In this document: positions 1-36,650 of the stretch, one piece after another
How positions within the stretch are numbered: the stretch's first letter is position 1
Layout of the letters: the number at the start of each line of letters is the position of its first letter
Source: an uncultured Spirochaetota bacterium
GTDB taxonomy: Bacteria; Spirochaetota; Spirochaetia; Treponematales; UBA12059
Direction: 5' to 3'
NCBI GenBank assembly: GCA_937873275.1
Contig: CALMRC010000043.1
Location: 1-36,650, forward strand
DNA length: 36,650 nt
Translations under genes and position numbers: made by a program
The notes under the pieces: model-generated
Told to the model about the DNA's origin: nothing
The model's database searches: none
The model's input: only the letters and a program-made list of their open reading frames with translations

Positions 1-552
1 GCGGACCAGGCGATCGTCAACTGTGACACGGACCTCGCCCGGGCCCTGCTTCCCCAGATGGCGGATTTCCTGGCCGGCACGCCTTCGGACGCCCTCGTCG
101 AGGCGGCTGTGGACACGGCGGTGCTGGCGTCCGGGGTCGGAGAGGCCTTCGGGGAGGTGCTGGCCGCCGTGGGGACGAGCATCATCGAGACGGGGACCAT
201 CGACCCGGCGGACTACGATACCGTGGCCGCGATTCTCGGGTCCGTGGGAGTGTCCGCCGACGGCTTCGACGTGTTCACCTTCCTGGCGACGAACTACGAT
301 GACGCCGTCCCGGCGGACGTCACGGCCCTAGCGGCCCTGGGAGTCACGGCCGAGGATCTGGCCTTCGCCGCCGCGGCGCTCCTGGTCCAGCAGGCGACCG
401 TGGACGGCGCGACCCTGGACACCCTGATCGACGGAACGGCTTCGTTGACTACCACCGACCCCGACTACCAGCTCGCGCTGAGCATGTTGGACCTTGCGAC
501 CGCCTTGGATCCGACGAACGACCTGGTGTCGCTGGCAAACGGCTGGCTCTGA
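1..552 (+). CDS. C-terminal part of an Ala-rich helical hypothetical protein (5' truncated by window edge)
   Basis: Frame 1 is open from the first base (ADQAIVNCDTDLARALLPQMADFLAG...) to the TGA at 550-552; the first in-window ATG at 58 is probably internal. Confidence 0.7.
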   Translation, partial: ADQAIVNCDTDLARALLPQMADFLAGTPSDALVEAAVDTAVLASGVGEAFGEVLAAVGTSIIETGTIDPADYDTVAAILGSVGVSADGFDVFTFLATNYDDAVPADVTALAALGVTAEDLAFAAAALLVQQATVDGATLDTLIDGTASLTTTDPDYQLALSMLDLATALDPTNDLVSLANGWL

Positions 553-570
553 CAGAATGAGAGGGACGAA

Positions 571-1710
571 GTGAAAAAAGACCCGGCAATCATCGTTCTT
601 TTCGCCCTGGTTCTCCCGATCCTCCCCCTTTCCGCCCAGACCGTTTCGCCCGGAGTCCCCGTATCCCCCAGGCGGGCCGCGATAGGCGGCCTCCACGCGG
701 CGGACCTCGCCGGATTCGACTCGCTCTTCACGAATCCCGCGGGCTTGGCGTCCGCGGAGGGCGAGTGGATGTACTCCCGGATCGCCTTGAACGCCGCGGG
801 TCCCATCTTCGATATAGCCAACATGGCCCTGGGCGGCACGGACATCCTCTCCAACCTGACCAGCCTCCTGGACCCGGCGGGGCGGCTCTATACGTCCATG
901 GACCTGGCCACTCCCATCGCCCTGGGCTACGTGGGCAAGGGCCTGGGGATCGGGATCTTCAACCGGACCTACGTGATCGTAAACGCGCCCTCGGTTACAA
1001 GCGCGTTCCTGACCTTCGGGGAGGAGCTCCTCCTGACCGGCGGATACGCCAAGCGCTTCGATCTGGGGGAGGGGAACCTCCTCGACTTCGGCATCGCCCT
1101 GAAAGGCTTCCTCCGGAACGAGTTCGCCTGGTCCGGCGCCTTGACGGACGTTTCCACCGCCTTCAACGACATATTCGGGGGAATACCCTTCAACATCGTG
1201 ACCGGTTTGGGGGTGGACCTGGGTGCCACGTGGACCTTCGGGGACTACGCCCTGGCCCTGAGCGCCCGGGACGCCTTCACGCCGTACATCGCCTCGTCCT
1301 ACACGAGTTATAACGGATTCAAGGCCAATCCCACGGCCAGCCAGATCTCGACGGCCACGGACCTCATGCCCATCGACCTGTCCCTGGGATTCCGTTGGAG
1401 CCCGAGGTGGCTCTTCCTGGCCCGGTCCGGGAGCGAGTTGACCCTCCTTGCGGATTACCGCAACATCTGGGGCCTCTTCCGGATCCTGGACCGCAACCCG
1501 ATCCTGGAACTCAGCCTGGGCGCGGAGGTCGTCATGCTGGAGATCCTGAGCCTTAGGGCCGGACTCCGGGACGCCCTGCCCTCCGCGGGGTTCGGTCTGG
1601 ATCTCCAATTCTTCGACTTGAGCCTTGCGATGTACGGGAAGGAATTGGGATTCGAGCCCGGCCAGCGCCCGGTGTTCAACCTGGACTTCGCCATCGATTT
1701 CCGGTATTGA
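571..1710 (+). CDS. Putative outer-membrane beta-barrel protein, FadL/PorV/UPF0164-like
   Basis: GTG start after GAGGGACGAA; signal peptide (MKKDPAIIVLFALVLPILPLSAQ); N-terminal AAIGGLHAADLAGFDSLFTNPAGLA motif; alternating hydrophobic strands and aromatic C-terminus (FAIDFRY). Confidence 0.75.
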   Translation: MKKDPAIIVLFALVLPILPLSAQTVSPGVPVSPRRAAIGGLHAADLAGFDSLFTNPAGLASAEGEWMYSRIALNAAGPIFDIANMALGGTDILSNLTSLLDPAGRLYTSMDLATPIALGYVGKGLGIGIFNRTYVIVNAPSVTSAFLTFGEELLLTGGYAKRFDLGEGNLLDFGIALKGFLRNEFAWSGALTDVSTAFNDIFGGIPFNIVTGLGVDLGATWTFGDYALALSARDAFTPYIASSYTSYNGFKANPTASQISTATDLMPIDLSLGFRWSPRWLFLARSGSELTLLADYRNIWGLFRILDRNPILELSLGAEVVMLEILSLRAGLRDALPSAGFGLDLQFFDLSLAMYGKELGFEPGQRPVFNLDFAIDFRY

Positions 1711-1747
1711 TGCGGTCCCGGATTTCGGACCTCCGAGAGCCCCCGCG

Positions 1748-1775
1748 TTGACACTCCCCGGCACCTTCCTATAGT
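1748..1775 (+). promoter_or_regulatory. sigma70-type promoter of tRNA-Lys
   Basis: TTGACA (1748-1753), 16-nt spacer, TATAGT (1770-1775), 15 nt before the mature tRNA 5' end. Confidence 0.8.
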
Positions 1776-1790
1776 CTAAAAGCCCGTTTC

Positions 1791-1863
1791 GGGCCGCTAG
1801 CTCAGTAGGTAGAGCAACGCCCTTTTAAGGCGTGGGTCACTGGTTCGAATCCAGTGCGGCTCA
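1791..1863 (+). tRNA. tRNA-Lys (anticodon TTT), CCA not encoded
   Basis: 73-nt cloverleaf: acceptor GGGCCGC/GCGGCTC, D-arm GCTC..GAGC, anticodon arm ACGCC-CTTTTAA-GGCGT, T-arm ACTGG-TTCGAAT-CCAGT, discriminator A. Confidence 0.97.
1846..1863 (+). repeat. Direct repeat copy 1 (3' end of tRNA-Lys, CGAATCCAGTGCGGCTCA)
   Basis: Exact 18-bp match to 2154-2171, 308 bp downstream. Confidence 0.9.
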
Positions 1864-1903
1864 AAAAACAGCGCCCCGGTGCAACCGGGGCGCTGTTTTT
1901 TAT
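1863..1903 (+). terminator. Rho-independent terminator after tRNA-Lys
   Basis: AAAAAACAGCGCCCCGGT-GCA-ACCGGGGCGCTGTTTTTT: 18-bp perfect stem, 3-nt loop, T run. Confidence 0.93.
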
Positions 1904-2153
1904 CCCGCACCGGATTCGATCGCCGGTCCGTGCCGAGCGGTAGCGAGGAAGAGGCGCCAGGGATTACGTGGCGCGCGATAGCGCGCATATAAATCCGTCC
2001 TTTCGTAAAACGATGCGAAGCATCGTATGGCGCCGCCAGCGGCCCGGCGCGGCCCGGAGCGAGCGGGCAGGATGCCGGGGTCGCGCAAGCGACCACGACA
2101 ATCCATTCCCATCGGCAAACGACGCGAAGCGGCGTAAGGCTGCGAGCGCAGGG

Positions 2154-2171
2154 CGAATCCAGTGCGGCTCA
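2154..2171 (+). repeat. Direct repeat copy 2 (tRNA-Lys 3' end fragment, att-like)
   Basis: CGAATCCAGTGCGGCTCA identical to 1846-1863; no tRNA body precedes it. Confidence 0.9.
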
Positions 2172-2182
2172 GAGTGGAAGAC

Positions 2183-2211
2183 CCCCGGCGTCAGCCGGGG
2201 TTGTTTATTTT
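2183..2211 (+). terminator. Rho-independent terminator following the tRNA fragment
   Basis: CCCCGGC-GTCA-GCCGGGG followed by TTGTTTATTTT. Confidence 0.8.
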
Positions 2212-2254
2212 GGGCGCACAGGATTCGAAGGGCGCACGCCGAGAGGAACGGACG

Positions 2255-2755
2255 CTACCGCACCTTCCCCACGAAAGCCTCGACCGCCGCCTTCTCCGTC
2301 GCGTCGTCCGTATCCTTGGTGGCCATGGAGACGGCGTCCACGGGCTTGGCGCCGGACTTCTCCAACAGGCCCGTCAGATCCCGGAACAGGTTGTCCAGGA
2401 ACCAGCGGTTGGCGGTTACGAAGAGATAGACGCGTTTGCCGGTCACCGCGGGCTTGGTCTTGAGCCAGTCCCGGATGGGGGACTTCGCGTTGAAGGCCTG
2501 GACTATGCCGTGAACAACCAGCACGTCGTACCGGGAGAGGTCCCGGGATTTGAGCTCTCCGGCCGCCGCCTCGTCGAAGGGCAGGCCGTAGGCGGTGAAG
2601 GCGCCCCGGAACCGGGCGATGTAGGGCTCGGTCTGCTCGTTCACCTCGTCGTAGACGAAGAGGATCCGGGGTGACGGGGATTGGGCGGCGAGGGGTACGA
2701 TGATCAAGGCCAGCAGCACGATCATGCCCAGGCGAAAGCGGTACATACCGTTCAT
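2255..2755 (-). CDS. Secreted flavodoxin-fold-like protein
   Basis: 166 aa; signal peptide ending LAAQ; RILFVYDEVNEQTEPYIARF...YDVLVVHGIVQ...GKRVYLFVTANRWF flavodoxin-like alternation; SD GGAGGAG upstream of ATG. Confidence 0.65.
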   Translation of the reverse strand: MNGMYRFRLGMIVLLALIIVPLAAQSPSPRILFVYDEVNEQTEPYIARFRGAFTAYGLPFDEAAAGELKSRDLSRYDVLVVHGIVQAFNAKSPIRDWLKTKPAVTGKRVYLFVTANRWFLDNLFRDLTGLLEKSGAKPVDAVSMATKDTDDATEKAAVEAFVGKVR

Positions 2756-2895
2756 GGGAGACTCCTCCGCAAGGAGTATACCCCGCGGAGGAGCCTTTCA
2801 AAATATGATCTCGGATCAGGAGCCTTTTTCGGAGTCGGCCGCTTGTTCGCGGAAGTCCGCAGGGCCTACGCGCCGCCGCACACTTCAGTCGCTTC

Positions 2896-2923
2896 CGTCC
2901 ACTGTCCACTGTCCACCGTTTAC
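2896..2923 (+). repeat. NGTYYAC heptad repeat (4 units)
   Basis: CGTCCAC TGTCCAC TGTCCAC CGTTTAC, overlapping the stop codon of the minus-strand hydrolase gene. Confidence 0.75.
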
Positions 2924-3708
2924 TTCACTCCCAACTCGTCCTGCAGGAAGGCGATGGTCTGCCTCCAGGCCTGGCGGGCCGGACCCGGGGAATCCACGTT
3001 CTCGTCCTTGACGAAGGCGTGTCCGACGCCGGTGTACACCGACTCGGCGTACCGGGCCTTGCGGGCGGCCAGGGCATCCTTGAAGGCCTGCCTCTGGGCG
3101 GGAGGGATGCTGGCGTCCGCGTCGCCGAAGATCCCCAGCACGGCGCCCTTCCGTCCGAGCTCGCCCAGGGCGGACTCCTGCTGGATGAGGCCCGAGCCGT
3201 AGAGGGTCACCACGGCGCCGAGCCCGGGCTGTCGGGTCCCCAGGAACATCGCCTGGGCCCCGCCGAAGCAGAATCCCAACGTACCCATGCGGGAGCCGTC
3301 CACCCGGGGATGCCGGGTCAACCACTCGTAGGCCGCGTCCAGGTCCGCGGCGATCTGGGCGGGGGGAGTGCCGTTCCGCAGGGCCCCCGCCTCCGCGGGC
3401 GTCTGGGCTAGTTTGCCCCGGTAGGCGTCCACGGCCAGCACGGCGAACCCTTCCTTGGCCAGACGGTCCGCCATGGCCGCGATGTCGCCTGAGAGGCCCC
3501 ACCACTCGTGGACCATGATGACTCCGGGATGCCTGCCGGAGCCGGGGGGGAGGGCAAGATACGCGGAGAGTTTGGTTCCGTCCGCGGCTGTGAAGGAGGC
3601 GTTGGTCTGGACGGGCTTCTTGGTCTGGGCGGCTAGGGGGAGAACGGCCAGGAGGAGCAAGGCTATGGTGAGGAGCGATACCGCCGCAGGTCGGGAGGGG
3701 GATTTCAT
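2920..3708 (-). CDS. Dienelactone hydrolase family protein, exported
   Basis: ATG at 3708 preceded by GGAGGTTCCC; signal peptide ending LAAQ; VIMVHEWWGL, GFCFGGAQAMF nucleophile elbow (Cys), FGDADASIP and GVGHAF match the DLH Cys-Asp-His triad. Confidence 0.9.
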   Translation of the reverse strand: MKSPSRPAAVSLLTIALLLLAVLPLAAQTKKPVQTNASFTAADGTKLSAYLALPPGSGRHPGVIMVHEWWGLSGDIAAMADRLAKEGFAVLAVDAYRGKLAQTPAEAGALRNGTPPAQIAADLDAAYEWLTRHPRVDGSRMGTLGFCFGGAQAMFLGTRQPGLGAVVTLYGSGLIQQESALGELGRKGAVLGIFGDADASIPPAQRQAFKDALAARKARYAESVYTGVGHAFVKDENVDSPGPARQAWRQTIAFLQDELGVK

Positions 3709-3802
3709 GGGAACCTCCATCGAAGGGATTCGGCCCCATTGGGGCCAGGTTTCATTCGTATAAAGGTACGGAAAAAAGATTATAAAAACAATAATATAAA
3801 GG

Positions 3803-3824
3803 AAACCGTGGACCGTGAACGGTA
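3803..3824 (-). repeat. NGTYYAC heptad repeat (3 units, reverse orientation)
   Basis: Reverse complement reads CGTTCAC GGTCCAC GGTTTCC; lies on the other side of the hydrolase gene from the copy at 2896. Confidence 0.6.
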
Positions 3825-3867
3825 TTCGAAATAGGAGGAACAGGCCGCGACGGAATACCGCGGAAAT

Positions 3868-5310
3868 CTATGTAACCCGAGACGGATCCGTACCCAGGTA
3901 GGACGACGGTCCGGGTTCCGGGCTCCCCCGCAGCAGCTTGAGCCTGGACCGCAGGCGCCGCTCGCCGATGCCCAGGGCGCGGGCCGCCTCGCTCTGGTTG
4001 CCCCCGGCCGCGTCCAGGGCCCGGGTGATCAGGTCCAGTTCGAAGCGGCCGACGAGCTCGTCGTAGGTGCCGACCGTCGGCACCGACACTCCGGACGGCT
4101 CTCCCGGGGAATCCGGGGCCTCCTCGGGGGATTCCAGCCGGATGTCCTCCAGGGTCAGGATCTCGCGTCGCGTCATCAACACGGCCCGTTCAAGGGTGTT
4201 CTCGAGTTCCCGCACGTTGCCCGGGAAGGGATGCCGAAGGAGGGCCGCCAGGGCTTCCCGGCTTATGCCCCGAACGGTCTTGCCGTATTCCCTCGCGAAC
4301 TTGTCCGTGAACCATGCGGCCAGGGCGGCGATATCTTCCCTCCGCTCCCGGAGGGGCGGTATCTCGATGGGAATCACGTTCAGCCGCCAATACAGGTCGG
4401 ACCGGAACTGGCCCCGCTCCACCAGTTTCCGCAGGTCCCGGTTGGTCGCGGCGATGATGCGTACGTCCAGGGTCCTCGTCGCGTTCTCGCCGACCCGCTG
4501 GATCTGCCCGAACTGGAGGGCCCGGAGGAGCTTCACCTGGATGGACATCGGGATGTCCCCCACCTCGTCGATGAAGAGGCTGCCGCCGTCCCCCTCGGCG
4601 AAGCGGCCCTCCCGGGCCTGGTCGGCCCCCGTGAACGCGCCTTTCACGTGGCCGAAGAGCTCGCTCTCCATGAGGGTTTCCGGGAGGGCGGCTATGTTGA
4701 CGGTGACGAAGGGCCTGTCGCGGCGTGCGCTGGAGTTGTGGATCAGCCGGGCGATCAGCTCCTTGCCGGTGCCGCTCTCCCCGGTGATCAGCACCGTGGC
4801 GGAGCTGTCCCGGGATCGGGAGACCGTGTTCAGGACTTCCCTCATCCGGCCGTCGGCGTGGATGAAGGGCACGTCCCCGAGTTCGGAACCCAGGAAGGGA
4901 GTCAACTCGTCGTTCTCGTGCTCGATGAGGGATTTCTCGAACACCCGGATGAACAGGTGCTCCAGGGCCTCGGTGGTGACGGGCTTGACCAGGTAATCCT
5001 CGCCCCCGGCCTTCAGGATGCTGACCGCGTCCCGGGTATCCTCGAAGGCGGTCATGATGACGACGGATACGGTCGGGTTGGAGCGCTTGACGCTTTTAAG
5101 AACGTCCAGGCCGTTCCCGTCGGGCAGCCGGTAGTCCGACAGGACCAGGTCGATCGCCCGGGATTCCAGGACCTCGAGGGCGCCCCGCACCGTCTCCGCC
5201 GTATGCAGTTCGATGCGGGGATACTCGATCCGGCCGACGATGGCCTTGATCCGTTCCAGCAGGGTGAAGTCGTCGTCCACCGCGAGGACGCAGAACCGGG
5301 TGCCTTCCAT
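3868..5310 (-). CDS. NtrC-family sigma54-dependent response regulator (receiver, AAA+, Fis-type HTH)
   Basis: Receiver VDDDF...DLVLSDYRLPDGNGLDVL...KP; Walker A GESGTGKE; GAFTGA sigma54-contact loop (ELFGHVKGAFTGADQ); FIDEVGDIP; C-terminal NQSEAARALGIGERRLRSRLK. Confidence 0.97.
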   Translation of the reverse strand: MEGTRFCVLAVDDDFTLLERIKAIVGRIEYPRIELHTAETVRGALEVLESRAIDLVLSDYRLPDGNGLDVLKSVKRSNPTVSVVIMTAFEDTRDAVSILKAGGEDYLVKPVTTEALEHLFIRVFEKSLIEHENDELTPFLGSELGDVPFIHADGRMREVLNTVSRSRDSSATVLITGESGTGKELIARLIHNSSARRDRPFVTVNIAALPETLMESELFGHVKGAFTGADQAREGRFAEGDGGSLFIDEVGDIPMSIQVKLLRALQFGQIQRVGENATRTLDVRIIAATNRDLRKLVERGQFRSDLYWRLNVIPIEIPPLRERREDIAALAAWFTDKFAREYGKTVRGISREALAALLRHPFPGNVRELENTLERAVLMTRREILTLEDIRLESPEEAPDSPGEPSGVSVPTVGTYDELVGRFELDLITRALDAAGGNQSEAARALGIGERRLRSRLKLLRGSPEPGPSSYLGTDPSRVT

Positions 5311-5349
5311 GCCTCCAAGTATCGGCCCGTCCGTCCCGTAGTGCCAGGG

Positions 5350-5390
5350 CGATTCGACATTCGGGTCGAATCGTTCGACGGATGCGTCGA
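5350..5390. promoter_or_regulatory. Tandem palindromic enhancer-like sites (candidate UAS for the NtrC-type regulator)
   Basis: CGATTCGAC-ATTCGG-GTCGAATCG (9-bp arms) and TCGACG-GATG-CGTCGA (6-bp arms), centres 21 bp apart. Confidence 0.65.
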
Positions 5391-5504
5391 GACCTGACCC
5401 TCTTCCGGAAGGCTTTCAGGCGGTCGGACGCCGGAGGTCCCGGGTTTTTACGCCATTTTATTATATAGTAGATACTTAGTTCTCCGAGGTCGAGCGGTGT
5501 TTTT

Positions 5505-5519
5505 TGGCATGAAACCTGC
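5505..5519 (+). promoter_or_regulatory. sigma54 -24/-12 promoter candidate upstream of the giant Ig-repeat gene
   Basis: TGGCAT-GAAAC-CTGC with the 12-nt GG-to-GC spacing of TGGCAC-N5-TTGC. Confidence 0.7.
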
Positions 5520-5646
5520 TTGTGATTATTTGAGCACGAAATGGCTCCCCGCTGGGGGCACGGCACGCCGCCCGCCCGGAGGCGTGCGATATGTATAACG
5601 GCTATATAGGAAAGCGTCCGATAATGATTCCGGGTAGAGGTGCGCG

Positions 5647-8600
5647 ATGAGGTCGAACAAGAGCCGTTTCCCGTACGTACTCCATATCTTTACGATACTG
5701 CTGTTCCTGTTCGGGGGTTGTCGGAATCCCTTTTCCCCGGGCTTGGGGGAGAAGATCGATATCTCGGCTCCGTCGATCAGCCTTGCCAGCCACCTTCCGG
5801 GAGAGTACCTCCAGGATCAGGTCGTTTTTTCCGGTTCCGCCACGGACGACCAGAAGATCTCCGCGGTCCGGATTTCCTTCAACGGAGGGGCCTCCTGGAA
5901 CGACGTGACCTCCTACGACGACTCGACCAAGGTATGGCGCCATGACCTGGACACCACGTCGTACCCAAACGGGTCCTTCCGGATCCGGCTTCGCGCGATC
6001 GACGAGGCGGGAAAACGCACGGATACGGAGGATTTGGTCTTCACCATCGACAATCTCCCGCCCCAGATAGAGATCCAGGTGCCCGCGATCAATCCCGCTA
6101 CGTACGATCCGCTCCTGCCGCCGGAAATCGCCATGAACGGCGTCGTCATCGGCATCGTGACGGACCTGCAGGGAGTGGCGGTCGGATACCCGCAGATGAA
6201 GTTCTGGAAGGAGACGGATTCCGAGCCGGACTGGGACGACGGCATCGGCGTGACCGAGGTCAAGAAGACGACCGACTTCCGGTACCGTCTTTCCGACGCG
6301 CATCCCGACGAGGTCGGGATCTTCAACCTGAGGCTCCGGGCGGTGGACGTCAGCGGCGGCGAGACGATCGTTCCGCCCCCGGCCCAGGATCCGTATAAAG
6401 TGAAGGTCATCAGCGGGGATGTCCTTCCCGTCATAAACCTGGCCTTCACCTCCGGGGACGTGAACGTCGTGGCCGGGGGTACCTACGCGGGGGAAGCTTT
6501 CTCCTTCCGCGTGACCGCGAATCACCCCAACGGGATCGACGTCGTGACCCTCCACCGGACCCCGGAGGGCGGATCGACGGATCCCGTCATCTGGGCCGCG
6601 GATGACCTGGGATCCCCGACCCGCACCCTGGACAGTCCGGTCCTTGCCGTGGCGCCCGACGGGTCTGACGACGGGACCTACGAGTTCCGCATCGAGGCGG
6701 TCAGCGCCACCGGGAGCGTCGCGACCTACTACAAGACCGTCATCGTGGACGCCACCCCGCCCAGCGTGGAGATTACGAACCTTTCGCCCACGGTGGTGGA
6801 CGATTCCGATCCCGGCAACCCCGTGGAATACGTGAACGGAGTGATCCAGATCAACGCCCTGGCGACGGATGCGAATGCCGTGCTGGGCAGCAAATGGTGG
6901 ATGCTTCCGTCCGCAGATTCTGCCCCCGCGGACTACGACAGCCCCGGGGGAACCGCGTTCGCCACCTCGACCCCGTCCCTTTCCCTGGATTCCACATCCC
7001 TGCTGGACGGCACCGAGTACACGTTCTACATCATCTCCCGGGACCGGGCCCGGAACGACACCCGGATCAGCCGCGTCCTCTCGGTCAGCCAGGGGACGGA
7101 TATCCCTACGGCGGAGCTCACGGACATCGACACCTCCGTCACCACGGCGGCCGGGGCCGGAGTCGGAGGGGTGAACCTCCTGGATACCAACGCCCGAATC
7201 CGGGGCATCCTCTCGGACGACGACCGGGTCGACGTCTCCTCCGTGACCCTGAGCCTGAACGGGACGCCCGTGGGAACCCTCGATTCCCTGGGGCTTCCGG
7301 GGCGCAGCGTTTCCTTCTCCCACAACGTGGATTCCCTGGGGCAGGGAGTCCACTACTTCGAGCTCGAGTTCGGCGACGACGCCTCCGTCAAGAGCGGGCA
7401 GCCCTCGGCCTCCGCCTCGATCGGTCCCGTGTACTTCGTGATCGACACTTCCCCGCCCGCGATCTCCGTCGATTCCCCCGGGGCGGGGACCTTCCAGAGG
7501 GCATCCTTCACCCTTTCCGGCACAGCGGCGGACGCGAACGGCCTGGCCACGGTTACTCCGGGAGGGTCGGACGAGTACATCGAGGTAGCCTTCCCCGAGG
7601 CGCCGGGGACTTGGGTCCAGGTGCCGGTCGATCCCGGGACCCACGCGTGGTCCGTAGCCGTGGGGGGAGGGCCGTCGGCTCTCTTCGGCGGTTCCTACGA
7701 AGGTCCCCGTTCGGTCTCCCTCCGAGCCCGGGACCGGTTCGGGAAGCTCTCCACGGCTTCCTTCGCCTTCACCGTGGACACGGCGGCTCCGACCGCGGTC
7801 GTCTCCCTGCCCGCGGCGGACGCCTGGCTATCGGGAGCCTCGGACTCCGTCCAGGGTACGTCATCCGACGCGACCAGCTCCATATCCCAGGTCCGGTTCT
7901 GGGTCGGCGACGAGGGAGCCTCCCCGCCCGCGGATGCGGGAACCTGGACCCTGGCCTCGGGAACGACGAGTTGGAACGGCTCCTTGAACCTTTCCGCCCT
8001 GGGGGAGGGCCGTAAATCGATCCATGCCCGGTCCCGGGACGCCGCCGGCAACTGGAGCGTATCCGCGGTCCGGACCTTCGGAATCGACCAGGCCATCCCT
8101 GGTATCACGGAAACGGCCGTGGGTACGGCGAGCGCGGGACGCAACGCGGCCTTCAGCCTGGGCGGGCTCCTGACGGACTCCAACGCCCTCGCGAGCCTGA
8201 CCGTCACCCAGGCCAAGGGCACGGACCCCGCGGTGGTGCTGCAGGGCGGATCCGTGACGGGCACCTCCCAGGCCTGGTCGATCGCCGACCTCCCCCGGGA
8301 CCCCGCATCCCCGGCGGACTTCCTCCTGGCGGACGGGGTCTACGCCTACGCCCTGACCGTCACGGACGCCGCGGGAAAGACCTCTGTCCTCGGGCGGACG
8401 ATCACCGTGGACCTCACGGGGCCGGACGTGACCATAACCGCCCCGACGCCGGGTGCCGCCGTCCAGGGCACCGCCCTGTCCGCGAGCGGCACCGCCGCGG
8501 ATTTCGGCGACGTGAGCCCCATAGCCGAAACACGGTACGCCGTGACCGTACCCCCGGCCCTGCCGCCCGCGGATTACCTGGCATGGACCGCCGCGTCGGG

Positions 8601-11600
8601 CGCCGCCTCCTGGACTGCGGCTCTCAGCTTCCTGCCCTCCGAGGAAGGCCCTCGGATGCTCCATGTCGTCGCCCGGGACTCGGCGGGCAACTGGAGCCCC
8701 GCCCCGGCCACCGCGGCCTTCAACCTGGACCAGGCGCCGCCGGAGGTCCAAGCCTTCGGGTTCGGGGCGGGAACCGTCAACACCGTCGGAGGCACCGGCT
8801 ACGCCAAGGGGGACTTCTCCTTCTCCTTCACGGCCTACGACAGCAACGCCCTGACCAACGTCCGGGTGAGTCGGAACGGCACCCAGATCTTCAACGGGGA
8901 CTACTCGACCTCGAGCCAGCCCGTCACGGTCAATGAGACGGTGGGCGGTCCCGGACTGTCCGACGGCATCTACGAGTACGTCATCACCGTGACGGACGTC
9001 GTAGGCAAGACCGCGACCCTGACCCGCAGCGTCGTCGTGGATACCGCGGGGCCCCTCGCGGAGATCGTCAGCCTCACCCCGGTGCTTTCGATAAGCGGAA
9101 CCGATTACGTGAACGGCACGATCCGTTTCACCGCCTCCGCCTCGGACGGGAACGGGCTGACCGGGGTCAAGTGGTGGCTTCTGCCGGCCGCGGACCCCGC
9201 TCCGGCGGATTACGACGCCGCCGGCGGCACCGCCTTCGGGGCGGCTCCGTACTCGGCCACGGTGAATACGACGAGCCTGTCCGATTCGACGGACTATGTC
9301 CTGTACGTGACGGCAAGGGACCGGGCTCTCAACGACACCCAGACGACCCGGGCCGTCACGGTGGAGCAGTACACGGACATCCCCGCGGTGACCCTGACCT
9401 ATCCCGGCTCGGGCGCCTTCGTGGGCGCCGGGTATACGGTGCGGGGTACGGTTACGGACGACGACGGCGTGGCCCCGGCCACGGTCCAGGTGAGCTACCA
9501 CGACGGAAGCGCGTGGAGCGCCTGGGTTTCCGCCACGGTCACGGGGACCGGACGGGAAGTGTCCTTCACTTATGTCCTTCCGATCGGAATCGGGGTGGAC
9601 GGACCCAAGCAGGTGAGGGCCCGGGCCGACGACGACGCGGCCGCCAAACTCGGGGGCGATCCCGCGGTTTCGGGAGCATCCCCCGACGTGTCGTTCACCC
9701 TCGACACCCTTCCTCCCGTGGCCTCCATCGCGGTGCCCGCAGCGGCCTCGGCCCGCAGGGTCACCTTCACGGTCTCCGGGGAAGTGGTGGAACAGAACCT
9801 GGACACCCTGCGCCTGAGCCTCGACGGCGGGCCGCAGGTCAACGCGGCGGCGGTCGGAGCCGGGGAGACCAAGACCTGGTCCTACGACCTTCCGGGTGCG
9901 GAATTCGACGCCCTCGCCGAAGGCCCCCATACGATCTCCGTGGAAGCGGTGGACCGGGTGGGCCGAAGCCAAACGGTGCAGCGTGTGTTCTACAAGGATA
10001 CTTCGGGACCGGCGATATCCTTCACCTCCATCGTGGAGGGGGGAAATACCATCGTAACCGAGACCTCCCCGGTCCTGAGGGGCGCCTTCTCGGACGAGTA
10101 CTCCGACATCGCCGCGAACTTCGAGTATCGGCTCGACTCCTCCCTGGATACGGATCCGTGGAACTCCGCGGCGGTCACGGGGAGCGGCAAGTCCGTCACC
10201 TGGGCCGTGCCCGTGGATGCCCTGGCGGACGGCAGTCATACCATAGACATCCGGATCCTGGACTCGGTCGGGAACCTCCGAACCAAGGAGGACGTGGCCT
10301 TCCGTCTGGACCGGGCGCTTCCGGTCATCAACATCTCGACGCCGGTTTCCGGAGGGATCTACGGAGTCGTCGCGGCGGGTCCCGCGTTCACCCTTTCCGG
10401 GACCGCCCAGGACGCCAACCTCGTCTCGGTCAGCGCCAAGCTGGGGTCGGGGCCGGAGACGGACATCACCGGGGCCGTCGCGGGCGGCACGAGCGTCTGG
10501 AGTTACCCCGTGGCAAAGGCGGACTTCGACGCCCTGTCCGACGGGGGCGGCACGATTACCTTGACGGCCGCGGATTCCGCGGGACGTACGTCCCAGGTGA
10601 CGTGGACATTCACGAAGGACACGACGGGGCCGGAGGCGGCCTTTAACAACCTGGACCTCGGCGGCACGACCGTCCTGCAGGACAGTCAACCCCGTGTCCA
10701 GGGCGGCCTCTCCGACTCGTACGGCGTCGCCTCCATGGAAAGTCGGGTGGAGCGCTACGATTACGCCGGGACCGTCTGGATCCTGGTGCAGGACTGGACT
10801 TCCTTGGGGGCTGCGGGAGGCCAAACCGTCGTCTCCTGGTCCAAGGACCTGGGAACGGCGGGCCTCAACCTGGCCGACGGGAGGTACCGGATCGCGGTCC
10901 GGGCTTCCGACCGGGCGTCGCCGGACGCGAACGTCCGTACGACCGCGGCCGTGGAATTCCGGATCGACCGGAACAACCCGTCCCTGACCCTGAACCCCGG
11001 CGGTCTCTTCCAACGGGTCGATTTTCCCGTCAGCGGCACGGCCTCGGACCTGAACACCGTGGCGTCCGTGCGGGCCAAGGTCGGGGACGGGGACTTCTCT
11101 TCCGGGACGGTGACATCCGCGGTGACTTCGAACGGGTACGCCACCTGGACGGTGACGGTCCCGACCGGCGGGCTTGCCGCCGGATCGTATACGGTGTACG
11201 TGGAGGCGGAGGACGGGGCCGGCCGGAAAAGCCAGCTGACCCGGGAGTTCAGCTTCGACAGCGCTCCCCCGGTCATCTCCGTCAGCGAGCCCCCGAACGG
11301 AAGCCGGGTCAACGGGCTCGTGACCATCCGGGGCACTTCCTCGGACGACAACGCCGTGGCCCTGGTCCAATACCGGATCGGGAACGGTGCGACCACCTGG
11401 CAGACCGCGGGGTTGGGGGGAGGGCTCTACAGCTGGAGCTACACCTTCTCGAACATCAACACCTACGCCAACACCTCGGACGTGACGGAGGTCGACCCGC
11501 TGACCGGTCTTCCCGCCTCGGGGACGAACGTCTGGGCCCTGCCGTTCCAGGTCCGGGTCACGGACGTGGCGGGCAACGCCGCGGAGGAGCTGTCCTACCG

Positions 11601-14600
11601 GCTCCTGGTGGATCCCGACATGGACGCGCCGGAAGTGACCGTCATCAGCCCGATGAACGACCAGATCGTCGGCGGCGAAGTCCGCGTGTCCGGGTACGCA
11701 TCCGACGACGACTGGGTGCGGAGCGTCGAAGTGCGGGTTGACCCTACCGGTACGGGAACCTCCTTCGAAGCTTGGGAGCCCGCCACCCTGGTGAACCAGG
11801 GAACCCAGGTAAACTGGTTCAAGAACATAAACACCTCCGGGGAATTGAACCCCGCGGCCGGAACGATCCGGGACGTCCGGATCCAGGTACGGGCCTACGA
11901 CTCCAAGGATTACGGGGTGACCCCGGGCATAACGGGGGACACGGTCGAGCTGAACGTCAAGTTCGACAGCGGTGTGCCGGTCATCCAGGACGTACGGGTG
12001 TTCCGGAACGGTTCGGAGGTCGAGTACGCGGCGGGCGTCCGGGCGGCGGGGGTCTTCTCGGTCCGGGCGAGCGTACGGGACGAGGGCGGCATCGCCAGCA
12101 TCAAGTGGCGCCGGGAAGGCCAGACGGTCTTCACGAACATACTGGCCGATCCCGCGTACACGACCCCGCCGACGGAACGGACCGCCGGGGCCTTCGAGGT
12201 CGGGCGGAAGTACCTGATCACCTCGATCGGCACGACGAACTTCATGGCGATCGGGGCCAGCAGCAATACCGTCGGGATCTCGTTCCTTGCCGAGGGGGCG
12301 GGAACAGGTACCGGCACCGCCTACGAGGCTACCGGGCCCCTGGCGGATCCCACCAACCAATACTTCCAGTACGAGGTTGAGATCGAGATCGACTCGACGA
12401 CCGTCAACGCCGGACAGTACGCGGACACCACGGGCTTCTTCTCCCTGGACCTCCAGGCCACGGACAATGCGACTCCCACGCCGTACCTGACCCAGGCGAG
12501 CCTGAACATCCAGATCGACAACTACTTCCCCTTCGGGGAGTACAGCTCCTCCGCGAGAGCCTCCACGGCGAATTACTACATCCAGGGCCGGGCCTGGGAT
12601 TCCGGGGTCGGTTCGGGAAGCATCCAGGGCATCGACCGGGTCGTGGTCTACTTCTACAAGAACGGAGCGTACATCGCCCCCGACGGAGGGGTTTTCAACG
12701 GCACCACCCGCACCCTCAAGGACATGACCGCGGGCGGAACCCTCCAGACCGTCGTCTTCCCGGCGGACGCCGCGTCGGGAATCGTCATCGACGGCAACGA
12801 GGTGACCTCGGATGTGGACGGCAGCGGATATATTGAAGGCTTCACCGACGACGGGATCTACAAGAACTGGTACGCCGTATACGACACGACCCAGCTGGGC
12901 GACGGTCCCATGGACCTGCACTACGTCGTCATCGACCGGGCCGGGAACGCGACCCGGTACGTCCAGGGGATCTACATCCGGAACAACGCGCCCCGGATCA
13001 CCGGGATCGTCATCGGAACCGACGTGGACGGCGACGGGACGGTCGGGGACATCGCCTCCGGGGAGAGCCGCCGGATCGCGGCGGCTTACGGGACGACGAA
13101 CTTCACGGTCCGCAACGAGCGCCTGGCCTTCGAGGTCGAGACGTCGGGCGGGAATCTTCCGAACCGCTACTCCATCGGCTATGTGACCGGCACGGCCTCC
13201 GTCGGGGCGGCGGCGCTGGTTCCCGGGAGCGTCTATACGATCGAGACCGCCGGAACCACCAACTGGACCCTCCTGGGCGCCCCGGACAATCTGGCGGGTA
13301 CGACCTTCGTGGCCGGAAGCCCGGGGACCGGGACCGGAACCGCGACGGTATATACGATCGCCCAGAAGAACATCGCGCCGTATACCTCCGCGGCCCTGAC
13401 CCTGGACGATTTCACGGCCATGCCCGATACGGTCACGGCCAACGGTGCGCGCTTCGTGGTGAAGGTGTACGACACGACCGTAGCCGCGGGAACGGAGGCG
13501 GATCAGCTGGCCGACGCGGTCGTAGTAGGGCTCAATATCGACAATGTGGACGATATAGCGCCGGTCATCGCGGCCGCGCCCGTCGGCCGCGAATACTCGT
13601 CCCCGGCCAGCTTCTCCGACGCAGACAAGACGTTGAAAGATGTGGACGACTACACGGAGAACCTCGTCACCACCGGCAGCGGAACTTCCCTGGTGAAACA
13701 CGGATACGCGCAGTACGCCCTGCATTCCGGGGACGGCGACGCGGACATCAGCGGAAAGGTCGTGTTCCTGGGCAAGGCGGCGGACAACCAGAGGATCGCC
13801 CGAATCACGGCCCGGATCCCCGGGTACAACGGGGGAGCCGCCTTCGACATCGCCCTCTGGGACGGATCGGCCCTGTCGGCGGCCTCGGCGGGCCGTACCC
13901 TGGCCGACGTGGCCGCGGGGACCTCGGACTGGGGTTTCGAGGCGGAGGCCGGCAGCCAGGCGGTGACGGAGACCTACGGTCACGTGCTCAACTGGAAGTT
14001 CGCCTGGAACTCCGCGGCCCTCTCCACCGTGACCGCCCCGAACGTAACCGTGACCTTCACGGCCTACGACGCGGGACCCTCGGGGGGCAACCCCTCCTCC
14101 GGGGACCTTGCCGTGGACGTGGTGCCGTACATCACTAGGATCTCCAATCCCGCGGGGCAGGGCGGTCTGTCGGACACGGTGATCCGGAGCTCCCGCGGGC
14201 GGTACAGCATCGAGTACCATGCCACGAACTATTTCCGGGCCAGCGGGTTCAACCTCTCGGGGGCGGTCGCGCATGTAAGCTCCACGGCCATCGACACCCA
14301 GCCCGGGACGACGAATCTCACCGTCGCCGCGACGACGACGACGACCGTCGATATCCGTAAGAACTTCAGCCTTTCCGGATACCTGACGCTCTTCGTGAAC
14401 GGCATGCCTAGCATCAACAATCTGAACGATCCCGATCCGGCGTACCACTCGGAAGCCTCTGTAAGCGATCCCCGTTCGACCTTGTGGACCGATGATCGGT
14501 ATCTGACGGTATGGAACCTGACCCAGGTCCTTCCGGCGGTCGCCAACCAGACCTTCTACTACCCGTCCATGGTCATGAACGGCGACCAGCCCATCTTCAG

Positions 14601-15756
14601 CTACGCCAACGACAACGACGGGTATACCTACAGGACCACGGGGGACGCGGCCTCCTCCCAGCGGGGCGGCATCTGGTACGAGCGTCACACGGCCCTGGCC
14701 CGGTCGGCGGGCGGGATCTACTGGATCCTTTCAGTCCAGGACGCCGTAGGGACCGGAGGCATCGGATACCTCTACCTCAACCGGGACCGGAACGTAAACG
14801 CCCTCCTTGGAGACACCCAGAACAACAACCACTTCGAGATCATAGGCCTGGACTACACGAGCCGGCAGATGAACCGGATCCGGTATCCCAAGCTCATCGT
14901 CGAGGGGCCGGACAACGCGACGAACATCTACATCTCCTACTTCGACGCCCATCCCTCCCGCCGGGAGCTGTCCTTCGTCTCCTTCCAGGCGTCCACCGCG
15001 ACGGCCTCGAATCTCACCCAGCCCTCGAACGACGCGGCCCGGGCCGCCCAGGTCCAGGTCATCCCGAACACGGCCAACGCCAGCAGCGAGTACTTCGACA
15101 TGGTCCGGATCGGGACGGGCGAGGTCGCGGTGGCCTACTTCGACGAGGCCGCCGGAGTCCTGAAGCTCCAATATTCGGGAGACGCTTGGAACGCGAACAA
15201 CCAGAGCGGAGCCGGGACCTGGACGGAGTTGACCGTGGACGACAGCATCCTGACGGGCTCCCACGTATCCATGACCGTCGGGCAGAGGAGCGGTACGACC
15301 TATCTCTACCTGGCGTACCACGACGCCGCCGAGACGGCCCTGAAATTCGCGCAAATCGATTGGTCCACCAAGGCCGTCACGAAAGCGGTGGTGGACAACC
15401 GGTTCTCCGTGGGTACTCGGACCAACGTCTTCGTGATCGATGAACTGCCCTACGTCTCCTTCTATTCCGATTCGTACAGCGGCACCCGGAATTCCATCCG
15501 CCTGGCCTACCCCGTGGCCGCCAACGGCCGAAGCGCGGCGGAAAACCTTCTGCAGCCCGGGGCCGACGCCGACGAGGAATACACGGGCAACTGGGAAGTC
15601 GCCGCGGTACCGGCCGTGACGGTCCCCAAGGGAGGGATCGAGCAGTTCAATCGTACCCAGTTGAACCAGTACACGAATGGGGCGTCCGTCCTGCCCGTCG
15701 TCGGCTGGCTTGCCGACCGGATCGAGTACGCCAAGCTCCAACCGACGGCACCGTGA
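5647..15756 (+). CDS. Giant (3369 aa) putative lipoprotein with ~14-15 Ig-like repeat domains and a distinct C-terminal domain
   Basis: SD AGAGG then ATG; lipobox-like LFLFGGC; repeated DTxPPxISV...xSGTAxDxNGxxxV...RARDxAGN Ig-like signatures through most of the length. Confidence 0.95.
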   Translation: MRSNKSRFPYVLHIFTILLFLFGGCRNPFSPGLGEKIDISAPSISLASHLPGEYLQDQVVFSGSATDDQKISAVRISFNGGASWNDVTSYDDSTKVWRHDLDTTSYPNGSFRIRLRAIDEAGKRTDTEDLVFTIDNLPPQIEIQVPAINPATYDPLLPPEIAMNGVVIGIVTDLQGVAVGYPQMKFWKETDSEPDWDDGIGVTEVKKTTDFRYRLSDAHPDEVGIFNLRLRAVDVSGGETIVPPPAQDPYKVKVISGDVLPVINLAFTSGDVNVVAGGTYAGEAFSFRVTANHPNGIDVVTLHRTPEGGSTDPVIWAADDLGSPTRTLDSPVLAVAPDGSDDGTYEFRIEAVSATGSVATYYKTVIVDATPPSVEITNLSPTVVDDSDPGNPVEYVNGVIQINALATDANAVLGSKWWMLPSADSAPADYDSPGGTAFATSTPSLSLDSTSLLDGTEYTFYIISRDRARNDTRISRVLSVSQGTDIPTAELTDIDTSVTTAAGAGVGGVNLLDTNARIRGILSDDDRVDVSSVTLSLNGTPVGTLDSLGLPGRSVSFSHNVDSLGQGVHYFELEFGDDASVKSGQPSASASIGPVYFVIDTSPPAISVDSPGAGTFQRASFTLSGTAADANGLATVTPGGSDEYIEVAFPEAPGTWVQVPVDPGTHAWSVAVGGGPSALFGGSYEGPRSVSLRARDRFGKLSTASFAFTVDTAAPTAVVSLPAADAWLSGASDSVQGTSSDATSSISQVRFWVGDEGASPPADAGTWTLASGTTSWNGSLNLSALGEGRKSIHARSRDAAGNWSVSAVRTFGIDQAIPGITETAVGTASAGRNAAFSLGGLLTDSNALASLTVTQAKGTDPAVVLQGGSVTGTSQAWSIADLPRDPASPADFLLADGVYAYALTVTDAAGKTSVLGRTITVDLTGPDVTITAPTPGAAVQGTALSASGTAADFGDVSPIAETRYAVTVPPALPPADYLAWTAASGAASWTAALSFLPSEEGPRMLHVVARDSAGNWSPAPATAAFNLDQAPPEVQAFGFGAGTVNTVGGTGYAKGDFSFSFTAYDSNALTNVRVSRNGTQIFNGDYSTSSQPVTVNETVGGPGLSDGIYEYVITVTDVVGKTATLTRSVVVDTAGPLAEIVSLTPVLSISGTDYVNGTIRFTASASDGNGLTGVKWWLLPAADPAPADYDAAGGTAFGAAPYSATVNTTSLSDSTDYVLYVTARDRALNDTQTTRAVTVEQYTDIPAVTLTYPGSGAFVGAGYTVRGTVTDDDGVAPATVQVSYHDGSAWSAWVSATVTGTGREVSFTYVLPIGIGVDGPKQVRARADDDAAAKLGGDPAVSGASPDVSFTLDTLPPVASIAVPAAASARRVTFTVSGEVVEQNLDTLRLSLDGGPQVNAAAVGAGETKTWSYDLPGAEFDALAEGPHTISVEAVDRVGRSQTVQRVFYKDTSGPAISFTSIVEGGNTIVTETSPVLRGAFSDEYSDIAANFEYRLDSSLDTDPWNSAAVTGSGKSVTWAVPVDALADGSHTIDIRILDSVGNLRTKEDVAFRLDRALPVINISTPVSGGIYGVVAAGPAFTLSGTAQDANLVSVSAKLGSGPETDITGAVAGGTSVWSYPVAKADFDALSDGGGTITLTAADSAGRTSQVTWTFTKDTTGPEAAFNNLDLGGTTVLQDSQPRVQGGLSDSYGVASMESRVERYDYAGTVWILVQDWTSLGAAGGQTVVSWSKDLGTAGLNLADGRYRIAVRASDRASPDANVRTTAAVEFRIDRNNPSLTLNPGGLFQRVDFPVSGTASDLNTVASVRAKVGDGDFSSGTVTSAVTSNGYATWTVTVPTGGLAAGSYTVYVEAEDGAGRKSQLTREFSFDSAPPVISVSEPPNGSRVNGLVTIRGTSSDDNAVALVQYRIGNGATTWQTAGLGGGLYSWSYTFSNINTYANTSDVTEVDPLTGLPASGTNVWALPFQVRVTDVAGNAAEELSYRLLVDPDMDAPEVTVISPMNDQIVGGEVRVSGYASDDDWVRSVEVRVDPTGTGTSFEAWEPATLVNQGTQVNWFKNINTSGELNPAAGTIRDVRIQVRAYDSKDYGVTPGITGDTVELNVKFDSGVPVIQDVRVFRNGSEVEYAAGVRAAGVFSVRASVRDEGGIASIKWRREGQTVFTNILADPAYTTPPTERTAGAFEVGRKYLITSIGTTNFMAIGASSNTVGISFLAEGAGTGTGTAYEATGPLADPTNQYFQYEVEIEIDSTTVNAGQYADTTGFFSLDLQATDNATPTPYLTQASLNIQIDNYFPFGEYSSSARASTANYYIQGRAWDSGVGSGSIQGIDRVVVYFYKNGAYIAPDGGVFNGTTRTLKDMTAGGTLQTVVFPADAASGIVIDGNEVTSDVDGSGYIEGFTDDGIYKNWYAVYDTTQLGDGPMDLHYVVIDRAGNATRYVQGIYIRNNAPRITGIVIGTDVDGDGTVGDIASGESRRIAAAYGTTNFTVRNERLAFEVETSGGNLPNRYSIGYVTGTASVGAAALVPGSVYTIETAGTTNWTLLGAPDNLAGTTFVAGSPGTGTGTATVYTIAQKNIAPYTSAALTLDDFTAMPDTVTANGARFVVKVYDTTVAAGTEADQLADAVVVGLNIDNVDDIAPVIAAAPVGREYSSPASFSDADKTLKDVDDYTENLVTTGSGTSLVKHGYAQYALHSGDGDADISGKVVFLGKAADNQRIARITARIPGYNGGAAFDIALWDGSALSAASAGRTLADVAAGTSDWGFEAEAGSQAVTETYGHVLNWKFAWNSAALSTVTAPNVTVTFTAYDAGPSGGNPSSGDLAVDVVPYITRISNPAGQGGLSDTVIRSSRGRYSIEYHATNYFRASGFNLSGAVAHVSSTAIDTQPGTTNLTVAATTTTTVDIRKNFSLSGYLTLFVNGMPSINNLNDPDPAYHSEASVSDPRSTLWTDDRYLTVWNLTQVLPAVANQTFYYPSMVMNGDQPIFSYANDNDGYTYRTTGDAASSQRGGIWYERHTALARSAGGIYWILSVQDAVGTGGIGYLYLNRDRNVNALLGDTQNNNHFEIIGLDYTSRQMNRIRYPKLIVEGPDNATNIYISYFDAHPSRRELSFVSFQASTATASNLTQPSNDAARAAQVQVIPNTANASSEYFDMVRIGTGEVAVAYFDEAAGVLKLQYSGDAWNANNQSGAGTWTELTVDDSILTGSHVSMTVGQRSGTTYLYLAYHDAAETALKFAQIDWSTKAVTKAVVDNRFSVGTRTNVFVIDELPYVSFYSDSYSGTRNSIRLAYPVAANGRSAAENLLQPGADADEEYTGNWEVAAVPAVTVPKGGIEQFNRTQLNQYTNGASVLPVVGWLADRIEYAKLQPTAP
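12190..12329 (+). repeat. Embedded GTTNF-IGA-N-G-F-AxGxGTGTGTA protein motif, copy 1
   Basis: FEVGRKYLITSIGTTNFMAIGASSNTVGISFLAEGAGTGTGTAYE. Confidence 0.7.
13213..13356 (+). repeat. Embedded GTTNW-LGA-N-G-F-AGxPGTGTGTA protein motif, copy 2
   Basis: LVPGSVYTIETAGTTNWTLLGAPDNLAGTTFVAGSPGTGTGTATVYT. Confidence 0.7.
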
Positions 15757-15769
15757 CGGGAGGACGACG

Positions 15770-16831
15770 GTGAAACCATCCGTACGACATGCCGAACGGC
15801 GGGCCGGAAAACTCCCGTCGGCAACTCCGGCCGGAGCCTCACATTTCTGGAAGATTGCGGCCGTTTCGACCCTGGTTCTTCTCATCCTGGCCGCGGGATA
15901 CTTCCTGCTCCGGTCTCGGCCGGTCTTCCTGGTGCAGGCGGACTACGCCGCGGCCTGGGAGAAACTTCTCCGGGAGGACCCCCGCGCGCCCGGGTGGCGG
16001 ATCGTGACGTACGATCCCCGGGAAGGGCCGCCCTCGAGCCGGGGGCTTCGTGGTTACAGGATCTCCCCGGACAGGGAACGCCGGGCCCCTTCGGACCGGA
16101 CGGCCTCGACCGGATCGGCGGAGCCCGTCCCCGTCACGATACCGCGCCGGGGCCTCTCCCGGGACCCGGCGCCGCCGGACGGAGTTCTGCCCCTGGCGGT
16201 GGATCCGTGGATGGTCTTCCGCCGCCATTCCGGCCCGCCTCCGTCGCGGGTCTTCCTGGAAAAGGGCGGATCCGGAGGGGTCGTCCTGCTTCCGGGCGGG
16301 GAGCCCGAAGCCCTCCGTGCCTGGGCGGCCCAGGAACTTCAGAACCGGCCCGGGGCGTTCCCCGCGGAGCCGGGTCCCTGGCTCGAACGAGCGGGCCTTC
16401 TTGCCCGGGACGGGCGCTTCCAGCCCGGAGCCCTCACCGCGCGCTGGGATGACGTCCTTTCCCGGCTTCTAGGCCCCGGCGTCTCCTGGTTGTACGCCCC
16501 CTTGAGCCGGGTGCAGACCCTCTCGGGGGACCGGACGAGCCTCCTGGAAGCCGATCCCTTCCCGCCGCGGGAAGGCTGGAACGAGTTCGGCCTGCAGGCC
16601 CGCATCCTCTGGGCCGTGCCCCTGGGGGAAGGAACACCCCGGGGATTCACGGCTTCCGCGGCCCGTTGGCTTCGGGATCCGGCCACCCAGACCCGTCTCG
16701 GGGCGATCCTGGACTGGGCACCCGCCCATCGGGACGCCCGGGCGTCGAACCCCCTGGCGCGGGCCGCCCAGGAGGCCTGGCTCGAAAGCACCTACGTTTG
16801 GGAGGCTCCCGAATATGTTCACATCGACTGA
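15770..16831 (+). CDS. Hypothetical single-pass membrane-anchored protein
   Basis: GTG start 13 nt after the giant gene stop with SD GGGAGGACG; N-terminal TM helix (IAAVSTLVLLILAAGYFLL); Pro/Arg-rich remainder. Confidence 0.8.
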   Translation: MKPSVRHAERRAGKLPSATPAGASHFWKIAAVSTLVLLILAAGYFLLRSRPVFLVQADYAAAWEKLLREDPRAPGWRIVTYDPREGPPSSRGLRGYRISPDRERRAPSDRTASTGSAEPVPVTIPRRGLSRDPAPPDGVLPLAVDPWMVFRRHSGPPPSRVFLEKGGSGGVVLLPGGEPEALRAWAAQELQNRPGAFPAEPGPWLERAGLLARDGRFQPGALTARWDDVLSRLLGPGVSWLYAPLSRVQTLSGDRTSLLEADPFPPREGWNEFGLQARILWAVPLGEGTPRGFTASAARWLRDPATQTRLGAILDWAPAHRDARASNPLARAAQEAWLESTYVWEAPEYVHID

Positions 16832-19800
16832 CGTACGCCTGGCGCTCCCGGCTCGATTCGCGGCGCGCTGGATTTTTGCGGCGCTGATCCTCGCTTCCGC
16901 CGCGCCTGCCCGGGCGAACGGCACTCCCGAGGATACCTGGCAGGAGGCGACGGGTACGGAGGTCTGGCTTCGGGAGTTCGACTTGTCCGGCGCGAAGCCC
17001 GGGACCCACAACGTCGTAATCCGTGCCCGGGACTCGGCGGGAAACGAAGCCCTGGTAGGACCCTACAACATCCGTATCGATCCCTCCGTGGGTCTGCCGA
17101 CGGTCCGGATCATCTACCCCGAGAAAGGCACCGTCCTGCGCAGGGACGTCCACATCGTGGGCGTGGCGGGCGGACGCATCGGCATCCAGACGGTGGAGAT
17201 CAAGCTCGACGGGGGCGGGTACTCCGCCGCGAAGGGTTCGGAGTACTGGAGCGCTTCCGTGGACGCGGCGTCCTTGCCGGACGGTCGGCACATCCTGACG
17301 GCCCGGGCCGTGGATCCCCGGGGGACCCCGGGGCCGGAATCCTCGGTGTCCTTCGTCCTGGACCGGGCGCCTCCCTCCGTCCGGATCCGATCCCACGAGT
17401 CCGGGGCCCTGATCCGCGGGAACGTCCAATTCGAGGGGATCGCGGATGACGCGAACGGCATCGCCCGGCTCTCCTTGAGCGTCGACGGCGGCAAGACCTT
17501 CCAGGACCTCGGCTTCCGGGGCGCCCGGGGGGAGACGGAGGCTGGATTCTCTTTCCCCGTCCAGAGCGGAAAGCTTCCGGACGGGGCCGCGATCTACCAC
17601 ATCCGGGCGGAGGACGGAACGGGAGCCGTGTCGGTCAACCCCGTCCTATTCTTCGTGGACAACAAATCCCCGGAGCTGGAGATCCTTTGGCCTGAAAAAG
17701 GGTCGAGCGTCGCGGGCACCTTTCGGGTCACCGGAACGATGAAGGACGTGGTGGGGGTTCAAAGCCTTTCCTGCGAAGTCGGGAAGACCGTGCTGGAAAT
17801 CGAGATGCGTCCCGGCGACCCCTACTGGACGGCGGACATTCCGGTGCCCCCGGGAACCGGGCGATCCGTCGATCTCCGGATCGTCGCGACCGACCGGAGC
17901 GGCAACCGGACCACGGTCTCCCGCGGGTTCGTGAACGAGCTCGATTCCTCGATACCGAGAGTCCGGATACTCCATCCCGGCGAGGCGGGACTCGCGGCGT
18001 TTCCGGCGGACGGTGCGATCTACGGGCAGGTTCTCGGGGGACCCGGAGTGGACACCGTCAAGGTCGAGGGGGGGAAGTCCTATCCCGCCAAGCCGGGTTT
18101 TCGCATCCCTTCCTCGGACATCGGGCCGGGGCGCGGCGAACTCCGCCTCCAGGCTTCGGGACCCGAGGCGGCCCAGGGCGAAGTCCTTAAGCTCCGGATC
18201 GTCCGTCCCGCTCCCCCCTCGGGGACCGTGCCCCCTCCTTCTCCGCCGCCTTCGAGCGTGACGGTGACGTCCCCGGCACCCTATTCGTATCAGCGGGGGG
18301 CCTTCGACCTCTCCGGGACATCCGAGGCTCCGGCCGGTTCCCGTCTGGAATTCCGTACGGCGCCTACGGAGCCCTGGCAGGAGATCGCCCCGGGCGCGGA
18401 CGGCAGGTTCTCCGTCCGGGTCGCTCCGGACGCCCTGCCCGAGGGACCGATGCATCTGGAACTTCGGACGGTGACCGACGGAATCGCGGCGGAGCCGGTC
18501 TACCATCCGGTCAACCGGTACACTTCGGCCCCGGAGATCCGCATCCATTCCCCCCGGTCCGGGGAAACGGTGAACGGCAACGTGACCGTCTCCGGGGATG
18601 TCGTCACGGCCGCCCCGATCGCGGAGCTTGCGTATTCCCTGGACGGCAAGACCTTCCGGGCTCTCCCGGGTATCCCCGCCTCCTACGGTGCCGCATTCTC
18701 CATGGTGGTAGACTTCACGGTCTTGCAGAAGGCCGGTGGAAGCGTCGGCATCCGGGCCGTGGACACGGCGGGCAACTCTTCGACCGCCGCGATACCCGTG
18801 ACCGTGGACTCTTCGGGGGACCTGCCCTCGATCCAGTTGAACCTTCCCGTCGACGGGGCCGTGGTGACCGGGGATTTCGACATTTCCGGAATGGCCTTCG
18901 ACGACGACGGTGTGGCGGCCGTCCATTGGCGGATCGGAGAGGGAGCCTACTCCCGCCTGGCCGTGGAGCAGAGCTTCCGGATCCCGGTTCCCCTGACTTC
19001 CGTCCGGGACGGCGAGCGGAGGATCGAGGTCTACGCGGAGGACGTCTACGGCCGGGTCGGGCCGCCCGCGTCGGCCGTCGTCCGGGTCAGTACCGGCGCT
19101 CCGACGGTGGAGGTCACCTCCCCGGGTCTCGAGGCGTACAATCGGGGCACCGTGATCCTGCGGGGGGCCGCTCGGGATCCGAACGGCATCGCCGGGATCC
19201 GGGTATCCCTGGACAACGGAGCCACCTTCCAGAGCGCGGAGGGCGCCGAATCCTGGAGCCTGTCCCTCAATACCGGGGCCTACAAGGACGGAGTGTATTC
19301 CGTCCTCGTGGTGGCGGCGGATTCCTTCGGCGTGGAGTCGAGGATCTCCTCCCTCCTCAACATCGACAACACGCCGCCCTTGATTTCCCTCGGGGAGCCC
19401 GCGGACGGCCGGATCACGGAACCCGCTCTCCGCGTCTCGGGCCAGACCAGCGACAATACGGGGGTCGAGTCCCTGGCCTTCGAGGTCACCCCCGTGCCGG
19501 GGACGGGGACCCAGCGCGGCCTTCGGATCGACGTCAAGCCGAGGCTTGTGATCCTGGAAACCCTGGACGTCTCCTCCCTTCCGGGGGGGAAGTACAATCT
19601 CCGGATGATCGCCTCCGACGCGGCGGGCAACTCGTCCGTCCTGGTACGGGGCATCGAGCTCGTGAAGGAGGCGGGTGCGTATCGGGTTGTCCTTCTGGAT
19701 CCCCTTCCGGGGGTGACCCATACGGGTCCTCTGACGGTTTCCGGCCGGGTGACCGGGCCCAGCCTTCCCGCCTCGGTCGGGATATTCTCGGGCCCGTCCC

Positions 19801-20888
19801 GAGCCGCGGATGCCGAGGTCGACCGGTTCGGGTATTTCCGGCAAACCCTGGAGGGCATTCCCGAGGAGGGCCGCCTGGTTCTCCGGGCGGGCTTCGACAC
19901 CCCCGCGGGGGAGAAGGTCCGAAGCGAGGAACATGCCGTCATCCTGGAACCCTACGGCCCCGTCCTGACCATCTCCAGCCATGGCGCCGGGGACGCGGTG
20001 ACCGGACGGCCCTGGCTCAGCGGTACGGCGGGAATTCGCCTCTCCCCCGGGGAGACGGAGGAGGCGGGCAAGAAGGCCGCGAGACGGTTCGAGGTTTCCC
20101 GGGTGGAGGTGAGCCTGGACAACGGCCGGTCTTTCCAGCCGGCTCAGGGGACTTCGGACTGGAAGTTCCGGCTGGAAACCGCCGAGCTTCCACGGGGGCC
20201 CCTGCCCGTGTTGGTCCGGGCGGAGTACGCGGACGGCCGTTCCGCGGTCCGGAGGATTCTACTGACCGTGGATACCGCTCCCCCCGAGGTGACCCTGGCG
20301 GCTCCCCAGGAGGGAAGCCTCCACGCGGAGTCCCTCTTGATGTTCGGGACCGCTTCGGACGACTACGGCCTGGAGACCGTGGAGGTCAACCTACGAGCCG
20401 GCGACAAGGCGGGATACTCGATCCCCCAATTCATCCAGGGATTGTACCTGGACACCCATGCCCTGGGCGCGACCTACGGGGACGTGGGGTTGGGGGTCAG
20501 TTTCTTCGACAACAACGTGAAGCTCCAGCTCCAGGCGGGATTGGCGCCCCCGGGTCGTTTCACCGGAACGGTGTTCGGGGCCAAGCTTCTGGCCAACGTG
20601 CTCTACCTGCCCTTCGATTATTTTCTCGGTCCGGACTGGTCGTTTTTCTCCATGTCCCTGGCCCTGGGGGCCAATTTCTCCTACTTCACCATGGACTCCG
20701 GCAGCGAGCCCCTGGTCATGTCCTCGGTCCTGGTTCAGTGGGAGTTCGCACGGTTCCAGTTCGCCGAATGGAAGGCCTTCCGTACCTTCTCCCTGTACGC
20801 GGAACCGAATCTCTGGTTCGCCGCCTCGGACGTGGAAGCCGGAGCCATCTTCAAGCTGGCCTTCGGATTCCGGGTCGGCATTTTTTAG
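16815..20888 (+). CDS. 1357-aa exported Ig-like repeat protein with C-terminal outer-membrane beta-barrel-like domain
   Basis: ATG overlaps previous CDS by 17 nt with SD GGGAGG; signal peptide; repeated Ig-like units; last ~160 aa alternate like strands and end FKLAFGFRVGIF (terminal Phe). Confidence 0.92.
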   Translation: MFTSTDVRLALPARFAARWIFAALILASAAPARANGTPEDTWQEATGTEVWLREFDLSGAKPGTHNVVIRARDSAGNEALVGPYNIRIDPSVGLPTVRIIYPEKGTVLRRDVHIVGVAGGRIGIQTVEIKLDGGGYSAAKGSEYWSASVDAASLPDGRHILTARAVDPRGTPGPESSVSFVLDRAPPSVRIRSHESGALIRGNVQFEGIADDANGIARLSLSVDGGKTFQDLGFRGARGETEAGFSFPVQSGKLPDGAAIYHIRAEDGTGAVSVNPVLFFVDNKSPELEILWPEKGSSVAGTFRVTGTMKDVVGVQSLSCEVGKTVLEIEMRPGDPYWTADIPVPPGTGRSVDLRIVATDRSGNRTTVSRGFVNELDSSIPRVRILHPGEAGLAAFPADGAIYGQVLGGPGVDTVKVEGGKSYPAKPGFRIPSSDIGPGRGELRLQASGPEAAQGEVLKLRIVRPAPPSGTVPPPSPPPSSVTVTSPAPYSYQRGAFDLSGTSEAPAGSRLEFRTAPTEPWQEIAPGADGRFSVRVAPDALPEGPMHLELRTVTDGIAAEPVYHPVNRYTSAPEIRIHSPRSGETVNGNVTVSGDVVTAAPIAELAYSLDGKTFRALPGIPASYGAAFSMVVDFTVLQKAGGSVGIRAVDTAGNSSTAAIPVTVDSSGDLPSIQLNLPVDGAVVTGDFDISGMAFDDDGVAAVHWRIGEGAYSRLAVEQSFRIPVPLTSVRDGERRIEVYAEDVYGRVGPPASAVVRVSTGAPTVEVTSPGLEAYNRGTVILRGAARDPNGIAGIRVSLDNGATFQSAEGAESWSLSLNTGAYKDGVYSVLVVAADSFGVESRISSLLNIDNTPPLISLGEPADGRITEPALRVSGQTSDNTGVESLAFEVTPVPGTGTQRGLRIDVKPRLVILETLDVSSLPGGKYNLRMIASDAAGNSSVLVRGIELVKEAGAYRVVLLDPLPGVTHTGPLTVSGRVTGPSLPASVGIFSGPSRAADAEVDRFGYFRQTLEGIPEEGRLVLRAGFDTPAGEKVRSEEHAVILEPYGPVLTISSHGAGDAVTGRPWLSGTAGIRLSPGETEEAGKKAARRFEVSRVEVSLDNGRSFQPAQGTSDWKFRLETAELPRGPLPVLVRAEYADGRSAVRRILLTVDTAPPEVTLAAPQEGSLHAESLLMFGTASDDYGLETVEVNLRAGDKAGYSIPQFIQGLYLDTHALGATYGDVGLGVSFFDNNVKLQLQAGLAPPGRFTGTVFGAKLLANVLYLPFDYFLGPDWSFFSMSLALGANFSYFTMDSGSEPLVMSSVLVQWEFARFQFAEWKAFRTFSLYAEPNLWFAASDVEAGAIFKLAFGFRVGIF

Positions 20889-20903
20889 TCTCCCTCGGAC
20901 CGC

Positions 20904-20931
20904 GGCCCGCCCCCCTCCGGGGCGGGCCTTT
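20904..20931 (+). terminator. Hairpin terminator candidate after the surface-protein operon
   Basis: GGCCCGCCCC-CCTCC-GGGGCGGGCC followed by TTTCC (short T tract). Confidence 0.65.
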
Positions 20932-20950
20932 CCATTCCGCCTCTCTTCCT

Positions 20951-20985
20951 CCGTTTACTGTTCACCGTCCACGGTTTACAGTAAC
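20951..20985 (+). repeat. NGTYYAC heptad repeat overlapping a promoter
   Basis: CGTTTAC TGTTCAC CGTCCAC GGTTTAC AGTAAC; ends 3 nt before the ATG of the next gene. Confidence 0.7.
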
Positions 20986-20988
20986 CCC

Positions 20989-21690
20989 ATGCTCCTATCC
21001 CCGCCCTTCCCGGAGGCGGCCCGGGACTACCGCCTCCTCCTGGACCGGGGCTATCCGTCGGCCGCGAGCCTCAAGCTGGTCGGGGACCGGTACGCCCTGG
21101 ACAAGGAAACTCGGACGGTACTCTTCCGGGGGGTGCTGTCGGAATCCCGGTCCGGCGCCATAGCGGGCCGGATCGTCCGTGCCCTGCCCCCGGGAGCCCG
21201 GTTGGCCGTGGACGGATACAACGTTCTCTTCACCCTGCTCAACTACCGCCGGGGTCATCCCCTCTTCCTGGGGACCGACGGCCTCCTGCGGGACGCCGGG
21301 GGAGCCCACGGCCGCGTCTCCGACGAGGGGATCTTCCGGGACTGCGCCCGGGCCGCCGCGGAGCGCCTGGCGGACCTCGGGGTCGCGTACGCGGAGGTGT
21401 ACCTGGACGCCCCGGTCTCCGGGAGCGGCTCCCACGCGGCGGCCCTCCGGGACCTCCTGGCGGAAGCGGGGCTGGCGGGCCGGGTGGACCTGGCCGCCTC
21501 CGCGGACCCCCGGGTCCGGGACTTCGAAGCCGGCTATGCTGCCGGCCAAGCCGAAGGCTTTGCCGCCACCTCGGACTCCGCGGTGGCCGAGACGGCCCGA
21601 TCCCCGATTTTCGACCTGGCCCGGGACGTCCTGGAGGCCCGGTACGGGGCGAGGTTTCCGGACCTCGGCGAGGTGGTCCGGGGATCGTGA
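20989..21690 (+). CDS. DUF434-like domain protein
   Basis: AARDYRLLLDRGYPSAASLKLVGDRYALDKETRTVLFRGV N-terminal signature; RLAVDGYNVLFTLLNYRRG central motif. Confidence 0.75.
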   Translation: MLLSPPFPEAARDYRLLLDRGYPSAASLKLVGDRYALDKETRTVLFRGVLSESRSGAIAGRIVRALPPGARLAVDGYNVLFTLLNYRRGHPLFLGTDGLLRDAGGAHGRVSDEGIFRDCARAAAERLADLGVAYAEVYLDAPVSGSGSHAAALRDLLAEAGLAGRVDLAASADPRVRDFEAGYAAGQAEGFAATSDSAVAETARSPIFDLARDVLEARYGARFPDLGEVVRGS

Positions 21691-21735
21691 GCGGCGCGCG
21701 GGAGGGCGGGGGCCCGCCGCGATTCCCGGTTCGGC

Positions 21736-21765
21736 TTGACAGCCCGTTCCCCGGGGGCGGATACT
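21736..21765 (+). promoter_or_regulatory. sigma70-like promoter of the M20 peptidase gene
   Basis: TTGACA (21736-21741), 18-nt spacer, GATACT (21760-21765). Confidence 0.55.
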
Positions 21766-21851
21766 CGTTTCGTTCCGTCCGTCCCCGCGGCTTCCGCGCC
21801 GCGGACCTTTCGCCGCCGAAATCCCGGGATCGAATCCGGAAGGAGTCCGCC

Positions 21852-23153
21852 ATGCTTCCCGATCATGGAACGAACCATCGCAAGGTCCTGGAGGAGATCG
21901 ACCGCCTCCGGCCGGACGCGGTGCGGATCAGCCGGTCCATCCACGACCGGCCGGAGTTGGGACTCCAGGAGCGCTGGGCTTCGGCCTTCCTCGCCGAGGA
22001 GGCCCGTAAGCGGGGATTCACCGTGGAAGCCCCCGTCGCGGGACTTCCGACCGCCTTCGCCGCCCGGTACTCCTCCCCGAAACCGGGCCCCCGGATCGGC
22101 TTCCTCTGCGAGTACGACGCCCTCCCCGGTTTGGGTCACGCCTGCGGCCACAACATCATCGCCGCGGCGTCCTGCGCCGCGGCCTTCGCCCTCAAGCCCC
22201 GGGTGGAGGAGGTCGGAGGATCGGTCTTCCTCTTCGGCACCCCGGACGAGGAGGCGATGAGCGAGGAGTCGAAGGGCGGCAAGGTGATCATGAGCCGGGC
22301 GGGGCTCTTCCGGGACCTGGACGCGGTGTTCATGACCCATCCCGCCGGCGGCCGGGACGCGGCCTGGCGCTACAATTTCCCCCTCACGGACTTCACCGTC
22401 CAGTTCCGGGGAAAGCCGGCCCACTACACCCAGCCGGAGAAGGGGATCAACGCCCTGGAGGCCCTCCTCCTGTGCATCTCCAACCTGAACGCCCTGAAGC
22501 GGTCCTGGTCCCCCTCGGTCCTCCTGGCCTACACGATCACCGACGGCGGCGGCCCCAGCGCCATCATCGTGCCGGAATCGGCCAAGGCCCACTTCACCCT
22601 GAAGACCTTCGACAGCGGGTACATGGAGGAGCTCTTCGGGCAGATCCGGTCCTGCGTGGACGCGGTGTCGGGGATGACCGGCGCGAAGGGCGGCGTCACC
22701 GTCCTGGACGAATACAAGGGGACGATCCCGAATCTCCACCTTACGGCCAGCCTGTACCGGAACCTCCGCTCCCTGGGAGCGGAGGTGGAGAATCCCCTGG
22801 ATTCCCGGCGGGACCTGGAGCGCCAACGCTACCCCGGGACCTCCACGGATTTCTCGGACGTGAGCTGGGAGGCCCCGGCCATCCACGGGTACTGCGGCGT
22901 CGGGAAGGACCTGGTGCTGCATACCCCGGAGTTCGCCGCGGCGGCGGCCTCCGAGGACGGGGACGAGGCCCTGATCCGGGCGGCCAAGGCCATGGCCCTC
23001 TCGGCGGCGGACATCCTTTCGGATTCCGCCTTCGCGGCCCGGGTCCGGACGGAGTTCGAGGCCTACCGGCGGGACGGGTTCCGGAGCGTGCCGGGGATCC
23101 CCCCGGACTTCGGTCCCTTCCCGGAGGAGTTCGCCGACCTTTTCGGGGCGTAG
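21852..23153 (+). CDS. M20-family amidohydrolase/peptidase (AbgB-like)
   Basis: SD GGAAGGAG before ATG; IHDRPELGLQE, CEYDALPGLGHACGHNIIAAAS, PDEEAMSEESKGGK, GKPAHYTQPEKGINALEA motifs. Confidence 0.92.
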   Translation: MLPDHGTNHRKVLEEIDRLRPDAVRISRSIHDRPELGLQERWASAFLAEEARKRGFTVEAPVAGLPTAFAARYSSPKPGPRIGFLCEYDALPGLGHACGHNIIAAASCAAAFALKPRVEEVGGSVFLFGTPDEEAMSEESKGGKVIMSRAGLFRDLDAVFMTHPAGGRDAAWRYNFPLTDFTVQFRGKPAHYTQPEKGINALEALLLCISNLNALKRSWSPSVLLAYTITDGGGPSAIIVPESAKAHFTLKTFDSGYMEELFGQIRSCVDAVSGMTGAKGGVTVLDEYKGTIPNLHLTASLYRNLRSLGAEVENPLDSRRDLERQRYPGTSTDFSDVSWEAPAIHGYCGVGKDLVLHTPEFAAAAASEDGDEALIRAAKAMALSAADILSDSAFAARVRTEFEAYRRDGFRSVPGIPPDFGPFPEEFADLFGA

Positions 23154-23201
23154 GGCTTCCGCGGCCGGCTCGGAGTCATCCGCGGCGTGCCGGCCGTCTC
23201 C

Positions 23202-23828
23202 CTATACGGGGACCCGGGCGAACCGCGTGGAGACCAGGCGGGGCCGGACGGCCCCGGCGGTCAGCGCGGTCACGGCCGTCTCGAAGTCCTCCCGGGCGGC
23301 CAGGGACAGGTCCACGGCCAGGCGTACGCCCTCCCCGAAGCTCCGCTCCGCGATGACAGCTCCGAGTTCCCCGGCCAGGACCTGGAACCGGTCGAAGAGC
23401 CGGTAGGGAAGGTCCAGCTCGAAGCGCCCCGTCTCCACCAAGGCCGCCCGCCGCGCCGCGGCCAGCACCGCCTTGCCCGCCTCGGAGTAGGCCTTCACGA
23501 GGCCCCCGGTGCCCAGGAGGGTGCCCCCGAAATAGCGGGTCACGACGATCGCCGCGTCCCCCAGGCCGGAGCCCTTGAGGACCGCCAGGAGGGGACGGCC
23601 CGCGGTACCCGAGGGCTCCCCGTCGTCGGAGCAGTAGTCCGCGGTCGTGTTGCCTCCGCCCAGTACGTAGGCGGGCACGTGGTGGGACGCGTCCGGGAAT
23701 TCGGCCCGGATGCGGGCGAGGAAGGCCCGGGCCTCCTCCGCGGACTCGACGGGCTCCAGGCTGGCGATGAACCGGGAGTTGACGACCCGGATCTCTGTCC
23801 GGGCGGGCTCGTAGGGGACGAGGAGCAT
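23202..23828 (-). CDS. yigZ: YigZ/IMPACT (UPF0029) family protein
   Basis: SRFIASLEPVESAEEARAFLARIRAEFPDASHHVPAYVLG...DDGEPSGTAGRPLLAVLKGSGLGDAAIVVTRYFGGTLLGTGGLVKAYSEA is characteristic. Confidence 0.93.
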   Translation of the reverse strand: MLLVPYEPARTEIRVVNSRFIASLEPVESAEEARAFLARIRAEFPDASHHVPAYVLGGGNTTADYCSDDGEPSGTAGRPLLAVLKGSGLGDAAIVVTRYFGGTLLGTGGLVKAYSEAGKAVLAAARRAALVETGRFELDLPYRLFDRFQVLAGELGAVIAERSFGEGVRLAVDLSLAAREDFETAVTALTAGAVRPRLVSTRFARVPV

Positions 23829-23834
23829 GGGGCG

Positions 23835-23840
23835 AGTATA
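23835..23840 (-). promoter_or_regulatory. -10 element (TATACT) 6 nt upstream of the yigZ-like ATG
   Basis: Minus strand CTGGTATACTCGCCCCATG. Confidence 0.5.
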
Positions 23841-23857
23841 CCAGATTGCCGGGAAGC

Positions 23858-23906
23858 CGACGAAGCTCGAAGAGCTTCGTCGACTCGAGCCTCAAGGCGG
23901 CTCGAG
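23858..23906. repeat. Two adjacent perfect hairpins in the yigZ-GNAT divergent intergenic region
   Basis: CGACGAAGCTC-GAA-GAGCTTCGTCG and CTCGAGCC-TCAAGGC-GGCTCGAG. Confidence 0.85.
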
Positions 23907-23946
23907 CGGACTTGCGGTTTTCCCGTCCCTGCCGGAGAATGTCCCC

Positions 23947-25083
23947 ATGGACGACTCCTCGGCGCTGTCGATCCGGCCGGTGCGGACCCGGCGGGACTAT
24001 CGGGACTTTCTGAACCTGCCCCGGGGGATCTACCGGGACGATCCCGCCTGGGTCCCCCCGATCCGGCTGACCGAGCCGGGGGAGTACCGGCCCTCGGGCA
24101 ATCCCGTCCTGGCACGGTCGGAGCACGGGCTCTTCCTGGCCCGCCGGGGGGAACGGCCGGTGGGACGGATCGTCGCCTACGTCGACCCCCGGTTCAACGA
24201 GTATTACCGCTCCCGGATCGGATTCTTCGGGGCCTTCGAGTGCCGGGAGGACGGCGAGGCGGCGTGCGCGCTCTACGCGGCCGCGGAGGCGTGGATGGCG
24301 GAGCGGGGCATGGATTCTTCCCGGGGGCCGATCCACCCCTCCGCGGAGTGCTGGGGCTTCGTCGCCGACGGATTCGACCGGCCGCCGGTGTTTCTCTCGC
24401 CCCACAATCCCCCGTACTACGGCGCCCTCGCGGAGGCGGCTGGCTACGTCGGGGTCAAGGACCTCCTGGCCTACGAGGCGGACGCCCGGTCGGGCTACCG
24501 GATCCCGGAACGGTTCTCCCGGTTCGCGGCCCTCCACGCCTCCCGTTTTCCGGGCCTCGCGACCCGGCGCATCGACCCGGGCGCCCTGGACCGGGACGCC
24601 CGGCACATCCTGCGCATCCTGAACGAGGGGGTCGCGGAGAACTGGGGCTACGTGCCCGTGGAGGAGGACGAGATGACCTCGGTGCTCCGGAGGCTCCGTC
24701 CCTTCCTGGATCCCGACGCCGTCTGGTTCGTGGAGGCCGAGGGCGTTCCCGTGGCCTGCTGCCTGGGCTTCCCGGACGTGAACGTCGCGATCCGACGGAT
24801 GCGGGGGAGGCTCCTGCCCTCGGGGTTCCTGCGGCTATTGTCCGTTCGGCGGCGGGTCCGGGACTACCGTCTCTGGGGCCTGGCCGTCCTTCCCGCCTGG
24901 CAGGGCCGGGGCCTGGACGTCCTTCTGTACATGCGGCTCTTCGAGGCCCTGGCCCCCAAGGGGGTGCGCCTGGAGGCCAACTACATCCTGGAGGACAACC
25001 TGCGGATCCGGAACGCCCTGGAGAAGCTGGGGATGCGACCGGTCAAGACCTACCGGGTCTACGAGAAGGCCCTGGGCCGATGA
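23947..25083 (+). CDS. GNAT-fold N-acetyltransferase-like protein
   Basis: LSIRPVRTRRDYRDFLNLPRGIYRDDPAWVPPI start; WGLAVLPAWQGRGLDVLLYMRLFEAL acetyl-CoA-binding-like motif; NALEKLGMRPVKTYRVYEK end. Confidence 0.85.
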   Translation: MDDSSALSIRPVRTRRDYRDFLNLPRGIYRDDPAWVPPIRLTEPGEYRPSGNPVLARSEHGLFLARRGERPVGRIVAYVDPRFNEYYRSRIGFFGAFECREDGEAACALYAAAEAWMAERGMDSSRGPIHPSAECWGFVADGFDRPPVFLSPHNPPYYGALAEAAGYVGVKDLLAYEADARSGYRIPERFSRFAALHASRFPGLATRRIDPGALDRDARHILRILNEGVAENWGYVPVEEDEMTSVLRRLRPFLDPDAVWFVEAEGVPVACCLGFPDVNVAIRRMRGRLLPSGFLRLLSVRRRVRDYRLWGLAVLPAWQGRGLDVLLYMRLFEALAPKGVRLEANYILEDNLRIRNALEKLGMRPVKTYRVYEKALGR

Positions 25084-27833
25084 GGTTCCGAGCCCGGGCC
25101 GTCCTCCTCGCGCTCCTCGCCGCCCTGGCCGCGGTCCCCGCGGCCGCGGACCTGGTCGCCCAGAACCGCCCCCTCCGGACGATCCGGACCGAGTGGTTCG
25201 ATATCACCTTTCCCGGGGACCTCCGGGACACGGCCGAGCGTCTGGCGGCCTTCGCGGACGACGCGTACCGCGAAACCGCCGCCATCCTGGGTACGGAGCC
25301 GCGGCTCCGGTTTCCCGTGGTCCTCAGTCCCGACGCGGACGGACCGAACGGGTACTATACCGTATGGCCCCGCCGCAGGATCGTGCTCTTCCTCCGGGCC
25401 ACGGACCCGAACGACGGCTTCGGCTGGCAGGCCGACGACCTGCGTGCCCTCTTCCGGCACGAACTGACCCACGCGGTCTCCCTGACGATCCGGCCTCCCT
25501 TCTGGGATTTCATGGCCGCGGCCTTCGGCGACGCCGCGGGGATCTCGTACTACACGACCCCGGCCAGCCTGGCGGAGGGGGTTTCGATAGCCGTGGAGGG
25601 GATGGACGGCCGCGGCCGGGCGGCGGACCCCGGGACGGCGGACGAGCTCCGCCGGGACGCCCGGGAGGGGCGGTTCAAGACCTTCTGGGAAGCCGCGGGA
25701 GCCTGGGACCGCTACCCGTACGGCCGGGTTCCCTATTCCTACGGGGCCCTCTTCACCCGGTACCTCCTCGAGGCGTACGGCGAGGAGCCCTACCGGGAGC
25801 TTTGGCGCCGGATGGGTCGGGGCCTGGTCCTGCCGGGGCTCGGGGATTTCCTTTTCCTCCGGGGCGTCTTCCGTCGGGTGTACGGCCTTCCCCTGTCCGA
25901 GGCCTGGGATGACTTCGAGGAGCGGATGACCCCGACCGCCCCGGTCTCGGAGCCGGAGCGCCTGACGCCGCCCGGGATCCTGACGGCCCTCGCGGCCGGG
26001 GGCGGGACGGTCTGGTGGTCCGACGGGACCGCCCGGCGAATCCGGGGCCGGGACGCCCGGACCGGCCGTTTGGCCGCTTCCCTCCCCGGGGACGGGTCGG
26101 TCGCCCGGATCGCCGTCTCCCCGGACGGCCGCTTCCTCTTGATCTCCCATTCGGCGGAGGAGGGCGGGGCGGACCGGCTCGTCCTCCGGACGGTCGACCT
26201 GGAGGACGGGCAGTCCCGGGTCCTGCCGTACCGGGGGCTCCGGGACGGGGCCTGGGCGGGGGAGGACATCCTGGCCGTCCGGGCGGATATCGGGGCCGCC
26301 TCCCTGGTCCGGATCCGGGGCGGCCGGGAGGAGGTCCTGGTCCCGGGCGGCCCCTCCCGGACCTGGGCCTCCCCCTGCGCATCCCCGGACGGCCGGCGGA
26401 TCTACGCCCTGCTCCGGGAGGACGGGGAGGTGTCCGTGGTCCGGCTCCCCGCCCCCCCGGAATCCGGGTCGGCTCCGCCCGGCCTCGAGCGGCTCGCCCT
26501 CCCCGACGGCTTCGAGGCGGTGCGGGACCTCTCCGTAGACGGGGACGGAACCCTCCGGTTCTCCTGGCACGACGGCCGGGCCTACCGGACCGCGGAGCTC
26601 CGGGGGGACCGGCTCCGCTACCCGGCCGAGGCCTATGCCGGGGGGACGCGCCGGGCCGCGGCCGCGGGAGCCCGAGTCTTCTTCCTGGGGGAGTATTCCG
26701 AGGGGATAGTCCTATGCGCGGTACCGGAAGGCGCGGCCTGGGAGGAAGTTCCCGTCACGTGGCATCCCGATACCGGCGTCCCCGAGGGAGGGACTCCCCC
26801 GGTTCTCCCGGCGTCCCCGGACCCGCCGGAGTCCCGTCCGTATTCTGTCCTCCCGGGCCTGGTCCCCGGCGTCCGCTATCCCGCGGTCCGTCTCTCCTCG
26901 GAGGGACTCTGGGCCCTCGGGGTCGGGGCCGCGGGGGGGGATCCCGCGGAGACCTTCTCCTGGACGGCGGGAGCCCTCTGGGTCCCGGACCTGGAGGCCG
27001 CGGACCTGGAATGGGCGGTGGAGTTCACGGCCTTCCCGGCGGTCCTCACCCTGTCCGCCTCGGACCGGTTCGAGCCCGGCGTCTCCGGGGCGGTCCGGAC
27101 CTCCCGGGCGGGCCTGTCCGCGTTCCGGCATCGTTCCTTGTACGGGGGCTTCGAACTCTCCGCGGGAGCCGGGGCGGAAGCCCTGTGGTTCACCTCCCTC
27201 TCGCCCGGGGAGGACCCCTACGGTCCCCGGGACGCCGTCCTGGCGGCCGGGACCGCCGAGGCCTCCTTCGGGTGCCGGGCCTACGACATCCGGAAACCCG
27301 CGGCCCTCCGGGGGGCCGGCCTGACCCTCGGGCTGTTCGGGGCCCGGGTCCTTCCTCCGGGGACTCCGGAAAGCCTCGCGGGCGTCGAGGGCTCCCTGAG
27401 ACTCCGGGCCCTGCCCCTGGCGGCGGCCCTGGACCTGCACGGGGCGGCCTCCCTCTCCCCGGGTCTTTCCTACGGGACCCGGGGGCGGGTCTTCGCGGGC
27501 TTCTCGGGGGAGGCGGGGTATCCCTGCTACGACGCCTACCCGGGCGCGGGATCCGGCCCCGGGTACCTGTACGCCGACGCCTCGGTCTCCCCGGTCGTAC
27601 TGGAGATCCAGGGCCGGCTCGGGCCCGTGCATCTGCGGCGCCTCGTTCTGTCGGCGGGGCTCCGGGGGGCGTGGGCCGGCGGGGATCCCCTGGGGTCGGC
27701 CTACGCCCGGGCCGCCCTGGAATTCGCCCCCCTCCTGGGCCAGTACGCCCGGCTCCGCCCCCGGGCCTGGGCGGAGGCGGAGTACATCCCGGACCGGGTG
27801 CTCCTGCGCTGGGCGGTGGAGCTGCCGTTGTGA
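25080..27833 (+). CDS. Exported HExxH metallopeptidase-like / TolB-type propeller protein with strand-rich C-terminus
   Basis: ATGA overlap with GNAT gene; signal peptide; FRHELTHAVSL zinc motif and downstream SLAEGVSIAVEG; PDG repeats (VSPDGRFLLISH, ASPDGRRIYAL); C-terminus with beta-barrel-like strands. Confidence 0.82.
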   Translation: MRFRARAVLLALLAALAAVPAAADLVAQNRPLRTIRTEWFDITFPGDLRDTAERLAAFADDAYRETAAILGTEPRLRFPVVLSPDADGPNGYYTVWPRRRIVLFLRATDPNDGFGWQADDLRALFRHELTHAVSLTIRPPFWDFMAAAFGDAAGISYYTTPASLAEGVSIAVEGMDGRGRAADPGTADELRRDAREGRFKTFWEAAGAWDRYPYGRVPYSYGALFTRYLLEAYGEEPYRELWRRMGRGLVLPGLGDFLFLRGVFRRVYGLPLSEAWDDFEERMTPTAPVSEPERLTPPGILTALAAGGGTVWWSDGTARRIRGRDARTGRLAASLPGDGSVARIAVSPDGRFLLISHSAEEGGADRLVLRTVDLEDGQSRVLPYRGLRDGAWAGEDILAVRADIGAASLVRIRGGREEVLVPGGPSRTWASPCASPDGRRIYALLREDGEVSVVRLPAPPESGSAPPGLERLALPDGFEAVRDLSVDGDGTLRFSWHDGRAYRTAELRGDRLRYPAEAYAGGTRRAAAAGARVFFLGEYSEGIVLCAVPEGAAWEEVPVTWHPDTGVPEGGTPPVLPASPDPPESRPYSVLPGLVPGVRYPAVRLSSEGLWALGVGAAGGDPAETFSWTAGALWVPDLEAADLEWAVEFTAFPAVLTLSASDRFEPGVSGAVRTSRAGLSAFRHRSLYGGFELSAGAGAEALWFTSLSPGEDPYGPRDAVLAAGTAEASFGCRAYDIRKPAALRGAGLTLGLFGARVLPPGTPESLAGVEGSLRLRALPLAAALDLHGAASLSPGLSYGTRGRVFAGFSGEAGYPCYDAYPGAGSGPGYLYADASVSPVVLEIQGRLGPVHLRRLVLSAGLRGAWAGGDPLGSAYARAALEFAPLLGQYARLRPRAWAEAEYIPDRVLLRWAVELPL

Positions 27834-27835
27834 GG

Positions 27836-27865
27836 GGTGGACCGTGGACGGGGGTCGGTGGACGG
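27836..27865 (-). repeat. NGTYYAC heptad repeat, reverse orientation
   Basis: Reverse complement CCGTCCACCGACCCCCGTCCACGGTCCACC; pairs imperfectly with 27934-27970. Confidence 0.65.
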
Positions 27866-27933
27866 AAATGGCCACAGGACGCGGAGGAATACACCGCATA
27901 GGCGTGGCAGTTCCCCGTGAAACTTATATCACT

Positions 27934-27970
27934 CCCGTCCACTGTTCACCGTCCACCGTCCACAGTTCTT
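27934..27970 (+). repeat. NGTYYAC heptad repeat, forward orientation
   Basis: CGTCCAC TGTTCAC CGTCCAC CGTCCAC AG; abuts the -35 box at 27969. Confidence 0.75.
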
Positions 27971-27998
27971 GACCCCGCCCTCCCGCCGCCCCTATACT
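27969..27998 (+). promoter_or_regulatory. sigma70-type promoter for the cNMP-GGDEF operon
   Basis: TTGACC (27969-27974), 18-nt spacer, TATACT (27993-27998), then AAAGGAGG and ATG at 28020. Confidence 0.7.
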
Positions 27999-28019
27999 CC
28001 CCGAAAGGAGGACCGGAGT

Positions 28020-29063
28020 ATGCCGCAGGCTTCCTCGGGACCCGCCGCGGACCCCGGGCTTCCGGGGATGCTGAGAAAGGCGGAAATCTTCTCGTCCCTG
28101 CTGGACGACGACCTGGCCTACGCGGCCTCCCGGGTCGGCATCCTGCGTCTCTCCAAGGGACAGCGCCTCTTCGAGGCGGGCCAGAAGGCGTCCCGGTTCT
28201 ACGTGATCCGCTCCGGCGGCATCCGGGTATTCCGTCCCCGTCCGGACGGCGGGGAGGACGACATGGCCCTCTTCGCGTCCGGGGACGTCCTGGGGGACTT
28301 CGACTTCGCCCGGGGGGCCGAGTACGACGCCGGGGCCGAGGCGGTGGAGGACACGGAGCTCGTCGTCTTCCCCCGCATGGATCTCACCTTCGACGACCTC
28401 GCCCGGGAGCGGCCGGACGCCGCGGCCCGGCTGCTCCTTCGCTCCCTGGCCATGATCTCCGGCCGGCTGCGGGCCACCCACAAGCTGATATCCGAGAACG
28501 CACCCTGGGTGCGGGAACTCCACCGGCAGGCCTACGAGGACCCGGGCACCGGGCTCTGGTCCAAGGCCTTCCTGGACGAGGAGCTTCCCCGGTACCTCGT
28601 CTCCCCGACGGCCCTCGTCCTGATCAAGCCGGACCGGTTCAAGATTCTGGTGGATTCCCGGGGCCACGCCGCCGGGGACGAGGCCATGGCGCGCATCGCG
28701 GCGGTCCTCCAGTCCTCGGTCCGGGCCCTGGGCCGGGGCTGGGCGATCCGGGTGCGCAGCAACGAGACCGCCGTCGTGGTGCCGGGCTGCCCGCGGGAGA
28801 CCGCCGCGGAGCTGGCCCGGTCCGTGGCGGACGGGATCGCGGACCTGGAGCCCGTTCCGGCGGCCCGAGGCGTCCCCTTCTTCGAATTCACGGCCTCGGT
28901 GGTCCATTCCGTCTGGCCCCGGGACGGGGATGACTGGAAGGAACTTTTCCAGAGATCCCAGGAATGCCTGATGGCCGTCTGGGGCGAGGGGGGCCGGCGG
29001 ATCCTGGCGGTACCCCCGGGACTCCGGACTTCGCCGTCCTCCTCCGCGGGGAGGGTCCCGTGA
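28020..29063 (+). CDS. Cyclic-nucleotide-binding domain plus degenerate GGDEF domain protein
   Basis: LRLSKGQRLFEAGQKASRFYVIRSGGIRVFRP cNMP fold; DPGTGLWSKAFLDEEL, IKPDRFKILVDSRGHAAGDEAMARIAAVLQ aligns to GGDEF domains but GGDEF is replaced by RSNET. Confidence 0.88.
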   Translation: MPQASSGPAADPGLPGMLRKAEIFSSLLDDDLAYAASRVGILRLSKGQRLFEAGQKASRFYVIRSGGIRVFRPRPDGGEDDMALFASGDVLGDFDFARGAEYDAGAEAVEDTELVVFPRMDLTFDDLARERPDAAARLLLRSLAMISGRLRATHKLISENAPWVRELHRQAYEDPGTGLWSKAFLDEELPRYLVSPTALVLIKPDRFKILVDSRGHAAGDEAMARIAAVLQSSVRALGRGWAIRVRSNETAVVVPGCPRETAAELARSVADGIADLEPVPAARGVPFFEFTASVVHSVWPRDGDDWKELFQRSQECLMAVWGEGGRRILAVPPGLRTSPSSSAGRVP

Positions 29064-30058
29064 GCCGCCTGACGGATTTCCTGGGGTCAACCGCCCTCTT
29101 CTCCGGCATGAGCGGCCTGGAACTCAAGGCGGTCGCGGAGCTCCTCAAGCGGCGGGAATGCCCCCGGGATACCGTGATCTTCCGGGAGGGCGAGCGGGGC
29201 CGGGAGCTCTATATCGTCCTGTCCGGCAAGGTCGGGTCCTTCGTGACCCAATCGGACGGAACCCGCCGCAGGATCTACGAGTTCGGGCCGGGGCGCTTCT
29301 TCGGGGAGATGGCCATCGTGGAGGGCGAGCCCCGCTCGGCGACCTGTTGGGCCGAGGAGGATACGACCCTCCTGGTGCTGGAGGGGATCGATTTCTACCG
29401 CCTGGTCTTCGACTATCCGATGATCGGGCTCAAGCTCCTGTCCTCCATCGCCCGGGTGATGGTCTCCTGGCTGAACGAGTCCTCCCGCTTCCTGAACGAC
29501 CTGGTCCGGTGGGGGGAGACCGCCCGGAGGCGGGCCGTGGAGGACGCCCTCACGGGGCTCTTCAACCGCCGCTTCCTGGAGGAGACCCTGGCCAACCGCT
29601 TCACCGCGGGCCTGGGATCCGGGCGGCGCCTGGCCCTGGTCATGCTCGACCTGGACCACTTCCGGGACATCAACGGCGCCTTCGGGCCGGCGGCCGGGGA
29701 CGCGGCGATCAAGGCCGCGGGGGCGGCCTTCCGCCAGGCCCTCCGGGACGGGGACGTGGCCGCCCGCCTGTCCGGGGACGAATTCGCCTTCCTCCTGCCG
29801 AACACGGGCATGGACGAGGCCCTGGCCGTGGCCGAGCGCCTCCGGAGGCGGGCGGAGGAAGTCCGCCTGGAGCTCCGGGCCGCCGCGGGAGGCCCGGCCT
29901 CGAAGGTTCGGATCACCGCGAGCCTGGGGGTCGCGGTGGCCCCGGACCACGCCGGATCCCCGGACGCCCTGATCGCCACCTCGGACCGGGCCCTATACGC
30001 CGCCAAGGAATCCGGCCGCAATCGCGTGGCAGGACCGAGAGGACCCTCCCGGTCATGA
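29060..30058 (+). CDS. Cyclic-nucleotide-binding domain plus GGDEF (SGDEF) diguanylate cyclase-like protein
   Basis: GTG start overlapping TGA of upstream gene; cNMP fold (GRELYIVLSGKVGSFVTQSDGTRRRIYEFGPGRFFGEMAIVEGEPRSAT); DALTGLFNRRFLEE, LDLDHFRDINGAFG, RLSGDEFAFLLP, ALYAAKESGRNRV. Confidence 0.95.
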   Translation: MSRLTDFLGSTALFSGMSGLELKAVAELLKRRECPRDTVIFREGERGRELYIVLSGKVGSFVTQSDGTRRRIYEFGPGRFFGEMAIVEGEPRSATCWAEEDTTLLVLEGIDFYRLVFDYPMIGLKLLSSIARVMVSWLNESSRFLNDLVRWGETARRRAVEDALTGLFNRRFLEETLANRFTAGLGSGRRLALVMLDLDHFRDINGAFGPAAGDAAIKAAGAAFRQALRDGDVAARLSGDEFAFLLPNTGMDEALAVAERLRRRAEEVRLELRAAAGGPASKVRITASLGVAVAPDHAGSPDALIATSDRALYAAKESGRNRVAGPRGPSRS

Positions 30059-30687
30059 TCGAGTACGTCGTCTCCGCCAACATCGACGACCGGGTCCTCC
30101 GGAGGGCCGCGGACCTCCTGGGCAAGGGGGGCGTGGTCGCCTTCCCCACGGACACCAGCTGGAGCCTGGGCTGTTCCATCGCCTCCAAGGACGGGATCGT
30201 CAAGCTCAAACGCCTGGTGGGCCGGGAGGCGGACGGTCCCCTCACGGTGATCTGCTCGGCCCTCCAGCAGGTGTCCGAGCTCTGCGAGCTGGACACGGTC
30301 TCCTTCCGGGCCATCAAGCGCCTGGTCCCGGGGCCCTACGTCTTCATCCTCCCCTCCACGAACCGGGCGGCCAAGGACTTCGACCTCCGCCGGAGCGAGC
30401 TGGGGGTCCGCATCCCCGAGAATCCCGTGCCCTGCGCCCTGGTGGACGCCCTGGGACTTCCCCTCCTGTCCGTGACCGCCAAGCGGACCCTCCTGGGCAT
30501 GAATCCCCGGGACGCCGAGTTCCCGGAGGAGCTCCTCTTCTCCGGGGGCTGGGAGATCGACGGCGTGCCGGGGATCGACCTGGTCCTGGACCCGGGGGAG
30601 GAGCAGGAACGCCGGATCTCCACGGTCCTGGACATGCGGGGCGGGGGGATCGAGGTGCTTCGCCGGGGGGCCGGGGACTACCCCTAG
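30055..30687 (+). CDS. YrdC/Sua5/YciO-family protein (threonylcarbamoyl-AMP synthase-like)
   Basis: ATGA overlap; GGVVAFPTDTSWSLGCSIASKDGIVKLKRLVGREADGPLTVIC, LVPGPYVFILPSTN, LGVRIPENPV, LPLLSVTAKR. Confidence 0.9.
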   Translation: MIEYVVSANIDDRVLRRAADLLGKGGVVAFPTDTSWSLGCSIASKDGIVKLKRLVGREADGPLTVICSALQQVSELCELDTVSFRAIKRLVPGPYVFILPSTNRAAKDFDLRRSELGVRIPENPVPCALVDALGLPLLSVTAKRTLLGMNPRDAEFPEELLFSGGWEIDGVPGIDLVLDPGEEQERRISTVLDMRGGGIEVLRRGAGDYP

Positions 30688-30781
30688 TCCGGCCGTCATC
30701 CGGACCCTCGTCCCGGATCCGGCCCTCCGGCCCCGGGCCGCCTTGTAGCGGACGGCCCCTTCGGTATACAGTCCACCCCGC

Positions 30782-32740
30782 ATGAACATCCTCTCCCTGG
30801 ACGGCATTTCCAAGAACATGGGCGGGACCATCCTCTTTTCCGGGGTTTCCCTGGGGATCGAGGACCGCACCCGGGCGGGTCTGGTGGGCCGCAACGGGAG
30901 CGGCAAATCCACGCTGCTGAAGATTCTGTCGGGCTCCTTGGAGCCCGACGAGGGAACCGTCGCCCGCCGCCGGGACCTGGCCGTGGCCCTCCTGCCCCAG
31001 CTTCCCCGCTTCGCCCCCGATGCGACCCTGGGTTCCTTTCTCCTGGAGGACGAGTCCCCGGCGGTACGCCTGGTCCGGGACTACGAGGCCTGCGCCGCCG
31101 CCGTGGGCCGCGGGGAGAAGCGGGGAGCGGAGCTCGAGCGGTTGACCCATCGAATGGAAGAGGAGGGGGGCTTCGTCCTGGAGCATTCCTACGCCTCGTA
31201 CTGCACCGAGCTGGGCCTGCCCGGTCCCGGCGCCCGGATGGACACCTTTTCGGGGGGCATGGTCAAGAAGGCGGCCCTGGCCCGGCTCCTGTGTTCCGGG
31301 GCGGACCTGGCCCTCCTGGACGAACCCACGAACCACCTGGACGTCGAAACCATCGAGTGGCTGGAGGCCAAGCTGGCCTCGGCCCCCTTCGCCTTCGTGG
31401 TGGTGACCCATGACCGGTATTTCCTGGACGCGGTCTGCTCCTCCATCTGGGAGATCGACGACGGGGCCGTATACGGCTACCCCGGGGGCTACACGGACTT
31501 CCTGGCCCGCCGTCGGGAGCGCTGGGAGGCCCTGGAGAAGGCGGACTCCCGGCGCAGGGCCATCCTCAAGATCGAGATGAAGTGGCTCAACCGGGGCGCC
31601 CGGGCCCGGGCCACCAAGAGCGAGCGCCGCAAGGAGCTGATCCGGGGTCTCCAGGCTTCGGCCCTCGTGCGGCCGGATGCCATGGGGGAGTTCTCCTCGG
31701 CCTCCCGCCGCATGGGCGGCAAGGTCCTTCGGCTGGAGGGGGTGGCCAAGTCCTACGGCGGGACGCCCGTGCTCTCCCCCTTCTGGCACGAGTTCGGCCG
31801 GGGCGAGCGGGCGGGGGTCGTGGGTCCCAACGGCTCGGGCAAGACCACCCTGCTGGGGATCGTCTCGGGGCGGATCGCCCCCGACTCAGGCAAGGCCGAA
31901 CCGGGTCCCACGGTGGTCTTCGGATGCTTCGACCAGACCGCGGCGGCCCTGGATCCCTCGGCCACGGTCCTGGACTACGTCCGGGAACGCGCCGAGCTGA
32001 CCCGGATGGGGGACGGCTCGGTCCTCTCCGCCGAGCGCCTCCTGGAGCGCTTCCTCTTCGACCGGGACATGTTCCCCCGGGTCCTGGGCGCCCTGTCCGG
32101 CGGGGAGCTCCGGCGGCTCCAGCTGGTGCGGCTCCTGGCGGAGGCCCCGAACTTCCTCCTCCTGGACGAACCCACGAACGACCTGGACATCGAGACCATC
32201 GAGCTGCTGGAGGACTTCCTGGAGGATTTTTCCGGCTGCGTCCTGGCGGTTTCCCACGACCGGGCCTTCCTGGACCGGGTAACCCGGACCACCTTCGTCC
32301 TGGACGGGGCGGGGGGCGTACGGAGCTTCCCGGGGACCTATTCCGACTGGCGGATCGCCCGGGAGATCTCGGAGGAGGAGGGGGTCCAGGCGGCCCGCTC
32401 CGCGGATCGGGCGCGCGGCCGGGAGCGGGGTGCAGCCGCCGTTCCGGCCGGCGCCCCCGGCACCCCGGACCCATCCGCGACGGCCCCCGCGTCGGCCGGG
32501 GATGCCGCGGGAGCCTCCCGCCGCCGGAAGCCCTCCTTCGCGGAGCGCCGGGAGTTCGAGTCCCTCCTGCCGGAGATCGAGGCCCTGGAGGCGGAGAAGG
32601 CGGAGCTTGAGACCCTCTTCGCCTCGGGGGAGCGGGACGGGCAGGCCCTGGAGAGGGCCTCCCGCCGCTACGCCGAGCTCGAACCCCTCATCCGGGCCAA
32701 GACCGCCCGCTGGGACGAGCTGGCGGGCTTGATGGACTGA
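30782..32740 (+). CDS. ABC-F family ATPase (Uup-like), two NBDs and C-terminal coiled coil
   Basis: GRNGSGKSTLL and GPNGSGKTTLL Walker A; FSGGMVKKAALARLL and LSGGELRRLQLVRLL signatures; DEPTNHLD and DEPTNDLD; C-terminal LLPEIEALEAEKAELETLF coiled coil. Confidence 0.96.
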   Translation: MNILSLDGISKNMGGTILFSGVSLGIEDRTRAGLVGRNGSGKSTLLKILSGSLEPDEGTVARRRDLAVALLPQLPRFAPDATLGSFLLEDESPAVRLVRDYEACAAAVGRGEKRGAELERLTHRMEEEGGFVLEHSYASYCTELGLPGPGARMDTFSGGMVKKAALARLLCSGADLALLDEPTNHLDVETIEWLEAKLASAPFAFVVVTHDRYFLDAVCSSIWEIDDGAVYGYPGGYTDFLARRRERWEALEKADSRRRAILKIEMKWLNRGARARATKSERRKELIRGLQASALVRPDAMGEFSSASRRMGGKVLRLEGVAKSYGGTPVLSPFWHEFGRGERAGVVGPNGSGKTTLLGIVSGRIAPDSGKAEPGPTVVFGCFDQTAAALDPSATVLDYVRERAELTRMGDGSVLSAERLLERFLFDRDMFPRVLGALSGGELRRLQLVRLLAEAPNFLLLDEPTNDLDIETIELLEDFLEDFSGCVLAVSHDRAFLDRVTRTTFVLDGAGGVRSFPGTYSDWRIAREISEEEGVQAARSADRARGRERGAAAVPAGAPGTPDPSATAPASAGDAAGASRRRKPSFAERREFESLLPEIEALEAEKAELETLFASGERDGQALERASRRYAELEPLIRAKTARWDELAGLMD

Positions 32741-34132
32741 TCACGGCTTGGGATATCCCTCGATGCACTTGAGGGACTCGGCCAGGCCCTTCTCGGACAT
32801 CGCGAAATCCTCCAGGCCCCCGGACAGGTACTTCTCGTAGCCCGCCAGATCCAGGTGCCCGTGGCCGGACAGGCCGAAGACGATCACCCGCTCGGCGCCC
32901 TCCTCGGCGGCCGCCTTAGCCTCCCGAATGGCCATGGCGATGGCGTGGCTGGATTCCGGGGCCGCCAGGATGCCCTCGGTCCGCGCGAAGGTCAGGGCCG
33001 CCTCGTAGCACTCCAGCTGGCCCACGGACCGGGCCTCGACCAGGCCGGTCTTGACCGCCCGGGACACCAGGGGCGACATGCCGTGGTACCGCAGGCCCCC
33101 CGCGTGGATGGTGGCGGGCATGAACTCGTGGCCCAGGGTGTACATGGGAAGGAGGGGCGTCATCCCCGAGGAGTCCCCGATGTCGTAGGCGTAGGTCCCC
33201 CGGGTCAGGGTGGGGCAGGCGGCGGGCTCCACGGCGATGACCGTCGTGTCCTCCCCGTCGATCTTCCGTTTGAGGAAGGGGAAGGCCAGGCCCGCGAAGT
33301 TCGAGCCCCCGCCCACGCAGGCGATGACCCGGTCCGGCATCCGCTCCCCGGCCTTTTCCAGCTGGAGCTCCGTCTCCTGGCCGATGATGGTCTGGTGGAG
33401 CATCACGTGATTCAGGACGGAGCCCAGGGAGTACTTCGTGGAGCCCGTGGGGTCCGAGACGGCGTCCTCCACGGCCTCGCTGATGGCGATGGCCAGGCTG
33501 CCCGGGCAGTCCGGATCCTTGGCCAGGGCGGCCCGGCCCGCGTTCGTGCGGTCGCTGGGGCTGGGGATGCACTCCCCGCCCCAAGCGGCCATCATCACCT
33601 TGCGGAAGGGCTTCTGTTCGTAGCTCACCTTCACCATGTAGACCCGGCAGGACAGGCCGAACTGGGCGCAGGCGAAGGACAGGGCGCTGCCCCACTGGCC
33701 GGCCCCGGTCTCGGTGGTGACGTGCTTCACCCCGGCGATCTTGTTGTAGTAGGCCTGGGCCACGGCCGTGTTAGGCTTGTGGCTTCCGGCGGGGGAGACG
33801 CTCTCGTTCTTGAAGTAGATGCGGGCGGGGGTCTTCAGGGCCCGCTCCAGGCCGAAGGCCCGGTGCAGGGGGGTGGGCCTCCACTTGGCCAGGATCTCGA
33901 GCACCGGCTCGGGGATATCGATGTAGCGCTCCGGGGACATCTCCTGCTCCAGGATGCCCATGGGGAAGATGGCGGCCATCATCTCCGGGGTCACGGGCTT
34001 GCCGTCCGGGCCCAGGGGCGGGGGGACCGGGAGGTCCGCGGCCAGGTTGTACCAGCGGCGGGGCATCTCGGATTCGGAAAGGAGTATCTTGACGGGGGTG
34101 TCGACGGCTACGGCGGCGAGGGGACGGGACAT
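32741..34132 (-). CDS. trpB2: TrpB2-type tryptophan synthase beta-like PLP enzyme
   Basis: [37 protein letters not shown] (PLP Lys), [30 protein letters not shown]-terminal extension WYNLAADLP typical of TrpB2. Confidence 0.93.
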
Positions 34133-34270
34133 GGGAATCTCCTTGCGTGCGGTGTGGGCAGGAACCCTACGGGTCCCGCGGATCCGGATCGGATTCGGGG
34201 GTGGTCGGAGGAAGCGCTCTCAGGCGCGCCAGAGGGGGCGGGCGCGGAGAATGCGGAGGTGGAAGGACTC

Positions 34271-34294
34271 GATACCGCGCAGGTGCGCGGTATC
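34271..34294 (-). promoter_or_regulatory. Perfect hairpin in trpB2 leader
   Basis: GATACCGCGCA-GG-TGCGCGGTATC (11-bp arms, 2-nt centre). Confidence 0.75.
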
Positions 34295-34301
34295 AAGGCA
34301 A

Positions 34302-34319
34302 GTTTCTACTTGTAGAAAC
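34302..34319 (-). promoter_or_regulatory. Palindromic operator-like site downstream of trpB2 promoter
   Basis: GTTTCTAC-TT-GTAGAAAC, 8-bp perfect arms, at about +6 to +23 from the predicted start site. Confidence 0.6.
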
Positions 34320-34331
34320 ATCATGGAATGA

Positions 34332-34360
34332 TTTATACCACCTGGGCGGCATTGTTGCAA
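34332..34360 (-). promoter_or_regulatory. sigma70-type promoter for trpB2
   Basis: Minus strand TTGCAA (34360-34355), 17-nt spacer, TATAAA (34337-34332). Confidence 0.65.
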
Positions 34361-34394
34361 GAGGAATATTTCGGAAATTTTCTCCGGCCGGAAT

Positions 34395-35408
34395 CTAGAC
34401 GCTAGACGCGGCCTTTCCGAACCGTTCGAGGACCGCTTCGGGAATCCGGATCTTGAACCGGCACCGGGGGTCCCCGGCCAGGACGGACTCGGTCACCACC
34501 GCCTCGGTCTCCTCTCCGAAGACCGTGTCGAAGAGGAACTTCTCGTACCCCGCCGAGCAGGCGCACCAGGCCGCCGGGACCCCCGCCCCGGTCCGGGTGA
34601 TGGTCGAGGCGGCCAGGGGACAGTGGCAGGCCAGGCGGCGCCTCTCCAGGGGATCCTTCGACGCCAGGAAGCGGTCCGGGTCGTAGGGGATCTTGGTGGC
34701 CCAGAGGTGGCTGCCGTCGGACACCGCGGACAGGATCTCCTGGTTTCCCCGGACGAAGTCCACCACCGCGGGGGTGATCCTCTGCTCGAACCAGAGGGTC
34801 CCGTCCTCGGCGTGGCGCTCGAGCTCCCGGATCTTCCGGCCGTGGTAGGCGGCCAGCCAGTCCTCCAGGGATTCCGAGGCGAGGAAGGCCTCCCGCTCCG
34901 CGGCGAAGGCGGCGGCGGGGATGCCGTGGACGTTCCAGCAGAGGACCCGTCGGGCCCTTTCCGCGCCCAGCTCCGCTTCCAGGGCCCCCACGAAGGCCGC
35001 CGTCGCGGGGGGGTAGGCCTCCGGGGGGGACCCCGTCGGGGGGACCTCGAAACCCGCCATCACCCGGTCCCGGACGGCCTCGCCCTCCAGTTCGGCCAGG
35101 CGGTCCGCCATGGCGGGAAGGACCCCCACGGGGAGGAGGTAGGCCAGGAGCCGGATGGCGACCGCGTCGATCCCGGCCGCTGCGAAGTACCGGGCCAGGG
35201 CCATCAGGCGATCCTCCCCGGCCTCGCCCCGGGCGACGAGGTCCGCCACATGACGCTCCACCCCGGACAGGGGCGCCGAGGCCAGGGTCCCGTCGGGGCC
35301 CGCGGCCTCCGCCTCCAGGATCCGGACCCAGGCGACGGCCCGCTCGATCGCGTCCGGTTCCAGGCCCCGGGCCGCGCAGCGCTCACGGAACTCCTTCTCC
35401 TTGTACAC
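34395..35408 (-). CDS. Cys-rich uncharacterised protein (possibly DUF6144 / ATC-hydrolase-like)
   Basis: GTG at 35408 after GGAGGGAACC; LACHCPLAASTI...AAWCACSAGYEKFLFDTVFGEETEAVVTESVLAGDPRCRFKIRIPE pattern. Confidence 0.7.
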   Translation of the reverse strand: MYKEKEFRERCAARGLEPDAIERAVAWVRILEAEAAGPDGTLASAPLSGVERHVADLVARGEAGEDRLMALARYFAAAGIDAVAIRLLAYLLPVGVLPAMADRLAELEGEAVRDRVMAGFEVPPTGSPPEAYPPATAAFVGALEAELGAERARRVLCWNVHGIPAAAFAAEREAFLASESLEDWLAAYHGRKIRELERHAEDGTLWFEQRITPAVVDFVRGNQEILSAVSDGSHLWATKIPYDPDRFLASKDPLERRRLACHCPLAASTITRTGAGVPAAWCACSAGYEKFLFDTVFGEETEAVVTESVLAGDPRCRFKIRIPEAVLERFGKAASSV

Positions 35409-35515
35409 GGTTCCCTCCTTCGGGGTACGAGACCCCTCCCGGCCGGGGCGGCCGGATCCGGACCTCGGTTTCCCGCCCCCGACCGGTGTCACGAAGCCTG
35501 TGCCGGCCCGGCGGG

Positions 35516-36631
35516 TTAGATCGGCGCGCTCTCCGAGGCGACGGCCCGGGCCGTGAAGCCCGCGGCCGAGGCCAGCTCCCGGCAGAGGGCCCAGACGTCC
35601 GCGTCCTGGTTCGCCAGGATCGCGACGAAGCCGTCGGCGCCCGGGTATCGCATGGCGATCGCCGCGACCCCGGGGTTGATGCCGTCCTTGCCGTACCGGA
35701 CCAGCGCCCCGTCCGGCGCGTAGTCGAACTCCAGACAGTGGCCGTACCGGCGCAGGCCCCCGTCCCGGAGGACCAGGGCGTCGACCCGGGGCGCCAGGAA
35801 GTCCCGGCGAAGGTCCGGGGAAAGGAAGTCCGACCCCTCGATCGCCCGGAATAGTTTCCGGAGGTCCCCGGGAGTGGTCAGGATTCCCGCGTCCGGGGAC
35901 CCGACGGGCGGGAATGCGTAGATGTTCTTGCGGAACCCCGCCGCCTTGCCGTGGGGTCCCTCGACCGTGGCGTACCCTTCGGCGATGCCGGGCTCCGGGG
36001 AGTCCTTGGAGAAATACCCGGTGCGTTCGAGCCCCGCGGGCTCGATCACCTCCCGGCGGACGATCTCCCGGAAGGAGAGCCCCGCCCGGGCCTCCAGGGC
36101 CAGGCCGACGAGGACGTAGGCGCAGTTGTTGTACCGGGACGCCGTGCCCGCGGGGAACAGGGGTTCCTTGTAGGCGAACTGGGGAAGGAAATCCGCGCAT
36201 TCCCGGACCCCGTAGCAGGGGCGGGTCCTCCAGATCTCCTCGTAGTCCTCCCCGGCCTCCTCGTCCGCGTCGTCCGCGATCCCGGAGGTATGGGTCAGGC
36301 AGTGGCGTACCGTGACGTCCGCGGGGATTTTCGTCCCCTCCAGGGGCACGAGGTCCCGGATCCGTTCGTCCAGCCCGAGGAGCCCCCGGTCCGCCAGGCG
36401 GAAGGCCGCGGCCGCGGTGAAGAGCTTTCCCAGGGAGGCCGTGTCGAATCGCGTGTCGACGGTGTTGGGGACCGAGAAGCCCCGGTGGGCCCAGCCTCGG
36501 GCCTCGTGCAGGAGGACCGTGTCGCCCCGGGCCGCGAGGACGACGCCGGAGAAGAGATCCTCCCGCTCATGGCGGTCCAGGATCGCGGAGAGGGAGGCTG
36601 CGGTGATCCGGACGGGGTCCGGTTCGTTCAT
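35516..36631 (-). CDS. Serine hydrolase, beta-lactamase class C/PBP-like family
   Basis: SxxK motif DTASLGKLFTAAAAF, YNN motif SRYNNCAYVLVG, VRHCLTHTSGI, DAGILTTPGDLRKLFRAI. Confidence 0.93.
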   Translation of the reverse strand: MNEPDPVRITAASLSAILDRHEREDLFSGVVLAARGDTVLLHEARGWAHRGFSVPNTVDTRFDTASLGKLFTAAAAFRLADRGLLGLDERIRDLVPLEGTKIPADVTVRHCLTHTSGIADDADEEAGEDYEEIWRTRPCYGVRECADFLPQFAYKEPLFPAGTASRYNNCAYVLVGLALEARAGLSFREIVRREVIEPAGLERTGYFSKDSPEPGIAEGYATVEGPHGKAAGFRKNIYAFPPVGSPDAGILTTPGDLRKLFRAIEGSDFLSPDLRRDFLAPRVDALVLRDGGLRRYGHCLEFDYAPDGALVRYGKDGINPGVAAIAMRYPGADGFVAILANQDADVWALCRELASAAGFTARAVASESAPI

Positions 36632-36650
36632 GGGATACCCCCGGGCCGAG

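Follow-up and report, generated by a model that had tools for sequence, protein, structure and literature searches.

Organization of the locus

The window, which is the whole 36,650-nucleotide stretch of DNA analysed here, comes from an uncultured Spirochaetota bacterium. It contains a gene for a predicted NtrC-type response regulator and, on the opposite strand, a gene for a giant lipoprotein. The region between the two genes carries a pair of inverted repeats and a -24/-12 promoter (Table 1).

Table 1. Genes and predicted regulatory features of the locus (positions in the window)
Feature	Position	Strand	Details
NtrC-type response regulator, predicted binder of the site pair	3868-5310	-	Receiver, sigma54-interaction AAA+ and Fis-type HTH domains
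Predicted enhancer (UAS) site 1, TTCGAC-ATTCGG-GTCGAA	5353-5370	.	Exact match; centre at -169.5 from the predicted sigma54 start
Predicted enhancer (UAS) site 2, TTCGAC-GGATGC-GTCGAG	5374-5391	.	One mismatch; centre at -148.5
Predicted sigma54 -24/-12 promoter, TGGCATGAAACCTGCT (also given as TGGCATGAAACCTGC)	5505-5520	+	GG at 5506-5507, GC at 5518-5519; predicted +1 near 5531
Leader	5591-5646	+	51 of 56 columns identical in three species
Predicted target, 3369-aa lipoprotein	5647-15756	+	Lipobox-like LFGGC; bacterial Ig-like repeats (Big_13/Big_7)
Two next genes on the same strand	15677-20888	+	384 aa; 1357 aa, Ig-like

Matches to Response_reg, Sigma54_activat and HTH_8 were found in the regulator, together with the motifs D59, GESGTGKE (residues 177-184), GAFTGA (224-229) and SLFIDEVGD (244-252), and among solved structures the closest are those of NtrC-family regulators and ZraR. 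Judged by its domains and by the presence of a phospho-acceptor Asp, Walker A/B motifs and GAFTGA, the protein is predicted to belong to the NtrC-family sigma54 activators (bEBP, response-regulator class). An assignment as AtoC, ZraR or NtrC in the narrow (equivalog) sense was rejected, its NCBIfam scores being far under the cut-offs (388.6 vs 714, 384 vs 760 and 381.6 vs 558.6, respectively). The recognition helix reads ERRLRSRL, and sigma54 itself (rpoN) is encoded in the genome.

The promoter has the GG-N10-GC arrangement with TGGCAY-N5-YTGCW, and it is conserved in congeners. Twelve matches to the sigma54 consensus occurred in the 3.6-Mb genome, compared to seven for a reversed control pattern; therefore, the motif count alone is weak proof, and position and conservation carry the weight. 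None of the remaining 11 matches had a TTCGAC pair upstream, and several of them had palindromes of their own. The genes for the 384-aa and 1357-aa proteins probably belong to the same operon as the lipoprotein gene. By eye, the former protein appears to be membrane-anchored, and a barrel end is possible in the latter.

The leader, located after the sigma54 start and before the lipoprotein ATG, contains approximately 48 contiguous identical bases and is present in one copy per genome. It had no Rfam match and no strong fold, and it may represent a second promoter or an RNA-binding site. A sigma28 reading of this segment (CCGATAA) was discarded, as the spacing was wrong and the sole TAAA-N14-17-CCGATAA match in the genome was located elsewhere.

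A paired palindromic site

The first-pass annotation of this DNA had described two palindromes with a shared TCGAC/GTCGA core, centred 21 bp apart and located about 150-170 bp upstream of the sigma54 start and 40-80 bp upstream of the start codon of the regulator. A check of the sequence bore out this description. The arms CGATTCGAC and GTCGAATCG around ATTCGG form a perfect 9-bp inverted repeat at 5350-5373 (centre 5361.5), and TCGACG-GATG-CGTCGA at 5375-5390 is a perfect inverted repeat with 6-bp arms (centre 5382.5), so that the centres are separated by 21 bp, or two helical turns. The centres fall within the described distance from the sigma54 start (Table 1), and the sites occupy the interval 40-81 bp upstream of the ATG of the regulator (5310). 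The likeness of the palindromes went beyond the shared core: in an alignment, both are copies of one 18-bp site, TTCGAC-N6-GTCGA(A/G). The second palindrome, with its 6-bp arms and 4-bp gap, is better read in the register of site 1, and the 9-bp arms of site 1 are in part accidental, because congeners retain the 6+6 core alone at this site.

A single palindrome of this kind is unremarkable, because roughly ten further inverted repeats in the window have arms of at least 9 bp. The pair is a different matter. The pattern TCGAC-N6-GTCGA-N5-TCGAC-N6-GTCGA occurred in exactly one copy per genome in three congeneric genomes, and no paired pattern was present elsewhere in these genomes with 0-2 mismatches allowed. 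Single sites with at most one mismatch were found at 32 places in G000 and 22 in G002, and degenerate matches to the TCGAC motif are frequent in these GC-rich genomes; the regulon here is not definable from single sites.

Conservation within the genus

Conservation was assessed in three congeneric genomes, i.e., the species of the window and two others (G001 and G002). The regulator is 81-82% identical in the two other species, and the lipoprotein is 91% identical over its full length in G002 and 86% identical in G001 over the 1293 N-terminal residues that precede the end of the contig. The intergenic region, both sites, their 21-bp spacing and the promoter are kept in both species. Among the three species, 22 of 24 half-site columns were invariant compared to only 2 of 12 spacer columns, which is the opposite of what the first-pass annotation had named as evidence against its proposal (conserved coding regions and non-conserved palindromes). 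Flanking bases were invariant at 22 of 42 and 42 of 109 positions (about 40-50%), and the promoter (5504-5520) at 16 of 17. The combination of conserved half-sites and variable spacers is the pattern expected of a protein-binding site.

Occurrence in more distant genomes

The flanks of regulator homologues were scanned with a matrix derived from the six sites of the genus, and significance was assessed with 400 dinucleotide shuffles of each flank. The three genus loci scored above all shuffles, a circular result since the matrix was trained on them. A significant pair was also detected at six loci outside the genus, none of which had been used in the matrix: five of them scored above 400 of 400 shuffles and L188 had P=0.005, for a set of spacings picked after a first look at spacings 15-45. 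The first of these loci, L046, is in the Spirochaetales MAG SZUA-414; its regulator is approximately 55% identical and the sites are 31 bp apart, at -171.5 and -140.5. Three loci of family f4 (L187, L186 and L188) have regulators with 48-50% identity and sites 21 bp apart at about -149 and -128. The remaining two, with regulators of 45% identity, are L194 (f15; genome G610), with sites 22 bp apart, and L195 (f17), with sites 31 bp apart. A sigma54 promoter of the TGGCA type is present at each of the six, and the site centres lie 127.5-283.5 bp before its predicted start.

Altogether, nine genomes carry the whole assembly, consisting of an orthologue or close homologue of the regulator, the site pair and a downstream -24/-12 promoter, and the spacing is 21 bp in six of them, 22 bp in one and 31 bp in two. 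Paired dyads separated by approximately whole helical turns and located 80-300 bp upstream of a -24/-12 start are what is expected of bEBP upstream activating sequences, and these pairs are predicted to be such. Over the 18 sites, the core is TCG(A/C)C-N6-G(T/G)CGA, in which no variation occurs at the G and last C of the left half or at their counterparts on the right. When the bare paired pattern was searched in 394 genomes of the order irrespective of the regulator, exact occurrences among the matches listed came only from the three congeners, and the one-mismatch matches listed included an orthologue locus in G059. Thus, the conservation in relatives that the first-pass annotation had put forward as a check holds in the genus and extends to similar pairs at homologous loci outside it.

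Two layouts were observed. Regulator and target are transcribed divergently in the genus, L046 and L194. The other four loci (L187, L186, L188 and L195) have the regulator gene upstream of the target in a tandem arrangement, in which the pair is located at the end of that gene or just behind it, ahead of the target promoter. As the pair precedes the sigma54 promoter in both layouts, the constant relation is that of the pair to this promoter.

Other homologues differed. Eight f5 orthologues (50-53% identity, helix ERHLRSRL) had neither the site pair nor a sigma54 promoter adjoining and were unexceptional in the shuffle test, so the link was lost, moved or changed in f5; loss or relocation could account for the absence. 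Upstream of f5 regulator orthologues (L172-L175), we observed long palindromes, e.g., GGGACTGTCC-N10-GGACAGTCCC, approximately 137-161 bp before the regulator start, possibly a different site code. Family homologues with the helix ERRLRYRL showed no such pair; a few had P values of 0.02-0.05, about as expected from the number tested. At one locus, L047, P was 0.02; a single good site was present, and a sigma54 motif was not seen there. Distant named homologues from other phyla (L048-L125) gave weak matches only and no comparable pair by a sigma54 promoter. In the phylogenetic tree, L046 groups as the sister of the genus and f4 as that of f5, and the site-bearing rows require three label changes; L184 and L185 form long branches whose placement is unsure.

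Predicted targets

The predicted target in L194 is a STAS protein followed by a giant Ig-like lipoprotein, which is homologous to that of the window (29-33% identity over several stretches, including N- and C-terminal parts). In L186, L188 and L195, it is a small secreted subunit-like protein and a PapD-like chaperone. Scores for PapD_N (cut-off 23 bits) were 38 bits in L195 (E 1.8e-9), 24.6 in L188 and 22.6, just under the cut-off, in L186. A reading frame of 850-890 aa occupies the usher position after the chaperone in L186 and L195; neither had a Pfam usher match, and L195 had a weak PefC/AfrB usher match with E 9e-4, far under the cut-off. The two remaining targets are a gene for a sensor-like membrane protein, read here with an internal stop (L187), and a 92-aa protein without assigned function (L046). 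Counted by genome, surface structures account for six of the nine targets; for this count, the three congeners and L194 were taken as a single type of target. Most targets are thus predicted to be surface structures, either giant Ig-like lipoproteins or chaperone-usher-like pilus operons. Such pilus operons, with very divergent putative ushers, were noted in a spirochaete-like group; a literature search for chaperone-usher pili in the spirochaete-type group gave nothing on this topic by title or abstract.

Interpretation and alternative explanations

We consider the palindromes to be a dedicated upstream-activating pair for the adjacent NtrC-type regulator, with a probability of about 0.88. 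In the mechanism that we infer, the phosphorylated regulator would occupy the two 18-bp sites, which share a helical face at a separation of 21 bp (two turns), and oligomerise there. The oligomer would loop over approximately 150 bp to RNA polymerase-sigma54 at TGGCATG-N5-TGC, and the promoter of the giant Ig-like lipoprotein operon would then open.

The first-pass annotation had proposed both activation and autoregulation. The former part stands and appears well supported by the NtrC-type placement of the sites, the conserved half-sites and the recurrence of the pair. Autoregulation is possible, with a position that is not conserved: four of the nine genomes have the pair behind the regulator gene, which favours activation as the conserved function and leaves autoregulation unsupported as such, and it may occur where the genes are divergent. 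That the pair is chiefly an operator for the regulator's own gene, e.g., for autorepression via the 5' leader, would fit its distance from the regulator ATG and a TATARA-like box near 5460 on the minus strand, which is weakly conserved and could put the sites within the regulator leader. However, a consensus scan gave no sigma70-type promoter, and at the four tandem loci (L187, L186, L188 and L195) the pair follows the regulator gene and precedes the target sigma54 promoter, to which its relation is conserved; we regard this possibility as unlikely. Somewhat less likely still is that the sites serve another dimeric regulator of the divergent pair and that the NtrC-type protein binds elsewhere. 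Although an 18-bp inverted repeat could be bound by any dimeric HTH protein, these sites track one regulator lineage across genera and families despite the change of target (lipoprotein, pilus operon, sensor), and a sigma54 promoter is nearby each time.

In favour of a reading of the inverted repeats as RNA hairpins (an attenuator or terminator) in the regulator leader, both strands fold better than shuffles (z about -3.2). However, no terminator-like site or Rfam match was found, the 9-bp arms of site 1 are lost in congeners, and the letters of the half-sites are fixed whereas an RNA stem should show compensatory changes. A constant 21-bp centre spacing would also be unexpected for RNA stems. 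On the folding, Rfam, terminator and conservation evidence, we rejected this reading, which is very improbable. The same degree of improbability applies to chance palindromes of GC-rich DNA: lone inverted repeats as large as these are not unusual in the window, but the conservation pattern refutes this explanation, and the unique pairing and the recurrence at homologous loci also argue against it.

Beyond the upstream-activating pair itself, we slightly favour the view that this regulator lineage is an undescribed dedicated sigma54 switch for surface structures. One recognition code and a helical-phase-locked pair would have been kept while the target (lipoprotein or pilus) and the position of the regulator (divergent or tandem) changed.

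Relationship to known systems

NtrC-type regulators use two palindromic sites, separated by approximately whole helical turns, 100-300 bp upstream of a -24/-12 promoter. The system described here shares with the group of NtrC, ZraR, AtoC and NtrC1 the receiver-AAA+-Fis HTH architecture with GAFTGA and the paired upstream sites; it differs in its recognition sequence, TTCGAC-N6-GTCGAA, and in the low AtoC, ZraR and NtrC equivalog scores. In Desulfovibrio vulgaris, most sigma54 regulons are reported to consist of one to four operons, and activator genes often adjoin the promoters they control, in a conserved neighbourhood (PMC4641369). That organism belongs to another phylum, and the running text of the report contains no TCGAC-type site, its motif logos being figures (PMC4641369). 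Sigma54-dependent control in spirochaetes has been described for Leptospira EbpA, which controls two putative lipoprotein genes, and EbpB, an NtrC-like protein with a receiver (PMC12655853), and for Borrelia Rrp2 (PMC4014564). The corresponding passages include neither an upstream-site sequence nor a conserved pair, and the targets they name differ from ours (PMC12655853, PMC4014564). The predicted lipoprotein and pilus-like targets agree with the thesis of Francke et al. (2011), in whose general survey sigma54 is a controller of the bacterial exterior (PMC3162934); the present case concerns one particular activator with its site and its set of targets. A literature search with the two half-sites and sigma54 revealed nothing related by title or abstract. 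The kind of system is known, and its recognition sequence and surface-structure regulon appear undescribed in this limited search.

For a group with few described sites, these data provide a concrete DNA code by which a sigma54 activator can be tested, and they point to a predicted trigger of a surface lipoprotein of 3369 residues. Across the nine genomes, the spacing shifts by approximately whole helical turns (21, 22 and 31 bp) with half-sites largely fixed, and targets of one regulator lineage are replaced between two kinds of surface structure. This set is a useful natural series for studies of bacterial enhancer evolution.

Additional elements

Two further NtrC-type paralogues were observed next to sigma54 promoters. 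Near 20654 of G000:C49 (L146, L191), the promoter TGGCACGAAACCTGCT is located downstream of a different paralogue and before a transporter-like gene, with an 11-bp perfect palindrome, GGACCGCGCAA-N4-TTGCGCGGTCC, at -191. The two seem to form a second local pair of activator and promoter, with a site code different from that of the first. Near 10372 of G000:C83 (L150, L192), a paralogue lies directly upstream of the promoter TGGCACGCCGATTGCA, which precedes a substrate-binding-protein-like gene. In the window itself, an 18-bp perfect inverted repeat with a 3-bp loop and flanking A and T runs (1863-1901) has the features of a strong bidirectional terminator-like element.

Follow-up and report, generated by a model that had tools for sequence, protein, structure and literature searches.

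A predicted sigma-54 promoter between a divergent NtrC-type regulator and a giant Ig-domain lipoprotein gene in an uncultured spirochaete

Introduction

How is the gene for a lipoprotein of 3369 amino acids switched on in an uncultured member of the Treponematales? In the window (the whole stretch of 36,650 nt that was analysed) such a gene lies next to a divergently transcribed regulatory gene, and the original prediction placed a sigma-54 promoter between an NtrC-type activator and this presumed target. We have examined the site, its neighbours and its counterparts in related genomes.

Promoter element and flanking genes

The sequence TGGCATGAAACCTGC is found at 5505–5519 on the + strand, 127 nt ahead of the ATG at 5647. 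It reads TGGCAT-GAAAC-CTGC and, as had been reported, departs from TGGCAC-N5-TTGC at two positions while keeping the GG/GC spacing, so that the GG and GC dinucleotides stand at their fixed distance within TGGCAY-N5-YTGC. Both deviations, T as the sixth base and C as the opening base of the -12 element, are frequent in the other sites of the genus. The complete -24/-12 element, TTTTGGCATGAAACCTGCT, is annotated here at 5502–5520 (+). Taking 5519 as -12, transcription is predicted from spacing to start at about 5531 (+), 12 nt downstream of the GC in the -12 element, and the leader to the ATG at 5647 would be about 116 nt long, in agreement with the roughly 115 nt first estimated.

The motif alone proves nothing because its raw count in the window is at chance level, with 11 matches carrying up to two mismatches against 16.2 ± 4.2 expected. 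The genome likewise contains 14 exact matches to TGGCAYN5YTGCW, fewer than the 19 obtained with the pattern reversed. Motif counting as proof was dropped. The evidence for the site is its position and its conservation, not the number of matches.

The downstream gene (5647–15756, +) encodes the giant protein, which possesses Big_13 and Big_7 domains. Its description as a lipoprotein is borne out by a lipobox-like FGGC at the N-terminus (MRSNKSRFPYVLHIFTILLFLFGGC, by inspection), the Cys of which is conserved in homologs. The second gene (15770–16831, +) specifies a 353 amino acid protein with a likely single N-terminal membrane helix; Pfam gave no family, and the fold model was unusable (mean pLDDT 36). 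The third (16815–20888, +) encodes a 1357 amino acid Ig-domain protein (Big_7, E 7e-52). All three genes are syntenic in G001, one of two other species of the genus represented among the genomes searched (G001 and G002), where the giant protein is 91% identical. A homolog of the second gene lies directly upstream of the giant gene in G050, and one of the third lies near the giant gene in G010 and G015. The second and third genes probably share the operon of the giant gene.

On the other side of the site, gene 3868–5310 (-) encodes the presumed activator, an NtrC/AtoC-type response regulator. It contains a receiver (Response_reg), a sigma-54-interacting AAA+ domain (Sigma54_activat, E 8e-68) with GAFTGA at residue 224, a lid and a Fis-type helix-turn-helix (HTH_8), which is the domain architecture of an NtrC-type enhancer-binding protein. 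The site does lie, as proposed, between an activator of this type and a lipoprotein gene. Orthologs of the activator in G001 and G002 are 81–82% identical and divergent from the same giant gene, and its best named match is in Spirochaetales bacterium SZUA-414 (55% identity), which in this analysis is the basis for regarding the organism as probably a spirochaete. Two genomes that belong to another family (G061 and G025) encode activator relatives (about 50% identity), which are followed by sigma-54-like sites before small secreted proteins, with apparent pilus-chaperone-type genes nearby. The scanned proteins of the window included no recognisable histidine kinase or other sensor kinase. A tandem pair of proteins of the type cyclic-nucleotide-binding plus GGDEF was seen at 27969–30058.

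The genome carries a single full-length rpoN, a 468-codon open frame (E 2e-53) with the RpoN box ARRTVAKYR, which settles one of the checks attached to the original prediction. It also contains 15 strong enhancer-binding-protein genes.

Conservation within the genus

The site is kept in G001 and G002, in the same divergent arrangement of activator and giant gene; the three species carry TTTTGGCATGAAACCTGCTT, TTTTGGCATGAAACCTGCTT and CTTTGGCATGCAACCTGCTC, respectively. In an alignment of the three spacers, 39% of columns outside the elements are invariant, while the promoter (5502–5520) has 17 of 19 columns invariant (P 7e-6) and is a sliding-window maximum. A consensus scan of the spacer gave no sigma-70 promoter.

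Two 18-bp palindromes of the form TTCGAC-N6-GTCGAA, candidate halves of an enhancer, are situated about 150–170 bp upstream of the predicted start. The one at 5353–5370 (TTCGAC-ATTCGG-GTCGAA) is exact, the other reads TTCGAC-GGATGC-GTCGAG (5374–5391), and their centres are 21 bp apart, about two turns of the helix. Their half-sites are conserved in the three species (22 of 24 columns invariant). No better doublet of this kind occurs in the window, and among TTCGAC-N6-GTCGAA matches with at most one mismatch the genome has no other close pair. The locus holds both an activator gene and a conserved palindrome doublet, and the latter is likely an enhancer for the adjacent response regulator. Ahead of the giant gene of G004, a palindrome doublet of different sequence (TTGTCG/CGACAA) occurs some 140–170 bp upstream of the site and is also a candidate enhancer.

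Genome-wide distribution of the motif

Position separates the genomic matches from the controls. Twelve of the 14 TGGCAYN5YTGCW matches lie in intergenic DNA, compared with 2 of 19 when the pattern is reversed (Fisher p = 3e-5; the gene calls came from a simple codon-model gene finder written for this analysis and are crude), and 11 of these 12 sit 15–127 nt upstream of a start codon on the same strand. Five of the 14 matches are no more than 650 nt from an enhancer-binding-protein gene (binomial P ~1e-6). In the two sister species all 30 matches inspected were intergenic, many of them ahead of orthologs of the same genes.

A sigma-54 matrix was built from 34 genus sites, excluding that of this gene and its orthologs. 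The site scored 26.0 bits, inside the range of the other sites (19–38), although any exact match scores inflated because the matrix sites were chosen by consensus. The next best score in the window was 3.3, and none of 80 simulated strands equalled the site. A matrix scan of the genome had been suggested originally; the matrix was run over the window, and the genome was covered by pattern searches instead.

Some matches lie ahead of genes of other kinds. Perfect sites precede two sigma-70-family (RpoS/RpoD-like) sigma factor genes by 15–22 nt and are kept within the genus; on this sequence pattern, a cascade from sigma-54 to a sigma-70-type factor outside Borrelia is possible. TGGCACGGAAGTTGCT occurs in the 16S rRNA leader of this genome, just downstream of what is by eye a good sigma-70 promoter, and the 16-mer is also present in both sister genomes with no gene called downstream; these matches are probably coincidence inside a conserved leader. 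Matches of the type TGGCACAAACCTTGCA in tRNA regions of G001 and G002 appear to be part of a hairpin and were rejected as promoters.

Recurrence beyond the genus

The N-terminal family of the giant protein (lipobox Cys followed by GLG-x-KxD) was detected in 40 of 81 relatives (E <= 1e-12). Thirty giant loci were inspected, and ten have a perfect TGGCAYN5YTGCW upstream on the correct strand, where composition predicts about 0.02 for 300 nt; in the other 20 a perfect site was absent within 600 nt. Those with the site belong to five genera of one family (G000, G001, G002, G004, G005, G008, G010 and G015) and two genera of a second (G032 and G041). rpoN is present in all ten of these genomes and in 79 of the 81 relatives. 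In G010 and G015 two ABC transporters, the activator and the giant gene follow one another in one direction, with the site 53 nt before the ATG; in the other genera with the site the activator is located elsewhere or differently arranged. Judged by sequence, promoters of the same type are predicted before the genes of related giants in seven genera or more.

Conserved leader block

The stretch just before the ATG (5594–5646) has 49 of 53 columns invariant (P 3e-16 against the spacer background). Within it a block of 48 nt (5596–5643, +), which contains CCGATAAT, shows no difference among the three species of the genus and is the most conserved part of the spacer, above the promoter. Rfam gave no match to it and folding showed nothing unusual. 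It is single copy in the genome, which disposes of a repeated genomic element or a common promoter. For a putative sigma-28 promoter its CCGATAA would fit, but the TAA-like -35 is by eye about 2 nt too far away. Each of the three species also has a short mini-ORF (ATGATTCCGGGTAGAGGTGC...) that crosses the block, its terminal TGA overlapping the ATG. The block might act as a second promoter or post-transcriptionally, or it might form a translational start region to which the mini-ORF is coupled.

Proposed mechanism and alternatives

We consider it very probable that 5502–5520 is a sigma-54 promoter which is opened by the divergent regulator at the palindromes and drives the giant lipoprotein gene. 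RNA polymerase with sigma-54 would form a closed complex on 5502–5520. The response regulator, once activated, probably through phosphorylation by a histidine kinase encoded elsewhere, would bind the palindromes at 5353–5391, assemble an AAA+ oligomer and, after DNA looping, contact sigma-54 via GAFTGA, whereupon the promoter would open. Transcription would then proceed through the giant gene and probably also the next two genes.

That the match is fortuitous, with the giant gene read from some other promoter, is highly improbable. The chance-level counts in window and genome are what such a reading would lead one to expect, but it is opposed by the position of the site, its conservation in three species, its matrix score, the neighbouring activator and its recurrence before homologous genes. 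Together with rpoN and the synteny in the genus, these observations support the original identification of the site as a sigma-54 promoter. A real sigma-54 promoter could also be served by another of the 15 enhancer-binding proteins. The giant genes of G032 and G041 have sites without this activator adjoining, and the activators in the genus of G010 and G015 belong to an ABC-transporter-linked set; nevertheless, the divergent arrangement and the palindromes are kept in the genus and the doublet is unique in the genome, and we regard control by a different activator as quite unlikely.

Somewhat less unlikely, though still a minority view, is that the gene has two promoters, the sigma-54 site and one in 5596–5643, in which CCGATAAT resembles a sigma-28/sigma-70 -10 and transcripts would start about 20 nt before the ATG. 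The 48 nucleotides identical across three species would be accounted for, and a similar TATAT-N9-CCGATAAT, resembling part of the leader block, is found in G010 and G015. There, however, it lies about 110 nt upstream of the sigma-54 site, the opposite side from its position here, and no good -35 was found by eye or by consensus scan. Moreover, TATAT-N8-12-CCGATAA occurs once in the genome and is therefore not a widely used promoter. A broader proposal, which we offer tentatively as possible rather than probable, is that sigma-54 control of the GLG-type giants is ancestral in the order, and that the 48-nt leader of this genus adds a second control layer (a regulatory RNA or promoter). If true, such a layer would act on a costly 3369 amino acid product.

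Comparison with known systems

The arrangement proposed here, with the divergent regulator acting on its neighbour's sigma-54 promoter, has parallels in other bacteria. In Desulfovibrio vulgaris activators are usually divergent from their sigma-54 promoters, and there too inverted repeats are the predicted binding sites, but the targets and the repeat sequence differ (PMC4641369). As in the EbpA-RpoN system of Leptospira interrogans, spirochaete lipoprotein genes stand behind sigma-54 promoters that each require an enhancer-binding protein; EbpA, however, has GAF domains where the activator here has a receiver, and it controls amtB and two lipoprotein genes, which that work does not present as encoding giant Ig-domain lipoproteins (PMC12655853). 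The Rrp2-RpoN-RpoS pathway of Borrelia burgdorferi likewise joins an NtrC-type response regulator and sigma-54 in the control of surface lipoproteins, but reaches them indirectly via RpoS (PMC3037356, PMC6719511), whereas here sigma-54 would act on the lipoprotein gene directly, at its own promoter, with a dedicated activator encoded alongside. A further likeness to Borrelia is that sigma-54 sites precede RpoS/RpoD-like sigma factors. Sigma-54 has been termed a controller of the bacterial exterior, lipoproteins included, in a survey in which spirochaetes average only 1–2 activators (PMC3162934), against the 15 strong ones in this genome.

In a literature search of incomplete coverage, giant Ig lipoproteins were nowhere reported to be under sigma-54 control. 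Spirochaetia are mentioned in a cross-phylum survey of 2025, but a text search of it yielded no such lipoproteins (PMC12316311). The promoter itself is an ordinary one of its type, which is known; what appears to be unreported is the association of sigma-54 with giant lipoproteins across the order. The locus offers a testable switch, consisting of promoter, enhancer and activator, for giant surface-type lipoproteins that roughly half of the searched relatives possess. The analysis further points to a sigma-54 regulon of considerable size in a lineage other than Borrelia and Leptospira, one that includes sites before two sigma-70-family sigma factors.
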